Shown: positions 1 through 64,000 of the stretch, piece by piece
Numbering within the stretch: position 1 is the first letter of the stretch
Layout of the letters: each line of letters opens with the position of its first letter
Source of the DNA: Candidatus Liberimonas magnetica
Lineage (GTDB): Bacteria; Elusimicrobiota; Endomicrobiia; Endomicrobiales; JAFGIL01
DNA: 64,000 bases
Reading direction: 5' to 3'
Assembly: GCA_020523885.1 (NCBI GenBank)
Contig: JAJAPY010000020.1
Location: 1 to 64,000, forward strand
The notes under the pieces: generated by a model
Database searches by the model: none
Told to the model about the DNA's origin: nothing
Seen by the model: only the letters and a program-made list of their open reading frames with translations
Program-made: the position numbers and the translations under genes

Positions 1-102
1 TCTGCATTGCCTACTCCGCCGTAGTAGCCTTTATGGCTACGAAGGCCGGGCATCCTCAGACAGGAGTCGTGGGATTTCATGCCGCATGTATTAATATACA
101 AT
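1..102. repeat. Dispersed ~100-bp palindromic repeat, copy 1
   Basis: This segment matches 14341-14442 over about 100 bp at roughly 85-90% identity by eye. Both copies share an inner inverted repeat (GTAGCC/GGCTAC around positions 20-40). The copy may continue beyond the left edge of the window. No coding sequence is visible inside it. Confidence 0.8.
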
Positions 103-126
103 ACTTAATATAACTATTACCTGTTT

Positions 127-261
127 CTATTTGCGTCCCAATATATCTTTTATCAGGTGGGCTTTATTGGACAAAAGCGGGTCTTTGCAGTGCCCATCCT
201 TCACTCTTATGAAATCTGGGGCAAGTTTATAAATATTATTTTTCCGTTTACACTTTTCCCA
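127..261 (-). pseudogene. Possible C-terminal remnant of an unidentified protein
   Basis: In one minus-strand frame this stretch reads as an open, protein-like tail of about 44 codons. It includes KLAPDFIRVKDGHCKDP and ends in ILGRK followed by TAG at 127-129. It is closed upstream by a TAA at 262-264 and has no ATG, GTG or TTG start that would give a sensible protein. The codons look real, but the piece is too short to assign to a family. It could be the truncated end of a gene once located downstream of the membrane protein at 285-2294. This is only a suggestion. Confidence 0.3.
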
Positions 262-284
262 TTAGAAATAATGAATGATAAAAC

Positions 285-2294
285 TCAATTTATATTATCT
301 ATTATGCGGGCATAGTATAACGGCTTTTTAAAATCCGGGAATGCGTTTAACTTTAACCAAATTATGTATTTTTCACTTGTGTAATATTCAAACCACATTT
401 CGCCATTTTCTGTAATTATCCTGTCAATTAGAAACGGGATTATTTGCACGCCTTTGCTTCTTAACAAAACCAGGGCTTCATATTTTTCTAATGTTTTAGA
501 ATCCACTACCTGATCTTTTAAATAACTAACGTTTCTACGCCTTGTATCATGGGGAATCTCTGAGTGCATCAGAATCTTTTTATCACCTCTTTGACACATA
601 GAAACAATTTCATATATTTTATCATTTTCCATACCTATATTTTTAGCTCTTTTGTAAAAACCAATCTTCATTGTCACTCCAACAGGATAAGAAGGAAATC
701 TTTCTTCAAAATCAAATGTTTTCACGTTCAATGGGATAAATCCATACTTTTCAATATACTTATCATAATCTGGGAAACCATAACAAAGGGGCCTGAAATA
801 AATATCGCAATCACTGTCTTCCCAAGGATAAACGGGATCACGTAAAAGTGGGTATATCTTTTTGAACGCTTCTATAACCGAAAAAGTTTCAATATTAATA
901 AATAATTCATTCATGGACTCTAATTTTGAATCTATCGGCCATTTAAGTAAATTTACCCTGCCATATTCTTTTATGTTATTCTTAATAAATTTATACTCTA
1001 TTTGTTCATCATATGCCTTAATTATCTTATTATAATTTAAAAACAATTGAAGCAACGATATCCCTGCGATTAATACTGAAAAGATTGCGAACATATATCT
1101 TTTCAGCAACCTCTTTTCAACGGCCTGCATAAGTATACAGATAAATATAATCGGTATATACTCTAAATAACTTGAATAATAATAATTTATAAAATATCCT
1201 GGGTACACCACAGGAACTGTTGCGACAAAAAATACATATATTATGAACAACCCTACAGATACATTCCTTGTAGGCCTATTTATGATTCCGGTTATCACGC
1301 CAGCCAAAAATAAATAATAAAGAGGCAAAACAAAATGTCCGGACGAGTAATTGCTATTTGCAAAGGGCATCATTATATTTATCAATTTGTTCAGCAAATT
1401 ATTTTCAGGTGCTATATTTACAAGCCCACGATACTCTTGCAAAGTTTCCTTGAAAGGCAATATAAACGGCCAGAAAACAATTAACAAATAGCAGATAATA
1501 TACAAAGTTATTTTTATCTTTGAAACAGCTTTTGAGTTAATTAATATATAAAGCGTAAATGGAATTACTACAGGGAACTGCTCTGGCCTTACAAAAGTAA
1601 GAAATGAAAGTACTAAAAAGTATGTTGGCAACAATATTTTCTCTTTATCTTCCCGACATAAAATACTGCTATAGATGAGTAAAAGGTGCAGGAAAATAAT
1701 TAGATTACAGTGTGATTCAGTCGCCGCATAGCGTATCTGAATCGGAGAAAAAGCAAAAATAATTAAACCAATATATACAATTGTGCTATTTTCCAGTATC
1801 CGCTTTAAAATAAGATATAGTAAATAGAGACTAATAATATTTAGAAGCATATTCCCAATAAACAATTTCTCAAACGTCATGGCCCCGAACGATTCCAGTA
1901 TTTTAAAAGGGCTCCAGAAAATATTGTAAGGAAAACCATAAAGTACGTCCCCATGGGCCACTGTTGCTTCAAAAATATCATAATAATAAAATGTTCCGCG
2001 GTAATTAATATGTGCAAAGCTAAACAATGACAAGTAACATCTTAAAAGAAAGGCAATGGTAAGTATAGCGATAATTTTATAGTTTAGTAGGTTTGAAAAA
2101 AAATCATGCCTGAAAACACTTGAATATATAAGGGAAAAGATAATCAAATAATAGATAACATAATACATACTATTATCATGATTTCCAGTGACAGCATACC
2201 CAATAAATACTCCTATAAAGATGAGCACATAGATTAATTCTATTTTCTTATTTTCTTTTAGCAAACTTGCAATTAATATTTTAATAGCTTTCAT
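285..2294 (-). CDS. Large polytopic membrane protein, GT-C glycosyltransferase-like
   Basis: A 669-residue protein with about ten to twelve hydrophobic segments in the first 430 residues, followed by a soluble C-terminal domain of about 230 residues. This layout, with a loop rich in aromatic and acidic residues after an early helix (YYYDIFEATVAHGD, near residues 103-116), resembles lipid-linked GT-C glycosyltransferases of the ArnT/PMT type. I do not recognise a specific family. It lies 56 bp downstream of a B12-binding radical SAM gene and a carbamoyltransferase gene, a combination typical of surface polysaccharide or glycolipid modification loci. The start is an ATG at 2294. Its base composition is more AT-rich than the cell-wall genes further right. 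Function is inferred from architecture only. Confidence 0.6.
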   Translation of the reverse strand: MKAIKILIASLLKENKKIELIYVLIFIGVFIGYAVTGNHDNSMYYVIYYLIIFSLIYSSVFRHDFFSNLLNYKIIAILTIAFLLRCYLSLFSFAHINYRGTFYYYDIFEATVAHGDVLYGFPYNIFWSPFKILESFGAMTFEKLFIGNMLLNIISLYLLYLILKRILENSTIVYIGLIIFAFSPIQIRYAATESHCNLIIFLHLLLIYSSILCREDKEKILLPTYFLVLSFLTFVRPEQFPVVIPFTLYILINSKAVSKIKITLYIICYLLIVFWPFILPFKETLQEYRGLVNIAPENNLLNKLINIMMPFANSNYSSGHFVLPLYYLFLAGVITGIINRPTRNVSVGLFIIYVFFVATVPVVYPGYFINYYYSSYLEYIPIIFICILMQAVEKRLLKRYMFAIFSVLIAGISLLQLFLNYNKIIKAYDEQIEYKFIKNNIKEYGRVNLLKWPIDSKLESMNELFINIETFSVIEAFKKIYPLLRDPVYPWEDSDCDIYFRPLCYGFPDYDKYIEKYGFIPLNVKTFDFEERFPSYPVGVTMKIGFYKRAKNIGMENDKIYEIVSMCQRGDKKILMHSEIPHDTRRRNVSYLKDQVVDSKTLEKYEALVLLRSKGVQIIPFLIDRIITENGEMWFEYYTSEKYIIWLKLNAFPDFKKPLYYARIIDNIN

Positions 2295-2350
2295 ATTTTT
2301 TAAACCCTGTAAATTCTGGGGACATTTTGTTTACGTTTAAAATCTGTTTC

Positions 2351-3784
2351 CTAATATATAAATCTATTTGTTATATTAAGCATAATCCTGCAAAGATATA
2401 TTTCATACGGATATTTAAAATATCGTTTCCTCCAGCGGAGAACACTTAACTTGTGTAATAGTTCCAATATATAGTTGTAAACACGATTTTTTTTCTTTAT
2501 CCTCCAATCACAAAATGCCAGCAAAGATACTATCGTTATTATGTTTAGAAATCCCTTATCTTTAACTACTAACTGGTTTGTGGCATTCCAATAAGACCTG
2601 CTCCATTCCATTAAACTGGAAGGAAGGACATATCCTTTTTGGACTGCCTCAGAATAGAATTCCGAACCGGGGTATGGGGTCAGTATTTTTATGTCGGAGA
2701 TTGACAGGTACGGGTTTATTTTAAACATTTCATCTACCAGATCCATGGTCATGATCATTTCTTCAAGTGTTTCCTCAGGATGGCCCATAAGGATAGTAGT
2801 ATACGCGCTGATACCGTATTTTGCTGTTAAGGCAGCCGTATCCTTAATGTTTTGGACAGAAATTCCTTTTTTATAATAATCCAGTATCCTTTGTGAACCG
2901 GATTCAGTGCCCCAATCTACCTGCACACAGCCGCAATCCTTTAAATCGCGCATTAAACCATCGTCCGCATAATCAGCCCGTATTGCTAATCCGAAAGGAA
3001 TGCCCCGTGTTTTCATGCCCCGTGCGATCGATAATGCACGCTCTTTATCTACAAAGAAATTGTCATCATGAAAATATACCGAATCAAAATCATAACGTAT
3101 TTTTAATTTATCTATATCTTCCAGGACCTCTGAATAACTTTGAGCGCGCCATTTTTTTGAATGAAATTCTTTTCCATAACAAAAGGTACAGCAATGCGGG
3201 CATCCGTTACTGGTGAACATACTTAATACTTTATTCCCAAATCTGTAGTTTGATTGCAGATAGCGGTTCAGGTCTGCCGCATCCCAGTCATATACCAGGG
3301 GAATATCGTAAACCTCGTCATTCCTGGCATTTACTACTATATTTCCATTTTTTTTATACGCTACGTTAGGTACGGTATTTAGCAGCTTATTTTCCATAAC
3401 CGCATTCAACAGGGATGGGAGAGCGATCTCGCCGTAACCCATGACAATATAATCTATGCTTGGCTCATCCAATGTTTGTTCTGGAAGCAAAGTAGGGTGT
3501 ATCCCGCCCCAGATCACTGGAATACTTGATTGTTTTTTGATAAATCTGCTTATCTTTAACGCATGATATATCTGCGGGCCCGTCATGACCGACAGACCGA
3601 CAGCCAGGATATCATCTTTATTATATTTATCGAAGATGTCCTTGTAATTATCATACCTTGAATCCCATATTATGGGTTCAAAGTTCTGCTTTTTTAGGTT
3701 TTTTGAAAGGCATAAAAGGCCGAAAGGAGGTTCAATTATGGACGGGCCTGTCCGCGGCATGATCAGTATTATCTTATTTCTCAA
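2351..3784 (-). CDS. B12-binding radical SAM protein
   Basis: An N-terminal cobalamin-binding Rossmann domain (about residues 1-140) is followed by a radical SAM barrel with the CxxxCxxC cluster motif seen as GCPHCCTFCYG and a later GTESGSQRILDYY stretch. Such proteins transfer methyl groups or rearrange carbon skeletons and often act on lipids or glycans. The frame is open to an ATG at 3811, but I prefer the TTG at 3784. It gives the usual short N-terminus before the first beta strand, has GGGGA upstream, and reduces the overlap with the carbamoyltransferase from 38 to 11 bp. The overlap implies translational coupling with that gene. The substrate cannot be read from sequence. Confidence 0.85.
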   Translation of the reverse strand: MRNKIILIMPRTGPSIIEPPFGLLCLSKNLKKQNFEPIIWDSRYDNYKDIFDKYNKDDILAVGLSVMTGPQIYHALKISRFIKKQSSIPVIWGGIHPTLLPEQTLDEPSIDYIVMGYGEIALPSLLNAVMENKLLNTVPNVAYKKNGNIVVNARNDEVYDIPLVYDWDAADLNRYLQSNYRFGNKVLSMFTSNGCPHCCTFCYGKEFHSKKWRAQSYSEVLEDIDKLKIRYDFDSVYFHDDNFFVDKERALSIARGMKTRGIPFGLAIRADYADDGLMRDLKDCGCVQVDWGTESGSQRILDYYKKGISVQNIKDTAALTAKYGISAYTTILMGHPEETLEEMIMTMDLVDEMFKINPYLSISDIKILTPYPGSEFYSEAVQKGYVLPSSLMEWSRSYWNATNQLVVKDKGFLNIITIVSLLAFCDWRIKKKNRVYNYILELLHKLSVLRWRKRYFKYPYEIYLCRIMLNITNRFIY

Positions 3785-5471
3785 TGATATAAGTCCCCAG
3801 GCATAAAACATCGATATTCGTTGATAAATAGCATTTTATCGCGTCTTCCGGAGAACAAACTATCGGTTCGCCTTTAACATTGAATGATGTATTTAGAATT
3901 ACATGGACTCCTGTAATCGCAGCGAATTCTTTTATGAGAGAATAGAAGAGAGGGTTATCTTCGTATTTGACAGTCTGTACCCGTGCTGTGCCGTCAACAT
4001 GCACAACAGCAGGTATCCTGCTTTTATACTCTTCTTTTACAGGTAATGCGAAAAGCATATAGGGTGAGTCGATACCTTCCATTTTAAAGTAATCGTCTTT
4101 TCTCTCATAAAGAACGGCAGGGGCAAAAGGCCGGAAAAATTCACGGTGTTTTACTCTATCATTTAAGATATCTTTCATGTTCCCGTTTATAGGAGAAGTT
4201 AAAATACTTCTATTGCCCAGGGCCCTCGGGCCGCCTTCCATCGCGCCCTGGAACCAGCCGACTATTTTATTAGCAGCTAAGTATCCGGCAATTTTTTTAC
4301 TCTGGTCACTTGTTTTGAGGTATTTCAATTTATATTGAACGAGCATCTTTTCAATCGAATCATCAGAATATTTTGGGCCTAAATAGACATGTTCTAAACT
4401 ATGCCTGTCTTTGTTTTTTAATATCTTGTGGTATATATAGTAGGCAGCGCCGATCGAAGTGCCGGCATCATTAGGGATAGGGAAAATAAAGATGTTTTTG
4501 AACCCTGATTCCTTTATAATCCGGCTGTTTGCCGTACAGTTCAAAAACACTCCGCCGTTTAAACAAAGATTGTTCGTTGAGGTATTTTTACGAATATGCT
4601 TCATCAGGTCAAGCAGTGTCTCCTCAAATACTTTCTGCACGCTCGCAGCAAGATTTTCATGCGCTTTATTTATCAATTCATCCTGGTTTCGTTTACAATT
4701 CAAGTCTTGCATAAATTCCCAAGACAAAGGATTAGTGGCATTGAAATTAACATGCTCAGTATTGACTTTAAGGACACCGTCTTTATTTACGGATATAAGT
4801 TTTTTTAATGTGTCATAGAATGCCGGTTCGCCGTAACTTGAAAGTCCCATTACCTTGCCTTCGTCAGCATTCATTCTAAAACCGAGAAACTCCGTTATTG
4901 CCCCGTAAAAACGCCCCAGAGAATCCGGGAAAGTTGACCTGGACAATACCTTATAATCATTTTGCTCGACAACTGCACTTACTACTGTATCAATTTCACC
5001 CGTTCCGTCAACAGATAATATGGCTGTATCATCGTATCTGGAAAGATAATATGCCGCTGTCATATGCGTTTCATGATGAGTTATAAAAAAGAATTTACCC
5101 TTAAAACCGTATTTCCACCTCAACTTAAGAGGTATCGAGAGCATAGCAAGAAAATAACTTGCATACAGCCCGAAACGAGAGTCATTAAAATTATACGATT
5201 TTATTAAATTCCAGATTCTCTGGACAATTCCCTTCCATGGTTTCCAGAAAAAACCGATGTATGCCACCTGTTCAAAATTTATGCCTGCTTCGCTTAAACA
5301 GTATTTTATGGCATGTTCCGGGAATTTATCGGTATGTTTTTCCCGATTGAACCGTTCTTCTTCCGCAAAAGCTACGATCTTTCCGTTCTTTATTAAACAT
5401 GCAGAAGAATCGTGCATAAAACTGGATATGCCTAAGATGTATATTTCGTCTGATCGTTCAACCTTTTTCAT
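3774..5471 (-). CDS. NodU/CmcH-family carbamoyltransferase
   Basis: A 565-residue protein of the O-carbamoyltransferase family, which moves the carbamoyl group of carbamoyl phosphate onto a sugar or antibiotic hydroxyl through a carbamoyl-adenylate. It opens with an ASKHA-type strand (ILGISSFMHDSSACLI) and has VAFAEEERFNREKHT, the metal-binding HETHMTAAYY, and the C-terminal YrdC-like half with QGAMEGGPRALGNRSIL and ILNTSFNVKGEPIVCSP. Length is normal for the family. It overlaps the radical SAM gene downstream and is near GT-C-like proteins, so carbamoylation of a surface glycan or glycolipid is the likely job. The acceptor is unknown. Confidence 0.92.
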   Translation of the reverse strand: MKKVERSDEIYILGISSFMHDSSACLIKNGKIVAFAEEERFNREKHTDKFPEHAIKYCLSEAGINFEQVAYIGFFWKPWKGIVQRIWNLIKSYNFNDSRFGLYASYFLAMLSIPLKLRWKYGFKGKFFFITHHETHMTAAYYLSRYDDTAILSVDGTGEIDTVVSAVVEQNDYKVLSRSTFPDSLGRFYGAITEFLGFRMNADEGKVMGLSSYGEPAFYDTLKKLISVNKDGVLKVNTEHVNFNATNPLSWEFMQDLNCKRNQDELINKAHENLAASVQKVFEETLLDLMKHIRKNTSTNNLCLNGGVFLNCTANSRIIKESGFKNIFIFPIPNDAGTSIGAAYYIYHKILKNKDRHSLEHVYLGPKYSDDSIEKMLVQYKLKYLKTSDQSKKIAGYLAANKIVGWFQGAMEGGPRALGNRSILTSPINGNMKDILNDRVKHREFFRPFAPAVLYERKDDYFKMEGIDSPYMLFALPVKEEYKSRIPAVVHVDGTARVQTVKYEDNPLFYSLIKEFAAITGVHVILNTSFNVKGEPIVCSPEDAIKCYLSTNIDVLCLGTYIIEK

Positions 5472-5528
5472 GTAGTATTCTCTGATTAGATTTCAAAGCC
5501 GTTTTTTTGCTCCGTCCTGCTAATTTAT

Positions 5529-6272
5529 TCAAGTTATATCTTTTATCCAACTGCTGAAAAGTTTGAATAGGTATTTTGTAGGAGGCGTTACAAGAAGGGG
5601 TGTTATGGAAACAAAACCATTGTCGACTGTAGTCACATCCATTCCAGCCTGAAGGAGCCCTGAAACGCTTTTACCCGCAAGCCAGAAGTATTTTCTTCCC
5701 CTCGGGTCGCGCCTCTCCTCTATATCGTCATCATATATCCTTTTTCCCAGTTCAACTATCTTCGCTCCTTTTGCACTGCGGGGCACGTTTACATTCAGGT
5801 ATGCCCCTTCAGGGAAACGGTTCTTGAATATCTTTATGGCAAGGTTAAGGGAAACCTTAGCAGCTGTTGAATAATCAGGCTGCTGGTAATCCGAGACAGA
5901 AACAGCGAAAGAAGGGACACCATGCAGTGCTGCTTCCCGGGCACCTGCAACAGTGCCCGAATAAATGACATCCTGTCCGAGGTTAGGCCCTGAATTTATC
6001 CCTGAGATGACAAGGTCAGCCTTTTTTTTCAATATATAAATGATACCAAAGCGAACGCAGTCAGCAGGCGTACCGTCAGTAGCATAGAAGTCTTTTCTTA
6101 ATCCCCTTACATGAAGAGGTTTATTTAGCGTTATAGAATGGCTTACAGCCGAGCGGTCGTATTCGGGCACGACAACAACTACCCTTGCTATCAAGGAAAG
6201 CTGTTTTACAAGCGGTTTTATACCTGGGGCGTTAACGCCGTCATCATTGGTTATCAATATAGTTTTGCCCAT
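5529..6272 (-). CDS. surE: 5'/3'-nucleotidase SurE
   Basis: A 247-residue SurE, a divalent-metal nucleoside monophosphatase associated with stationary-phase survival. The N-terminal metal site ILITNDDGVNAPG (D10, D11), the YDRSAVSHSIT loop and SGINSGPNLG are all present, and the length is that of the family. It follows murG by 13 bp at the end of the cell-wall cluster, where murC would more usually be found, and is probably co-transcribed with it. Confidence 0.95.
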   Translation of the reverse strand: MGKTILITNDDGVNAPGIKPLVKQLSLIARVVVVVPEYDRSAVSHSITLNKPLHVRGLRKDFYATDGTPADCVRFGIIYILKKKADLVISGINSGPNLGQDVIYSGTVAGAREAALHGVPSFAVSVSDYQQPDYSTAAKVSLNLAIKIFKNRFPEGAYLNVNVPRSAKGAKIVELGKRIYDDDIEERRDPRGRKYFWLAGKSVSGLLQAGMDVTTVDNGFVSITPLLVTPPTKYLFKLFSSWIKDIT

Positions 6273-6285
6273 AGGTGAGATTTTA

Positions 6286-7362
6286 CTAATTAAGGACTAA
6301 ATCTGCAAGCTTTTCCTGAGGCAAAGGCGAGGGTAAGGAAATTCTTTCTTTGCGGTTATAAGAAGACTTTAATTGAAATTTTATTGCTGCCGCCAGCATT
6401 TCGGGTTTCAGGTCTTTTTCCCTTATCATGACTGCTTTTAATTTATCCGCCAGGGCTTTTGCGTTATATTCCTGATGGTTTTCAGTTGCGAACGGGAAAG
6501 GGATGAATATAGTGGGTTTATTCAAGATAGCAAGCTCGCTTACCGTTGATGCCCCAGAACGGCATATGATAAGGTCTGCCATGTGGTATGCTTCGCCTAT
6601 CGATTCAAGATATGGAAGCACGCATGAAACAAAGCCGTTTTTTTCATATTCTTCCTTTACTCCTGGCACATAGTTCGTACCGGTAATGTGTAGAAATTGC
6701 ACGTTTTCTTTCACTTCAGACATAAGATGCAGGCTGTCGACCAGGTTTTTGTTAAGGTTTTTTGCCCCCTGGCTTCCTCCGAATACCAAAACAGTGAATT
6801 TATCCTTGGATAATTTATATTTGGAGTAAACGTCGTCACTTCTCTTGTTGAATATTTCCAGCCGTACCGGGTTTCCCGTAAAAAAAGCTTTTTTTTCTTT
6901 AAAATGTATTTTCGTATCTTCAAATCCAAACGCCATCTTATCAGCAAAATTCATCAGGAACCTGTTTGCAAGGCCCGGGATAAAATTGGATTCATGCAAA
7001 ACGACCTTTATACCTTTCAACCATGCAGCCAGGACCACGGGCCCTGAAATATACCCTCCCATACCGACTACCGCTTTAGGTTTAACAGATACCATCACCA
7101 TGAACGATTTAATAAAACTTATGACAAATAAGAGAATAAATTTGAATACCTTTAAAGACAAAGACCTTGATAACCCTATTATAGGTATCTGGAAATATTC
7201 AAGTTTTTCCCCATCTAGTATCTTGCAGCCCAGGTCGTTGCTGCGCACAATAAAAATCGGCTTGATATTTCTTTTTTTTAATTCCCTTGCAAGTGCTATG
7301 CCCGGGTATATGTGCCCACCGGTACCTCCTGCGGCAATAATTATAGTTTCCGTTTGTGCCAT
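6286..7362 (-). CDS. murG: UDP-GlcNAc--lipid I N-acetylglucosaminyltransferase MurG
   Basis: A 358-residue GT28 enzyme that adds GlcNAc to lipid I at the inner face of the membrane to make lipid II. The N-terminal glycine motif AAGGTGGHIYPG, the second-domain GGSQGAKNLN and the donor-site run RSGASTVSELAIL with PTIFIPFPFATENHQ are all visible. The length is normal. It sits between ftsW and surE in the division and cell-wall cluster. The gap to ftsW holds a heptad-word repeat. Confidence 0.97.
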   Translation of the reverse strand: MAQTETIIIAAGGTGGHIYPGIALARELKKRNIKPIFIVRSNDLGCKILDGEKLEYFQIPIIGLSRSLSLKVFKFILLFVISFIKSFMVMVSVKPKAVVGMGGYISGPVVLAAWLKGIKVVLHESNFIPGLANRFLMNFADKMAFGFEDTKIHFKEKKAFFTGNPVRLEIFNKRSDDVYSKYKLSKDKFTVLVFGGSQGAKNLNKNLVDSLHLMSEVKENVQFLHITGTNYVPGVKEEYEKNGFVSCVLPYLESIGEAYHMADLIICRSGASTVSELAILNKPTIFIPFPFATENHQEYNAKALADKLKAVMIREKDLKPEMLAAAIKFQLKSSYNRKERISLPSPLPQEKLADLVLN

Positions 7363-7380
7363 AACAACCCTTTAAAAAAC

Positions 7381-7478
7381 TCTAAATTTAAAATTCTAAA
7401 TCCGAAATATTTATTTATAGCTTTATATTTTGAGTTTTAATTTTATTTAGTGTTTTAAGTTTAGGATTTAGAATTTAT
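7381..7478. repeat. Heptad-word hairpin element A
   Basis: The segment can be cut into 14 consecutive 7-bp words in one phase. Left-arm words end in AAAT (TCTAAAT at 7381 and 7395). Right-arm words end in TTTAG (AGTTTAG at 7458, GATTTAG at 7465), so the two arms pair imperfectly. The right arm runs into the last codons and stop of ftsW. Confidence 0.7.
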
Positions 7479-8561
7479 TTTTTTTGAAATATTAAGGAGT
7501 ATTCCGACACTAATTAAATTTATCATAAGAGAACTACCCCCGAAAGATACGAAAGGGAGGGACAGGCCTTTTGTCGGAAGAAGTCCGCAGGACACGCCCA
7601 GGTTTATGGCTACCTGGAAAACCACCATGAATGTTATCCCTACGGCAAGGAAACCGCCGAAGAGGTCTTTGGAGTTTCTCGCTATCACGAGGCCCCTCCA
7701 GGCAAACAGGATAAAAAGAGCTATCACAAAAAGCGCCCCCGCATATCCGAGCTCCTCCCCTATTATGGGAAATATAAAATCCGTATGAGGTTCAGGCAGG
7801 TACATCATTTTAAGCTGTCCCTGGCCGAGCCCTTTTCCAAAAAAACCGCCCGAGCCAAGAGCAAGAATTGATTGTGATAGCTGGTATGACCCTGAATTTA
7901 TATCATACCACGATGAAAAAAATGATTTCATTCTTTCAATACGGTAAGGTTTTCTAAGCACTTCTATGACTCCGAACGGAATAAAAGCTAATCCAGTTAC
8001 TAAAATATGCCAGAAGCGCGCTCCCGCGACAAGCAATAAATTCATGCTTACTATTACCATAAGTACCGGGGTCCCGAGGTCGGGTTCCATGGCTATGGGG
8101 ATGCAAAATAAACCTATCATGAAGAAAGCCGGCCATAGCCCTCTCCAGTCTTTTATACGGCTTTTTTTTCTATCTAAATAATCGGCCAGCGCCACTACAA
8201 CAACAAGTTTGGCAAGCTCTGACGGCTGAAACCCTATGAATCCAAACCTTAGCCAGCGTTTTGCTCCGCCCTTTACAGTGCCGATTATCAAAACAGCCAC
8301 TAATACGGCTAAAGTGATGAACATCAATATTTTTACATATTTTTGCAGGTAATGGTAATTGAAGTTTGAAAAGAGCATCATACCGATGAGGCCTAACGCC
8401 GCCCATACCGCCTGCTTAATGACAAAAAGATAAGGGGCTTTCCACCTTATGTCTGCCATTATAACGCTTGAAGAAAAAACCATAAGTATGCCCAAAATAA
8501 CTAGTATCAAGGTTATAATGAACAGGCTATAATCAAAATTATATGAAGCTTTATCCTTCAT
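7461..8561 (-). CDS. ftsW: SEDS peptidoglycan glycosyltransferase FtsW
   Basis: A polytopic SEDS protein with about ten transmembrane segments, the septal glycan polymerase partner of FtsI. Typical stretches include MVFSSSVIMA, GAKRWLRFGFIGFQPSELAK, the loop LYLPEPHTDFIFPIIGEELG and the C-terminal PFVSFGGSSLMINL. The frame is open to 8627, but that start would overlap murD by 77 bp. The ATG at 8561 gives a normal N-terminus (MKDKASYNFDYS) and an 11-bp overlap with murD. The last few residues (INSKS) are encoded inside the right arm of the heptad-word element at 7381-7478, so the native C-terminus may have been changed by it. Confidence 0.95.
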   Translation of the reverse strand: MKDKASYNFDYSLFIITLILVILGILMVFSSSVIMADIRWKAPYLFVIKQAVWAALGLIGMMLFSNFNYHYLQKYVKILMFITLAVLVAVLIIGTVKGGAKRWLRFGFIGFQPSELAKLVVVVALADYLDRKKSRIKDWRGLWPAFFMIGLFCIPIAMEPDLGTPVLMVIVSMNLLLVAGARFWHILVTGLAFIPFGVIEVLRKPYRIERMKSFFSSWYDINSGSYQLSQSILALGSGGFFGKGLGQGQLKMMYLPEPHTDFIFPIIGEELGYAGALFVIALFILFAWRGLVIARNSKDLFGGFLAVGITFMVVFQVAINLGVSCGLLPTKGLSLPFVSFGGSSLMINLISVGILLNISKKINSKS

Positions 8562-9909
8562 TCTTAATTTTATTGACGAATGACTTGAACTGGGTGCCCC
8601 TATCTTCGAAATTCCTGAACTGGTCAAAAGAAGCGCAAGCAGGGGACAACAACACCATATCCCCGGGTTTTGAATGTTTTACAGCTCCCTTTACTGCCTC
8701 AAGGAGGGTATGCGAATCAAAAAACATGGTAATACCTTCAAGGTCATGTCTGATTTTTTCTGCGGATTCTCCTATAAGGAATATCCCTTTGACTTTTTCT
8801 TTTACAAGCCTTTGTAGGGGGGTGTACGGAAAACCTTTGTCCCTGCCACCCATGATAAGCCAGATAGGCCTATTAAAAGACTCCAGCGCGACCTTTGTTG
8901 AATCTACATTGGTAGATTTCGAATCGTTAATGTAACTGGCACCATTTATCTCGGTTATAAATTCCAGCCTGTGTTCAACTCCCTTAAAACCCGAGATAAC
9001 TTTTTTTATGACTTGAGATTTTATTCCTGCGATACATGCTATTGCTATACAAGCAAGGGCATTCTCGATATTATGGGGGCCCGGTATATTAAGGCACACT
9101 GGCATTCCAAATCTTTTAGAACCAAAGACAAATACCATTTTGTCCTTTAAAAGATAGGCCCCCTGTTTAAGCACCTTTTTTCTTGAGAAGAAAATTACTT
9201 TTGAAGGTGCTTTTTTGGCAAGAACCCTGCATATCTTATCGTCATAATTCAAGATGCAATAATCGTTCTTTACCTGGCTTTGGAATATTTTTTCTTTGGC
9301 TTTTATGTAATTGGCCATAGAATGGTGATGTTCAAGGTGGTCTTCGGTTATGTTTAAGATGCAAGAGATATCGGGATGGAATTTCAGAGAATCTTCAAGC
9401 TGGTAGCTTGAAATCTCAAGGATTATATTTGTTTTACCATCTATTATATTTATGTGGTCAGCCAACGGAGAGCCTATATTCCCAGCAACGATTGTCTTTT
9501 GCCCGCTCTTCTTAAAAATATCGCCGAGAAGCGTTGTAGTAGTTGTTTTTCCGTTCGTGCCTGTAACAGTTATGATTTTTTTCGGCTTTACAACATTCAA
9601 GGAGAGTTCAAGCTCACTCCAGACAGGTATATTCTTTTTATTAATTTTTTTCAATATCTCTATGTCAGGATGCACTCCCGGGCTTTTTATTATCAGGTCC
9701 ATATCCAGAAGCTTATCAGAATGTCCGCCAAACTCCACAGCGATGTCTTTTTTCAGGTTAGCTAATCGGTCTATACATTCATGTTTCTGGTTTACTTCGC
9801 TTATGAAAACTTTTGCTCCCAAAGACTTTAATAAATTTGCGGCTGCTACCCCGGATTTGGCAAACCCGATTACCCCAACTTTTTTGTTTTTTAAAGTTAT
9901 TTTGTTCAT
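8551..9909 (-). CDS. murD: UDP-MurNAc-L-alanine--D-glutamate ligase MurD
   Basis: A 452-residue Mur ligase that adds D-glutamate to UDP-MurNAc-L-Ala in the cytoplasm with ATP. The N-terminal Rossmann domain (VGVIGFAKSGVAAANLL), the ATP loop ITVTGTNGKTTTTTLLGDI, and C-terminal YINDSKSTNVDSTKVALE and LLSPACASFDQFRNFEDRG are diagnostic of MurD. It lies between mraY and ftsW and overlaps the ftsW start by 11 bp. Confidence 0.97.
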   Translation of the reverse strand: MNKITLKNKKVGVIGFAKSGVAAANLLKSLGAKVFISEVNQKHECIDRLANLKKDIAVEFGGHSDKLLDMDLIIKSPGVHPDIEILKKINKKNIPVWSELELSLNVVKPKKIITVTGTNGKTTTTTLLGDIFKKSGQKTIVAGNIGSPLADHINIIDGKTNIILEISSYQLEDSLKFHPDISCILNITEDHLEHHHSMANYIKAKEKIFQSQVKNDYCILNYDDKICRVLAKKAPSKVIFFSRKKVLKQGAYLLKDKMVFVFGSKRFGMPVCLNIPGPHNIENALACIAIACIAGIKSQVIKKVISGFKGVEHRLEFITEINGASYINDSKSTNVDSTKVALESFNRPIWLIMGGRDKGFPYTPLQRLVKEKVKGIFLIGESAEKIRHDLEGITMFFDSHTLLEAVKGAVKHSKPGDMVLLSPACASFDQFRNFEDRGTQFKSFVNKIKNEG

Positions 9910-9962
9910 ATTTCAGATTCACCAGTTAAGCTTTTAATAAGGGTTGCCAGGTTTTCAGCAAC

Positions 9963-11048
9963 TTACCTGATCTTTAATGAAGCAAGAGAGATGAGAGCAA
10001 ATATTATCCCGAGTATCCAGAACCTGACCGTAACTTTTGGCTCTGCCCAGCCGGATAATTCAAAGTGATGATGGATCGGGGACATCTTAAATATTCTCTT
10101 CCCCCTATGGCGATAAGAATAGACTTGCAGAATAACGGAGAGGACCTCAATGACAAATACTCCGGATATTATAGCAAGTATTATCTCCTGCTTAATGAAT
10201 ACAGCGGTCAAACCCAATGCTCCGCCCAGGAACAGGCTTCCCGTGTCTCCCATAAAAACCTGAGCAGGATAAGTATTAAACCATAAAAATCCAAGCCCAG
10301 CACCCACAAGAGTTGCAAGGAATACACTTAATTCTCCGGCACCGGGTATGGGCACTATCCTTAAATAGGATGCTATCTTTAAATGCCCGGAAAAATAAGC
10401 AAAAAGGGCCATTGTAAAAGCTGCGATTATCAGATTACCTATAGCCAAGCCATCCAAACCGTCTGTTAGGTTTACCGCATTAGAACTTGCCACGATCACA
10501 AGGGCAGAAAATAAGATATACCCCAGGTATAGGTTTACAAAAATATTTTTTAGATAAGGGATATTTACAATTGAGGCGTAATCCGGATGCGGCGGATAAA
10601 ACCATAAATAGACTGAAACACCCAGGGCAAGTACGGACTGGGCTACAAATTTTATCTGTGGTTCTAATCCCTTGGGGTTTTTCTTTACGAGCTTCAGATA
10701 ATCGTCAAAAAAACCGATCAGGCCGAGCCAAACGATTGAAAACAGGATAATTACTATGAAACGGTTATCCAGCCTTGCCCATAAAAAAGTAGCTATGATC
10801 ATGGAAAGCAAAATAATAATGCCGCCCATCGTGGGGGTCCCTGATTTCGCCAGATGAGTTTGAGGCCCGTCACTCCTTATCACCTGTCCGATCTTATATT
10901 GTTTCAGGTATTTTATTATATGTGAACCTAAGACAAAGGCCAGTACCAGGCTCGTCAAAGCAGCCATAGCTGCCCTGAAAGTAATATACTGGAATAGATT
11001 GAAGGGCGAGAAATATAAGTGAAGCGGGTAAAAAAGATGATAGAACAA
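9963..11048 (-). CDS. mraY: Phospho-N-acetylmuramoyl-pentapeptide transferase MraY
   Basis: A 361-residue, ten-helix membrane enzyme that transfers phospho-MurNAc-pentapeptide to undecaprenyl phosphate to make lipid I. The Mg-binding FFDDYLKLVKKNPKGL, the NAVNLTDGLDGLA loop and the C-terminal MSPIHHHFELSGW are all intact. The start is a TTG at 11048. It is supported by the usual MraY N-terminus (FYHLFYPLHLYFSPFN), and no ribosome-binding site is obvious. A long repeat-filled gap of about 180 bp separates it from murF. Confidence 0.97.
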   Translation of the reverse strand: MFYHLFYPLHLYFSPFNLFQYITFRAAMAALTSLVLAFVLGSHIIKYLKQYKIGQVIRSDGPQTHLAKSGTPTMGGIIILLSMIIATFLWARLDNRFIVIILFSIVWLGLIGFFDDYLKLVKKNPKGLEPQIKFVAQSVLALGVSVYLWFYPPHPDYASIVNIPYLKNIFVNLYLGYILFSALVIVASSNAVNLTDGLDGLAIGNLIIAAFTMALFAYFSGHLKIASYLRIVPIPGAGELSVFLATLVGAGLGFLWFNTYPAQVFMGDTGSLFLGGALGLTAVFIKQEIILAIISGVFVIEVLSVILQVYSYRHRGKRIFKMSPIHHHFELSGWAEPKVTVRFWILGIIFALISLASLKIR

Positions 11049-11081
11049 GTTAATTTATCCTATATTAAATATATTGGGAAT

Positions 11082-11200
11082 TCAAAATGAAAAATGCAAA
11101 ATTTAGGTGTCCCGCATTAGCGGGGCTTATTTAAATTATCCCGCAAAATCGGGATACCGCAATTTTTCAATTTGCATTTTGCAATTTTCATTTTTCATTT
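11082..11200. repeat. Heptad-word hairpin element B
   Basis: In the mraY-murF gap, left-arm 7-mers such as TCAAAAT (11082) and GCAAAAT (11096) are mirrored by right-arm 7-mers such as TTTGCAT (11171) and TTTTCAT (11185, 11192). Two smaller hairpins lie in the loop, built on GTCCCGC/GCGGGGC and ATCCCGC/GCGGGAT. No gene is present here. Confidence 0.7.
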
Positions 11201-11231
11201 GTTAGCCATCATAGGCCGGGCTAACTTGAGT

Positions 11232-12608
11232 CTAGTCGGAAAATACCTGGCTTATTATTTCTTCAAATTTCATTCCGCGTGAAGCTTTAAAAAATATCAC
11301 ATCTTGAGACAAAACATGCTTTTTAAGCTCCTGGGTTAATTCATCTTTTTCCTTAAAATATTTTACGTTATTTGTATCAATAGCTAAAAAAGCATTTTCC
11401 ATCAAAGGGCCGTATAATAAGATACTGTTCAACGGTTTATGAGTAAGGAATTCACCTAATGAATGATGTTCCATCTTTGCTTCTTGCCCCAACTCCAGCA
11501 TATCTCCCAGAACCACTATCTTATCCCGGTCCGGGAAAGACTGGACCAGGCTGTCGATCGATTCTCTCATTGAAGAGGGGTTTGCATTATAGGCGTCATT
11601 GACTATAGTAACACCTGATACCATATCCTTTACATTCATCCTCATTTTTGGGATGCTATAGTTTTCTAGCCCATCTTTTATTAATTCAATCTCCGCTCCA
11701 AGAACTGTTGCTGCAGCTGCTGCGGCTAAAGCGTTGTAAATATTGAACTTACCGAATACAGGCAGCTCTATAGCTATGGAGTTATCATTAATATGCAGGT
11801 CAAATTTCGGATGGCCGGGCCATAGCTTTAAATTTGTCGCATATACGTTTGCGGGTTTGTTCAAGCCAAAAAACATAATATTCGTCTTTAATGTTTTATC
11901 CAGGCCGCTTAGGTACTGATCGTCTTTGTTTATTACCGACCATCCGTCGTTTGGCAGGCTTTCCAGCAGGTTTTTCTTCTCCGTTAAAACTCCGTCAAGG
12001 TCTTTGAAACCTTCAAGGTGCGCAAGGCCTATATTTGTAATCACTCCGACTTTGGGAGCAGCTATTTCGCTTAACCTTTTGATTTCTCCGAAACAAGATG
12101 TCCCCAGCTCCAAAACCGAATATAGATATTTTGAACTTAGATTGAACAAGGTCAAAGGCAGTCCGATCTGGTTATTATAATTTCCTGCATTTTTTAAAGT
12201 AGCCCCTTTTTTGCTTAAAATAGAAGCCAGCATTTCTTTTACAGTGGTTTTCCCATTTGAGCCCGTGATGGCTACAACCTCAAGGCTGAACTTTCTCCTG
12301 TAGTAGCCCGCCAGATCACCGAGCGCTTTGACCGAATCGGAGACTTTTATTATAGCGGGTATGTACGGGAAAGGCTTACCGAGGTCAACATCGTTCCTTG
12401 TAATAATAAGCCCCTTGGCTCCTTTTTCGATCGCTACTTTTAAATAATCATGCCCGTCATAATTTTTGCCTTTAATGGCAAAATAATAATCATCTTTTTT
12501 TAAAGTGCGCGTGTCCGTCGCTATAGATTCAACCGGGGAATGCGGATCCCCCAGAAGGAATTCTCCTTTTACTGCATCGATTAGCTGGTATAAAGATAAA
12601 TTCTCCAG
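11232..12608 (-). CDS. murF: UDP-MurNAc-tripeptide--D-Ala-D-Ala ligase MurF (CTG start)
   Basis: Mur ligase that adds D-Ala-D-Ala to the UDP-MurNAc-tripeptide. The first ATG in frame (12233) would cut off the N-terminal substrate domain and the ATP loop. Those are clearly encoded upstream in the same frame: LIDAVKGEFLLGD near the N-terminus, TDTRTLKKDDYYFAIKG, then VVAITGSNGKTTVKEML. The frame is open back to a TAG at 12654-12656 with no ATG, GTG or TTG. The best start is a CTG at 12608, seven bases after AGGAGG. It gives 458 residues, the usual MurF size. The AGGAGG belongs to a palindromic repeat that separates murE from murF. Confidence 0.88.
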   Translation of the reverse strand: MENLSLYQLIDAVKGEFLLGDPHSPVESIATDTRTLKKDDYYFAIKGKNYDGHDYLKVAIEKGAKGLIITRNDVDLGKPFPYIPAIIKVSDSVKALGDLAGYYRRKFSLEVVAITGSNGKTTVKEMLASILSKKGATLKNAGNYNNQIGLPLTLFNLSSKYLYSVLELGTSCFGEIKRLSEIAAPKVGVITNIGLAHLEGFKDLDGVLTEKKNLLESLPNDGWSVINKDDQYLSGLDKTLKTNIMFFGLNKPANVYATNLKLWPGHPKFDLHINDNSIAIELPVFGKFNIYNALAAAAAATVLGAEIELIKDGLENYSIPKMRMNVKDMVSGVTIVNDAYNANPSSMRESIDSLVQSFPDRDKIVVLGDMLELGQEAKMEHHSLGEFLTHKPLNSILLYGPLMENAFLAIDTNNVKYFKEKDELTQELKKHVLSQDVIFFKASRGMKFEEIISQVFSD

Positions 12609-12652
12609 TGGAGCTCCTCCTGTAGGAGCCGAAGGCTCCTTAAATAACGCGA
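12606..12652. repeat. GGAGCC/GGCTCC palindromic repeat between murE and murF
   Basis: A short palindrome (GGAGCCTTCGGCTCC on the minus strand) followed by ACAGGAGGAGCTCC. Closely related units occur at 14217-14285 and 59155-59185, also followed by AATAACGC-like flanks. This copy supplies the ribosome-binding site proposed for murF. Confidence 0.7.
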
Positions 12653-12673
12653 CCTACTGCGATCTTGAATGTA

Positions 12674-14188
12674 CTATAGTTTGCCTTTTGAGATATATTT
12701 TTTTGCTATTTCAGCATCATTAAAATGTATCTTTTGGTCTTTAAGTATCTGGTATGTTTCATGGCCTTTGCCGGCTAAAAGTATTATATCGCCTTTCTGT
12801 GCCATAGCCACTGCTGTCGATATAGCCTGTTCCCTGTCCAGGACTACTTGATAATTATTCCTGTTATGACGCCTGATACCGACTTCAATATCAAGAGCTA
12901 TCTGGGACGGGTCTTCGCTTCTTGGGTTATCTGAAGTTACAAAAACATAATCGCTGAATCTTGTAGCAATGTCGCCCATCACAGGCCTTTTTGTCCTGTC
13001 CCTGTCCCCGCCGCAGCCAAAAACAGTTATGAGCCTTTTATGCGGTAATTGGCGCAAAGCGGCCAGAACATTCTTTAAGGCATCATCCGTATGTGCATAG
13101 TCCACAACTACGGTATAAGACTGTCCAAGGCTTACCTTCTCTAACCTGCCCGGGACAAAAGGAGATGCCTTGATATTCTTTATAATATTCTCTAAAGAGA
13201 TGCCTATTCCCAGGGCTGCGCCGACACTCGCAAGCACATTGTAAACATTGTACATACCCAGATAACCCACATGTACTTTCCCTTTTCCGGCAGGGGTTTC
13301 AAGAAAGAATTCCGTGCCTTTGCTGGATATTTTTACTCTCTTTGCTTTTATATCGGCTTTTTTCGACAAGCCATAAGTTATTACAGTGGTGTTTTTTACC
13401 TCTCTTATAAGTTTCTTGCCCCACGGGTCATCTATATTGATTATAGCAAATTTAGGAATTAAAGTGTTTGAACCCGTCCGTTTCGGTTTTGCAGAGTAGC
13501 TTTTTCTGCCGTTTTGTAATGACAGGAACAATCTTTTTTTAGCTTCAAAGTAATCTTCCATAGTCTTGTGAAAATCAAGATGATCTCTTGTAAGGTTAGT
13601 AAATAGAGCTATATCAAATTCCACAAAATTAACGCGTCCTAGATAAAGCGCATGCGAAGAAACCTCCATTATTGCAGAACCGCATTTGCTCTTTACCATA
13701 TCATTTAGGATCTTAAAGGTTTCGGAGGATTCCGGAGTTGTATTTTGCGTTGGGTATGTTCTCTGCCTGAACCTGTAATTCACCGTACCTATTACGCCGG
13801 CATAAATGCCGACTTTATTTAAAATATTCTCCAATAAGTAGGTAATAGTAGTTTTTCCGTTCGTTCCCGTAACTCCTATCATCAGAAGTTTCTTATCTGG
13901 ATGGGAATAAAAATTACTGCTTAAATATGCCAGGGCCCGCCTAATATCAGATACCACGACCAGAGCTGCATTTTTTATGTCAATAAATTCGTCCGTTACT
14001 ACCACCTTTGCTCCGGAATTTATGGCATTACCTATAAAACTCTTGCCGTCTGCGTGATAACCGGATAGAGCCACAAATATATTCCCCGGTTTGATCTTTC
14101 TGGAATCATGCGTTATACCGGTTATATTGATATTCTTATCTCCGAAAACCTCGCAATCTAATCCATTCAAAACAGTTTTTAGTTTCAT
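12674..14188 (-). CDS. murE: UDP-MurNAc-tripeptide synthetase MurE (meso-DAP type)
   Basis: A 504-residue Mur ligase that adds the third amino acid of the stem peptide. The ATP loop GVTGTNGKTTITYLL (near residues 104-118) and the acceptor-site SDNPRSEDP are visible. The DNPR motif is the known signature for meso-diaminopimelate rather than lysine, so the peptidoglycan is predicted to be DAP-type. Between this start and the ftsI stop lie about 250 bp of dispersed repeats, an unusual break in this otherwise compact cluster. Confidence 0.97.
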   Translation of the reverse strand: MKLKTVLNGLDCEVFGDKNINITGITHDSRKIKPGNIFVALSGYHADGKSFIGNAINSGAKVVVTDEFIDIKNAALVVVSDIRRALAYLSSNFYSHPDKKLLMIGVTGTNGKTTITYLLENILNKVGIYAGVIGTVNYRFRQRTYPTQNTTPESSETFKILNDMVKSKCGSAIMEVSSHALYLGRVNFVEFDIALFTNLTRDHLDFHKTMEDYFEAKKRLFLSLQNGRKSYSAKPKRTGSNTLIPKFAIINIDDPWGKKLIREVKNTTVITYGLSKKADIKAKRVKISSKGTEFFLETPAGKGKVHVGYLGMYNVYNVLASVGAALGIGISLENIIKNIKASPFVPGRLEKVSLGQSYTVVVDYAHTDDALKNVLAALRQLPHKRLITVFGCGGDRDRTKRPVMGDIATRFSDYVFVTSDNPRSEDPSQIALDIEVGIRRHNRNNYQVVLDREQAISTAVAMAQKGDIILLAGKGHETYQILKDQKIHFNDAEIAKKYISKGKL

Positions 14189-14209
14189 TGGCTATCGCGT
14201 CCTGTGGAA

Positions 14210-14285
14210 CCCCTCTGGCCAGGAGCCGGAGGCTCCTTTAGTGATGCTCCTCCGGCTGAAGCCGGAGGCTTCTTTAATAACGCAG
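14210..14285. repeat. Tandem GC-rich palindromes upstream of murE
   Basis: Two adjacent palindromes, AGGAGCCGGAGGCTCCT (from about 14220) and CTCCTCCGG/CCGGAGG (about 14246-14270), belong to the same family as the units at 12606 and 59155. They separate ftsI from murE and could act as a transcript hairpin or terminator. Confidence 0.65.
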
Positions 14286-14340
14286 CCTAATGTGACTTCA
14301 TTAATTTGATTTGACGGAATCCCTTTAGGGACTACATCAT

Positions 14341-14442
14341 TTTGCATTGCCTACTCCGCCGTAGTAGCCTTTATGGCTACGAAGGCCGGGCATCCTCCGA
14401 CAGAAGTCGGAGGTTTTCATGTCGCATGTAATAATGTTACAT
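14341..14442. repeat. Dispersed ~100-bp palindromic repeat, copy 2
   Basis: Near-identical to positions 1-102. It contains a perfect stem CCTCCGAC-AGAA-GTCGGAGG followed by TTTTC (about 14393-14417). It ends at the ftsI stop codon and abuts a second repeat type. Confidence 0.8.
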
Positions 14443-16197
14443 CCCGCCATCATTTATTCCCCGACATACGTCGGAGGTTTTCTTTGCGGCGGGATAATTG
14501 GGAATATTTTTGTTATTAGCCAATAACATAGTTTCATTCTCAGGCAAAATCCTTAAATACTGCAATGAACGGGAACATACTTTCTGAAAAACCGGGACTG
14601 CCGTAGTAGAGGCCCAATAGTCTGTCTTAGGTTCATCAAGTATTACAAGTATCGTTAATTTCGGGTTTATTACAGGGACTATCCCGCAAAATGATGCAGT
14701 ATATAATTTTGTAGAATATTTTTTTGTCAGGGGGTCCCTTTTTTGGGCTGTGCCCGTTTTTCCGCCAATTTTATAACCCGGTATCTTCGCGAGCTGGCCG
14801 GTCCCTTTTTCTACTACACTAAGAAGAATTTCTTTTAATTCTTTAGCTGTCTTTTCAGATATCGTCCTTCTTATTATTTTCTTGTCCGGGCTGTATAGGA
14901 CATCCCCTTCCGGGCTTACTATCTTTTTTATTATGACTGGTTCAAGCAGTAGTCCGCTATTCGCTATCGCAGAATACGCATTGATAATCTGCAGCGCTGT
15001 TACCCCTATTTCCTGTCCGAAAGAAATTATGGGAAGAGACAGGCCGCTCCATTCATTCGGAGCCTTTAAAAGTCCTTTTACCTCGCCCGGGAGGTTTATG
15101 CCTGTCTTGCTGTTAAAACCGAACTGCCTTATATATTTATAGAGAATGTTTTTCCCCAGTCTCTGCCCTATCTTAGCTGCACCGATATTTGACGAATATT
15201 CTATTACCTCATCAAAATTTAACAGCCCCTGTTTTTCATGGTCTTTGATGATATGGTCATAAACAGCATACTTGCCGTTTTCACACCATATAACTTCATT
15301 CCTCTTTATAAGTTTTTCTTCGAGGGCTGCGGCAGCGGTGATTAACTTGAATGTAGAACCTGGCTCAAAAATATTGCTTATGGCAGGATTGCATAAACTC
15401 TTTGAACCAAAATAAGATTCCGGCTTATAATTCGGCCTGCAGGCAAGCGCAAGTATTTCTCCCGTATTTGGGTCTTGTATGATTATAACCCCGTCTTTGG
15501 ACCTTGTCTTTGCCATAGCATCTTCCAGCTCCTGCTCGGCAATGAACTGGAGGTTCCTGTCAATAGTTAAATAAACATTAGCACCTCTAATAGCATCCAT
15601 ATCGGTCAGTTTATCCGGTATTTCCCTTCCTTGGCCATCACGATACCTTAAGTCTTTTATTTTTTTCCCGGAAAGATGAGAATCACAGGAGTATTCAATC
15701 CCTTCAAGCCCTGCTCCTTCCTTGCTCACTACTCCAAGCAGATAACAAGCCATATCCTTTTCCGGGTATTTTCTGGAAAAAGCAGGTACAAAACCAAGAC
15801 CGGGTATTTTCCATGATTTGACAAGGTTCATAGTTTCAATATCTAGATTTTCTTCCAAAGGTATGTATGACCTGTTCCTATCAGAAAGTAAAATATCTTT
15901 AGGCACTTTTATATTTATCTTATTCAATCTTTTAACTACTTCTTCGCTATTATCTATTAGCTTGCCGTCTGCAAAAATTGTGTATGAGGCCGTGCTCATC
16001 GCAAGGATCTTGCCGTTTTTATCAAATATCATACCCCTGCAGGAACTTTCAGGACGGTTCTTTGTTATGGTTTTTTCGACCTTAGAATTTATTTCCTGAT
16101 GGTGCCATATCTGAATGAAAAAAAGGCGTGCGCCTATCGTTACAAAAGAAAATATTATAAAAAATATTGATAAAATCAGCCTTTTTGAATTAATCAT
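14437..16197 (-). CDS. ftsI: Division-specific transpeptidase FtsI (PBP2b/PBP3 class)
   Basis: A 586-residue class B penicillin-binding protein with one N-terminal membrane anchor (about residues 7-29), a dimerisation domain, and a transpeptidase domain carrying STFK (S281, K284), SSN (335-337) and KTG (480-482). It cross-links peptidoglycan at the septum with FtsW. There is no PASTA domain. The last 18 or so residues (from PAAKKTSD to the end) are encoded by the dispersed repeat at 14439-14495, so the native C-terminus appears to have been replaced or extended by repeat insertion. It overlaps ftsL by 8 bp. Confidence 0.96.
   Translation of the reverse strand: MINSKRLILSIFFIIFSFVTIGARLFFIQIWHHQEINSKVEKTITKNRPESSCRGMIFDKNGKILAMSTASYTIFADGKLIDNSEEVVKRLNKINIKVPKDILLSDRNRSYIPLEENLDIETMNLVKSWKIPGLGFVPAFSRKYPEKDMACYLLGVVSKEGAGLEGIEYSCDSHLSGKKIKDLRYRDGQGREIPDKLTDMDAIRGANVYLTIDRNLQFIAEQELEDAMAKTRSKDGVIIIQDPNTGEILALACRPNYKPESYFGSKSLCNPAISNIFEPGSTFKLITAAAALEEKLIKRNEVIWCENGKYAVYDHIIKDHEKQGLLNFDEVIEYSSNIGAAKIGQRLGKNILYKYIRQFGFNSKTGINLPGEVKGLLKAPNEWSGLSLPIISFGQEIGVTALQIINAYSAIANSGLLLEPVIIKKIVSPEGDVLYSPDKKIIRRTISEKTAKELKEILLSVVEKGTGQLAKIPGYKIGGKTGTAQKRDPLTKKYSTKLYTASFCGIVPVINPKLTILVILDEPKTDYWASTTAVPVFQKVCSRSLQYLRILPENETMLLANNKNIPNYPAAKKTSDVCRGINDGGM
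14439..14495. repeat. Dispersed repeat type 2, inside the ftsI 3' end
   Basis: This unit begins ACATCCCG and ends GCGGCGGGAT. It matches 59196-59258 at both ends and in order, with a hairpin core CCGACATACGTCGG in this copy. It overlaps the C-terminal codons of ftsI. Confidence 0.75.
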
Positions 16198-16447
16198 TTT
16201 CTAGATAGATTATATCCTTATCCTGGGGATGTATTAAGCCTTTTTGTTTTGCTATTTGATCTAATCTTTCCATAGAAAGATATTCATTTATCTTCAATTT
16301 CAGGACATCATTTTGCTGTTCCCATTTTTCACATTCTTTGCTCAGATTGTCTACTTTATATCCCAAACGTATGGCTTCCGTTTGCTGCCAGAGATAAAAA
16401 GACAATACTAAAGTTACAGCCAACAGGATTTGAAGATATTTGATCAT
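16190..16447 (-). CDS. ftsL: FtsL-like division protein
   Basis: An 85-residue bitopic protein with a transmembrane helix at about residues 4-20 followed by a heptad-type coiled coil (DNLSKECEKWEQQNDVLKLK) and a short periplasmic tail. FtsL proteins are poorly conserved in sequence. The call rests on topology, size and position between rsmH and ftsI, where FtsL bridges to the FtsWI synthase. Confidence 0.8.
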   Translation of the reverse strand: MIKYLQILLAVTLVLSFYLWQQTEAIRLGYKVDNLSKECEKWEQQNDVLKLKINEYLSMERLDQIAKQKGLIHPQDKDIIYLEND

Positions 16448-16449
16448 TT

Positions 16450-17331
16450 TTAGGACTTTTCCACTGACCTTAATTTTGCGCTTCTGCTTCTCGGGTTTAA
16501 ATTTATTTCTTCCTGGCTTGGAGTGATTATTTTTTTTGTCAACAAACGATAAGTGCCTTCTTTACTTAGGTCCCTGAAATTATTTTTGACTATCCTGTCT
16601 TCCAGGGAGTGATAGCTTATGATTACCACTCTTGCTCCGGGTTTTAAACAAGCGGGTAGTTTATCCAAGGCTGATTTGAGGTTTTCTAACTCGTTATTAA
16701 CTTTGATCCTTAAGGCTTGAAAAACTTTTGTTGCGGGATGGATTTTGCCTTCTCGTTTCTTTACTCTTCCGACAAGTTCTGCCAGGTCTCTTGCAGATTT
16801 AATCTTATCCTTTTCTTGTTTTATAATACGGCTGATCTTTTTTGAGAATCTTTCTTCTCCTAGATTATAGAATATCTCGCTCAGCTCATCTTCACTGCAA
16901 CAATTTATAATGTCCAGTGCGCTGTTATTTATTTGATCATCCATTCTCATGTCCAGATTTGAAGATTTAAAACTAAAACCCCTATCTGGGCTGTCAAACT
17001 GATGAGAAGAAACGCCTAGATCAAGCAATATCCCGTCTGCCAGGTTTACTCCTGCGCCGGCCAATGCAGCTGACAGCTCTTTAAAATTCGTCTTTATCAG
17101 CTTTAGCCGGTCTTTAAAAACACTCAAATTCCTTTCGCATTCTCTTATAGCTTCTATATCGCAATCAAGAGCTATTATTCTTATCTCCGGATATTTTTCA
17201 AGAAAATACCTGCTGTGACCACCTCCGCCTGCGGTTGCATCGATATATACACCACCTGTATTCTTTATCAGATATTCTTCCGTTTCTTTAAGCATTACAG
17301 GTAAATGGTATATATGATAATTCTCTTCCAC
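16450..17331 (-). CDS. rsmH: 16S rRNA (cytosine-1402-N4)-methyltransferase RsmH
   Basis: A 293-residue SAM-dependent methyltransferase that modifies C1402 in the ribosomal P site. It has the SAM loop DATAGGGGHSRYFLEKY, DLGVSSHQFDSPDRGFSF and the C-terminal HSLEDRIVK and NPRSRSAKLRSVE. The start is a GTG at 17331. It lies second in the cluster, 32 bp after mraZ, the classical order. Confidence 0.97.
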   Translation of the reverse strand: MEENYHIYHLPVMLKETEEYLIKNTGGVYIDATAGGGGHSRYFLEKYPEIRIIALDCDIEAIRECERNLSVFKDRLKLIKTNFKELSAALAGAGVNLADGILLDLGVSSHQFDSPDRGFSFKSSNLDMRMDDQINNSALDIINCCSEDELSEIFYNLGEERFSKKISRIIKQEKDKIKSARDLAELVGRVKKREGKIHPATKVFQALRIKVNNELENLKSALDKLPACLKPGARVVIISYHSLEDRIVKNNFRDLSKEGTYRLLTKKIITPSQEEINLNPRSRSAKLRSVEKS

Positions 17332-17363
17332 TTTTATGATTTATGCCTCTCTTCGTTAAGACA

Positions 17364-17789
17364 TTATAATTCCAATTTGACCGCAAGTTTCTTTAAAGAT
17401 ATTTCAGCCTTTTCCTTGGAATAGTTTTTCCACTTTTGTTCATCCCATATCTCGATCCTGTTACCGACACCTACAATAACAGCATCCCGTTTTATTTTTG
17501 CAAAATCTTTAAGGTTTTTTGGGATAAGGACTCTTCCCTGCGTGTCCAGATATAGCTCGTGAGCTCCGGATAAAAGAGCGCGTTTGAACGCCCTTTCCTC
17601 GGTCTTGTCCGGCAAGGAAAGGTTCTCAAGCTTAGTTAAGACCTTTTCCCAGGTTTTCATGTCATATAAAAAAAGACAGCCTTCAAGGCCTTGAGTAAGA
17701 ATAAATAATTTTGATTTTTCCCTCAGGATTGAAGGAATAAAAAGCCGGTTTTTTGTATCTATGGTATGGTTATATCGTCCAATATACAT
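17364..17789 (-). CDS. mraZ: Transcriptional regulator MraZ
   Basis: A 141-residue protein with two SpoVT-AbrB-like half domains, each with its DxxxR-type motif (DTKNRLFIPSILRE, DTQGRVLIPKNLKDF). MraZ rings bind direct repeats in front of the cell-wall cluster and repress it. Three 10-bp repeats lie directly upstream of this start, within the leader, which fits autoregulation of the whole cluster. Confidence 0.95.
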   Translation of the reverse strand: MYIGRYNHTIDTKNRLFIPSILREKSKLFILTQGLEGCLFLYDMKTWEKVLTKLENLSLPDKTEERAFKRALLSGAHELYLDTQGRVLIPKNLKDFAKIKRDAVIVGVGNRIEIWDEQKWKNYSKEKAEISLKKLAVKLEL

Positions 17790-17791
17790 TA

Positions 17792-17822
17792 TTTGTCACT
17801 TAACACCACTTTTCACCACTTT
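17792..17822 (-). promoter_or_regulatory. MraZ operator: three 10-bp direct repeats
   Basis: On the minus strand the units AAGTGGTGAA, AAGTGGTGTT and AAGTGACAAA are adjacent with exact 10-bp spacing and end two bases before the mraZ start codon. Known MraZ boxes are GTG-containing repeats spaced one helical turn apart. The third unit is degenerate. These lie downstream of the promoter, so binding would block early transcription or translation initiation. Confidence 0.75.
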
Positions 17823-17828
17823 AGTATA

Positions 17829-17858
17829 AGTATACAATATAACATAAAATATTGTCAA
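17829..17858 (-). promoter_or_regulatory. Sigma-70 promoter of the mraZ cluster
   Basis: On the minus strand, TTGACA (17853-17858) and TATACT (17829-17834) are separated by 18 bp. A second TATACT follows immediately (17823-17828). This is the only consensus-like promoter seen for the 12-kb division and cell-wall cluster. Confidence 0.75.
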
Positions 17859-17965
17859 TATATATTTTAAAATAATATTTTTATGATTTATCAGGTTGTT
17901 CTGCAGACATGCCTGGAGGTGTCAGAGATACTTAAAAAAAATGGGCCGATTAAGGTTTTACGGGG

Positions 17966-18325
17966 TTATTTACCAAATATCATTTTTATGGCGACTAGAA
18001 GCATTGCTGCACCGAACAGCTTTTTAAGTGCGTCGTTTGAAAATAACGCCGCTATCTTTGCTCCAATAAAACCTCCTATAAAAAAACCCAGGCATATAAA
18101 AACAGCTATCTTAAGGTCAACATTGCCGTTCTTATAATAAACCCAGGCTGCAAGCAGGCCTATAGGAGGTATTAATATAGCAAGGGTAGTACCCTGTGCC
18201 TGATGCTGTGTAAGCTTGAATAAGTAGACAAGGGCAGGAATTAAGATTATGCCGCCGCCTATCCCAAACAGACCGCCCAGTACCCCTGCTACGAACCCTA
18301 AAAGCACATAAAGGACAATTATCAT
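17966..18325 (-). CDS. Half-size TauE/SafE-family membrane protein
   Basis: A 119-residue protein with four hydrophobic segments and the glycine signature GFVAGVLGGLFGIGGGIILIPAL of the TauE/SafE (DUF81) anion exporter family. Full-length members have two such halves in about 250 residues. This one carries a single half and may work as a homodimer. Reading ends cleanly on both sides and no second half is encoded nearby, so it looks like a genuine short form rather than a break. The substrate (sulfite, organosulfonate or other anion) is unknown. Confidence 0.75.
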   Translation of the reverse strand: MIIVLYVLLGFVAGVLGGLFGIGGGIILIPALVYLFKLTQHQAQGTTLAILIPPIGLLAAWVYYKNGNVDLKIAVFICLGFFIGGFIGAKIAALFSNDALKKLFGAAMLLVAIKMIFGK

Positions 18326-18627
18326 CCAATTCTCAACAAAATTATTTTTAAGATAACCTATACACCGAATTCTGTCCCCGCCTCATCGGCAGGGTAGGAT
18401 CATCATTCTGCCCCGCAAATTGCTTTACGGGATCAAGCGGCCGTAAATGGCCTTGCTTCCCAGTAAGGATTTAGCCGTTTCAACCCCGCACTTATAAAAG
18501 TATCTCTACTTTCATTATACTGCGGGACTCAGCCGAAAAAAATTTGCATTTTTTCCTGCTGCCTCTGAGCTTTCGATCAAAGGCGTCTCTGTTCGCACCT
18601 CTTGCCGCTACTGCGCAGCGGAAACAC

Positions 18628-18683
18628 CAAATTCGAATCTCTAAATCCGAAAAGGAATTATTTTGGATTTCGTAATTCGTGCT
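18628..18683. repeat. Heptad-word hairpin element inside rnpB
   Basis: The AT-rich segment divides into eight 7-bp words, for example TAAATCC at 18642 and TTGGATT at 18663. Its two arms (22 bases each, about 16 matches) fold back on each other from CCAA to TTGG. It extends a peripheral helix of RNase P RNA. Confidence 0.6.
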
Positions 18684-18735
18684 TGGTTCTTCCGTTGCGC
18701 AGCAACGGCCGATGGGTATTACCCACTACCGTTTT

Positions 18736-18762
18736 CCCGCCTTCGCACAAGGCTTCGGCTGG
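18736..18762. repeat. GCTTCGG/GCGAAGG palindrome family, copy in rnpB (minus orientation)
   Basis: On the minus strand it reads CCAGCCGAAGCCTTGTGCG then AAGGCGGG, preceded by GGGCTTG. This is the same unit as those at 18803, 22086 and 54248, with the conserved GGCTTG flank. Confidence 0.6.
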
Positions 18763-18802
18763 CAAGCCCGCATTGTTGCCATAAACATAACAAATCGGCT
18801 TG

Positions 18803-18828
18803 TCCTCCGAAGCTTTAGCGAAGGAGGA
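18803..18828. repeat. GCTTCGG/GCGAAGG palindrome family, copy in rnpB (plus orientation)
   Basis: The plus-strand unit begins TCCTCCGAAGCTTTAGCG and ends AAGGAGGA, preceded by GGCTTG. It is inverted relative to the copy at 18736-18762, so the flanks CAAGCC and GGCTTG can pair in the RNA. Confidence 0.65.
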
Positions 18829-18886
18829 GATTGAAGTTCGGACTTTCCTCTCCACTACTTTCTAGTAGAGCGATCCTACGGTTACC

Positions 18887-19306
18887 TTAAAAATTATTTT
18901 TTTTTGCAGTTGCAAGGTTTATTGCCTGATTAGCCAGACGGTCTGCTGATTTATTCTGTTCTCTGGGAATATACTTAAAGTCAACTTTCTCAAATTCTTT
19001 TAAAATACCCTGGGCATTTTCAAAATACCTGGATAGATTCTCGTCTCTTACCCTGTAAAGACCGAGCATCTGCTTGCAGACCAACTCTGAATCAAGATGC
19101 ATCTCTAAACTGCACGGAATATATTTTTTCGCCAGTTCAAGCCCGCGTAAAAGAGCTTTATACTCGGCTATATTGTTTGTAGCTTCCCCTATAAACTCTT
19201 TGGATTCTTCCAGAACATTATTATTTTCATCACACAACAAAACCCCTATGCCGCCGGGCCCGGGGTTGCCTCGTGATGCTCCGTCCGTGTAAATATTTAT
19301 CTTCAT
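18887..19306 (-). CDS. rnhA: Ribonuclease HI
   Basis: A 139-residue RNase H fold enzyme that cleaves the RNA strand of RNA-DNA hybrids. The four acidic catalytic positions are present: D8 in YTDGAS, E48 in NIAEYKAL, D72 in LDSELV and D122 in SADRLAN. It lacks the basic handle of E. coli RNase HI, like many short bacterial and archaeal members. Its stop codon touches the first base pairs of rnpB, so the two are probably transcribed together. Confidence 0.93.
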   Translation of the reverse strand: MKINIYTDGASRGNPGPGGIGVLLCDENNNVLEESKEFIGEATNNIAEYKALLRGLELAKKYIPCSLEMHLDSELVCKQMLGLYRVRDENLSRYFENAQGILKEFEKVDFKYIPREQNKSADRLANQAINLATAKKNNF

Positions 19307-19327
19307 CTTAAGCGGTCTCCCGGGGAG

Positions 19328-20029
19328 TTATTTTTTATAAAGTATCCTTGAACAACTGTCACAGAATATCAGATCTTGTTCTTTACAAACTTCATTTACT
19401 ATTTGAGGCCTTAAAGTGATATAACATCCTCCGCAGCTATCCCCTTCTATTGACACAATCGCTAAACCCTGCCTGCCGTCTCGTATATGTTCATAACGCT
19501 GCAACAATGTTTCAGGCATGTCCTTTACATATTCTGCTCGTTCTTTTTCTGATTCGATTATTTCAATTTTTAATTTCTCAAGTTCCTTGTTGAGCTCTTC
19601 GCTAACTGATTGTATTTTTGCTTCTTCTGCTTTTAGCGCCGCTTCTTCGGTTCTAATTATCTTAACTTCATTTTCACTTTCTTCCATTAGCGTTAATATC
19701 TCTTCCTCAAGCTTCTTTTTTAGTTCTTTGGCCTTATCTATCTCTCCAAGCATAGCTTTATAAGCATCATTCTTCTTGATGGAATTCAACTCAATGTTAT
19801 GCTTTTTTATCTCGTTCTCTTTTGTTTCAAGCTCTATTTCTTTTTCTTTCTTTGCCATCTGCAGTTTTTTGTATTTATCTTTCAACTCTTCAACCTGAAG
19901 CTTTAATTTAGTTAAAGTAAGATTTTGTGCTTCGATCTCTTTGGGTATCACTTCAGCCCTGTGACGAAGCCTGTCTAAAACGATATCTTTTTCCTGTAAA
20001 CTCACCAAAGACTGCAATTCTTTTTTCAC
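19328..20029 (-). CDS. Coiled-coil protein with C4 zinc ribbon (DUF164/CdsZ type)
   Basis: A 233-residue protein with a long charged coiled coil (about residues 25-175) and a C-terminal zinc ribbon, CGGCYITL then FCDSCSRILY. This is the widespread DUF164 family, some members of which have been linked to protein secretion or sequestration of translation factors. It is often found next to RNase HI and rnpB, as here (gap 21 bp). The exact role in this organism is unknown. Confidence 0.88.
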   Translation of the reverse strand: MKKELQSLVSLQEKDIVLDRLRHRAEVIPKEIEAQNLTLTKLKLQVEELKDKYKKLQMAKKEKEIELETKENEIKKHNIELNSIKKNDAYKAMLGEIDKAKELKKKLEEEILTLMEESENEVKIIRTEEAALKAEEAKIQSVSEELNKELEKLKIEIIESEKERAEYVKDMPETLLQRYEHIRDGRQGLAIVSIEGDSCGGCYITLRPQIVNEVCKEQDLIFCDSCSRILYKK

Positions 20030-20096
20030 GTATAGGTCCTTTTGGATTTAAATTATAAATTCATTAACCAATCTTTTTGACTTTACCTTTCTGCTA

Positions 20097-20297
20097 ACTG
20101 GTCACTGGTAACTGTTCACTGTATTAACTGGGTAGTGCAGGGTTTGAACCTGCGGCCTCTCGCGTGTGAGGCGAGCGCTCTCCCACTGAGCTAACCACCC
20201 TTTTACAGTGACCAGTGACCATTGAACAGTAACCAGTAAACAAACCTCTTTGACTTAGCCTCTATGGTCACTGGTAACTGGTCAATGATTACTGATA
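20097..20297. repeat. Heptad-word elements flanking the two tRNA genes
   Basis: Three blocks of 7-bp words lie before, between and after the tRNA-Val gene: ACTGGTC/ACTGGTA from 20097, AGTGACC repeated from 20207, and GGTCACT/GGTAACT from 20266. The first and second blocks are inverted relative to each other, so tRNA-Val sits in the loop of an imperfect hairpin. The second and third are also inverted. Confidence 0.7.
20129..20200 (-). tRNA. tRNA-Val (CAC)
   Basis: The minus strand folds as a cloverleaf of 72 bases: acceptor GGGTGGT/ACTACCC with discriminator A, D arm GCTC...GAGC, anticodon stem CTCGC/GCGAG with loop CTCACAC (anticodon CAC, valine), and T arm GCAGG-TTCAAAC-CCTGC. CCA is not encoded. 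Confidence 0.93.
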
Positions 20298-20302
20298 TTA
20301 AT

Positions 20303-20376
20303 TGGGCCAGGAAGGACTTGAACCTCCGACCCGACGATTATGAGTCGTCTGCTCTAACCAACTGAGCTACTGGCCC
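20303..20376 (-). tRNA. tRNA-Met (CAT)
   Basis: The minus strand folds as a 74-base cloverleaf: acceptor GGGCCAG/CTGGCCC with discriminator A, D arm with GGTTAGAGC, anticodon stem GACGA/TCGTC with loop CTCATAA (anticodon CAT) and T arm GGAGG-TTCAAGT-CCTTC. It is most like elongator methionine. A lysidine-modified isoleucine tRNA cannot be excluded. A 29-bp part (20338-20366) is repeated at 43875-43903. Confidence 0.92.
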
Positions 20377-20729
20377 TTTACTGTCTTAAACTTTCTTACA
20401 ATATATTTGTGGACGGCAATACAGTGTATGCTGTTAAAATAATGACATTTCCTGACATCTTCTGATACCCCAAAAAACCATGCTGTTTTTGCTACCTTTA
20501 CTGATTTTTTACTGATTTCATTTTGCCTATTATTGCTCTGCGTTTGGTTAATATAGCAAATTTCTATTATTTTGACAAGGTTTTTGCCAATTATATTTGG
20601 TTATATGCAATAATATCATACAATTTACTAGAAATTTCAATAGATTTCATTGCAAAAATGAATACCAAAGAAGGGTTAAAGTAGCCAAGAACCTATAAGA
20701 GTTATCATATATATAGCCTGTCACCGTTT
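20377..20729. other. Gene-poor gap beside tRNA-Met
   Basis: I find no credible gene here. The plus strand passing through the tRNA reads as a familiar integrase-like end (LNLRPDDYESSALTN then stop), which is how many tRNA-integrating recombinases end, but no recombinase body is visible upstream or in this gap. A CCTGTCACCGTTTC motif at its right end resembles motifs at 21973 and 22113. Confidence 0.5.
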
Positions 20730-21065
20730 CTACGCATCTCTATTTTTTTGAATAAACTTTATTCTTTGTTCAATAATATCAAATATCTCATCAGGGATTT
20801 CATCCCTTTTTAATATGCCAAACGCTGCTGCTGAAGCTACTATCATGTCCGCATCGGTGTAGTTATACTTTTTCCATATTTCCTGAGCTGCTCCATTATG
20901 AAATTTATGTATATATTCATTTAACTCAAAACCATCAATTTTCTTGTTTTCCCAATCCTTAAACCTATCCTGTAATAATTTTAGCTCTGCGCCAAGTTCT
21001 TTTTGATAAGACAAACCTGCAAGCTCCTTCAATTTTATTCTGATTTTTTTGGGATATTCGTTCAT
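20730..21065 (-). CDS. Hypothetical protein
   Basis: A 111-residue, mostly helical, charged protein of no family I recognise. It has no signal peptide or membrane segment. Conserved-looking stretches are KKIDGFELNEYIHKFHNG and DADMIVASAAAFGIL. It stands 46 bp downstream of a BRO-N protein at the edge of the accessory region, so a role with that gene is possible but not shown. Confidence 0.6.
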   Translation of the reverse strand: MNEYPKKIRIKLKELAGLSYQKELGAELKLLQDRFKDWENKKIDGFELNEYIHKFHNGAAQEIWKKYNYTDADMIVASAAAFGILKRDEIPDEIFDIIEQRIKFIQKNRDA

Positions 21066-21111
21066 GATTTTTAGTTCAACTTGTCAAGCCTGCATACCGT
21101 TTTATAAATTT

Positions 21112-21936
21112 TTATTGCTCCAACTGTTTACGCTTTGCTGGTAAAAAGTTTTTTCTTGATATAACCGACCTCTTTAATGTATGTTCAAGTTTCCTGCGGG
21201 CAACACCAGCTATTTCGCCGCCTTTTTTTGCATCTACTTTCAACTTCGGCATTCCCTGCGAATCTTCCGTTTTGTGAATCTCTGTTGTAGCACGTTCTCC
21301 AAGCATTGTAAATATCAATTCAAAATCGTCCATATGGTCACGAAGGTTTTCCCTTTTTAATCCTTTGAGCTTTTTATACTGGCTGGGAGTAACTCCAAAT
21401 GTCGCCTTTGAAATATCTGCGGTTAATATTTCATAATCTTTGTCTTTTTCCGCTCCCCGCTTCTGCCATTCTTCGGTTAATTCTTCCCGTATAGCAATAC
21501 CACGCATACGCTTCTCTATCCAATCATCAGGATAGCCTTTTAATTTATAAAGCATTCTGGTTCTTTTTGTAGCAAGTTCCGGATTCTCTATTTCCTGTAT
21601 CCGTTCATAACCCACTTTTGCCAGCCAGCGTTTGAAAGGCTCGGCTTTCGGTGAAGGTATTGACTGGATAATGCGGAATACCCCTTCTGTATTAGCACAA
21701 TTGAGCTTTTGAGACCCACCTTCCGTATCAACTGAAAGGGGGGTGACAATTTGTCCCCACCCTTTGGAAAGATCTTTATCTCTAATCCGCATTTTGCGAA
21801 CATAATCCTTAACATTAGGTGTATCTGTTAATGCTTCTACTACATCATTTACCACAAACCACCATTCCTTGTTGTGTAAGGTTTTTCTAATTGTCTTTCC
21901 CCTGAACAAAGCTATTTTTGTCATTTCATCTGTCAT
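21112..21936 (-). CDS. BRO-N domain protein (phage antirepressor-like)
   Basis: A 274-residue protein with an N-terminal Bro-N domain (WWFVVNDVVEALTDTPNV, then EGVFRIIQSIPSPKAEPFK and WLAKVGYERIQEIENPEL, together about residues 20-135). This DNA-binding domain is common in phage antirepressors and in chromosomal copies of mobile origin. The C-terminal half (DYEILTADISKATFGVTPSQ) is the domain often paired with Bro-N in bacterial genomes. The ATG at 21936 has AGGAGA upstream. There is no phage structural gene nearby, so it is likely a leftover or domesticated copy. Confidence 0.85.
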   Translation of the reverse strand: MTDEMTKIALFRGKTIRKTLHNKEWWFVVNDVVEALTDTPNVKDYVRKMRIRDKDLSKGWGQIVTPLSVDTEGGSQKLNCANTEGVFRIIQSIPSPKAEPFKRWLAKVGYERIQEIENPELATKRTRMLYKLKGYPDDWIEKRMRGIAIREELTEEWQKRGAEKDKDYEILTADISKATFGVTPSQYKKLKGLKRENLRDHMDDFELIFTMLGERATTEIHKTEDSQGMPKLKVDAKKGGEIAGVARRKLEHTLKRSVISRKNFLPAKRKQLEQ

Positions 21937-21998
21937 TGCGGTTCTCCTAATTGAATTGTTGCCGCTGAATCGGTGACTGGCACCGTTTCCGTCTTAAA

Positions 21999-22142
21999 AA
22001 TAAGTATAGTGTCCCCGGAATTCTTCAATCAGCCCGTAAAGACAATATCAATCTATTATTTTTAGTTCAACTTATCAAGCTGTGTCCTTCCGAAGCTTTA
22101 CGCGAAGGAGGGCCTGACACCGTTTTTGTGTCCCCGAAATTC
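21999..22142. repeat. REP-like GTGTCCCC motifs and GCTTCGG palindrome
   Basis: Between BRO-N and the barrel gene, the motif ATAGTGTCCCCGGAATTC occurs at about 22005-22023 and GTGTCCCCGAAATTC at 22128-22142. A GCTTCGG/GCGAAGG palindrome copy lies at 22086-22112. The same GTGTCCCC motif occurs at 22911, 22961, 26051 and, inverted, near 28177. Confidence 0.7.
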
Positions 22143-22896
22143 AAAATGAATAGCTAAAACCGATCAGCCAGTAGTTTAGGAGTGCAAAGTTATAAACTTC
22201 AGTAACATCTGCTCCGCCTTCTACTATCCTGTAACCGGCTTTGATGGATGTCCTTGAACCTGTCCTGTACTGCGCGGCAACAAGAACATCTTCAGCCCTG
22301 CCAGGCCCGCCTGCAAGAGCGTCGGCATCAAAAATGAAAGCGAGTTGTTTGCTGAGCCTGTAATCTAGCCCGAAATTAAGAAGAGGCACAAACCCAGTGT
22401 TCTTTTTTTCAGATGTCAGCCCCGCGCCGGTAAGTGTTATCGACGCGTCTCTTACCTTTGCCGTAAACCCCAGCTTTACAGACAAGTCATCGCTTTTTTT
22501 CCACAGCTTCCAAAAAGAGACCCTGTAAGAATCAAACCGGTACTTTGCTGAAACATCTGTGTTTGCGGGTATAGTGTCGTTATTGAAACTTATCAGCGAA
22601 CCTGTAACTCCGCTCGCGGAAAGCGTAAGCGGCGCATAAAGGAACGATATAAACTTATCTTTCTTTAATTCTCTGGTTAACCGCACCCTGTAAAAGCCTT
22701 TTCTGGCAACAGAAAAACTATCCGTCAAAGAAAACCTGGTTCCGATGTTTCCCGGAACCTGAATATCGTTATACCCGGCGGTTACCAGCCCCGTTTCAAA
22801 GTCCACATTCCAAGGTTCAAATCCCATCGCCGGACTTGAAAACGCCAAAAATACTAAAAATACTTTTATGGCTTTTGATATTTCTCTCAGTTTCAT
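22141..22896 (-). CDS. Predicted outer-membrane beta-barrel protein
   Basis: About 251 residues from the ATG at 22896, which has GGGAG at the right distance. The frame is open to 22953, but only the later start exposes a clean signal peptide (KVFLVFLAFSSPAMG). The rest alternates hydrophobic and polar residues in short strands with aromatic ends and finishes in a terminal strand YWLIGFSYSF. This pattern, with a C-terminal phenylalanine, is typical of outer-membrane barrels. No specific family is recognised. It supports a diderm envelope. Confidence 0.7.
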   Translation of the reverse strand: MKLREISKAIKVFLVFLAFSSPAMGFEPWNVDFETGLVTAGYNDIQVPGNIGTRFSLTDSFSVARKGFYRVRLTRELKKDKFISFLYAPLTLSASGVTGSLISFNNDTIPANTDVSAKYRFDSYRVSFWKLWKKSDDLSVKLGFTAKVRDASITLTGAGLTSEKKNTGFVPLLNFGLDYRLSKQLAFIFDADALAGGPGRAEDVLVAAQYRTGSRTSIKAGYRIVEGGADVTEVYNFALLNYWLIGFSYSF

Positions 22897-22910
22897 TAGA
22901 TACTCCCAAA

Positions 22911-22987
22911 AATAAGTATAGTGTCCCCGGAATTCTAATAGAAATGGCCTCAATCTCTGCTTAATTAAGTATTGTGTCCCCCGAATC
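22911..22987. repeat. Paired REP-like GTGTCCCC motifs
   Basis: Two copies of the AAGTAT(A/T)GTGTCCCC unit, at about 22914-22929 and 22967-22983, lie in the gap between the barrel gene and the DUF4143 ATPase. They overlap the region just upstream of the barrel gene's ribosome-binding site. Confidence 0.65.
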
Positions 22988-23009
22988 CTTTTCCCCGAAT
23001 CCTGTTTTT

Positions 23010-24191
23010 CTAAAAAATATCTCCTGCATTCATCATTCTTAGAAACACCTCAGCCGGATAAACCTCAATTTTATCAAAACGATAAGTTCGTTCCCCTGTA
23101 TAAACTATTATACTCCTGTCACATTTAAGCCCTTCTAAAGAATTTATAGAAAGTAGCGGTTTCGTCCATTCTGGCTTAAATTTATTAGAAAGCTTGACTT
23201 CTAAAGCAACGATATGAGGAGGCTTTAGTTGCTGACGCTTTGCAGTTTCAATAATAAAATCAATTTCTACTCCGGATTGTGTCCTGTAATAGTAAACCGG
23301 GCGATGCTTACGGCTAACCTCGTTGTATACACGAAGTTCATGATATATTAGTGTTTCTAAAGCGTTCCCCTGCCAAATCCGGTCACAATTGTCACGCAGC
23401 ATCCCGGCAGCTGCCCTTGCCACACCTGGGTCAAACCAGTAAAATTTGGGATGCATTATTTCACGTACTTTAAAACCGGGCCGCCACGCAGTAAGAAAAT
23501 GCCCCATCATCGTATCCACCAGAATGGAAAAATAAGTATCAACGGTAGCCCTTGCCACAGCAGCTTCCCTTGAAATATTATGCCCGTTTATTATCTGCCC
23601 ATTTAACTGCCCTGCAATAGTAAGGAAGCGAATAAACGGTGGGATGTTTCTAATAAGGCCTTCGGCAGTTATTTCTTCCTTTATATAGTTATTAAGATAA
23701 GCTGCTAAGATATCGGGCGCATTTTCTATATTTGAATGAACAAAAGGAATTGTTCCCCATTGTATTGCATTTGATAAGTTGTATTTTGTGCCCAATTCAA
23801 ACGAAGAAAACCCTTCCATGTTTAAAGTAACTGCGCGGCCAGCTAATAAGTTAGCTCCGCCTCTTTTCAGCTTTCTTGCGGAAGAGCCGCATAATGCAAA
23901 CTGCCACTTCTTGTCTTCCATTAAACGATGAACTTCATCCAAAAGAGCAGGAATCTTCTGTATTTCGTCCACTACTACCCACGATCCTTCTTTTGCATTT
24001 CCAACGATTGCTTCTAACCTGTGAGGATTATTGGTAAGCTCCAAAAAGAGTTCGGAATTTAACAAATCTATGCTTTTTTCATTCAAAAAGGCTTGCTTAA
24101 GCCAGGTGCTTTTTCCAACACCCCTGGGCCCGAACAAAAAAAATGAATATTTTGGTTTTATTAACGAACGCTTTAAAATGGATGGTTTCAT
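23010..24191 (-). CDS. AAA ATPase with C-terminal DUF4143
   Basis: A 393-residue protein with Walker A GPRGVGKST (residues 22-30), a Walker B-like WVVVDEIQKIP, and a C-terminal DUF4143 domain containing the nuclease-fold run YYYRTQSGVEIDFIIET and ALEVKLS. These proteins are common, frequently transferred, and of unclear function. It is preceded by a consensus promoter and forms its own transcription unit. Confidence 0.9.
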   Translation of the reverse strand: MKPSILKRSLIKPKYSFFLFGPRGVGKSTWLKQAFLNEKSIDLLNSELFLELTNNPHRLEAIVGNAKEGSWVVVDEIQKIPALLDEVHRLMEDKKWQFALCGSSARKLKRGGANLLAGRAVTLNMEGFSSFELGTKYNLSNAIQWGTIPFVHSNIENAPDILAAYLNNYIKEEITAEGLIRNIPPFIRFLTIAGQLNGQIINGHNISREAAVARATVDTYFSILVDTMMGHFLTAWRPGFKVREIMHPKFYWFDPGVARAAAGMLRDNCDRIWQGNALETLIYHELRVYNEVSRKHRPVYYYRTQSGVEIDFIIETAKRQQLKPPHIVALEVKLSNKFKPEWTKPLLSINSLEGLKCDRSIIVYTGERTYRFDKIEVYPAEVFLRMMNAGDIF

Positions 24192-24232
24192 AAATATCCG
24201 CCTGTTTTACTATGTTGTATATTTGCATTACA

Positions 24233-24261
24233 ATTATACACCATATATTGCATATTGTCAA
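24233..24261 (-). promoter_or_regulatory. Perfect sigma-70 promoter for the DUF4143 ATPase
   Basis: On the minus strand TTGACA (24256-24261) and TATAAT (24233-24238) are spaced by 17 bp, both matching consensus exactly. An imperfect inverted repeat with ATATGCAATATA and TTGTAATGCAAATA overlaps the -10 region and could be an operator. Confidence 0.75.
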
Positions 24262-24379
24262 TATAGTTTTTTGTCACAAAGGAAGGATTTGGCGCTACTC
24301 AATCTACAAGTAAACAAAGTAAAGCCGGACACAGTTTCATTATCTTGTCCGTATTTTTAACCGCAGGCGCAACAACGCG

Positions 24380-25264
24380 TCATTTGTGATAAAAACCGCG
24401 TTGGATGTTTTTGCCTTCATTTTTTCCGTTTGGGGGCTTGTATTTAATAAATGTGCCGGCATCCAGCTCGCTAAAGGCGCGGGATAGCTCTTCCTGCGTG
24501 TTCATAACTATCGGCCCACCCCAGGCCACAGGTTCTTTAAGCGGCCGCCCGGACACTAATATGAACCTCATGTTCCCATCCGGCTTGACTGTAAGCGTAT
24601 CCGCATTTTTAAAAAGCATCAATTGTTTTCTGGCTATAGGCGTTTCTTCGCACAAGCCATTTCCTTCCAGCACGTAGCAGAACGTGGTATACCCTTTTTT
24701 CAGCTTGCGGCTGAAAGGGATTTTGTTCTTAAGCTTTACATCGAAGTATTCCACGTCAACAACCAGATCTTTTACCGGGCCGATACTTCCTTCGTATTCA
24801 CCGGATATAACCTTAACCTCAATACCGACTTTTCTAACCGACGGAACTTCGCGAGCCGTGATACCGCGGTAACGCGGCTCCATCATTTTGCGTTTGGCCG
24901 GAAGGTTAACCCATAGCTGAAGGCCCTGCATCAAGGGCCCGCTTTTACCCTGTTTAGGCATTTCCTGGTGGATTATACCGCTTCCCGCACTCATCCACTG
25001 GATATCGCCCGGGCCGATAACACCTGAGTTTCCTATGCTGTCACCGTGCTCAACAACCCCGTCAAGCATGTAAGTTACGGTTTCTATGCCGCGGTGCGGG
25101 TGCCAGGGAAAGCCGCGGAGATACTCGTCCGGGTTATCCGAACCGAAATTGTCAAGCAGAAGGAACGGGTCTGTCAGTTCAGTGCTGTCATTTGCAAATA
25201 CCCTAAACAGCTTGACACCCGCCCCGTCAAAAGTCGAACTACCCGTAATCAACTGTTTTTTCAT
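24380..25264 (-). CDS. Pirin-family cupin protein
   Basis: A bicupin of the pirin family (about 294 residues). The N-terminal cupin carries the metal ligands in WHPHRGIETVTYMLDG and the pirin signature GDIQWMSAGSGIIHQEMP. Some pirins oxidise quercetin, others are regulators. I chose the ATG at 25264 because it has GGAGG six bases upstream and gives the family N-terminus (MKKQLITGSSTFDGAG). The frame is open to a TTG at 25429. That longer form would add a signal-peptide-like stretch (RTFVCLGVAFLIGWTVIAGA), and if used the protein would be exported, which would be odd for a pirin. Confidence 0.85.
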   Translation of the reverse strand: MKKQLITGSSTFDGAGVKLFRVFANDSTELTDPFLLLDNFGSDNPDEYLRGFPWHPHRGIETVTYMLDGVVEHGDSIGNSGVIGPGDIQWMSAGSGIIHQEMPKQGKSGPLMQGLQLWVNLPAKRKMMEPRYRGITAREVPSVRKVGIEVKVISGEYEGSIGPVKDLVVDVEYFDVKLKNKIPFSRKLKKGYTTFCYVLEGNGLCEETPIARKQLMLFKNADTLTVKPDGNMRFILVSGRPLKEPVAWGGPIVMNTQEELSRAFSELDAGTFIKYKPPNGKNEGKNIQRGFYHK

Positions 25265-25453
25265 CCCGGCCTCCAATGCCATAGCCCCTGCTATCACCGT
25301 CCATCCTATCAGAAAGGCGACCCCAAGGCAAACAAAGGTTCTCTTTTTAGCAATTAAAATCCCCCAAAGCCTTATTTTAACAACATCCACTTGTTCCTCA
25401 TATGTTTTTATTATTCTCATAACATCCAAGCTCAGCTGGATTGATTTGTTATA

Positions 25454-25978
25454 CTATTCTTTCTTTTTGAATCCGTTTATTTTGATATGTTTTTCTTGCA
25501 ACATTGGTATATCTCGTGTTTTGTCGAAAAGTTTTTGTATTTGAAAATCATGATGGTCATATTTACGTTCCAGTTGGCTTATTTTTTGTGCTAAATCCTT
25601 ATGGGTATATATAAATTCACGAATTTTTATGAATACCCGCATGATTTGAATATTAACATCTATAGCTTTTGTACTATTAAGAACAGATGATAACATAGCT
25701 ATACCTTCTTGAGTGAACGCATATGGACGTTTTCGCAAGCTCATTTTTATCGCTGCTTTGGAAGTCGCAATTTGCGACTTCCAATTTTCGGCTTCTTCCT
25801 TAGTTAATTGAATCATAAAGTCTGAAGGGAATCTTTTTATATTTCGTTTTACTTGCTCATTCAAACGGCGAGTTTCAACACCGTAAAGTTCTGCTAAATC
25901 TCTGTCTATCATAACCTTCATATTTCTGATAAGATAAATCTTGTTTTCAATATCAGCTATTGCTATCAATTTTGTCAT
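25454..25978 (-). CDS. ORF6N domain protein
   Basis: About 174 residues from the ATG at 25978, which has AGGAGA upstream. The N-terminal ORF6N domain is clear (VMIDRDLAELYGVETRRLNE then FPSDFMIQLTKEEAENW), followed by AFTQEGIAMLSSVLNS and a helical C-terminus. ORF6N is a KilA-N/Roi-related DNA-binding domain of phage origin. Like the BRO-N gene it is probably a chromosomal remnant of mobile DNA. Confidence 0.88.
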   Translation of the reverse strand: MTKLIAIADIENKIYLIRNMKVMIDRDLAELYGVETRRLNEQVKRNIKRFPSDFMIQLTKEEAENWKSQIATSKAAIKMSLRKRPYAFTQEGIAMLSSVLNSTKAIDVNIQIMRVFIKIREFIYTHKDLAQKISQLERKYDHHDFQIQKLFDKTRDIPMLQEKHIKINGFKKKE

Positions 25979-26050
25979 TACAATTCTCCTGTTGTTTTCA
26001 ATTCTTTTAGGTGGTCGCAAATTGCGCCCACTTATAGACTCAATCTTTGC

Positions 26051-26080
26051 CCTAATTAAGTATCGTGTCCCCTGAATTTC
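26051..26080. repeat. REP-like GTGTCCCC motif
   Basis: The plus-strand unit TAATTAAGTATCGTGTCCCC, followed by TGAATTTC, lies upstream of the ORF6N gene. It is another copy of the motif family at 22-28 kb. Confidence 0.65.
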
Positions 26081-26202
26081 AATGCTGTGAAGTCCAAGAT
26101 CTAATAGGCCAATCATATTGGCTAAAGCCCTTGCTAGTTAATGAAGTTAAAATAATCAATAATACAATTTTCTTTTTCATTGTATTTATGTTTAGAAGTT
26201 AT

Positions 26203-27573
26203 TTATTTATCGAATATTGAATAAACTTCCATACCATTGTTTGTAGTCACATAAATGCTTGAGCCATCTTTTGACATTTCAATATTTGGCAACGGATATT
26301 TTTGTGAATAGAGCACGTGACCGGGTTCAAAGGATTGTGTTAAAATTCTGTTTCCATCTTTGTCGAACAGTAGGATGGAACTTACTGCATTTAACTTTTC
26401 TTTTGTAGGTGAAATTGAGGTTACAAGTATTTTGTTAAAATTAGCATCACTGGATATTTTCGGCCAGAATAAGTCTATTCCAACTTCTCTTTCCCAGTCA
26501 GTATTGCCGGTTTTAATATCAAACATGTAAACCTTGCTTCTATCTGCAGCTATTATTTTGGTAGTATCATGTGGAAATAATATTCCCGTATTTCCAATAA
26601 TCATCTTTTTTTTCCATAAAAATGTTCCAGTCCTGGTATATAAATAGAGGTAAAAGTCCCAAGGTGTAGTTTTTGTGTTATACCCTATTGTTGCTATAAA
26701 TTCTCCATTATCCGACAAAACAACTTCTCCACCTTTTTCCATTCCTAAATCCCTTCTCCATATTTCATTTCCATCTTTATCAAATAATATTAAAAATGAA
26801 TTTTGTGACCCGATATTAATAGCCCACAATTTACCATCAGCTGAAAAACCCATTTTACAACTGGTGTGAGGTGCGGGTAAGTTGTCTATACTTTTATATC
26901 CATTTATTTTATTGTAAAACTTGATTGGAGACTTTGTGTATTCAGAGCTAGGATAATTGATGGCATAATCTCCGTTAGGGGAAATAGCTATAGACGCATC
27001 ATCCGGATCAAGAACGCCCCATAAGTATTGCCCATTTTGATCATAAATACTAAATGATGAAGAAGTTGTTTCTTTTTCTATCTGTTTTTTCCTATCTTGC
27101 GGATTATTAGGAATGGTACTTGTAGTCTTAATTACCTTACTCTGCCATAAACCAATATACTTTTTATTATACGACAATGAAGTAAGTGTGCCATAGCCAT
27201 TACCCCTTTTAACCTCTACTTCTTTCATCTTATTACCGTCTTTATCAAAAAATCTTATGGCTTTGTCAGTAATAATAAACTTAGCATAAGGAGTTTTGCC
27301 ATTGATATTTGACGAAATTGTTCTCGAGCTCAAATTAAGGGAGCTTTTTTGCTGAATGGTACTTTCATCGTCGTCATCCGTACCGAATACTATGTTTTTC
27401 ATTTTCTCCGTTTCATCAAATCTCTTTTCCCAGACTTTTTCAACTTTTACTCCGGGTACTTTTTTATCAGCCTGCGGTTGAGCGTATGAATTTGCAGTTA
27501 TACATACAAGAAAAAAACAAGCTAAAATAAAGCTTGATACTATTTCCGATTTAATTCTTTTTAGTTTATTCAT
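26203..27573 (-). CDS. Secreted beta-propeller-like (PQQ/WD40-type) protein
   Basis: About 456 residues from the ATG at 27573. A signal peptide (IVSSFILACFFLVCITANSYA) is followed by a chain of similar blades with recurring phrases such as LFDKDGNEIW, YDQNGQYLWG and FFDKDGNKMK. These fit a PQQ-like beta-propeller of six to eight blades. It is predicted to be periplasmic or surface exposed. No catalytic motif is visible. It stands alone, followed by a broken TPR gene on its 5' side. Confidence 0.7.
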   Translation of the reverse strand: MNKLKRIKSEIVSSFILACFFLVCITANSYAQPQADKKVPGVKVEKVWEKRFDETEKMKNIVFGTDDDDESTIQQKSSLNLSSRTISSNINGKTPYAKFIITDKAIRFFDKDGNKMKEVEVKRGNGYGTLTSLSYNKKYIGLWQSKVIKTTSTIPNNPQDRKKQIEKETTSSSFSIYDQNGQYLWGVLDPDDASIAISPNGDYAINYPSSEYTKSPIKFYNKINGYKSIDNLPAPHTSCKMGFSADGKLWAINIGSQNSFLILFDKDGNEIWRRDLGMEKGGEVVLSDNGEFIATIGYNTKTTPWDFYLYLYTRTGTFLWKKKMIIGNTGILFPHDTTKIIAADRSKVYMFDIKTGNTDWEREVGIDLFWPKISSDANFNKILVTSISPTKEKLNAVSSILLFDKDGNRILTQSFEPGHVLYSQKYPLPNIEMSKDGSSIYVTTNNGMEVYSIFDK

Positions 27574-27694
27574 TTTTTTAGTTACTCCTTTATCAGTTAG
27601 TTGTAATATTTTCAAACTCATTGTTAAGCCATATTCCTTCAGCATAATTTACACTTTCCCGATTTTAATAGGGATATCTTACTTATGTTAGCAT

Positions 27695-27976
27695 TTATAT
27701 TCCCAATTGTTTTAATGCATTTATTGCATCCTGATTCCCCAATTTCGCTGCTTTATTTAAACCATTAAGCCCTTGTTTTTTGTTTATAGTTTTAAAATAA
27801 ATCATACCTCTTTCATATAAGGCTTTACTATAACTAGGATTTATTTGCAATGTATTATTAAAATCTTTAATTGCTAATTCATAATTCCCTTTTCTTAAAT
27901 ATGCAATACCACAATTGTAATATTCTAAATGATAATTTGAGATATGGGTTTCTGTGTCAGGCTTCTCTAACTTCAC
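27695..27976 (-). CDS. Short TPR-repeat protein, possibly truncated
   Basis: A 93-residue reading frame with about two tetratricopeptide repeats (GIAYLRKGNYELAIKDFNNT then ALYERGMIYFKTINKKQGL). It starts with a GTG that follows an in-frame TAG two codons upstream and has no ribosome-binding site. It is probably the 3' remainder of a longer TPR protein. Neighbouring gaps are repeat-rich. Confidence 0.5.
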   Translation of the reverse strand: MKLEKPDTETHISNYHLEYYNCGIAYLRKGNYELAIKDFNNTLQINPSYSKALYERGMIYFKTINKKQGLNGLNKAAKLGNQDAINALKQLGI

Positions 27977-28359
27977 TAACTATTTTGCGTCAATATCTAT
28001 TCTATTGGCTTGTTCTTCAGCCATGTCCAAACCCGCATCGGACGCGGCAAGCACTTTTTAGGTACTAATGCATCTTAAAACTTCTTTTCCAAAGTTACGT
28101 CAATCTATAGATAGATTAAGACTCATTATCGCTAGTTTTTTGTAATTTCTTAACAGCATTATCAAAATCGCTGAGGGAATTCCGGGGACACACACCTTAA
28201 TTATAGATTCCCGATTACTGATTTCGGTAATGACACCTTTTTTAGTCCTATTGTATCTCAAGGCTTATTTTAACTCTTTAACAGTCCTTTTGCAAACACA
28301 GCACAGCATGATAATTTGTACCCGAAATAGCGATAAAAATTGGTTTTTTACGGCTTTGC
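27977..28359. other. Gene-poor gap with an inverted REP-like motif
   Basis: No credible gene. An inverted copy of the GTGTCCCC motif (GGAATTCCGGGGACAC, about 28176-28192) is present, with TTAATTA seven bases beyond. The remainder shows nothing I can interpret. Confidence 0.5.
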
Positions 28360-29433
28360 TCAGCCTTCACACTCCTTAAGATCTTTTTCCAGCTTGGCTA
28401 TGAGTTCATCTGCAGAGTTAAAGCCCGAGGCTTTAGCCATGGCTTCTACCATGGCCCGGCCCTGGGGAGTGGACAGGGATTTCTTGAAGCCATCTAGAGT
28501 GGTTTTAGCCACAGAGCTGGTATCGCCTTTAAAGAGCTGGTTTTTTAGCTCGTTCAGGTTATCTGAGGCGCCGGCAAAGTAGGTGTCGAGCTCTTTGGCC
28601 TGCTCTTTTGCCTTTTCAAACTTTGCCTTGAATGCATTTGCAGGTTTTGCCGATTGATCGTTTTGCCACTGTTTGAACGATTCCTCCAGGCCCTTTGCGA
28701 GGTCCGGGTACTGGATATCAGCTTTGAAGGTACCTGAAACGCGGAGTTCGTCCCCCTTCCTATATATAAGGAATCCAGACGGGTGTGTTCCGTCAAGATG
28801 TGCGGAGTTTGCAGGCTTGCCTGACTGAGTACCGGCGTTTATCATCTTTGTTATTGTATTTTCAAGCTGTTTTACGGAAAGGCCGTCTTTGGCGCACTTC
28901 TCTATCATGGTTATCCGGCCTTTGTTGTCCGGAAGGCGCAGTATCTGGTTCAGGTGGGCTATACCAATTATAAATCGATTTATAATTTCCCGGACGTCTT
29001 CAGGAAGGCAGGCTACGGCTATATACTGGCTTACATAAGCCTGGGTTTTTCCTATCTTTTGAGCCAGCTGTTCCTGCGTAAGGCTTCCGGCATCCATAGC
29101 CCTTTTATAGGACAGGGCGCGTTCAAGGGCAGAGATATCCTCCCTTTCATCGTTCTCTTCAATGGTTAGAATGGCCTTATCCAGTTCGGACAGGCCCGTC
29201 CGGACCAGACAGCGGATCTTATCCCAATTGAGCTGCCGCGCTGCAAGGAGCCTGCCGCAGCCAGCCACGACTTCATAGCGGCCGCCCTCTTTTGGTGTTA
29301 CTACAATGTTCTGAAGCTGGCCTTCCCGTTCCATGCTTTCTGCCAGTTCCTTAAGCTTTTCCGGGCCGTGCAGCCTCATCTGCCCGGGAATGTCCAGAAG
29401 CCTTGTTTCCAGCAATGTAAATTCATCGGCCAT
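28360..29433 (-). CDS. ParB/RepB-family DNA-binding protein
   Basis: A 357-residue protein with a ParB N-terminal domain (residues about 10-100, with EREGQLQNIVVTP and VVAGCGRLLAARQL) and a helix-turn-helix (LTQEQLAQKIGKTQAYVSQY). The C-terminal part is helical and unlike chromosomal ParB. The ATG at 29433 has GGAGG eight bases upstream. No parA lies nearby, so this resembles a plasmid or island ParB-like regulator rather than the chromosome partition protein. Confidence 0.85.
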   Translation of the reverse strand: MADEFTLLETRLLDIPGQMRLHGPEKLKELAESMEREGQLQNIVVTPKEGGRYEVVAGCGRLLAARQLNWDKIRCLVRTGLSELDKAILTIEENDEREDISALERALSYKRAMDAGSLTQEQLAQKIGKTQAYVSQYIAVACLPEDVREIINRFIIGIAHLNQILRLPDNKGRITMIEKCAKDGLSVKQLENTITKMINAGTQSGKPANSAHLDGTHPSGFLIYRKGDELRVSGTFKADIQYPDLAKGLEESFKQWQNDQSAKPANAFKAKFEKAKEQAKELDTYFAGASDNLNELKNQLFKGDTSSVAKTTLDGFKKSLSTPQGRAMVEAMAKASGFNSADELIAKLEKDLKECEG

Positions 29434-29468
29434 TGGCAAGCCTCCCTTTTTATCCCGCGAATGAACCT

Positions 29469-29585
29469 CCCCGCAGCAAGCTGCGGGGTATCAGATGTTA
29501 AAATATTATTTCAAGTCACCCTCACCTAAATCCTCTCCCATCAAGGGCGAGGACTTATGAGGTAACCCCGCAGCAAGCTACGGGG
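29469..29585. repeat. Pair of CCCCGCAGC/GCTGCGGGG palindromes
   Basis: Two near-identical 20-bp palindromes (29469-29488 and 29566-29585) flank a segment with CCCTCACC and TCCTCTCCC. The second has one changed base in its right arm. They occupy the gap between the DUF1016 nuclease and the ParB-like gene. Confidence 0.75.
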
Positions 29586-29624
29586 AATAGCCAATTTTAA
29601 GTTCCGTGTCAGGATTTACTTGCT

Positions 29625-30761
29625 TTACTTATTTTCGCCGCTCCATTCTATTAATTTGCGTTTCAGTTCTTCTTTTGACGGTAGGTAAAGCTGATATTCT
29701 TTTGCGTGAATGTTTGCGCCTTTCGGAAGAGTTATTTCAACCAGGGCTTCACGGTTCTTGCGGCAAAGGATAATGCCGATGGTAGAACTTTCCTCTTTTG
29801 TTTTTACGTGGCGGTCAAAATAATTTACATACATCTGCATTTGGCCCAGATCCTGATGTGTCAGCTTTCCTATTTTTAAATCTATCAGTACATAACCGTT
29901 AAGCAGCCTGTTATAAAACACTAAATCAACAAAAAAGTGGTCTTCATCAAAAGTAAACCGCTTTTGGCGAGCCTCAAAAAGAAACCCTTTGCCCAGTTCT
30001 AGAAGAAAATGTTCAAGTTTATCAATAATTGCAGATTCTAAATCAGATTCGGAAAACTTTGCTTTCTCATCAATCCCGAGGAATTCCAACACATAAGGTT
30101 GTTTAAGCAAATCTTCAGGCTTTGCAACAATCTGTCCTTCTTTTGCCAATTTTCGTATACCTTCTTTATTGCGGCTTAACGCCAGGCGTTCATACAAGCC
30201 GGAATTGAACTGACGTTCCAGCTCCGGCAATGTCCAATTATTGTTTGCAGCTTCTATTTCGTAAAAATTGCGGGTATCTTTATCTTTTATTCCCATAAGA
30301 AAAACATATTGAGACCAGCTTAAGATAAATTTTAAAGATATTGTCTTGTATTTGATTAATTTTGCAGACAGTGCTTGCGTTTTTTGCAATTTGCCAGATA
30401 ACATCTGGCTTTTTTGATTATTTGCGAATTGGTCAGATGGCATCTGACCAATTCGATTGCCATAAACAAGATAAAACTGGCGCATCAATTTAAGGTTTGT
30501 TTTTGAATAGCCACGCCCAAACTCCAGAGTTAATTTATCTGATAACACTGTAAGTGTTTTTTCGCCATATTCAGCGCGTATTTTCCCCTGTTGTTCATAA
30601 TTTATGATCCTACGGCCAATCTCAAAATTTGCAATAACCTGAATACTATCAACATTTCTTACAACAGCTTTTCTTGCCGAAAGAATTAACTCGCGAATTT
30701 CCCTAAATAATGCTGCACTATCTGAAGTATTGCGTTTGCCAGGTTTTATTTGTTCCTTCAT
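29625..30761 (-). CDS. DUF1016 (YhcG-type) PD-(D/E)XK nuclease-fold protein
   Basis: A 378-residue protein with an N-terminal DUF1016 helical domain (RRIINYEQQGKIRAEYGEKT, FGRGYSKTNLKLMRQFY) and a C-terminal nuclease-fold domain (DHFFVDLVFYNRLLNGYVL then IDLKIGKL). In other genomes it often sits beside type I restriction-modification genes. Here its ATG overlaps the stop of an HsdM-like tail by four bases, which supports such an origin. A degenerate internal repeat (SDQFANNQKSQMLSGKLQKT) lies near residues 110-130. Confidence 0.9.
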   Translation of the reverse strand: MKEQIKPGKRNTSDSAALFREIRELILSARKAVVRNVDSIQVIANFEIGRRIINYEQQGKIRAEYGEKTLTVLSDKLTLEFGRGYSKTNLKLMRQFYLVYGNRIGQMPSDQFANNQKSQMLSGKLQKTQALSAKLIKYKTISLKFILSWSQYVFLMGIKDKDTRNFYEIEAANNNWTLPELERQFNSGLYERLALSRNKEGIRKLAKEGQIVAKPEDLLKQPYVLEFLGIDEKAKFSESDLESAIIDKLEHFLLELGKGFLFEARQKRFTFDEDHFFVDLVFYNRLLNGYVLIDLKIGKLTHQDLGQMQMYVNYFDRHVKTKEESSTIGIILCRKNREALVEITLPKGANIHAKEYQLYLPSKEELKRKLIEWSGENK

Positions 30762-30847
30762 AATTTCCCCTTGATTTCCTTTAGAATTTCAGAGCTTTCT
30801 TCATCCAGCTTTTTCATCTCTTCCAAAATAACTTTTACAGAATCGGT
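30758..30847 (-). pseudogene. 3' remnant of a type I DNA methyltransferase (HsdM-like)
   Basis: About 29 codons encode DSVKVILEEMKKLDEESSE then ILKEIKGKL and stop, overlapping the DUF1016 start by ATGA. This is the form of the C-terminal helix of N6-adenine methylases (HsdM), which normally precede DUF1016 genes. An in-frame stop lies immediately upstream and no methylase domain is present. The identification rests on a short tail plus gene order. Confidence 0.45.
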
Positions 30848-31082
30848 TTATGGCTTTACTTGCTTTGCAACAGCTATTTTATCTCTTTATAACGATTTTT
30901 GCAATTTAACTACAACTCCCATTAATAAATTTGAAAAAATGACATTTGTAAGGAAAATAACCTACTTTGTGAGGTTTTATGGATAAAATCGAAGTTTCAA
31001 TCTGAGGAAAATACTTACATTAAGCGATTCTTGGCTGGGATCACCCCACTCTTCCTTGTGGTCTTTTCAGGAAGGGCGGGGA

Positions 31083-31289
31083 TCATATCATGATTTCCAG
31101 TTTAGGTTTAATTATTTTATCAACTCTGCAAATCTTTGCATATTTGATGATTTCCGTTGGAGATATGTGCTTTTCATTTACTGCTATTTTTAGCGCTTCT
31201 TGAGCAACATCAAAGCCTATTTTATTACGAAATTTGTAACAGTCGGCTACTGTTTTTGCAAGGCTGTATATCTTTACTTTATGACCCAC
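31083..31289 (-). pseudogene. C-terminal remnant of an AbiEi-family antitoxin
   Basis: A 68-residue frame reading VKIYSLAKTVADCYKFRNKI, then FDVAQEALKIAVNE and IIKYAKICRVDKII. This is the C-terminal domain of AbiEi antitoxins (COG5340), which repress and neutralise the nucleotidyltransferase toxin AbiEii. The N-terminal helix-turn-helix is missing. Upstream (31290-31360) a different frame encodes a short stretch (MIENVLQEGNAGWVIK) ending in a stop that may be more of the same gene. No AbiEii toxin gene follows. Confidence 0.65.
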
Positions 31290-31382
31290 CCTGCATTACC
31301 TTCTTGCAGCACATTTTCAATCATTTTGTAAAGATTTGCCTTTCCAAAGATTTTTCTAAATTGTTTAAATATAAACTAATTT

Positions 31383-32540
31383 CTATTTACTTTGCTCTTC
31401 TTCTGTTTCAAACAAATCCTCTTCTTCAACAGGCAAGAACCATTTTTGGGCAATAAACGTAGGAATTACAGCGCTAGCAACAACAACCCCTACTAATATT
31501 GAATATTGCGATTGATCAATAATCCCTAATGATAACCCAAAAATACTTGAAATCGTACCGAATGTCAGGCCCGTGCTCATTAGCAAAGTTGTATACATGC
31601 TACCCTGTGGGATATACTTTTTTGCAAGAAAATATACTCCGATAAATTTTGTCGCTATTTTCAGGACAAAGAATAATACAAATAGCCACAAGCCTGAGAG
31701 AATCATCGGTATTGAGATATAAAGGCCTCCAACAATGAAAAATACGGGTGTAATAATAGCGTACGAAACGGTTCGTAGCCGGTTTCGTACGACTTTTTCT
31801 TCTGAAGTTTCACTGAAATGTTTTGACATAAGAAGGCCAAGTAAAAATGCAGGCAATACGGCATGCCCCTTCCCCATCTTTGCGAAAAACATAAAAATCA
31901 AAAGCAGAAGAAAAATATACTTTATTTCAGGCTCTATTACTTTATTCTTAATTTTCGGATGCCCAAAAATTAAATGCGAATATTTGGAGGCAATTATTAT
32001 CACTATAACCGAGACTATCACAAAAATTAGTGTGTATAAAGTCGGTTTAAGAAATAGAATGCTGAGAGCCAGGGCAGTCCCCATATCTGTAATGAACGTT
32101 GAAGCCATTAAAAGTTTGCCAACATAAGTTTTGGACAATCCTGTTTCAACCAAGACCGAATATACAACCGCAAGAGAAGTAGTTGATAATGCCGTTCCGG
32201 CAATCAATGAAGCCTGAAGTGTCCAATGAGAAACATAAAATGCATATAAAAACACACCAACAAACGGAAATAGGAACGAACAGCTTCCGATAAGAAAGCT
32301 TTCTTTGAATTTTTCTTTCATAAGTTGTGTGTCTATCTCTGTACCGGCTAGAAATGTTAATACTATACCGCCAAAACCAGCAAGATACATCATCCAGCCT
32401 TCAGATTTTAAGCCAAAGTAACCGGCAATTATGCCCATCAATATTTCAATAATTGCAACAGAGAGTTTTAACTTCAAAGATAATAAACTTGCCGAAAATA
32501 CTAAAATACCAACGATTAGCGGGGCAAGATCAGAATTCAT
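31383..32540 (-). CDS. CPA2-family cation:proton antiporter under fluoride riboswitch control
   Basis: A polytopic protein of about 385 residues with 11-13 transmembrane helices, resembling KefB/NapA-type monovalent cation:proton antiporters (GIVLTFLAGTEIDTQLMKEK, GTALSTTSLAVVYSVLVETG, FITDMGTALALSI). I use the ATG at 32540 with GGAGG six bases upstream. The frame is also open to a TTG within that ribosome-binding site. A fluoride riboswitch with a terminator lies in its leader, so fluoride should switch it on. Antiporters are known members of fluoride riboswitch regulons. It may expel fluoride indirectly or counter the accompanying ion and pH stress. Confidence 0.88.
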   Translation of the reverse strand: MNSDLAPLIVGILVFSASLLSLKLKLSVAIIEILMGIIAGYFGLKSEGWMMYLAGFGGIVLTFLAGTEIDTQLMKEKFKESFLIGSCSFLFPFVGVFLYAFYVSHWTLQASLIAGTALSTTSLAVVYSVLVETGLSKTYVGKLLMASTFITDMGTALALSILFLKPTLYTLIFVIVSVIVIIIASKYSHLIFGHPKIKNKVIEPEIKYIFLLLLIFMFFAKMGKGHAVLPAFLLGLLMSKHFSETSEEKVVRNRLRTVSYAIITPVFFIVGGLYISIPMILSGLWLFVLFFVLKIATKFIGVYFLAKKYIPQGSMYTTLLMSTGLTFGTISSIFGLSLGIIDQSQYSILVGVVVASAVIPTFIAQKWFLPVEEEDLFETEEEQSK

Positions 32541-32551
32541 TATTTCCTCCA

Positions 32552-32585
32552 AAAATAAAAATACCCCTACCGCAATCGGTAGAGG
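32552..32585 (-). terminator. Riboswitch expression-platform terminator
   Basis: On the minus strand CCTCTACC pairs with GGTAGGGG (32564-32585) and is followed by GTATTTTTATTTTT. The 5' arm of the stem is the 3' end of the fluoride aptamer, so folding of the aptamer and of the terminator are mutually exclusive. Confidence 0.85.
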
Positions 32586-32632
32586 TCATCAACCCGGAAC
32601 TTCAAGGTGGTTATACGGCGAACCTCATCGCC
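32579..32632 (-). promoter_or_regulatory. Fluoride riboswitch (crcB motif)
   Basis: The minus strand reads GGCGATGAGGTTCGCC, then AACC, a short hairpin, GGGTT and GATGACCTCTAC. This reproduces the crcB-motif layout: P1 GGCGA/TCGCC with the GATGAGG loop, and a pseudoknot between that loop and CCTCTAC. It closely matches the well-studied Thermotoga aptamer in these positions. The terminator at 32552-32585 provides an ON switch. Confidence 0.92.
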
Positions 32633-32645
32633 TTATTTTTGTTTA

Positions 32646-32674
32646 AATATATCAAAACCACAAAACTAAGTCAA
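32646..32674 (-). promoter_or_regulatory. Sigma-70 promoter of the fluoride-riboswitch unit
   Basis: On the minus strand TTGACT (32669-32674) and TATATT (32646-32651) are 17 bp apart. Transcription would begin a few bases before the aptamer, so the antiporter has its own promoter separate from the operon upstream. Confidence 0.7.
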
Positions 32675-32731
32675 TTTTTTGTTATCATTATTCAAATAAG
32701 TTAATTATACTCCATTCCTTATAAACCCGAT

Positions 32732-32950
32732 TTATTTATCTTTAGCAGACGCCTGTTCTAGGGTAACTACAATCAAATAAACAGATGGAATGAGAAATAC
32801 TGCCCATAAAATAAGCACAGCCGGGACACTTTTAAAATAATCCGCCCAGTAACTGCCAATAAGAATTCCAAAAGCTATCAATGATGTTTTCAACAGCCCG
32901 AATTGCCACCAATGCAGAGAATAATCCTGAAACATTTTCATACAAAACAC
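32732..32950 (-). CDS. Small two-helix membrane protein
   Basis: A 72-residue protein with two hydrophobic helices (about residues 17-36 and 42-62) separated by a short loop. It starts three bases after the DUF1646 transporter stop, so the two are surely co-transcribed. The pairing suggests an accessory subunit or a partner of the transporter. I do not recognise its family. It is the last gene of the osmotic-stress operon. Confidence 0.7.
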   Translation of the reverse strand: MFCMKMFQDYSLHWWQFGLLKTSLIAFGILIGSYWADYFKSVPAVLILWAVFLIPSVYLIVVTLEQASAKDK

Positions 32951-32953
32951 CTC

Positions 32954-34009
32954 CTATTTTAAAGAAAATATAATGAAATATATTGTCATTATTATCAATC
33001 CTAAAGGCACTCCGAATTTTGCCCATTCTTTGCTTTTTATGTTAAGCCGACCGGCTGCAATTATGTTCGGCACATTGCCTGGAATAAGCATACCTCCGGA
33101 TATTAGAAGCCCCATAAGTATATATTGAATTTGCCCTAAACTCATTTTAGGGCTTACTTCAGCGGCAGTTAATGTTGCATTGTCCAATACAGCTGAAATA
33201 GTATTTATCCAGTAAAGAATAGGGCTTGGAAGAGTTATTATATAAGCATCTATTATAGGCTTAAACCCTGTGCCAAGATATACCAGGGCCATAATAAATA
33301 TGTAAACCCTTCCTGCGTAACCGAAAACATCTTTGATACTGCTCTTTTTCTCTTCAGAAAGGCTATTTTCGTTTGAATCTTCCTTAATCGATGGTTCAAT
33401 TAAGGCACCAAACAAACCTAATCCAAGGATACCTGGCAAAATATAGAGTCCAAGTGTCCTGAAAAGAAAAAAGAAATCTGCATTATACGGCTCACCTTTA
33501 AGCTTTGCTATCGCTATTGTTGATAATGGCTCACCTATAGGGGTAAGAACTGCACCAAGCCCAATAGAAAAACAGCCGAGTATGACAAGCTTTATTTCAT
33601 ATTCTTTATTTAATTTTAATGCATTGACAACTTCAACAAGGATTATAGATGACATAATAGCCGTAATAATGCTTGAAAACAATCCGAGTGCTATAACTAA
33701 AACAAAACTAAACCATTTTGAGCCGATTCTGCGCTCAACATTAACGATATATGCTGTTATCTTGTCCCTGAAGAAATACATTAAAAAACCAAAGACTATT
33801 ACAGCAATTGTTATCATTACCGGCTCAACCATGGATTCCTTAAATAGATGTATTGACCATACAGGCGCAACACCCCATATATGAGAACAGGTTACAGACG
33901 CTATTCCCATAATAAAAAGGAACACTTCCAGGTTCCTTTCAACCTTACCAATCGCAATTGGTAAGGCAAGCACAAGAAATAATATTACGAAGAGACTTAT
34001 TTCAAGCAT
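32954..34009 (-). CDS. DUF1646-family ion transporter-like protein
   Basis: A 351-residue membrane protein with about nine or ten helices and characteristic loops LGAVLTPIGEPLSTIAIAKL and SAVLDNATLTAAEVSP, near-palindromic halves typical of the ion transporter superfamily (ArsB/NhaD-like folds). DUF1646 proteins are thought to move cations or organic acids. The substrate is not known. Its position at the end of a trehalose and mechanosensitive-channel operon suggests ion movement during osmotic adjustment. Confidence 0.8.
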   Translation of the reverse strand: MLEISLFVILFLVLALPIAIGKVERNLEVFLFIMGIASVTCSHIWGVAPVWSIHLFKESMVEPVMITIAVIVFGFLMYFFRDKITAYIVNVERRIGSKWFSFVLVIALGLFSSIITAIMSSIILVEVVNALKLNKEYEIKLVILGCFSIGLGAVLTPIGEPLSTIAIAKLKGEPYNADFFFLFRTLGLYILPGILGLGLFGALIEPSIKEDSNENSLSEEKKSSIKDVFGYAGRVYIFIMALVYLGTGFKPIIDAYIITLPSPILYWINTISAVLDNATLTAAEVSPKMSLGQIQYILMGLLISGGMLIPGNVPNIIAAGRLNIKSKEWAKFGVPLGLIIMTIYFIIFSLK

Positions 34010-34084
34010 TGGCTCTCAATATAATTTACTTTTACATATCCTAAATTATCAATGTGGCTATTATAGTCACCTGGCTGTGTATTT

Positions 34085-34222
34085 TTATTTTCCATTTTTC
34101 TTATTTTTTTCTTCTCGTTCCTTTCTCTCATTATCCCTTGAATTCTTTATCCCATAAAGAATTACAGCGATAAATCCAATACCACCAATTATTGCGACGA
34201 TGTAATCATTCTGCCAATGCAT
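34085..34222 (-). CDS. Very small single-helix membrane protein (45 aa)
   Basis: The ATG at 34222 has AGGAGGG upstream. The frame gives 45 residues with one transmembrane helix (YIVAIIGGIGFIAVILYGI) and a highly charged lysine- and glutamate-rich tail. It begins two bases after the stop of the neighbouring 44-residue protein, forming a pair of micro-proteins between the trehalose synthase and DUF1646 genes. No family is recognised. The good ribosome-binding site and position argue that it is real. Confidence 0.7.
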   Translation of the reverse strand: MHWQNDYIVAIIGGIGFIAVILYGIKNSRDNERKEREEKNKKNGK

Positions 34223-34224
34223 TG

Positions 34225-34359
34225 TTAATCCCTCCTTTTTATGAATTTTTTATGATTTTCATCCCAATCATAAAAGTAAAAAATGTAAAAAACAACTGTC
34301 AAAACAACTGTCATTACAATTATTACGATCAAATCAAACGCGCTCGTTCCCAGAGTCAT
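34225..34359 (-). CDS. Very small single-helix membrane protein (44 aa)
   Basis: A 44-residue protein from the ATG at 34359, with TGAGG upstream, containing one helix (DLIVIIVMTVVLTVVFYIFY) and a charged C-terminus (DENHKKFIKRRD). The frame continues open upstream through the trehalose synthase gene, but that part is a shadow of the other frame. It lies eight bases after the trehalose synthase stop and two bases before the next micro-protein. Confidence 0.65.
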   Translation of the reverse strand: MTLGTSAFDLIVIIVMTVVLTVVFYIFYFYDWDENHKKFIKRRD

Positions 34360-34367
34360 TTTCTGCC

Positions 34368-35579
34368 TCACAAATAAACTGTATCCTGATTTTGACCCAA
34401 CGATAAGAACAACAACATATAGTCTTTTAGGTGGCGAGTTAACAGGAAATTGTTTTTTATATGCTGCTTTCCGTTTTCTCCAAGCCGTAGTGCGTATTTT
34501 GGATGGTTTAATAATTGTTTTAAGGCAAATGCTGTTCCTTCTACGGAATATGTCAGCATTCCGGAATATCTGTTCGTAATTTGAAGAGGGATACCGCCAA
34601 CATTTCCAGCAACCACAGGTTTTGCTTTCCATAACGCTTCTGCTATGGTCAAACCGAAGCCTTCTTTTAATGATTTTTGAAGTATTACATCAGATGCCCT
34701 TTGCAGCGCATTTACTACTATATCATCCTGCGGTAAAAGCAGGATATGAATATCGGGGTCACCCTTCGACTGTTCTTTTACTTCTTCCAAAACAGCAATA
34801 CCTTCGGGATCATCGCTAGCCCCGCCCCCTGCAAGAATAAGCCTGCAATCAATATATTTCCTTACAAGCTTATACGCCTCTATTACCCCTAACGGATCTT
34901 TTAATCTGTCAAAACGGGAAATTTGAGTTATTATGGGTTTATCTTTGGGTATTGAATACTTTTCTAATACCGAATCAATAACCTCCTGTGGTAGTTCCTT
35001 ATTCTTATCACTTAAAGGGTCGATCGAAGGAGGTATGAGGAACTGCCTTATAGGCAGTACCTGTGAAAATTTCTGTGCTGAAAAAACAGAAGCATCGTAA
35101 TCTTTAATAAAACCCATTAAGAAATCCCAAACCTGTCTATTTGGATCGGACACATCGACATGGCACCGCCATATCCATTTATTTCCAGCCTTCTTTTTTA
35201 CAAGGGCTATTGGCTGAGGGTCATGAACAAATACTATATCGCCGTCAGTATTTAATTCATTAATATTTCTCTGGCTTGTTTCCATAAAAACATCAAAATC
35301 ACTCTTCTTTATTTCTTCCTGCTTACCATGCAGGGCGTTATGGAATCTCTTTGTTACTTCATAATACTGGGTTCCGCCTTTTACTATATCCCATTTAGAC
35401 TTAACACCCAATTCATTTAAAAGCGGTACCATGCGGTTCAGTATCTCCGCTACACCGCCGCCTACAGAAGTAGAGTTTATATGCTGGATAACCCTGCCTT
35501 TAAGCTTTCCCGCGAGAGTTCTTAAGTCATCTATTACTGCCTGCCCTACTATAGGAATATATTCATCGATCTTAGCCAT
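34368..35579 (-). CDS. TreT-like trehalose synthase (GT4)
   Basis: A 403-residue GT-B glycosyltransferase of the trehalose glycosyltransferring synthase type, which joins NDP-glucose and glucose to form trehalose directly. The N-terminal HINSTSVGGGVAEILNRMVP, the RFDRLKDPLGVIEAY strand and the C-terminal donor-site EGFGLTIAEALWKAKPVVAG fit this family. It starts one base after the DUF5752 gene. Because OtsA and OtsB lie in the same operon, the cell would have two trehalose routes, one of them reversible. Confidence 0.88.
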   Translation of the reverse strand: MAKIDEYIPIVGQAVIDDLRTLAGKLKGRVIQHINSTSVGGGVAEILNRMVPLLNELGVKSKWDIVKGGTQYYEVTKRFHNALHGKQEEIKKSDFDVFMETSQRNINELNTDGDIVFVHDPQPIALVKKKAGNKWIWRCHVDVSDPNRQVWDFLMGFIKDYDASVFSAQKFSQVLPIRQFLIPPSIDPLSDKNKELPQEVIDSVLEKYSIPKDKPIITQISRFDRLKDPLGVIEAYKLVRKYIDCRLILAGGGASDDPEGIAVLEEVKEQSKGDPDIHILLLPQDDIVVNALQRASDVILQKSLKEGFGLTIAEALWKAKPVVAGNVGGIPLQITNRYSGMLTYSVEGTAFALKQLLNHPKYALRLGENGKQHIKNNFLLTRHLKDYMLLFLSLGQNQDTVYL

Positions 35580-35580
35580 T

Positions 35581-36249
35581 TTAAGTTATCCTTCTGTATA
35601 CTATTTTGATTATGATTTTTCTTAAATCATCTAAAGCATATGTATAAGGGTCTAGTTTAGCGATCTCTTTTGCCAATTCAGCGTCGCCTATTGAGCTCTC
35701 AATCCAATTAGAAAAATCATTGCTTTCCCTTTCAAGCCTCAACCGTGCTTCAAACATATGGAAATATATTGAATTATTGCTTACTTTCTCTAAGGCTGTT
35801 TTAAATTCCGACAAGTCATTAGCGGTATAAGCTGTCGGAACGACAAAACTTATTGATTTATTAAAATAGAACTCCTTCCCAGCGCTGGCAAACCTCAAAC
35901 TGCACGAAGGACATTTATTTCTGTATTCTTCTATAACAGCAATGATCCTATCCCTTAACCCACGGATAGTGCCAAACTGCACAATGTCTATGCTTGCAAG
36001 TTTTTCCGCAAGTTCATCTTCACCCAAGGCATATGAAATCCAATACGCAAAATCATTCGGCGGCTCGGGAGACAGATACTCGTGCTGCTGCAAAAACCTG
36101 TGCGTATGATGATAAATGGAAGAGCCCGGCACTTCCTTCAGTAAAGCAAGCAATTCTTCAATATTATGGGCTTTAAGCCCCGTCAACTCTGAGAGGTTAA
36201 ACCTTGTATAAAATGTAAATTGTTCTTTTGCTTTTAACAATTCGCTCAT
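35581..36249 (-). CDS. DUF5752 family protein
   Basis: A 222-residue soluble protein with two similar halves, each carrying a phrase of the form SIYHHTHRFLQQ or SIYFHMFEARLRL and then W-rich segments (NDFAYWISYALGEDELAEKL, NDFSNWIESSIGDAELAKEI). I recognise it as the DUF5752 family, which is found beside trehalose synthases. The internal duplication suggests symmetry in one chain. It overlaps the GGDEF-Enzyme I gene by four bases and precedes TreT by one base, so a role in controlling or assisting trehalose synthesis is likely but unproven. Confidence 0.75.
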   Translation of the reverse strand: MSELLKAKEQFTFYTRFNLSELTGLKAHNIEELLALLKEVPGSSIYHHTHRFLQQHEYLSPEPPNDFAYWISYALGEDELAEKLASIDIVQFGTIRGLRDRIIAVIEEYRNKCPSCSLRFASAGKEFYFNKSISFVVPTAYTANDLSEFKTALEKVSNNSIYFHMFEARLRLERESNDFSNWIESSIGDAELAKEIAKLDPYTYALDDLRKIIIKIVYRRIT

Positions 36250-38858
36250 AAACCACCCCTTAACAATTCGGAAATTTTATTCCTGATAATTGGCACGAAT
36301 GGCGTAGGGACGCTGAAATTCTCCAAACCCAGCTTGAGTAAATCTTTTGTGTAATTAACATCGGATGCCATATCACCGCAGAGAACACATTCTTTGCCTT
36401 TATTATTACACGCCTTAATTACTCTTTCTATGTATTCCATAACCATTTCTGATCCGGCTTCGTAGTAGCTGGAAACCGATGAATTTTCACGTCCGGATGC
36501 TGTAGTATATTGTATAAGGTCATTTGTGCCTATGCTTACAAAATCTGCATGATTTAGTATCTCGTCAATTTTTAACACAGCAGCAGGAACTTCTATCATA
36601 GCGCCTAAAAGTATGTTTTCGTTAAAAGGAATATTTCCCAGCTTTAACAGGTTTTTGCATTCATTCAATTTCTGCCTTACCTTCAAAACATCATCAGGAA
36701 TTGTAACCATAGGAATTAGTATTTTAAGTTTATACTTAGCGCTTAGTTTTAGAAATACTCTTAACTCTGTTTCTAATACCTGCGGGTAGCCGAGCAGCAT
36801 CCTGACTCCCCGCAGTCCCAGCGACGAGTTCTGTTCTGTACCAAAGGAAAGGTAAGGAATGGTTTTATCGTTATTAATATCAAGCAGGCGGGCTGTTATC
36901 TCGGACCCTTTTAGTCCTGAAAAACATTTATCTAATGCATCATATAATTGTGTCTCACTTGGAAGCGTTTTGTGCTGCATATACAACTGCTCCAGCCTGA
37001 ATAACCCTATTGCGCTGCTTCCATATTCTAATGATTTGACCACTTCTTCGCGGGAATTTACATTAGACAAAACTTTTATTATTTTATTATCCTTCTTTAA
37101 TTCAATGTTTTTATTGCGACTTATATAATTCTTCCATTCTGATTCCTTTTGCTTAATTATTGCTTTAAGCGAAGATATCTCGTGCTTGTCAGGATTAATA
37201 ACTATCTCGCCGGAATCAGCATTTAAGATAGCGGGTTGTCCCGATGGAATATCTTCTAAATCATAATCAAACTGGCATATATAAGGTATCCTCATGCTTT
37301 TGGCAAGAAGCGCTGCATGTGAACTCTTGCTGCCTTCCTCTGTAAGCATCCCGACCACATTTCTACGTTTCATATATACTGTATCAGAAGGCAACAGCCT
37401 CTTGGATATAACAATTGTATTTTCAGGCAGTTGTTCTATGATATTCTTATCTATTCCCATAAGATAGCGCAAGACCCTTTTGCTAAGATCTAATATGTCA
37501 TCGCCTCTTTCTTTAATAATATCACTACCAGATTCCCTGAACCTGCCTTCCCATTTTTTAAATACACCTTTAACAACATTTTCTGCATTAACCATTCTTA
37601 ATTTTAAGTCTGTTTTTAGCTCATCTATAAGCTTTTGGTCATTAAGCACAAGCCAATGGAAATCAAAAAGATCAGAAAACTCCTTACCTATATGGTTTTT
37701 CATCTCTTTTCCCATTTCTTCAATATCATCTTTTACAAAGCCAAGAGCTTTTTGTATACGGTTAAATTCTGGTTCAACTTCATCTACGCTTATCTCGCGG
37801 TATTCTATATCTCTTTCAAGAATATCTTTATAAACATAAATATTACCTATAGATAAACCCGGAGAGATAGGAATACCTCTAATAACCAGCCTGATATTTT
37901 TATCCTTTTTATCGACAATGTTACAATTGTCTTTTTTTGTTTCTTCATGTTCGCTTATATTTTTTTCTTCATAAACATAAATTCTGTTCTTGCCCAGCCT
38001 TTTTGCCATATATACTGCTTTATCTGCTGCTTCTAAAGTTTCTGAAATACTCTTCAAATTGTCCATATTAAATGATGCAACACCAATGCTTACAGATACG
38101 CGTATATTGTCACTTCCAATTTCCTTGGGTTTTATATTTATCTTTCGGATATTTTCAATTATCTTTCTTGAAAATAATCCGGCTTCATTTTCCGAAGTGT
38201 TAGGCGCAAGCACTACGAATTCGTCGCCGCCGAATCTGTAGGCAGTATCAATAACCCTGACGTTTTTCTTTAGTACTTCACCGACTTTCAATATTACCTC
38301 ATCACCAGTCAAATGCCCGTATGTATCATTTATCTGTTTCAACTCATCAATGTCCATAAATAACAATGAAAAATATGACCCGTATCTTCTCGCCCTCTCA
38401 ATTTCTCTGTTCAATTCGTGAAAAAGAAGTTTCTTGTCATATATGTTTGTTTTATCATCTTCAATAGCAGCTCTTGCAAACGAAAGTATCTTGTCCTCTT
38501 CCATTATAAGCGGTTTTTTTAGGGTTCCTTTTATATTGGTCAAATAATCAAGAGACGCCACCTGTATACCGATGTTTCTATTAAGCACGGAAGATAGCAT
38601 CTTCTGATGAGCGATTATTGAATTAAACTTCTTTTTTGCTTCTTCTTCATCTGATGTTATCTCATGTGTAAGCACATAGATAAACTCAATATATATCTTA
38701 TTGCCTAATTCTTTTTTAAAACGGTTTAGCTTTTCTATCTGCTGGCTAGTTCCGTTTTTTTCGCCGGCAAATATTTCTATAAAATCCAGGTCAATTTTCT
38801 TTTCTTTGATAAACTTTGCCTCTTCTTCAAGGCAATCTGCTTTTCTTATGTGGACCAT
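36246..38858 (-). CDS. GGDEF diguanylate cyclase fused to PTS Enzyme I-like domain
   Basis: An 870-residue fusion from the ATG at 38858 (GGAGGT upstream; a GTG twelve bases earlier is also in frame). Residues about 1-130 are a novel-looking N-terminal domain. Residues 134-300 are a GGDEF domain with intact GGDEF (210-214) and a preceding RxxD inhibitory site (RVID). Residues 330-870 match the phosphoenolpyruvate-utilising Enzyme I family: the helical HPr-binding-like insert, the phosphohistidine loop SSHAALLAK (His about 514), and the C-terminal barrel with SIGTNDLIQYTTA and LCGDMASD. No HPr gene is in the window. It suggests PEP status coupled to cyclic di-GMP. Confidence 0.9.
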   Translation of the reverse strand: MVHIRKADCLEEEAKFIKEKKIDLDFIEIFAGEKNGTSQQIEKLNRFKKELGNKIYIEFIYVLTHEITSDEEEAKKKFNSIIAHQKMLSSVLNRNIGIQVASLDYLTNIKGTLKKPLIMEEDKILSFARAAIEDDKTNIYDKKLLFHELNREIERARRYGSYFSLLFMDIDELKQINDTYGHLTGDEVILKVGEVLKKNVRVIDTAYRFGGDEFVVLAPNTSENEAGLFSRKIIENIRKINIKPKEIGSDNIRVSVSIGVASFNMDNLKSISETLEAADKAVYMAKRLGKNRIYVYEEKNISEHEETKKDNCNIVDKKDKNIRLVIRGIPISPGLSIGNIYVYKDILERDIEYREISVDEVEPEFNRIQKALGFVKDDIEEMGKEMKNHIGKEFSDLFDFHWLVLNDQKLIDELKTDLKLRMVNAENVVKGVFKKWEGRFRESGSDIIKERGDDILDLSKRVLRYLMGIDKNIIEQLPENTIVISKRLLPSDTVYMKRRNVVGMLTEEGSKSSHAALLAKSMRIPYICQFDYDLEDIPSGQPAILNADSGEIVINPDKHEISSLKAIIKQKESEWKNYISRNKNIELKKDNKIIKVLSNVNSREEVVKSLEYGSSAIGLFRLEQLYMQHKTLPSETQLYDALDKCFSGLKGSEITARLLDINNDKTIPYLSFGTEQNSSLGLRGVRMLLGYPQVLETELRVFLKLSAKYKLKILIPMVTIPDDVLKVRQKLNECKNLLKLGNIPFNENILLGAMIEVPAAVLKIDEILNHADFVSIGTNDLIQYTTASGRENSSVSSYYEAGSEMVMEYIERVIKACNNKGKECVLCGDMASDVNYTKDLLKLGLENFSVPTPFVPIIRNKISELLRGGL

Positions 38859-39651
38859 AAGCACCTCCACACATCATATTCTTAACTGATTTAAGAAATG
38901 CAAAAACTTCGTCAGGGTTTTTAAGCTGGTAATCAGCATGAGAACTGCCTTTCTCACCCACAAATACGGTTATTCCTATGTTTTTCAAGGCCATAAAAGC
39001 ATCTTCATCAGTTAAATCATCGCCTAAACATATAGGGATTACCGAAGTGTCTGAAGCGTACTTTGATAAAATCCGTAAAACAGCGGTTCCTTTGTTCAGT
39101 TCAATGCTGGGCCTGATTTCATAACACATTTTCCCAAGCCAAATCCTAAGTTTCCCGTTTTTTACAGGTTTTTTTAACAGCTGATTGAATATTGCATTTA
39201 ATTGCGGCATATCCTTCTCATTAACCATGCGGTAATGCAGGGTAACCGCAAGTTTTTTGTCTTCTACTAATACTCCTTTGATTATTGATAGTTTGTCTTT
39301 AAGTTCGGACTTCATGGCTATCAATAGCTTCTTAACATCCGGCGCAATTTCCGCTTTATATATAAAATCCGGCCCCTCTATCTCAAGCCCGTGATTGCCT
39401 ACATAAGTTATATTTTGTAAACCCGCCATTTTTTTAACATCATTTAAATATCTTCCCGAAATTATAACGATCTTAACATGTGGCAACTTTGCCAGCGCAC
39501 TCAAAAGGCTTTTTACTTTTCCCGGTAAAACCGCCTTTTTGGGAGTATCCGCTAAAGAAACGAGCGTGCCGTCGTAATCCAAGAACAGCACCACGCTCTT
39601 GTTTTTCATTAATTTTAGGACTTCTTTTTCGTTCTCAAGCAATGATTTCAT
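38827..39651 (-). CDS. otsB: Trehalose-6-phosphate phosphatase OtsB
   Basis: A 274-residue HAD-superfamily phosphatase that removes phosphate from trehalose-6-phosphate. Motif I LDYDGTLVSL, motif II IISGR, the cap-domain YVGNHGLEIEGPDF and motif IV CLGDDLTDEDAF are present. It overlaps the MscS gene by four bases and the next gene by about 30. Partner of the OtsA fusion two genes upstream. Confidence 0.95.
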   Translation of the reverse strand: MKSLLENEKEVLKLMKNKSVVLFLDYDGTLVSLADTPKKAVLPGKVKSLLSALAKLPHVKIVIISGRYLNDVKKMAGLQNITYVGNHGLEIEGPDFIYKAEIAPDVKKLLIAMKSELKDKLSIIKGVLVEDKKLAVTLHYRMVNEKDMPQLNAIFNQLLKKPVKNGKLRIWLGKMCYEIRPSIELNKGTAVLRILSKYASDTSVIPICLGDDLTDEDAFMALKNIGITVFVGEKGSSHADYQLKNPDEVFAFLKSVKNMMCGGAYGPHKKSRLP

Positions 39652-40697
39652 TTCAATTCCGCCTTTTCCTGTATGTAATTGATAGCCCGTATAGGATACG
39701 GGATAGTAATATTTTCCTCTTTATATTTTTCATGGAGTTTCTTTACAAATTCGTGCTTTATCAGGTATTGATCCACAAACTCCTTTACCCGCAAGATGAC
39801 CGTGAACTGTATGCTTGAATCACCAAAAGTATGATAACGGATAAACGGCTCAAATTCAGGAACGCCGCCGTTTACGGTTTTCATTATTTCCTTGGCCGTT
39901 TCGCAAGTAATCCTTTCAACCTTATTTAGGTCGCTGTTATAATGAACTCCCAGATTTATTAGAACTGCCATTTCTTTATCAGGCATATGATAATTCGTTA
40001 TTATTGTTTTCGTAAGTTTATCATTCGGGATAAGTATGAGGTTATTCGCCAGCATTCTTACTTTTGTAGTCCGCCAGTTTATATCAGCCACGTATCCTTC
40101 TTCGCCTGTTTCGAGTTTAATGTAATCTCCGACCCTTACCTGATTGGAAACAATAATATAAAACCCTGCGAATAGATTGGATAAAGTATCCTGTAAAGCC
40201 AGAGCTATCGCTAACCCGCCCACGCCTAATGTTGCAAGGAAAGGGGTTATTGAAACACCCATGGTATGCAAAATTACTATAGCCCCGATGCTAAAAACGG
40301 CAATTTTTGTAAGGTTATGAGTAAGGCTTGCCATGCCGGAGGCTTTCTCAATACCTTTGGACGCTAACGATATCAGTTTCGTTAATATATTTGATAATAC
40401 GAACGTTATAGATGTTATTGCGAGTATTACAATAGCTTTTCCTGCTATCGTAATAAGTTCATTATTCATTGGAGCATATTTAACTGAAAAATATAAGCTA
40501 AGCATTACACACCACAATAAAGAAGGCTTTTTAAGGGCAGCAATTACAATATCATCTATCTCAGTTTTAGTTGATTTTGCCCAACCAGACAGGTATTTGA
40601 AAAATATATTTCGCAGAGCCACACCCGTAATAAATACCCCTACGAATACCCCCGCGGCAAACAGTATCCCGTCTCCTTTTAAAATATTCATAATCAT
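39648..40697 (-). CDS. MscS-family mechanosensitive ion channel
   Basis: A 349-residue small-conductance mechanosensitive channel. Four or so N-terminal helices are followed by the pore helix signature GVGGLAIALALQDTLSNLFA and the cytoplasmic beta and alpha/beta domains (VGDYIKLETGEEGYVADINW, LIPNDKLTKTIITNYH). Such channels release solutes on hypo-osmotic shock. Lying between otsA and otsB with overlaps on one side, it links the release valve to the synthesis of the compatible solute. Confidence 0.95.
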   Translation of the reverse strand: MIMNILKGDGILFAAGVFVGVFITGVALRNIFFKYLSGWAKSTKTEIDDIVIAALKKPSLLWCVMLSLYFSVKYAPMNNELITIAGKAIVILAITSITFVLSNILTKLISLASKGIEKASGMASLTHNLTKIAVFSIGAIVILHTMGVSITPFLATLGVGGLAIALALQDTLSNLFAGFYIIVSNQVRVGDYIKLETGEEGYVADINWRTTKVRMLANNLILIPNDKLTKTIITNYHMPDKEMAVLINLGVHYNSDLNKVERITCETAKEIMKTVNGGVPEFEPFIRYHTFGDSSIQFTVILRVKEFVDQYLIKHEFVKKLHEKYKEENITIPYPIRAINYIQEKAELK

Positions 40698-40706
40698 AAA
40701 ATTCCC

Positions 40707-42938
40707 CTATTTTTTTAATCCCGTCAAATCGTTAATAATTGCACCTGCCCATTTGAAAACATTGTTCTCTTTTACAATATTGTGCATATTCTTCATACGT
40801 TTAACTTTTTCTTCTTTTGGCATCTCAACAGCAAACCTTATTGCATCGGCAAATTTATCTATTGAATACGGGTTAATCTGTATGGCATCTGCAAGCTCCC
40901 TTGCAGCTCCGGTAAAACAACTTAAAATCAAGCTTCCGTTATAGTCGGTTTTGGAGGCGATATATTCTTTAGCCACCAGGTTCATGCCGTCATGCAAAGA
41001 ACTGACCAGGCAGAAATCTGCCATAGCATAATACGGCTTTATCTCATCGCTTGAAAAATGCTGCTTTAAATAGATTATCGGTTTCCAGCCGTTATCTGAA
41101 TACTTCCAGTTTATCCTTTCTACCACCTCATCAATCTCGCCCATCAATTCATGATATTTCTTAATATGTGTCCGGGATGGCGCGGCAAGCTGAATATACA
41201 CTATCTTTTTTCTATATTCCGGATACTTTTCAAGCAGTTTTTCTATTGCCAACATCCTTTCAACAAGCCCTTTTGTGTAATCAATCCTTTCAACACCTAT
41301 GCCGATTATTTTATCTTCCAAATCGTATTCTTTTTTTATGTCGTTTACAGATTGAGCAGTTTCTTTCGAGCCTGCATATGTATTTGTATCAACACTTATA
41401 GGAAAAGCCCGTATCAATGTTTCCTTATTATTTCTTACAACGCTGAACTTCTCTGTATCAATCCTGCTTTCAAGAAGGCGGTTACAGGTATCTATAAAAT
41501 TGTTGCAGTGGTATTGAACATGAAAACCTATCAAATCGCAGCCAAGCATCCCGTCAAGTATTTCTTCCTGGTACGGACATATTGAAAACACTTCAGGGTT
41601 AGGCCACGGTATATGCCAGAACATCGCAACTATAGCGTCCGGCCGTTTTTCCTTGATTAATTTGGGAAGCAGCGTAAAATGGTAGTCCTGAATAAATACA
41701 AAAGGTGTTTTTGAAGGCAGTTCCTCCAAAATGCTCTCGGCAAACTTCTCGTTGACCTTTTTATAAACCTCCCAATCCGTCTGCCTGAAAGTAGGCCTCG
41801 TATATGTTATATGGCAAAGAGGCCACAAACCTTCGTTTGAAAAACCAAGATAGTACCCGTTTTCTTCTTCCTTTGAAAGCCATATTCTTTTTAGTATATA
41901 ATGAATATCCTGCGGAGGTACTCCCAGTTTATCTTTAGAATTCACAAACTTTCTATCAGCCTGGCCGCTGCCCTGAGCTATCCACATCCCGCCGCAGGCT
42001 TTTAGTATAGGATCGAGGGCCGTAACCACACCGCTTGCAGGCCTTATACATTTAGGCTGGTTTGTATCTTCATCTAAAACATGCATATATGGTTCCCTGT
42101 TTGAAACCACAAAAAACGAGTTTTCCCCGAGTTTTGCATGAACCAGGTTTTTAAGTTTTGTTTCATCCCAGAGTTCAGCCTTATTTAAATTTCGTAATGC
42201 TTCAGTTGAAAGGGATTTCCTTGCTACCCGCAGCCCCAAAGCTACTTGTTCCACTTCGCTTGCGAATTTCCCGAAATCATCAATATCTTTAATCTTAAAC
42301 TGGTCATCAATATCGCCTTTCTGGAAAAGTTGGAACCATTCTGTAAGCCGCCTTAAAGGTAGCGTAAATATCTGTCTTTGCAGGATTAAAATGACTATCA
42401 CAATAGCAATTATAAGCCCAAAAAGAGTTATACTGGTCCTTCGCCATAACTCTGTTAACGTATTATTAATATAGGAAGTATCATATATTACTTTTAATAC
42501 ACCTAAAACCTCATTATTATCGTTTCTAACCGGGAATATGTAACTGTACAAGGAATACTCTTTATGCTTTTCCGTTTCATCAGCCGGCTCACCTTTGATA
42601 ATAGATATCTTTATCAGCCCTTTCTCATCTTTGCCAAGAAATTCAACTACCTTTTCAGTAACAGCTAATACTTTCATATCCCTACTGTAAAAAACGCAAC
42701 CTTGCAGGCGTTCTCTTTTCTGGAATATATCCGCAAGGCGCTGAGCGGTCTTAACATCATTTTTTATAAAAATATCTCTTGCCGATAGTTCCATACTTTC
42801 AGCAACATTTTTAGCTTTCCGTTTCAGGTCGTCATAAAGCCTTTCTTCCTGAAAACGCACCTGCAAAAATCCAAAAACAGCGAATACGCCCGCAATTATC
42901 ACAAGAATCGGCAATGTAAACAATAGAATTCTTTTCAT
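40707..42938 (-). CDS. otsA: Membrane sensor-HAMP fused to trehalose-6-phosphate synthase (OtsA)
   Basis: A 743-residue fusion. Residues 4-24 and 168-187 are transmembrane helices enclosing an extracytoplasmic sensor domain of about 140 residues. Residues 188-242 are a HAMP-like linker, and from about 275 to the end is a GT20 trehalose-6-phosphate synthase with RPASGVVTALDPIL, PFVFIQDYHFTLLP, GIGVERIDYTKGL and SSLHDGMNLVAKEY. The architecture of a chemoreceptor or histidine kinase is used to hold a metabolic enzyme at the membrane, so synthesis could respond directly to an external signal such as osmolarity. GAGG lies before the ATG. Confidence 0.92.
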   Translation of the reverse strand: MKRILLFTLPILVIIAGVFAVFGFLQVRFQEERLYDDLKRKAKNVAESMELSARDIFIKNDVKTAQRLADIFQKRERLQGCVFYSRDMKVLAVTEKVVEFLGKDEKGLIKISIIKGEPADETEKHKEYSLYSYIFPVRNDNNEVLGVLKVIYDTSYINNTLTELWRRTSITLFGLIIAIVIVILILQRQIFTLPLRRLTEWFQLFQKGDIDDQFKIKDIDDFGKFASEVEQVALGLRVARKSLSTEALRNLNKAELWDETKLKNLVHAKLGENSFFVVSNREPYMHVLDEDTNQPKCIRPASGVVTALDPILKACGGMWIAQGSGQADRKFVNSKDKLGVPPQDIHYILKRIWLSKEEENGYYLGFSNEGLWPLCHITYTRPTFRQTDWEVYKKVNEKFAESILEELPSKTPFVFIQDYHFTLLPKLIKEKRPDAIVAMFWHIPWPNPEVFSICPYQEEILDGMLGCDLIGFHVQYHCNNFIDTCNRLLESRIDTEKFSVVRNNKETLIRAFPISVDTNTYAGSKETAQSVNDIKKEYDLEDKIIGIGVERIDYTKGLVERMLAIEKLLEKYPEYRKKIVYIQLAAPSRTHIKKYHELMGEIDEVVERINWKYSDNGWKPIIYLKQHFSSDEIKPYYAMADFCLVSSLHDGMNLVAKEYIASKTDYNGSLILSCFTGAARELADAIQINPYSIDKFADAIRFAVEMPKEEKVKRMKNMHNIVKENNVFKWAGAIINDLTGLKK

Positions 42939-42950
42939 TGAACCTCACAA

Positions 42951-42970
42951 CGGGCCCGGCCGGCGGCCCG
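42951..42970. other. GC-only hairpin upstream of otsA
   Basis: CGGGCC (42951-42956) pairs with GGCCCG (42965-42970) in an otherwise AT-rich gap, eight or so bases upstream of the otsA ribosome-binding site. It may shape the leader of the operon. No T-tract follows, so it is not an obvious terminator. Confidence 0.4.
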
Positions 42971-43027
42971 GCATATTCTCTAGATTTTAATGAACCTTGG
43001 CAGATAAACCCCTAAAAACCTGCTATA

Positions 43028-43243
43028 TTATTTGTTGGTTTCTTCTTTCTTTGCGGTTGATATCTTTAATATGGAGTATATAGGGCATAAACCTACAAAA
43101 CTTGTCATAAACAAAATAAAAGCAATTATCAATAAAATAACACCGAATATCCCGCTTATAAAACCTTTCAAATACAGCAATCCCAATGTTAAAGCAATGA
43201 CGATCCTTAAAATAGAATCCAATGTACCGATGTTTTTCACCAT
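43028..43243 (-). CDS. DUF2892 (YgaP-like) small membrane protein
   Basis: A 71-residue protein from the ATG at 43243 with GGAGG eight bases upstream. A TTG at 43258 is in frame but lies within the ribosome-binding site. It has the DUF2892 signature NIGTLDSILRIV, a hydrophobic hairpin, and SFVGLCPIYSIL with the conserved Cys-Pro. In other bacteria this domain occurs alone or fused to rhodanese. Its role here is unknown. It could be the first gene of the osmotic-stress operon (89 bp to otsA). Confidence 0.85.
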   Translation of the reverse strand: MVKNIGTLDSILRIVIALTLGLLYLKGFISGIFGVILLIIAFILFMTSFVGLCPIYSILKISTAKKEETNK

Positions 43244-43249
43244 TTCAAT

Positions 43250-43320
43250 ATCCTCCAAATAAAAAAGCCGCTACTGGATAAATTATCCAGATGGCGGCCC
43301 GACCATCTAATCCTCCAAAT
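43250..43320 (-). terminator. Terminator hairpin flanked by an 11-bp direct repeat
   Basis: On the minus strand GCCGCC, CTGGATAA, TTATCCAG and GCGGC form a nested perfect hairpin followed by TTTTTT. It lies between two exact copies of ATTTGGAGGAT (43250-43260 and 43310-43320), 60 bp apart, each followed by an ATG. The upstream ATG opens an eight-codon frame (Met-Val-Gly-Pro-Pro-Ser-Gly, stop) that runs into the terminator. This could be a leader-peptide attenuator or a small insertion with target duplication. Confidence 0.7.
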
Positions 43321-43874
43321 CGCTTAAAAGCAATCTGAACCCTTTAGAACAATATTTAGATGACTAAATTATAGCTTAATATATTACAAAATTCAATGTG
43401 AGTCCTCAATCTTTAATGGTAAAAGATAACTCCTTGGTTTGTGCCACTATTATGACAAAATTTGTCTGTTTCTTTATTCAGCTGCGCTTCATTCTTTCTT
43501 CTTATTGGCTTTTACAGCCCTCCAAACCGATATTTGAAGCCTTGTAAGTACTTTTATGGCCTTCCTGCTAGTCTGGATCATACTTTGTTACCCTTAGAAC
43601 GAACATGGCTTACAAAAGATGTGATTATATCAAAAAGGGCGGTTGTAGGGATGTCCGTTATTTTACAAGTTTCTTTATTTACAATGTCTGTTATTTTTTT
43701 TACTGCTTTTGGCAAGATGTCCGTTATTTTATATGCTATTATAACTAAAAAGACCGTTATGTCTATATGTAAAGTATCTGGAAGGCATGAATTGTGTTGT
43801 TGTTAAGGTTTACAGATTTTTTACAGATGGGTTATCGACGATGGTGTCCGTTATATCGACGACTTGATTTTTGC

Positions 43875-43903
43875 TTATGAGTCGTCTGCTCTAACCAACT
43901 GAG
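43875..43903 (-). pseudogene. tRNA-Met fragment (possible relic attachment site)
   Basis: 29 bases are identical to positions 20338-20366 inside the tRNA-Met gene, running from the anticodon loop through the D arm in the same orientation. The acceptor and T arms are absent. In the plus-strand frame the block reads AYESSALTN then stop, the usual end of recombinases that integrate at this tRNA. Confidence 0.75.
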
Positions 43904-43910
43904 TTAAAAC

Positions 43911-43976
43911 AGTATTGAGTTATGAGTAGCTAGTTTTGAGTAACTTCTTATTCTCGCTGTACTCAATACTTTGTTG
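43911..43976. repeat. Heptad-word hairpin downstream of rpoD
   Basis: AGTATTGAGT (43911-43920) pairs perfectly with ACTCAATACT (43961-43970). Between them the sequence runs in 7-bp words such as TATGAGT (43921) and TTTGAGT (43935). It ends 14 bp before the rpoD stop and could serve as that operon's transcript end. Confidence 0.6.
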
Positions 43977-43989
43977 ACAGTACATTTAT

Positions 43990-45708
43990 TTATTCTAAAT
44001 ATTCCCTCAATTGTTTGCTTCTTGAAGGATGCCTTAATTTTCTGATAGCTTTTGCCTCAATCTGCCTGACCCTTTCCCTGGTAACCCCGAATATCTTTCC
44101 AACCTCTTCTAAAGTCCTCGGGTAACCGACCCCTATACCGTAACGCAGGCGGATTATATCCGCTTCTCTTGGAGTAAGCGTGCATAAAACTTTTTCTATC
44201 TCCATCTGCACCCTGTATTCATTGTTTTTCTGCACAGGGCTCGGGTTATTATGGTCTTCTATAAAATCTTCAAGTCTTGAGTCTTCCTCTTCGCCGATTG
44301 GAGTTGCAAGGGAGATCGGGTCCTGCATCATTTTTAAGACCTTCCTCATCCTGTCGCTTGACATCCGAAGCAGTTTGCAGTATTCTTCGATCGTAGGGTC
44401 TCTGCCGTATTCCTGCTGGTAACGTTTTTTGACTTTTGTAAGCTTGGATATCAGCTCTTTCATATGGACAGGGATACGTATTGTCCTCGACTGATCTGCT
44501 ATAGCCCTGTTTATAGATTGCCTGATCCACCAAGTGGCATAAGTTGAGAATTTGAAACCGCGTTTCCACTCGAATTTTTCAACAGCCTTTGACAGGCCTA
44601 GGTTCCCTTCCTGAATGAGGTCTGAAAGCTCCAGGTTGCTCATTCCGACATGTTTTTTTGCTATCGATACTACGAGGCGGAAATTCGCCTGAATAAGTTT
44701 CATTTTATCGTCATGAATAACCTGTTCGAGTTCTCTTATCCTTTCATCCGTTGTCAGGAGGTCTTCCCGGCTGACAGAAAGCCCGTCTCCTACTCTTCTT
44801 CTTCTATGCAGTACGGCCTCTAGATTCTGTATCAAAGCTTCTATACCGGTGGGGGTATATCCCGTCTGCCGTTTAAATTCGTTGAAACTGACCCTTTTTG
44901 TTTTATATAAACGATAAAGCTGTAAAACCTTATTGTAGGGCATCTTAAGCTTTTTTTCATAACGTTTTAGCTCGTCTTCCAGTTCCCTGATCTTTGTTGC
45001 AGTAGTTTTTATCTTGTTGATCAACCTCTTTATTTTATCCTGGTTCAGATTAAGGCCAACTATTATATTGATGATCTCCGCGCTCATGGATTCAATAAAA
45101 ACAGATAATTTGCTTTTTTCCTTGTCTGTGACCTTGCTTTTTTTAAGCTTCTCCTGGGCCTTTTCTATTTTTTTCTCATGTTTTGTTATCTGGTTTACGG
45201 CTTTTCTTATTTTTTGGCGCATCCTGCGAAGCTGTCCTGTAGATTTTCTTCCTCTCGGCATCAGTTCTTTGGGAGTCATTTCCTGTTGGCTTATCAACGT
45301 TTCCCAGTTCCGTATTTCTTTTAATATTATTGGGGATTCAAGCACCAGGTGTTTAAGCAATTTTTCATTTTCCCTTATACTGCGTGCCAGGTTTACCTCA
45401 GTAGTACGGTCAAGAAGCGAGACCTTGGCCATTTCGCTCAAATACATCCTTACAGGGTTTGTTATCTCATCCTCATCTTCTTCTTTTTGCAGTACTTCTA
45501 TTACCTCGGCCGGTTTTTGTGTAAATTCTTTTCCTTTGTCGACTACCGCTATGCCCAGTTCATCGAGCGTCCCGAAAAATTCATCTATTTTCTCAGGGGA
45601 CATAACTGTACCCGGTATATTTTTATTTATCTCATCATAAGTTATAAACCCGTGGCTTTTGCCGAGTTCTATTAGTTCTTTGAATACATCTGTTTTTTTG
45701 TTTTCCAT
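43990..45708 (-). CDS. rpoD: Primary RNA polymerase sigma factor RpoD
   Basis: A 572-residue sigma-70. It has region 1.2 ([18 protein letters not shown]), a large charged non-conserved region, regions 2.1-2.4 ([50 protein letters not shown]), region 3 and the region 4 helix-turn-helix ([18 protein letters not shown]). The start is one base after the dnaG stop. It is the last gene of a macromolecular-synthesis cluster (rpsU, NIF3-like, dnaG, rpoD). Confidence 0.97.
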
Positions 45709-45709
45709 A

Positions 45710-47509
45710 CTACTTTACTGTCCCCTTTAATTGTCTGTTCAACTCATGGTAAAGACGCATTTTACTGTTATCAAGAGGCATATTACCGTCTAGCATCAGG
45801 ACTATTTCTTTTTCCAATTGTTTCCTCTCGGTCTCAAGTTTTTTTTGTTTCCCGTCCTTTAGCAAATTTAAAAGCGTTTGTTCGGGTGAAATGTAATTCT
45901 TTTCCTCTAATATCAGTTCAGTGAACCAGCGGGCTTCTTCTTCATCGAGCCTGCTGATTATTTCAGAACTGTGCATATCTTGTAATAAAAAAGAACAAAC
46001 TTGTTTATTGCGTTCAATCTGGAACACCTCTTCCGTTACCATCGAACGGCACTGTGAAAAATTCGCTATAATCTGAAGTATCTCCTCTTCCACGGAACGC
46101 ATTAACGTCACAGGCTTTTTTAATATTTCAGGAGTATCTTTGTACCCCCCTTTTTGCTGCCTTTTGATTTCCTGCAACATTGCTTCTTCTGATATTTTTA
46201 ATTTATCAGACACAAACTTGATCCAGGCATGTCTGACAACTTCATTTTTAACTTTTTTTATAAAAGGAATTAACTCTGCAGTAAATTTTGCTTTGTCATC
46301 AACCGAAGTAATATCTATTCTCTTCATGGCATTTTCAATTAAAAACTCTATTGCCGGTTTCTCTTGTTTTGCTATAAATTCCTGTAAACTTTCTTTTCCG
46401 TTTTTTAAAACATATTCATCAGGATCTAAGCCATCAGGTAACACACACACTTTTGCTGTCAGCTCAGTATTCAATATAACTTCTAAAGCACTTTTAGCTT
46501 TATCTAAAATAGGTTTAAGAACTCCAGGATTAGGTTCAGTATCTAGGGAAACATCTAAAGCTTTTTTAGCTGCTTTTTCTCCTGCAGCATCCGAATCAAA
46601 CAACATGGTTATTTCTCCCACATATCTTAGGAGCATATAAGTTTGTTGGAGAGTCAGGGCAGTGCCGAGCGCCGCAACAGTGTTGGTGACACCATACTGG
46701 TGCGTCATTACCACATCCATATACCCTTCAAGAACGATAACTTTTTTATCCTGCCTGAGCTTTGGTATTGCGTTGAATAACCCATACAACTGGTTAGATT
46801 TGGAATAAACTATGGTTTCAGGAGTATTAAGGTACTTTGGCTGCTCATCCTTAAGAGTCCTTCCTCCAAAAGCGACTATACGCCCCTGAGCATCGTGGAT
46901 AGGGAAAACAAGCCTTTCCGACATATACTCATATATCTTTCCGTTCTCGGTTTTAGTTACAATGCCTGCTTTAATGAGCTGTTCAAGTGTTATGCCTTTT
47001 TTTGTTGCGGCAGATAAAAGAAGTCCTCTCGGGGCATAACCAAGGCAGAATTTTTTTATTGACGTCTCATCTATACCTCGTTTCTTCAAATACCTGAGAG
47101 CGACAGAACCATCTTCTGAGTCAACCATGCACCTATGATAAAATTCGCCGGCATTTTCCAAAATATCGTATACTTTTTGTTTTTCCGATTTACTGATCAA
47201 ATTTTCATCTGATTCTTCCCTTATTACAATCCCTGCCCTGTGCGCAAGTTTTTTTACCGCTTCAGGCCAGGCCAGGTTATCCATCTGCATTAAGAATTTA
47301 AACGCATCTCCTCCTGTATGGCAACCAAAACAGTGAAATATGCCTTTTTCAGAGCTTATCATAAAAGACGGGGTTTTTTCATGATGGAAAGGGCACAAAG
47401 CTCTCCAATTACGACCGGCTTTCTTTAAGTTCGGGACATATTCTCGTATCAACTCGACTATATCAGTTGATAACCTAATTTGGTCAATAATCTCATTAGG
47501 AATAGTCAT
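45710..47509 (-). CDS. dnaG: DNA primase DnaG
   Basis: A 599-residue primase. It carries the N-terminal CHC2 zinc motif ([11 protein letters not shown] then [10 protein letters not shown]), the RNA polymerase domain with the TOPRIM strands [17 protein letters not shown] and [13 protein letters not shown], and a C-terminal helicase-interacting domain. It makes replication primers. Located directly before rpoD in the classical macromolecular-synthesis order. Confidence 0.97.
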
Positions 47510-47565
47510 AAAGGTTTTAGTAAGTTTTTAATTTTAAGAAGATGGGCGAATATCGAAACAAAATA

Positions 47566-48525
47566 TTAACTATGTTTTATTCTCTTAAAACCAGAACATT
47601 CAATTACATTTAACTTGCCTAATTTTTTTTCTGCTGCATCCAATAGAAGGTTCACACCCAAGTTATCAGAAGCTATATGGCCTGCAATAATGACATTAAT
47701 ATGATACTTCTGTACATCCTTATAATGATCTTCGCTCATATGCATCCCTATGATAGTGCCGACACCTGATTGAGCAAGTTTTTCAAGGATCTCTTTTGCC
47801 CCTTCAGTCCCGCCTGTCATATCAACGAATATTTTACCGGTACTCCTTTCCTTGCTTCCGTTTAATATCGCAGGGCCAGCACCTATTTTTGAAGCATCGC
47901 TGTATTCCTTTATCCCCTTAAGGATCTTTACGGCATCTTCAAGGTATTTTGGTTTCTTTTTATCCATAAGGGTCTGAAGGTATGTAGTGACTTGGTTATC
48001 TGCCACAGTATGAGCCGACATAAAAGGCAACCCGAGAAGTTTAGCCGCATCTACGGCCCTTGTATGATTTACAGCCATGACCCTTCTCCCGACCTCTTTT
48101 AACCGGTTTTCCGTGCAATATTCCGCTATATTTATCGGCACCCCGAATTTATTTAGGATGTCAGCCTGCATACTCATTACCTGATAGAAAGTTGCATAAG
48201 CGTGCCCTTCGGGATGATGGGTCAGGACAAGGTCTATATGCCGGCCGTTTGCTTTAAGAGTATTGGCAAGAAGTATCTCAGAGCTTTCGATGTCTATTCC
48301 GACAAGCACAGAGCTTACATCTTCATTCCCGCTGCCGTTAAGGATGCGTGAATCTGCATAAGGATTGTTAAGGCTTTCTTTATCAAAATCTTCTTTTTCT
48401 TCGTCCCTAAGTTTCTCAAACTTTAATTTGTTTTCGTCTAACAATCCCTTTACCCGTATACTGCCGCGCGGGTCTTTCGCAATACCTTGTTGAATAAAAA
48501 ATTCAAAAAGATTTTTCAGTTTCAT
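47566..48525 (-). CDS. NIF3/DUF34-like metal-binding protein
   Basis: A 319-residue protein with NIF3-like features: DLVLTHHPEGHA, VGIDIESSEILLANTLK, NIAEYCTENRLKEVGRR, TIIGMHMSEDHYKDVQK and IAGHIASDNLGVNLLLD, which would place histidines and acidic residues around a dimetal site. The N-terminal 70 residues are an extra charged segment. The function of this family is unsettled. It is inserted between rpsU and dnaG and starts with AGAGGG upstream of the ATG. Confidence 0.8.
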   Translation of the reverse strand: MKLKNLFEFFIQQGIAKDPRGSIRVKGLLDENKLKFEKLRDEEKEDFDKESLNNPYADSRILNGSGNEDVSSVLVGIDIESSEILLANTLKANGRHIDLVLTHHPEGHAYATFYQVMSMQADILNKFGVPINIAEYCTENRLKEVGRRVMAVNHTRAVDAAKLLGLPFMSAHTVADNQVTTYLQTLMDKKKPKYLEDAVKILKGIKEYSDASKIGAGPAILNGSKERSTGKIFVDMTGGTEGAKEILEKLAQSGVGTIIGMHMSEDHYKDVQKYHINVIIAGHIASDNLGVNLLLDAAEKKLGKLNVIECSGFKRIKHS

Positions 48526-48544
48526 CTATCCCTCTATCTAACTT

Positions 48545-48640
48545 AAATGCAAATTGAAAATTGCAGAATATAAAATTGTTGTATCCCGCCAAAGAGGACA
48601 CTTTAATTTTAAATTTTTCATTTTGCATTTTGCATTTCCT
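48545..48640. repeat. Heptad-word hairpin between rpsU and the NIF3-like gene
   Basis: Left-arm 7-mers such as AAATGCA (48545) and AATTGCA (48559) face right-arm 7-mers such as ATTTTGC (48620 and 48627). It fills the whole gap between the two genes. Word and layout resemble element B at 11082-11200. Confidence 0.7.
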
Positions 48641-48643
48641 TAT

Positions 48644-48841
48644 CTATCTGCCTTCTTTGTAAACTCTCCTGCGCATTTTCCTCTTTGCTTCAGCTTTTTT
48701 TTCCTTGCGTACAACACTGGGAGGCTTATAGAACTCACGCTTTTTTATTTCCTGCATTATTCCGTTTCTTTCACATTCTCTTTTAAAACGGCGTATAGCT
48801 TCTTCTATGCTTTCGCCTTCACGTATTCTTATATTTACCAT
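48644..48841 (-). CDS. rpsU: 30S ribosomal protein S21
   Basis: A 65-residue basic protein with the S21 signature (IREGESIEEAIRRFKRECER, NGIMQEIKKREFYKPPS, KRKMRRRV). Small ribosomal subunit protein involved in initiation. It heads the dnaG-rpoD cluster as in many bacteria. Confidence 0.96.
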   Translation of the reverse strand: MVNIRIREGESIEEAIRRFKRECERNGIMQEIKKREFYKPPSVVRKEKKAEAKRKMRRRVYKEGR

Positions 48842-48878
48842 TTATAATAACACCACCTTTCTGTTTAATTAACGCAAT

Positions 48879-49220
48879 TTAGCCCGGAGGCCACGACAAC
48901 TTCCTTCCGCCTAACAAATGAAAATGGATATGATCTACAGCCTGGCCTGCATCTTTGCCGCAGTTAACTACAAGACGAAATCCGCTTTTATCGATATTTT
49001 CTTTCTTGGCTATATCTTTTGCCGCATTGGCCAACTTTCCCAAAAGCTCATTGTCGGCACAGGTAATATCATTTAATCCAGATATGTGCTTTTTAGGAAC
49101 AATTAAAATATGAACAGGCGCTTTTGGATCAATATCCCAAAAAGCGAAAATCTGTTCATTTTCAAATACTATTTTACTTGGGACCTCTTTCTTAGCTATC
49201 CTGCAAAATAAGCAATCCAT
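48879..49220 (-). CDS. HIT family (HinT-like) nucleotide hydrolase
   Basis: About 113 residues from the ATG at 49220. The frame extends to a TTG at 49235, but family members start at MDCLFCRIAKKE. It has a zinc-type CLFC, PVHILIVPKKHISG, and the histidine triad VDHIHFHLLGG. These enzymes cleave purine nucleoside phosphoramidates. It lies 37 bp upstream of rpsU. Confidence 0.93.
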   Translation of the reverse strand: MDCLFCRIAKKEVPSKIVFENEQIFAFWDIDPKAPVHILIVPKKHISGLNDITCADNELLGKLANAAKDIAKKENIDKSGFRLVVNCGKDAGQAVDHIHFHLLGGRKLSWPPG

Positions 49221-49282
49221 ATACAAATATTCCAAAGCCTTATCAGTTAAGCTTTATTATTATATCAATTTTTGAGAAAAAG

Positions 49283-50542
49283 TCAAATACGTGCAGTAAG
49301 TTTTTGCATTTCTGTACTATTTGCTATACCCCAGGCTTCACCCCTGAGGTCAATTACTTTAACACCGAATATCTTGTTGTTTTCTTTAAAACCATTTGAT
49401 TTATCAAAATACAACCTGATATAATTATCTGTCAGGACGCAATTATTGCCGGCCTCATCAACAGCCGGTCGGCACTTTCCTATGAATTTACGCCAAAATC
49501 GTTCCTGAAGACAGGCATCAAGCTTCTTTAGTTCAACCACCCTCTCTTTAATAGTAACCGGACTAAGTTGTTTTTCAAAACCGGCAGCCCTTGTACCCGG
49601 CCTTTTTGAATACCTGAAAACATGTAAACGGCTGAGTTCAAGTTTTTCTACAAATTCAAACGTATCTTTAAAATCTTTTTCGTTTTCTCCCGGGAACCCC
49701 GCTATCACATCCGTGCTGATACTGGCGTCAGGCAGGTATTTATAAATAGTCTCCGCCACCGATTCAAAATCCTTGGCTGAATACTGCCTTTTCATAAGTT
49801 TTAGTATATGTTCAGACCCTGACTGTAAAGGTATATGCAAATGCGGGCATATTATGGATTTGTTTGAACTCATGAACTCCAGAAGGCGGTTATCTATATG
49901 GTTTACTCCCAGGGAAGACAACCTTATACGAAATCTGCCGTTTACCCCGTAGACTATGCTTTTTAACAGGTTCACCAACCCGCCTTCATAAAGCCCAAGC
50001 CTGACACCGGTAAGGACTATTTCAGGATAGCCGCTGTCCACTAATTTTTTTATTTCAGACAAAACGTCATCCAGGGGTTTACTAAATATTTTCGATCGAA
50101 TATAAGGTACGATGCAATAGGTGCAAAAAGCATTGCATCCGTCCTGTACTTTGACAAAAGCGCGGGAATGACCGTCAAATTTTGTGATTCCTATATTTGT
50201 ATTTTTAAGGGTTTTATGCCCAAGGTACATCACTATATCCATACCCTGAGGCAATACCTCGATCCTATCCGAAATATCCCTTATCTCATTTTCGCAGCGG
50301 GCCGGATAACAGCCTGCAACAATAACCCTGGCGAGTTTATTGTCCTTTAAAACCTTTCTAATCAGCTGGCGGCATTGCCTGTCGGCTTCAGATGTTACTG
50401 TGCAGGAATTTATTAAGAAAAGGTCAGCCTCTATCATGCTTTTAGATAAAGCATAACCAACCTGTTGAAGGGCTTCCATGAACACCTGTGAGTCGTATTG
50501 ATTGACCTTGCAGCCGAATGTATGTAAATACAGCTTTTTCAT
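49283..50542 (-). CDS. mtaB: tRNA t6A37 methylthiotransferase MtaB
   Basis: A 419-residue MiaB-family enzyme. The N-terminal UPF0004 domain has TFGCKVNQYDSQ and the cluster cysteines in INSCTV and AGCYPAR. The radical SAM motif is QDGCNAFCTYCIVPYIRS, and a TRAM-like region ends the protein. The KVNQYDSQ signature marks the MtaB (YqeV) group, which thiomethylates t6A37 in tRNA, rather than MiaB or RimO. Confidence 0.93.
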   Translation of the reverse strand: MKKLYLHTFGCKVNQYDSQVFMEALQQVGYALSKSMIEADLFLINSCTVTSEADRQCRQLIRKVLKDNKLARVIVAGCYPARCENEIRDISDRIEVLPQGMDIVMYLGHKTLKNTNIGITKFDGHSRAFVKVQDGCNAFCTYCIVPYIRSKIFSKPLDDVLSEIKKLVDSGYPEIVLTGVRLGLYEGGLVNLLKSIVYGVNGRFRIRLSSLGVNHIDNRLLEFMSSNKSIICPHLHIPLQSGSEHILKLMKRQYSAKDFESVAETIYKYLPDASISTDVIAGFPGENEKDFKDTFEFVEKLELSRLHVFRYSKRPGTRAAGFEKQLSPVTIKERVVELKKLDACLQERFWRKFIGKCRPAVDEAGNNCVLTDNYIRLYFDKSNGFKENNKIFGVKVIDLRGEAWGIANSTEMQKLTARI

Positions 50543-50573
50543 GATCTATTATTTAATCCTATCATTTATTTGG

Positions 50574-51356
50574 TCAAAAAAATAAATCCAGTAACAGACT
50601 GTAACCGCCGTAATTAACATTTCCCCAAAATTCATTTGTATCTATCACACTATACTTAAATTTCAATCCGATCTTTTTATTCATGAACCCTGTCAATAAC
50701 TGATAAGACGTAAAATCACCTTTACTGGCAATCTGTGCACTACCTACGGTTATCGTTTTATTCGTCATTACTACACCCATCCCCGCCCCCAGAAAAAAAC
50801 GGGTTTTCTCGAACATATATAAATAAGAAAGCCAGAAAGGCATTAACGAAATTTGTTCAGAGTAGCTGCTTATTTTTGAAACAGAGGCCGAAGTATCATA
50901 AACAAGCGTAGAACCGTTATAGGTGTTGTTGTAGCTTTCAATTTCAAACACAGGGCCATGGTGTTTTTCTAACCAGAGGCCTACATTTATACCGAGTAAC
51001 AACCCGTTTTTATGGTATTTTGAAACAGCTGTATCCTTAAAATTATAAAAACCGAATTTCGGGCCGATCATTATTTCTATAGTATCTTGTCCTATCTTCT
51101 CATCCAGATCCAGCATTACATCCCGATGAATATCGGTTTCAGACCTGATGTCTTCGTAGGTCTTTATGTCCTTAATTTCTTTACGCGGGATCTTTTTTGT
51201 TTTGTCATTTATCCTGACACTGATCGAAGTGCTGTCCTGATCTACGATACTCCCGTTTATTATATCGCCGTTTTTAAGATATATTATCTCAGCGGCTGAA
51301 TAACACTTGAATATTAACAGAAAGAATAAAATTATCGGGATAATGCGGTTAACCAT
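50574..51356 (-). CDS. Secreted protein with N-terminal beta domain and barrel-like C-terminus
   Basis: A 260-residue protein with a signal peptide (IIPIILFFLLIFKCYSA) and a small beta domain of the type KNGDIINGSIVDQDSTSISV. The C-terminal half is rich in alternating strands and ends YGGYSLLLDLFF, consistent with an outer-membrane barrel or porin-like domain. No specific family is recognised. It starts three bases after the flavin reductase stop. Confidence 0.7.
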   Translation of the reverse strand: MVNRIIPIILFFLLIFKCYSAAEIIYLKNGDIINGSIVDQDSTSISVRINDKTKKIPRKEIKDIKTYEDIRSETDIHRDVMLDLDEKIGQDTIEIMIGPKFGFYNFKDTAVSKYHKNGLLLGINVGLWLEKHHGPVFEIESYNNTYNGSTLVYDTSASVSKISSYSEQISLMPFWLSYLYMFEKTRFFLGAGMGVVMTNKTITVGSAQIASKGDFTSYQLLTGFMNKKIGLKFKYSVIDTNEFWGNVNYGGYSLLLDLFF

Positions 51357-51359
51357 CTA

Positions 51360-51896
51360 TCAGAATATCCTTTTGCCCGTTACAGCAAAAACATCTTTGC
51401 CGATATGGTGGACAACACCAGCTTTTTCCAATACCAGCCCGTTTTTGTAAAACTCAGGCTTGACTTTGGAACAGACCGCCTTTGCAATAAAAACTCTTAC
51501 ACCGCTGTAAAGCAAACCATCTTTTACCCTGCATTCTATAAAACCTATGCATTCTTTAAGATGAGGCACGTCAACCTCCGTGCCTTTTTCTGTTTCAACT
51601 TTGAATTTTTTAAGCTTATCGGTTTTCCTTCCAGAAACATTACCTAACCTCTTCAGGGTTGGAAGTGCTTTTCCGCTTACCACGTTTACTACGAATGAAC
51701 CTGATTTTGCAATTAATTCTTTTGTAAAATGTGTTTCCGCAACCGCTATAGCCAGAAGCTGAGGTTCGTCATTAACAGGCATAGTCCAGGCGATAGGCGC
51801 AGCATTGGTTTTGCCTTTATACTTTGATGTTACTATCACGCATGGCCCAAAGTTTATCAGCCTGTAAAACTCTTCGTTCGGGATTTTTTTAAACAT
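51360..51896 (-). CDS. Flavin reductase-like (FMN-binding) protein
   Basis: A 178-residue split-barrel flavin reductase family member (NFGPCVIVTSKYKGKTNAAP, IAWTMPVNDEPQLLAIAVAE, SFVVNVV). Family members bind FMN and reduce flavin or act as flavoredoxins in electron transfer. The partner is unknown. Confidence 0.88.
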   Translation of the reverse strand: MFKKIPNEEFYRLINFGPCVIVTSKYKGKTNAAPIAWTMPVNDEPQLLAIAVAETHFTKELIAKSGSFVVNVVSGKALPTLKRLGNVSGRKTDKLKKFKVETEKGTEVDVPHLKECIGFIECRVKDGLLYSGVRVFIAKAVCSKVKPEFYKNGLVLEKAGVVHHIGKDVFAVTGKRIF

Positions 51897-51919
51897 TTAC
51901 AACCTCCCATAAAAGCAGG

Positions 51920-52003
51920 ATTAAGCAGTAAGAATTAAAGATTAAGTACAACAGAATCTATTGCTGTTGTGATTGCTTAGTACTTACCGCTTACAACTTA
52001 CGG
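51920..52003. repeat. Heptad-word hairpin upstream of the flavin reductase
   Basis: Twelve consecutive 7-bp words in a single phase. Left-arm words include ATTAAGC (51920) and ATTAAGT (51941), right-arm words include CTTAGTA (51976), CTTACCG (51983) and CTTACGG (51997). ACAACAG and CTGTTGT pair near the loop. It fills the gap between rsmE and the flavin reductase gene. Confidence 0.75.
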
Positions 52004-52057
52004 CTGTTGTTAAAAAGTATATCAAAAGTTATGCGGTTTGTAAAACAAGGCAAGGGC

Positions 52058-52777
52058 TTATAATTTAAATTCGTTGAATGCATTTAAGACAAGTATGCTG
52101 GCAAGAAGGCTTGCGGTTTCTATTCTTAAAATCCTTTGACCGAGCGTTACGGGGATGATACAGTTTTCTTTGGCAAGTTCTATTTCATCGAATGTAAAAC
52201 CGCCCTCAGGACCTATGAAAATATTTGCCTCTAAGGGAGCTTTTGCATCAAACTTCATATTCTCCGTGGCACCTTCCCATGGTATTATATTAAGAGAATA
52301 TTTCTCTATTTTTTTTGCCGCAGCATCAAAGGGAACAGGCGGGTGTATCTCAAGGACATCGGCTCTGCCGCACTGCTTGCTTGCGGCCAGGGACAGCCTT
52401 TGCCATCTTTTTAATTTCAAATCGGAGACATTTTTTACCACACATCTTTTGGTTATTATGGGGAATAAGCCGGTTACTCCTAACTCTGAAAGTTTTTCGA
52501 CCAGCCAGTCAAGCCTCTCCCCTTTTGGGATTGCCTGATATACGGTTATTTTAATTTTGGATTTACAGGTTTGTTCTTTGGAAAGGATGACGCCGGATAT
52601 TTCGCCCCTGGAAATGCTTTCAATTCTTACGTGGTATGAATTGCCGGCCCCGTCAAAAAGGTTTAGCTCATCATTTATCTTTACCCGCATAACATCTATC
52701 AGGTGGTGTGCTTCATCTCCATAAAGGACAAACCCTGTTTCTGAAATATTATCCGGTTTTATGTAATAGTGGGGCAT
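52058..52777 (-). CDS. rsmE: 16S rRNA (uracil-1498-N3)-methyltransferase RsmE
   Basis: A 239-residue SPOUT methyltransferase. The N-terminal PUA-like domain (EAHHLIDVMRVKINDELNLF) is followed by the knotted domain with LVEKLSELGVTGLFPI, IGPEGGFTFDEIELA and LGQRILRIETASL. RsmE methylates U1498 of 16S rRNA. It commonly follows dnaJ, and here a radical SAM gene lies between them with a one-base gap. Confidence 0.95.
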   Translation of the reverse strand: MPHYYIKPDNISETGFVLYGDEAHHLIDVMRVKINDELNLFDGAGNSYHVRIESISRGEISGVILSKEQTCKSKIKITVYQAIPKGERLDWLVEKLSELGVTGLFPIITKRCVVKNVSDLKLKRWQRLSLAASKQCGRADVLEIHPPVPFDAAAKKIEKYSLNIIPWEGATENMKFDAKAPLEANIFIGPEGGFTFDEIELAKENCIIPVTLGQRILRIETASLLASILVLNAFNEFKL

Positions 52778-52778
52778 A

Positions 52779-54221
52779 TTAGCTGCTCATTTTCTTGTAA
52801 TAAAAATCCAGCCTTTCTTTTAAAGCGCTTGTTATTTGCTCACAGCTGGGCTGGACCTCGACATTGAGTGTTTTTGTAAACTCTGCAAATTCATTAAACC
52901 TTCGAAAACGTTCTGGAAAAGTATTTTTCTTATCTTCTGACTCCCAAAACAGTTCATCAAAAGAATCACGCTCAATACTAAATTCATCAAGATGGTAAAA
53001 AACATACGATAAAGGGTTAAAATAACATAACCCTTCGCTCGGACAGATGTAATTCAAATAATCTTTCGTTTGATCCAGGAATACCAGGGTCTCATTAAAA
53101 TCCTCGGCTGTTTCTGTAGGAAAGCCAAACATTATGTTAACACTTGTTTTTATGCCAGCTTCCTTTGCCTCTTTTATGATCCTAACTGCATCCTTTACCC
53201 TAAAGCCCTTTCTCATTTTATCGATTATCTTCTGAGAACCACTTTCTAATCCAAAAGTTAAATTAGAGCATCCGGCTTCATGCATTTTTTTGAGTAAACC
53301 ACCGTTCATCTGATGCCTGAAAGTAGCAGCGCCGGACCAGGAAGGTTTTTTCATAGATTCATTATTTACGCTCTCTATTATTAAATCACAGAGTTTTTCC
53401 AATTCCCTCAAATTTCCGTTTATCAACGGCGCACAGAAATAAAATTCTGTTCTTTCAGGCAGTGATTCCATGTGGTATTTTAATTCCTCAAAGACCCTGT
53501 TCCCTGTCATCGTCCTGTATTTACCCCACATTCCGTTCACGGAACAGAAGGTGCACAAATTGACGCATCCTCGGCTCAAAGGCAGAGGCAAGGCAGTATA
53601 ATCAGAAGGATTGAACCATGTATAATCCAAAAAAGGAAGTTTGTTTATTTCCTTAATTTGTTTCCTGAACCCGAAGTCAAATATCTGCCCGTCTTTTTTA
53701 AGCAAGGCGCCTGGGCAATTATCTATGACTTTATTATTTTCTAAATGCCTTAGCAATTCCGACAACGTTTCTTCCCCTTCGCCTATAACAACTGCGTCTA
53801 CGTTCTCGTTTTTGATCAGTTTTTTTCCCCACCATTCAGGATGGCAGTGAGGCCCGCCGAAAACTATCGTTTTTTCCCTATTGAAACCCTTTATATACTG
53901 AGCGAATTTTAGGCTCATCAATGCCGTCGAAAAAAAAATGGAAAAACAAAAGACTTCTGGCTGGTCCTTCAAAATGAGATCAAGAGTAGAATCTATCAAT
54001 TGTTTATTGCTGTTTATGAATTCCGCAGTTTTAATGTCGTCAATAAAGATTTCGCCCCATTCTTTTTTGGCCGTATCCGGAGCAGCATTATAAAGGTATT
54101 TATTCAGGTCGAAGACTTTTACAGTATGCCCTTCATCTTTAAGCTTGCCAGCCAATGAACAGAGGGCTATGGACGGAATATTTAACTCAGTAGCTGGGGT
54201 TATTATGAGGGTTACACGCAT
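52779..54221 (-). CDS. B12-binding radical SAM protein
   Basis: A 480-residue protein with an N-terminal cobalamin-binding domain (SLAGKLKDEGHTVKVFDLNK, VDAVVIGEGEETLSELLRHL) and a radical SAM domain with CxxxCxxC in RGCVNLCTFCSVNG, then TFGLESGSQKIIDKMRKGF and NIMFGFPTETAEDF. Substrate unknown. The insertion between dnaJ and rsmE and the tight spacing suggest co-transcription with the heat-shock operon. Confidence 0.88.
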   Translation of the reverse strand: MRVTLIITPATELNIPSIALCSLAGKLKDEGHTVKVFDLNKYLYNAAPDTAKKEWGEIFIDDIKTAEFINSNKQLIDSTLDLILKDQPEVFCFSIFFSTALMSLKFAQYIKGFNREKTIVFGGPHCHPEWWGKKLIKNENVDAVVIGEGEETLSELLRHLENNKVIDNCPGALLKKDGQIFDFGFRKQIKEINKLPFLDYTWFNPSDYTALPLPLSRGCVNLCTFCSVNGMWGKYRTMTGNRVFEELKYHMESLPERTEFYFCAPLINGNLRELEKLCDLIIESVNNESMKKPSWSGAATFRHQMNGGLLKKMHEAGCSNLTFGLESGSQKIIDKMRKGFRVKDAVRIIKEAKEAGIKTSVNIMFGFPTETAEDFNETLVFLDQTKDYLNYICPSEGLCYFNPLSYVFYHLDEFSIERDSFDELFWESEDKKNTFPERFRRFNEFAEFTKTLNVEVQPSCEQITSALKERLDFYYKKMSS

Positions 54222-54247
54222 GTTTTTTTGTTGGAGCGAGCGGCTTG

Positions 54248-54274
54248 CCCTTCCGTAGCCTTGGCGAAGGAGGG
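54248..54274. repeat. GCTTCGG/GCGAAGG palindrome family, copy after dnaJ
   Basis: The plus-strand unit begins CCCTTCCGTAGCCTTGGCG and ends AAGGAGGG, preceded by CGGCTTG. It is a copy of the palindrome also found at 18803, 18736 (inverted) and 22086. It lies just past the dnaJ stop. Confidence 0.65.
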
Positions 54275-54277
54275 CTA

Positions 54278-55420
54278 TTAATTTCCGCCGAAGACTTTTT
54301 TAAATATGTTTGGATTGGCGGCTTCTTTTATACCGATGCTTCTTGCATATTCGCGTAAAGCATGTTTCTGCTGGTCAGTCAGGTTTTTCGGGACATCTAC
54401 GGTCATTTTAACGAACAAGTCGCCTTTTCCTCTTTTGTTTAACCTGGGGAACCCTTCACCGTGTACCCTGAAAGTCGTGCCCGCCTGGGTACCTGCGGGA
54501 ATCTTGAGTTTTATCTTGCCTTCAAGCGTACGCACATCGAACTCTCCTCCGAAAACAGCCTCAGGAAAAGTAATTTTTAATTCCGAAAATAAGTTGTCAT
54601 GCTCCCTTACAAAATTAGGGTCTTTCTTAAGGTAGATAACTACATACAGGTCTCCGGGAACGCCGTTTTTTCCAGGAACATTTCCTGCTCCTGCTACCCT
54701 TAAAGAAGTACCTTCATCCACGCCGGGAGGGATTCGTACTGTTATTCTGTTCGATCCTTTTTTACTGCCTGTTCCACGGCAGGCCGGGCAGGGTGACGTA
54801 ATTACTTTACCTTCACCATGGCATTGCGGGCAGGTTTGCGAAAACGAAAAGAATCCCTGATTATGCCTGACCTGTCCGCTTCCCTTACATTGAGGGCAGG
54901 TTTTAGCCGACGTCCCGGGCTTGGCGCCGGAACCGTCGCATTGAGAGCAGACCTCGCTCCTGGCAACCTCTATCGGCATTTCAATACCTTTTGCCGCATC
55001 AAGCAGGCTTAATTCAAGGTCATACCTTAGATCAGAACCTCGCCTTACACGCTGCCCGCTGGTTCTTCTTTGCCCTCCGCTAAAGATATCTCCTATAAAA
55101 TCTCCGAAAATATCACCTACGGAAGAAAAATCGCCATACCCGCTGAAATCACCGTACCCTTCAGGTCCTGATCCCGGAGGAGGCGGAGCAGTACCAACCC
55201 CGGCATGGCCGAATTGATCGTACATCTGCCTTTTCTTCGGGTCATTCAATATTTCATATGCCTCGTTTATTTCTTTCAGCCTTGACTCGGAATCTTTATT
55301 ATCGGGATTTTTATCAGGATGGTATTTAAGCGCAAGTTTCCTGTAAGCGCTTTTGAGCTCGTCAGGGCTTGCGCCTTTGCTTACACCAAGAATTTCATAG
55401 TAATCTTTTTTATCTGCCAT
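54278..55420 (-). CDS. dnaJ: Chaperone DnaJ
   Basis: A 380-residue type I J-protein. It has the J domain with the HPD motif ([15 protein letters not shown]), a Gly/Phe-rich linker, four CxxCxGxG-type zinc repeats ([40 protein letters not shown]) and the C-terminal substrate domain. It stimulates DnaK ATP hydrolysis. The ATG has no proper ribosome-binding site. A 34-bp perfect palindrome ends 11 bases upstream of it. Confidence 0.97.
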
Positions 55421-55430
55421 GCCTAATTAT

Positions 55431-55464
55431 GTGCTGCATACGGGTTTAAACCCGTATGCAGCAC
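55431..55464. repeat. 34-bp perfect palindrome between dnaK and dnaJ
   Basis: Each half is 17 bases (GTGCTGCATACGGGTTT and its exact complement) with no loop. It occupies most of the 55-bp dnaK-dnaJ gap. It is a possible mRNA processing or attenuation hairpin that could lower DnaJ relative to DnaK. Confidence 0.9.
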
Positions 55465-55475
55465 TATATCCTTTT

Positions 55476-57377
55476 TTATTTTTTCTCTTCATCAACCACT
55501 TCAGCATCCACAACATTACCCTGTTGAGGGCCTGTCGCACCAGCTTGTGGGCCTTGGTCATTTTGTTGCTGTCCTTGTTGTTCTGTACCTTTATCCCTTA
55601 CCCCTGCCCCCTGTTGTTGTTTTGCCTGTGCTTCCTTATAGACAGCTTCTGCAAGTTTATGCGCAGCGCCCGTGAGGTTATCTTTGGCTTTCTTCATAGC
55701 ATCGATACTGTCGCCTTTTATGGCATCTTTTGCTTCGTTTAAAGCTTGTTCTATCTTTAAACGCTCGTCCTGGGCTATCTTGTCTCCATGCTCTTTTAAA
55801 CTTTTTTCAGTAGCATAGATAAGCGAATCCGTCTCATTTTTTACTTCTATCTCTTCTTTTCTTTTTTTGTCCTCATCCGAGAACTTCTCTGCTTCCTTTA
55901 CGTATTTTTCAACTTCATCCTTGGAAAGCTTTGTTGAAGAAGTTATTCTTATAGATTGTTCCTTGCCTGTGCCCAGGTCTTTTGCATTTACGTGCAGGAT
56001 CCCGTTGGCGTCAATATCGAACTTTACCTCTATCTGAGGCACACCCCTCGGAGCGGGCGGAATTCCTTCGAGATGAAACCGGCCGAGCGAAACGTTGTCT
56101 TTCGCCATGGGCCGCTCTCCCTGAAGCACATGTATCTCAACAGCAGGCTGGTTATCGGCTGCAGTTGAAAAAACCTGCGACTTTGCCGTAGGTATCTTAG
56201 AGTTCCTGTCGATTATCGCAGTCCTTACGCCGCCCAAGGTTTCCACTCCGAGAGTTAAAGGAGTAACGTCAAGAAGCAGTATGTCCTTTACTTCCCCGGT
56301 CAGAACCGCCGCCTGTATGGCAGCTCCGGTAGAAACACATTCCATAGGGTCTATCCCGTGCTCTACTTTCTTTCCTGCATGGTCTTCAACGAATTTCTGG
56401 ACTATAGGCATGCGTGTCGGGCCGCCTACCAGAATGATCTTGCTTATCTGGTCATGCGAAAGTTTTGCATCCTTTAAAGCTGTATCGATCGATATATTGC
56501 AGCGGTCTACTATTGGTGCAACAAGTTTTTCAAGTGTCGCACGAGTAAGCTTCATGGTCAAATGTTTCGGGCCTGAAGCATCCGCTGTGATAAACGGCAG
56601 GTTAAGGTCGGTTTCAAGAACATTTGAAAGCTCGATCTTTGCCTTTTCTCCGGCTTCTTTTAAGCGCTGCATAGCCATCTTGTCTTTACGCAGGTCTATG
56701 CCGGTTTCCTTGCGGAACTCTTCGGCTAAATAATCTATTATAGAGTTGTCCATATCGGTACCGCCGAGCTTTGTATCACCGGAAGTCGACAAAACCTCAA
56801 ACGTCCCTTCAGCCCCCATTTCCATGATTGTAACATCAAGGGTCCCGCCGCCCAGGTCGAATACGAGTATCTTCTGATTGTTCCCGGCTTTATCAATACC
56901 GTAGGACAATGCAGCCGCAGTGGGTTCATTGACAAGGCGAACCACTTCAAGCCCCGCTATGGCTCCCGCGTCTTTTGTAGCCTGCCTCTGGTGATCGTTA
57001 AAATATGCAGGAACAGTTATTACTGCCTTGGATATAGTTTCGCCCAAGTAAGCTTCTGCATCACGTTTTATCTTCTGCAGTACGAATGCCGATAACTGCT
57101 GGGGTGTATATTCCTTGCCGTGAATTTGGTATTTGTAATCTTCTCCCATTCTTCTTTTAAAAGCCGTTACTGTCCCTTCGTTGTTAGTAACAGCCTGCCT
57201 TCTTGCGGGCTCTCCTACAAGCAGCTGCCCGTCTTTTGTGAAAGCAACATACGAAGGAAAAGCCTTCCCTCCTAATGTCGTGCCTTCAGCCGAAGGTATC
57301 ATCGTTGCCTTCCCGCCTTCCATAACTGCAGCAGCAGAATTTGAAGTTCCTAAATCTATTCCTATTATCTTAGCCAT
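55476..57377 (-). CDS. dnaK: Chaperone DnaK (Hsp70)
   Basis: A 633-residue Hsp70 with the N-terminal ATPase domain ([57 protein letters not shown]), the substrate domain ([17 protein letters not shown]) and a glutamine-rich tail ending EVVDEEKK. Central ATP-dependent chaperone. It lies third in the hrcA-grpE-dnaK-dnaJ operon. Confidence 0.98.
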
Positions 57378-57390
57378 AAAATCCTCCTAA

Positions 57391-57476
57391 ATGAGACATC
57401 AGACTTCAGACAGCAGACTAAAAACTTTATGTCTGTTGTATTTGGTCTCATATCTGTGGTCTGTGGTCTGCGGTCT
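57391..57476. repeat. Heptad-word hairpin between grpE and dnaK
   Basis: Left-arm words end in AGAC (ATCAGAC at 57398, TTCAGAC at 57405). Right-arm words end in GTCT (GTGGTCT at 57456 and 57463). The right arm encodes the final residues and stop of grpE. Confidence 0.75.
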
Positions 57477-58023
57477 GGTTTTTTGCTACTTTTACCCTTG
57501 CCGGCCTTATCATACGGCCGCCGAACATATAACCCTTCTGCATTACTCCCAGAATCTTTCCTTCCTCCTCTTCTTTGGTTTCCAGCTGTTCGATAGCTTC
57601 ATGGAAGTTCGGGTCGAACTTCTGCCCCAAACTTTCAATCTCTTTTATGCCCTCGCTGGAAAGCATTTTTGAAAACTCTATTTTTATCAATTCAAGCCCC
57701 TTTTTAATGCTTTCAGGGCTTGCATTGCTGTTCATACTTTCATAAGCCTGTTCGATAACATCCAGCAGGTCAATCTGTTTTAACAATATTTCTTCCTTGC
57801 CCCACAGCCTGTGAGTCTGTTTCTCTTTTTCCATGCGGTTCCTGTAATTTTCAAATTCTGCCTTAAGCCTTAAGAGCTGGTCATAATAATCTTCTGCTTT
57901 CTTTTTGTTTTCTTCCACTGACTGCCTTAATATCTCTAGTTCAGACAGCTTTTCATCACGGCTCGTATCATAATCAGCTTCTATATTTTCATTATTGATA
58001 TTTGGATCATCAAGTTTTGACAA
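57448..58023 (-). CDS. grpE: Nucleotide exchange factor GrpE
   Basis: A 191-residue GrpE: a long N-terminal coiled coil (SELEILRQSVEENKKKAEDY, LKAEFENYRNRMEKEKQTH) followed by the beta-wing domain (LGQKFDPNFHEAIEQLET, ILGVMQKGYMFGGRMIRPAR). It releases ADP from DnaK. The last residues, TADHRPQI, come from the 7-bp-word repeat at 57391-57476, so the C-terminal tail has been supplied by a repeat element. Confidence 0.96.
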   Translation of the reverse strand: MSKLDDPNINNENIEADYDTSRDEKLSELEILRQSVEENKKKAEDYYDQLLRLKAEFENYRNRMEKEKQTHRLWGKEEILLKQIDLLDVIEQAYESMNSNASPESIKKGLELIKIEFSKMLSSEGIKEIESLGQKFDPNFHEAIEQLETKEEEEGKILGVMQKGYMFGGRMIRPARVKVAKNQTADHRPQI

Positions 58024-58024
58024 T

Positions 58025-59071
58025 TTATCCTCCCACCTTGGAAAGCAGTTTATTTACTATTTTTGACACTGCGCCTACAAGCGCCATCATTTTCTGGTAT
58101 TCCATCCTTTTTGGGCCTATGATGCCGAGTATGCCGACTGGTTTATTGCCGTCTTTATATATTGAACTAACAACGCTAAGGTGCTGCAGGTCTTTACATT
58201 GCGTTTCAGAGCCTATCAGTACGCTTATATCTTTTTCAGTAAGTTTATCATTTAAGACCTGCATTAACCGGTCTTTGTCTTCGCTCAAACTTAGCATGCA
58301 TTTCATAGATTCATAGTCATGGAACTCTGGAAGGCCGAGCACATTGCTTGTGCCTTCCAGGTACATATTCTCATCTGTATCTATGTCAAAGATATGCCTG
58401 CTCAAGTTTTTTGCTATTGCGATCACATCTTTTTCCTCTCTTTCAAATTCTTCCAGCAAGTTGAATATCTCTTGCTTGACATTTAATACGCTATGGTCTC
58501 TTAAGTTTTCATTTAATATGGTATTTAATCTTGACAGCTGTTCTTTCGGCACTCCGGCTTCTATTATCTTATGTTTTACAAGGCCTGTACTTGTAACTAG
58601 AATAACAAGCAGTTGTTTTTCCGAGACTTGCGCCAATTCAATATATTTCAGCGTACTGCTCTCTATTTTAGGAGCTATCACAAACCCTGAATAATTCGAC
58701 AAAGATGAAAGTGCACGGGAAGTCTGAGACAAAAGGTCGCTCAGTTCCTTGATACGGCCGTGATACTCCTGCCTTGCCCTGTCTTCTTCATCTATTATGA
58801 GCTTCTGCAGCTCTATTAAAGAATCAACATAGGACCTGTACCCTCTATCTGTCGGTAATCTTCCAGCCGAAGTATGGGGATGGCTCAAATACCCTTCTTC
58901 TTCAAGTTCTGCCATAAGGTTTCTGATGGTAGCAGGAGACAGGCCAAAACTGTATTCTTCAGTAATAATATTTGAGCCGACAGGCTTTCCAGTCTTTATA
59001 TAGTGATGGATAATAGCCTGAAGTATTTTCTTTTTCCTGTCACTTGATACTTCCGGGTCTAAATGCCTCAT
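58025..59071 (-). CDS. hrcA: Heat-inducible repressor HrcA
   Basis: A 348-residue repressor with an N-terminal winged helix (RKKKILQAIIHHYIKTGKPV, SPATIRNLMAELEEEGYLSH, HTSAGRLPTDRGYR) and a C-terminal dimerisation domain ending near ILGIIGPKRMEYQKMMALV. It binds CIRCE and represses the operon until heat stress. AGAGG precedes the ATG. It starts 20 bp after the CIRCE element. Confidence 0.97.
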   Translation of the reverse strand: MRHLDPEVSSDRKKKILQAIIHHYIKTGKPVGSNIITEEYSFGLSPATIRNLMAELEEEGYLSHPHTSAGRLPTDRGYRSYVDSLIELQKLIIDEEDRARQEYHGRIKELSDLLSQTSRALSSLSNYSGFVIAPKIESSTLKYIELAQVSEKQLLVILVTSTGLVKHKIIEAGVPKEQLSRLNTILNENLRDHSVLNVKQEIFNLLEEFEREEKDVIAIAKNLSRHIFDIDTDENMYLEGTSNVLGLPEFHDYESMKCMLSLSEDKDRLMQVLNDKLTEKDISVLIGSETQCKDLQHLSVVSSIYKDGNKPVGILGIIGPKRMEYQKMMALVGAVSKIVNKLLSKVGG

Positions 59072-59090
59072 CTTTACCTCTAAATTAAAA

Positions 59091-59117
59091 TTAGCACTCT
59101 TGTACCCTAAGTGCTAA
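59091..59117 (-). promoter_or_regulatory. CIRCE operator
   Basis: TTAGCACTC, nine bases, then AAGTGCTAA. It matches the classical CIRCE inverted repeat except for one base in the right arm (AAGTGCTAA instead of GAGTGCTAA). It lies directly downstream of the -10 box, where HrcA binding blocks transcription. Confidence 0.93.
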
Positions 59118-59118
59118 T

Positions 59119-59147
59119 ATTATACCACCTATTTGATTTTTTGTCAA
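59119..59147 (-). promoter_or_regulatory. Perfect sigma-70 promoter of the hrcA operon
   Basis: On the minus strand TTGACA (59142-59147) and TATAAT (59119-59124) are spaced by exactly 17 bp. The CIRCE operator overlaps the expected transcription start. Confidence 0.92.
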
Positions 59148-59154
59148 GCAGTTG

Positions 59155-59258
59155 AACTCCTCCGGCAGGAGCCTGTAGCTCCTTTTGGATAAGAGACATC
59201 CCGTCATCATTTATATTCATGCCTTGACAGAAGTCGGGGTCTTTATTGCGGCGGGATT
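59155..59258. repeat. Dispersed palindrome plus repeat type 2, upstream of hrcA
   Basis: A CTCCTCCGG/AGGAGCC/GGCTCC-like palindrome (59157-59185) is followed by a copy of repeat type 2 (59196-59258, beginning ACATCCCG and ending GCGGCGGGAT). The same two repeat types occur in the ftsI-murE region. Confidence 0.7.
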
Positions 59259-59273
59259 AAAAATAGAAAAATA

Positions 59274-59963
59274 TTAATAATTATTTCCCAAAAAGTATTC
59301 TTTTATCAAATATTTTATAAACAAGAGACCGGTCGGGATGGACTTAGATTTACTTTCTCCTCCGATTCTGTTCCCCTCTATTGTAGGGATCTCGCTTACT
59401 TTCAGGCCGAGCTTCATAGACCTGATAGACATCTGGTATTCGACCAAAAAACCCTGAGCATCCATCTTGATTTTTTCAAATGCAGATTTCTTAACCGCTC
59501 TATAGCCATTGATAGTATCCGTGATATATTTGCCCTTATTCCACAGCAGGTTTGCAATTAAGGTAAAACATCTATTGGCCCAGGCCCTTAAAGGAAAAAA
59601 CTCTTCGTCTTCTTCATTTCGCGAGCCAGGCAGAAAGCGTGATGCAATTGCCATATCAGATCCATTTTCTATAAGGTCTAACAACTTTGGAATATCTTGA
59701 GGGTCTTCATTGCCGTCCGGACTATGGAAAACCACAGCCTCGCCAACCGCTTCTTTTATTCCTATCCTGAAGGCTTCTGCCCTGCCTTTTATCTCTTGGC
59801 CCACAACTTTTACTTTCCTATCTTTAAAGTATTCAACTGTCCCGTCCGTAGAGCCGCCGTCCACTACAAAATAGTCGTCAACAGACGAAAAAGGTATCTT
59901 ATCGAACAGTGTCTTTACACCTGCAATCTCATTGTAAGTTAGAAGTACCAGGGTTTTTTTCAA
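59274..59963 (-). CDS. GT2 family glycosyltransferase
   Basis: A GT-A fold glycosyltransferase of the polyprenyl-phosphate sugar synthase type (TLVLLTYNEIAGVKTLFDKI, VVDGGSTDGTVEYFKDR, INGYRAVKKSAFEKI). I use the TTG at 59963, which has AAGGAG seven bases upstream. The frame stays open to 59990. A motif normally written DxD reads SPDGNEDPQDI. It is probably a membrane-associated enzyme for a lipid-linked sugar, acting with the GT-C-like protein two genes upstream. Confidence 0.88.
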   Translation of the reverse strand: MKKTLVLLTYNEIAGVKTLFDKIPFSSVDDYFVVDGGSTDGTVEYFKDRKVKVVGQEIKGRAEAFRIGIKEAVGEAVVFHSPDGNEDPQDIPKLLDLIENGSDMAIASRFLPGSRNEEDEEFFPLRAWANRCFTLIANLLWNKGKYITDTINGYRAVKKSAFEKIKMDAQGFLVEYQMSIRSMKLGLKVSEIPTIEGNRIGGESKSKSIPTGLLFIKYLIKEYFLGNNY

Positions 59964-60017
59964 AAAAACTCTCCTTAACTGTATAATCAAGGCTGTTTAG
60001 GGCTTTTATAACGGCAT

Positions 60018-61532
60018 CTATCTCAATTTATTCTTCACATACTTTATCTTGCCTATATTATACCCGATTTCGGCTACCCAGGCGCGGATATCGTTATTAA
60101 AAGGCGCCAGCAGCAACCTCGGCAGGAGCGAACTTAAGAAAATAGATTTTATTGCCATGAACCTGTATAATTTATATTTTAAAATAATTTTAACTATAAA
60201 TTCAGGCAATAGAGGTATATAACAGAGCAGGGACCTGAACTCTAAAAATGTTTTCTTTTTTTCTGCGCTTACACTACCGCCCATAAAATCACTTGAGCCC
60301 AGGCCCTCTTCTATTTTTGTTATTTCATCTTCAGTTGCAAGGCGCCTGGCTTTAAAAATATCTACCATCTCAGTACGCGGATAAAGGGTCAGCCAGAAAT
60401 AAGTTACGACGTCAGGCCTTATCTTACTATAAAACCCGGCCGCTTCGGCCATTTCTTTTTCGCCTTCACCCGGGATACCGGCTATATGGTCAATGTTTAC
60501 TTTTATGCCGGCTTTGTGGAAAAGTGCCATGGCAGATTCTATCTGAGCGTTCGTATCTGTCCTAAAAAGAACGGACTTGCGGGATTGCTCGTTAGCGCTC
60601 TGGATACCCATTGAAACATATATACATCCCGCTTCTTTAAGCTCATATACGACCTCAGCGCTGGATACGGAAGGGTGTGCAAAACACTTGAAGGGAATGT
60701 TTATCTCTTTTCTATATTCCTTGGCAAACTCTCTCAGCCATTTTATATCGTATATGAAGACCTCATCTCTTATAAAGACCAGCGGAAACTTATATTTTTG
60801 TTTTGCGCTCCTGAGTTCTTCAATGACATTTGCCACACCCCGCCTTCTTAAATACCTGCCGCGGTCTTTGTAGGTTTTATAAAGAAAATTATTGCAGCAG
60901 TAGGAACAGCGGTACGGGCATCCTCTTCCGGTCAGCAAATTATACTGCAGTTTAAATGCAGGAAGCTTGTCATAAAAAAGGTCTTTGTCAGGAAAAGGCA
61001 GGCGGTCAAGCTCCTGGTTTAAGTCCCTTACGGGATTTTTGTATATTTGCCCGTCTTTTTTAAACCAAAGATTTTTTATAGTCAGATTTCTTTTTTTCTT
61101 GTAGTCGTCAAGGGAATTGACAAGTTCAAGGAATGCCTCCTCGCCTTCCCCGACGCACACAATATCTACTTCAGGATTTTTTATCACGATATCCGGAACA
61201 CTTGTCGGATGGATCCCGCCAAAGATCACCGGCAGGTCTTCTCTTTTTTCTTTTATGTCTTTAGCAAAATCAAGAGCCCACCTGTACTGGTCCGTTACGG
61301 CCGAGAACGCCACAAGGTCAGGCTCTGAATCAATAACCTCGGAAATAAGTATGTCCTTTAGGCGGCTTGTCCTGTCAGCAAATACCGAGTTTCCTATATT
61401 AGAAAAATCATCCTTAAAAAGCTGCGGGTCAAAGACAAGCGAAACTGAATGCCCGAAAGAGCGGAGGTATGAAGACAGGTATTCAACGCCCAAAGATTCA
61501 AATCCTGAATAGACAAAAGTTATATTAGACAT
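60018..61532 (-). CDS. B12-binding radical SAM protein
   Basis: A 504-residue protein with an N-terminal cobalamin-binding domain (VAFSAVTDQYRWALDFAKDI, VDIVCVGEGEEAFLELVNSL) and a radical SAM domain with CxxxCxxC in RGCPYRCSYCCNN, then YVSMGIQSANEQSRKSV and HIAGIPGEGEKEMAEAAGFY. The C-terminal part has a hydrophobic stretch. It lies between glycosyltransferase genes and so probably modifies a lipid or glycan. Substrate unknown. Confidence 0.88.
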   Translation of the reverse strand: MSNITFVYSGFESLGVEYLSSYLRSFGHSVSLVFDPQLFKDDFSNIGNSVFADRTSRLKDILISEVIDSEPDLVAFSAVTDQYRWALDFAKDIKEKREDLPVIFGGIHPTSVPDIVIKNPEVDIVCVGEGEEAFLELVNSLDDYKKKRNLTIKNLWFKKDGQIYKNPVRDLNQELDRLPFPDKDLFYDKLPAFKLQYNLLTGRGCPYRCSYCCNNFLYKTYKDRGRYLRRRGVANVIEELRSAKQKYKFPLVFIRDEVFIYDIKWLREFAKEYRKEINIPFKCFAHPSVSSAEVVYELKEAGCIYVSMGIQSANEQSRKSVLFRTDTNAQIESAMALFHKAGIKVNIDHIAGIPGEGEKEMAEAAGFYSKIRPDVVTYFWLTLYPRTEMVDIFKARRLATEDEITKIEEGLGSSDFMGGSVSAEKKKTFLEFRSLLCYIPLLPEFIVKIILKYKLYRFMAIKSIFLSSLLPRLLLAPFNNDIRAWVAEIGYNIGKIKYVKNKLR

Positions 61533-61545
61533 TTATTTAGGGTAA

Positions 61546-61618
61546 GTTACTGATTACGGTGATTAATTATCTTAGGAGTATCGCTGTAATCGCAGTTATA
61601 AATCATTGTAATCACTGT
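61546..61618. repeat. Heptad-word hairpin between the GT-C-like and radical SAM genes
   Basis: Left-arm words such as GTTACTG (61546) and ATTACGG (61553) face right-arm words such as TGTAATC (61585) and TAATCAC (61609). The pairing is looser than in the other elements. The right edge reaches the stop codon of the membrane protein. Confidence 0.55.
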
Positions 61619-63867
61619 TTCATATTTTTCGACAAATATATTTCCGCCAAATAATTGTGCGGTATCTGGCGGGTCCGGTCATCCTTATTATATGGCTGTA
61701 ACTGATAAACAAAAACCCAATCGGCGTTAAATACCTCTTTCATATATTTATTCCAGAAAAGGTTAAACCTCTCCCATTCGTCGCCATTCCAGTAATAAAG
61801 GTTATAACCTTTTAAACGGTATACTTCCCGGACATTTATCAATATATTTGTAAAACCCTGCTCTTTAAGTTTATTGTAGACCTCATCTTCGTTCTTGCAA
61901 GTTTTAACCAGCTCTACTATAGGCACAAACTCGCTGACAGTATGAGTCAAAAACTTCCTCTTACAATATATCCCCCGCGTCTCTCCTATGAATAAGATAT
62001 ATGAATCTTCGGGCAAATTGTTATTTACCCAGTCTATCGCGGCATAGTTCGGCGACACATAAGAACCTATGCCTTTTCCTTTGGATAACTGTTCATTTTT
62101 TGAAACAAGCCCAAGAAAAGCGCCTAAGGGATTCTCCGAATATTTTTGAAGCATTGAGGTTAGTTGAACGTTGCCGAAGGTTAAAATAACCACTATCCAT
62201 ATCACTGTTTTTCTTAATAGATTTGACGGCAGGTACCAGATCCAATAAGCAAAAACTCCGCTTACCACGGTCAAAGCAGGCAAAAATAACCTTATATGAG
62301 CCTGCAGGTATTGCCAGATAAAATAGTAGATCAATGAATAGGCAATAAAAAAATCGACCTGCTTATTTTTTCTTTTAAATAAGAAGAAAAACGGTAATAG
62401 CAGCAGGTATATTGGCCCGCAATAAGGTTCAAGGATATTCTTTCCCATAGTATAAGTCCAGGGAAGCATCAAAATATTTTTTAGAGTGAACGGCCTTCTC
62501 GGTGGATCTTGAAGGTATCCCAGAGATCGCATCTTTATATCGCCCAGTTGTTGCCATAACATGGGAAACACCGGATTATTAACCCATATATAATTTCTTA
62601 TAAGCAAGGGGGAAAGGACTACACTGGCAACTCCAACAAAAATCATAACTTCTTTAAAAACTTCTTTATAAGCGGCTTTATCCCTGTACAACCTGAAAAA
62701 TATCAACAGGATGACAAGGGCTGTGCTCGCATACAAACTTATATATTTTGAACCCATTCCAAGGCCGCTAAAAACAGCTGAAATAATCAGCCACTTCTTT
62801 TCTTTATTCCCTCCGGAAGAAAACTCCGACTCGATATGGGATGTATCCGGTCCCTTCAAAGCCGCGTTATTTACGGAGCCGGCTACTGACGGAGCACTAC
62901 CGCTGTTCATCCAGTTCAAAAAAGCAAAAAATGCCAAAACTTCAAAAAAACCTATGCCCATTTCGATCGCTGTTTTTGATGAAACAAGCAGGGCAAAAGG
63001 TGTAGTCCAGAAGATAACGCTTCCCAGCCAGGCCACGGAACGGTTAAAATACTTGTTTAGCATCACGAATACGATCACAAAGTTAAACAAGCCGAAAGAA
63101 AAATGGATTAGCTTGGCAGCCATCTCATCCCTTAAAAGCAATCCTATAGTATAAAGCACTTCTATATTGCAGGGATAAAAAGACATGTGAATTGACGGTA
63201 TAACATGCATCCTGTGCGAATTTATCCAGGCCTGGGGAACACCCAGGTGGTATACCGCTGAATCGTAAAAAGTTTCCGGGCTTAAGGCTCCGGACAGGCC
63301 TAAAAAAAACGGGTATAGAAGAGATATTAATATTATCTTTTCATTAAACGTAAATTTTGATAAGAAATTGACAGGGACTTCGTTCCGGTTTTTGGATATT
63401 TTATTGATCCCGAGAATAAGCCCTATTATCAGAAAAACAACAACAGGTTGTGCATATAGAAAACCCGAAAGGCCGATCACGAATATAAAAGCTATGGTCA
63501 CTGCTATCCCAAAACCTATCCGGAAAAGGTTCAATTCAAGTTTATATTCCTGTTTGTTCAGTAACAGGCTTCCCCACCCGAATGCCGAAAACCAAAAAAC
63601 CGCGATAAAGACAAGGTTAACAAAATGGTTTATCCAGGTATCTATGACCTGGCTAGAAACTGCATTAGGAAATTCGTTCAGCGAAAAAACCTTCTCCATT
63701 ATCGCAAACGGAGCAAAAGAATAATTCGCCCAATAATTTGAAAGGACAAAATAAACCCAGACAACGAAAGCCCCTATGATAACAAAAAGAGGCAGCCTCG
63801 GATCCAAATAAGGCGTCTCTTTTTTCTGTTCGATCCTCTGCATCTTAGCTTTTTTATTGCTCATCAA
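61612..63867 (-). CDS. Large polytopic membrane protein, GT-C glycosyltransferase-like
   Basis: A 751-residue protein with about twelve to fourteen transmembrane helices and a C-terminal soluble tail. A conserved acidic loop after the early helices, LSPETFYDSAVYHLGVPQAW, and later NIEVLYTIGLLLRDEMAAKL resemble GT-C enzymes that move sugars from polyprenyl phosphates to a periplasmic acceptor. A low-complexity insertion (NSGSAPSVAGSVNNAALKGP) interrupts two helices. It is followed by radical SAM and GT2 genes, consistent with surface-glycan synthesis. Confidence 0.65.
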   Translation of the reverse strand: MMSNKKAKMQRIEQKKETPYLDPRLPLFVIIGAFVVWVYFVLSNYWANYSFAPFAIMEKVFSLNEFPNAVSSQVIDTWINHFVNLVFIAVFWFSAFGWGSLLLNKQEYKLELNLFRIGFGIAVTIAFIFVIGLSGFLYAQPVVVFLIIGLILGINKISKNRNEVPVNFLSKFTFNEKIILISLLYPFFLGLSGALSPETFYDSAVYHLGVPQAWINSHRMHVIPSIHMSFYPCNIEVLYTIGLLLRDEMAAKLIHFSFGLFNFVIVFVMLNKYFNRSVAWLGSVIFWTTPFALLVSSKTAIEMGIGFFEVLAFFAFLNWMNSGSAPSVAGSVNNAALKGPDTSHIESEFSSGGNKEKKWLIISAVFSGLGMGSKYISLYASTALVILLIFFRLYRDKAAYKEVFKEVMIFVGVASVVLSPLLIRNYIWVNNPVFPMLWQQLGDIKMRSLGYLQDPPRRPFTLKNILMLPWTYTMGKNILEPYCGPIYLLLLPFFFLFKRKNKQVDFFIAYSLIYYFIWQYLQAHIRLFLPALTVVSGVFAYWIWYLPSNLLRKTVIWIVVILTFGNVQLTSMLQKYSENPLGAFLGLVSKNEQLSKGKGIGSYVSPNYAAIDWVNNNLPEDSYILFIGETRGIYCKRKFLTHTVSEFVPIVELVKTCKNEDEVYNKLKEQGFTNILINVREVYRLKGYNLYYWNGDEWERFNLFWNKYMKEVFNADWVFVYQLQPYNKDDRTRQIPHNYLAEIYLSKNMKQ

Positions 63868-63908
63868 AATTTCCTATTATACTATTCACAGTTTAGTCAT
63901 AAATACAC

Positions 63909-64000
63909 CTATCCGTTTATGAGGTTCATAATCAGTTTTATCATTACATCTTTGTCCTTTGGATTGCTTTCTGCAATAAGCAAAGCTAAAGCAACCAAAG
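63909..64000 (-). CDS. Partial CDS, C-terminal end at the window edge
   Basis: An open minus-strand frame enters from the right edge and ends in TAG at 63909-63911, reading LVALALLIAESNPKDKDVM then IKLIMNLING. Only about 30 residues are visible. No family can be assigned. Confidence 0.6.
   Translation of the reverse strand, partial: LVALALLIAESNPKDKDVMIKLIMNLING

Follow-up and report, generated by a model that had tools for sequence, protein, structure and literature searches.

The locus raises the question of whether a single gene joins a GGDEF diguanylate cyclase to a PTS Enzyme I (EI) and, if so, what such a chain may do. It is located in a window of 64,000 nucleotides, the whole stretch of DNA analysed, from a genome of 3.39 Mb in 29 contigs that is 97.8% complete. 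The coordinates given by the first-pass annotation were right, and the gene is encoded on the minus strand. Its parts are the following:

36246..38858, minus: GGDEF-EI fusion gene (P0001), 870 aa, from domain searches, with a ribosome-binding site before the ATG
38484..38858, minus: N-terminal domain, residues 1-125, common to stand-alone GGDEF proteins of the phylum
37983..38465, minus: GGDEF diguanylate cyclase domain, residues 132-292, with the I-site RVID (Pfam)
36267..37883, minus: Enzyme I half, residues 326-864 (Pfam, TIGR01417, aligned catalytic residues), comprising an HPr-binding/phospho-His part (326-550, H514) and a PEP barrel (587-864)

The reading frame of P0001 comprises 870 residues with no stops and overlaps neighbour genes at both ends. 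It starts at an ATG (38858) with a GGAGGTG ribosome-binding site in front; an alternative in-frame GTG upstream of it (38870) has no site of this type. Four Pfam domains were identified: GGDEF at 132-292 (E 8.5e-40), PEP-utilisers_N at 327-451 (E 4.8e-20), the mobile phospho-His domain at 478-550 (E 6e-15) and PEP-utilizers_C at 587-864 (E 6e-76). The best solved relatives are, for one half, the EI of 2hro and that of E. coli (2kx9/2hwg) and, for the other, GGDEF domains such as that of DosC; a single-sequence AlphaFold model (pLDDT 34) presented no usable domain geometry. The proposed coexistence of GGDEF and EI in one chain is confirmed by the Pfam and TIGR01417 matches, being far beyond chance and recurring in a second protein of the genome, P0002. 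That an assembly artefact had fused two genes has a negligible probability: the frame is uninterrupted and overlaps both neighbours, and the artefact is ruled out by P0002, an independent full-length copy on another contig. GGDEF-EI is a novel domain combination of two families already known.

The EI half was matched by TIGR01417 at residues 326-864 with 420 bits (cut-off 341.7), covering positions 1-538 of the 565 in the profile, which leaves the (beta/alpha)8 barrel whole; the missing part is only the EI tail. The description of this half as complete stands for the barrel and the catalytic residues and fails for the last ~30 residues of the EI profiles. Aligned on E. coli EI, the catalytic residues are all kept in P0001 and P0002; in the former they are H514 (H189 in E. 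coli), R621 (R296), R657 (R332), R683 (R358), E756 (E431), N779 and D780 (N454 and D455), R790 (R465) and C827 (C502). The functions of these E. coli residues, used as reference, are established for EI. H514 lies within the loop GSKSSHAALLAK, and the phosphohistidine loop and PEP-barrel motifs recorded at first sight are thus present with all catalytic positions kept.

The EI half could nevertheless be a sensor that binds PEP or a keto acid and has lost onward phosphate transfer. This would agree with the missing C-terminal ~30 residues, with N662 in P0001 where G is usual, and with the HPr-contact positions, just 24-33% identical to those of the genome's own EI, P0004, in a half where the HPr-binding domain is present. 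The contact comparison is without power, since P0004 is equally distant from E. coli at these positions (24%), and both copies retain the phospho-acceptor histidine with its loop; a pure sensor is very unlikely.

The GGDEF half contains GG[DE]EF and the metal/GTP-binding motif DxDxxKxxND..GH..GD in both copies, and P0001 retains DIDELKQINDTYGHLTGD. The intact GGDEF motif with an RxxD site that had been reported is found in P0001, with the I-site RVID and GGDEF at 201-214. The I-site position of P0002 is KKSD, the R being lost, so the two copies do not share feedback. Alignment to EI and GGDEF proteins revealed no loss of catalytic residues in either half, and both enzymatic halves look competent as far as sequence can tell. 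Alternatively, the EI half may be the output, a specialised PEP-dependent phosphodonor for HPr or another carrier, with the GGDEF and N-terminal domains regulating it, for example through GTP or c-di-GMP at the I-site. The EI residues are fully kept, the HPr-binding subdomain is present, and a regulatory domain N-terminal to EI has a precedent in GAF-EI (PtsP; PMC2405797). However, neither copy has lost any GGDEF catalytic residue and P0002 is without the I-site, in contrast to degenerate GGDEF receptors, and the genome already has a housekeeping EI next to HPr; EI as the output is unlikely.

The second copy, P0002 (G000:C9, another contig), comprises 865 aa and is 45% identical to P0001 over residues 6-867. 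The EI active-site shell is 82% identical between the copies and the barrel overall 48%, which argues that the shell was held by selection after duplication; the ~30-residue linker (296-325) is 30% conserved. The residue pattern is apparently the one expected from selection on both enzymes, the fusion apparently being duplicated and under selection. P0002 is flanked on one side by a family-2 glycosyltransferase, a response regulator-GGDEF, a response regulator with a class III cyclase domain and a histidine kinase, and on the opposite side by an integrase fragment; no trehalose genes were identified in its neighbourhood. Both fusion genes have a GC content of 0.35-0.36 versus 0.38-0.44 for most others, an AT-richness compatible with later acquisition and not decisive.

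The N-terminal ~130 residues had been described as unlike any sensor, a claim that did not survive: the domain is found at the head of stand-alone GGDEF proteins throughout the phylum. P0003, a stand-alone protein of 309 aa from the same genome, contains the P0001-type N-terminal domain and GGDEF and nothing else. Among the 341 genomes of the phylum, a profile of the three copies identified matches in 29, with E < 1e-12 in 17 (the genome itself among these), and uniqueness of the domain was rejected on the clear matches (E below 1e-12) in the 16 other genomes. Its signature is roughly HKYxxSExLGRNVGIRVAxLDYLxNI. The C-terminal part of DUF4032 (PF13224) matched weakly in all 10 proteins scanned, including P0003, the best match having 24.9 bits (cut-off 23.8) and only this protein being above the cut-off; the N-terminal domain of P0001 itself presented no DUF4032 match, and no significant match of the domain was found among PDB sequences. 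On this distribution, the association of the domain with GGDEF is an old one in the phylum.

Nine aligned relatives comprise the N-terminal domain, GGDEF and a C-terminal AMPK1_CBM/CBM48 domain. These proteins (L032-L041) share the N-terminal domain and GGDEF of the fusion and contain a glycogen-binding-type module in place of its EI. The fusion's EI thus occupies the position of that module, as if the scaffold took carbon-status modules there, and a glycogen-binding-type domain on the same GGDEF scaffold suggests a wider class of carbon-status-reading cyclases. The L032-L041 family is possibly a glycogen-reading diguanylate cyclase; several members (e.g. L032:1501-2601, plus strand) adjoin an NrdR-like gene. 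A looser coupling has also to be considered, in which both halves are active, the fusion places c-di-GMP synthesis beside PTS proteins and the N-terminal domain truly regulates GGDEF, as in P0003. The occurrence of this domain at the head of GGDEF proteins without EI (P0003 and the relatives) agrees with it, as does the variable linker, whose poor conservation gives no support to a tight mechanical link between the halves; the retention of a complete catalytic EI centre by two fusion copies, beyond the needs of a docking module, speaks against it, and loose coupling appears rather improbable.

The search for further fusions covered several collections. None was identified among the 340 other genomes of the phylum (E below 1e-100), none of the 72,556 plasmid records contained at least 80% of either copy, and the viral contigs searched for the fusion gave no match. 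A pattern scan of 84,980 species genomes, which detects close relatives only, returned just one GGDEF, unrelated to the fusion, from a Clostridia MAG. In the candidate third fusion, from genome G228, the gene leaves the contig end inside GGDEF and the only EI there is a separate frame of 558 aa. No GGDEF-EI protein was found in open-licence papers. The fusion is rare as far as searched, chiefly in its own phylum and plasmids, other phyla being covered in less depth. In the EI tree P0004, the genome's own PtsI, groups with its order and by this placement is vertically inherited. The two fused EIs lie apart, on a long branch with full support and a stem of 2.2 changes per site; the exact placement of this clade is unsure because of the long branches. 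The longest branch of the tree is P0005 (L027:5495-7216, plus strand), a stand-alone and strongly diverged second Enzyme I with no HPr nearby.

Known systems resemble the fusion in part. With PTS Enzyme I (PtsI; TIGR01417; PDB 2hwg, 2hro) it shares the same three EI domains in order and all catalytic residues at ~30% identity, whereas its EI sits behind GGDEF, lacks the last ~30 residues and belongs to a long-branched clade apart from the order's own EI. EI-Ntr/PtsP (GAF-EI) likewise contains a signalling domain N-terminal to a complete EI (PMC2405797), but the N-terminal part of the fusion is an enzyme (GGDEF) plus another domain; Pfam gave no GAF match in P0001, and NF008283 gave 258 bits (cut-off 583). 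The multiphosphoryl transfer proteins (IIA-HPr-EI) also have EI within a fusion (PMC2405797), and no HPr or IIA domain was identified by Pfam in the P0001 chain. Finally, the active-site motifs are those of the diguanylate cyclases PleD, WspR and DgcZ, with the I-site in P0001, the differences being the C-terminal EI and the N-terminal domain without Pfam assignment.

An HPr gene elsewhere in the genome, proposed as a check, was found together with a full PTS. The locus comprises HPr, EI, EIIA-, EIIB-, EIIC- and EIID-like genes, HPr kinase and RapZ-like genes (names partly by sequence resemblance), and the EII genes of the genome are of the mannose type. With P0004 as a separate EI, the housekeeping function does not depend on the fused one. 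The c-di-GMP set of the genome contains 10 GGDEF, 6 PilZ and 5 HD-GYP-type matches above cut-off and no EAL domains, so partners for either half of the fusion are encoded. A second HPr-like protein (L028:7634-7900, minus), cysteine-rich and with the active site GLHLRVA, belongs to a sulfur-assimilation cluster with an Rrf2-like regulator.

The reading we favour, with a confidence somewhat short of even, is a cytoplasmic diguanylate cyclase that would be set by its built-in Enzyme I as metabolic sensor. GGDEF domains synthesise c-di-GMP only when two of them meet, and in ordinary EI the binding of PEP leads to phosphorylation of the active-site histidine. PEP binding also stabilises the dimeric, compact and closed form of EI (PMC7385036). 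In the fusion, PEP binding and/or phosphorylation of H514 would close or dimerise the EI half and alter how two GGDEF domains meet, activating or inhibiting them; HPr may take the phosphate off the EI half and reset the cyclase, and the c-di-GMP output would track the PEP/pyruvate ratio and the PTS flux. We infer the activity of both halves, their coupling and its sign, and control of c-di-GMP output by PEP state seems plausible. The variable linker, the long branch of the fused EIs and the loss of the I-site R in P0002 weigh against this reading, whose chief competitors are coupling in the opposite direction and a loosely joined scaffold. The PTS-c-di-GMP links known so far have another form, that of protein contacts such as EIIAGlc with the phosphodiesterase PdeS in Vibrio (PMC10333796). 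Both complete enzymes in one chain would connect phosphoenolpyruvate to a second messenger by the shortest route possible, and the well-studied PEP-driven dimerisation of EI offers a directly testable gating mechanism.

The surroundings of P0001 in the window comprise the following elements:

43289..43342, minus: nhaA-I (Li+-I type) riboswitch aptamer (Rfam), with an overlapping terminator-like hairpin
43028..43243, minus: 71-residue hydrophobic ORF, between the riboswitch and otsA
40707..42938, minus: trehalose-6-phosphate synthase (OtsA) with a membrane-sensor-like N-terminus
39648..40697, minus: MscS-type mechanosensitive channel
38827..39651, minus: OtsB-type trehalose-6-phosphate phosphatase, overlapping the fusion gene by 32 nt
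35581..36249, minus: DUF5752 protein, overlapping the fusion gene's end by 4 nt
34368..35579, minus: TreT-type trehalose synthase (glycosyltransferase)
32954..34009, minus: DUF1646 membrane protein, putative cation transporter, after a gap of 358 nt from TreT; membership of the transcript uncertain

The gene is indeed part of a trehalose operon with overlapping neighbours, OtsB and DUF5752, as the first-pass annotation had it, in the order nhaA-I riboswitch, hydrophobic ORF, OtsA, MscS, OtsB, GGDEF-EI, DUF5752 and TreT. The riboswitch (Rfam RF03057) was identified with 42.2 bits against a gathering score of 37. The predicted fold of the leader contains a strong hairpin using the second stem of the aptamer and ending in U6 (z -4.2), as expected of a transcription-terminating switch. 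A promoter-like TTGAAT-17-TATAAT is located just upstream of the aptamer, such sites being no more frequent in the region than in shuffles.

In the relative G004 the same riboswitch (L050:13430-13479, minus) is followed by OtsA-OtsB-DUF5752-TreT, without MscS or the fusion, so that two families of the order have an nhaA-I riboswitch before a trehalose operon. Li+-I riboswitches occasionally control trehalose-6-phosphate synthase genes, where they are perhaps Na+-sensing variants (PMC9646797), a published remark that the two trehalose-operon riboswitches support. With a G004 operon that has no fusion, the fusion appears to be a late arrival: most simply, the operon and its switch are older and the fusion was inserted in this lineage, its loss in G004 being less likely. 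The suggestion that the gene reports carbon or energy status to osmolyte synthesis is weakened: it draws on one locus only, the relative's operon is without the fusion and the paralogue P0002 is away from trehalose genes, which makes the trehalose link a single case.

The operon copy would be expressed together with the trehalose genes, behind a cation-sensing riboswitch, and two fusion copies, one of them in a salt-stress operon, suggest a possible direct wire from metabolic state to second messenger. A fuller version of the favoured reading, which we put forward only tentatively, is a PEP-gated cyclase in which a DUF4032-like plus GGDEF scaffold would take interchangeable C-terminal carbon-status modules (a glycogen-binding domain or, here, Enzyme I); PEP and PTS flux would be converted to c-di-GMP, and one copy would be made only when the cation riboswitch turns on the osmolyte operon.

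Other elements were identified within and around the operon. OtsA (40707-42938) is fused to an N-terminal, HAMP-like sensor region with two TM segments (WalK-like at residues 1-246), an architecture also present at L050:11109-13343, and is possibly a membrane osmosensor-synthase. Wherever a genome of the order has DUF5752, which is the case in three (L047, L048, L046), it adjoins TreT. A dnaG-rpoD pair (43990-47509, minus), oriented like the riboswitch-trehalose operon, is located directly upstream of it, and a fluoride riboswitch (32573-32641, minus) lies directly 5' of a CPA2-type Na+/H+ exchanger gene (31383-32552).
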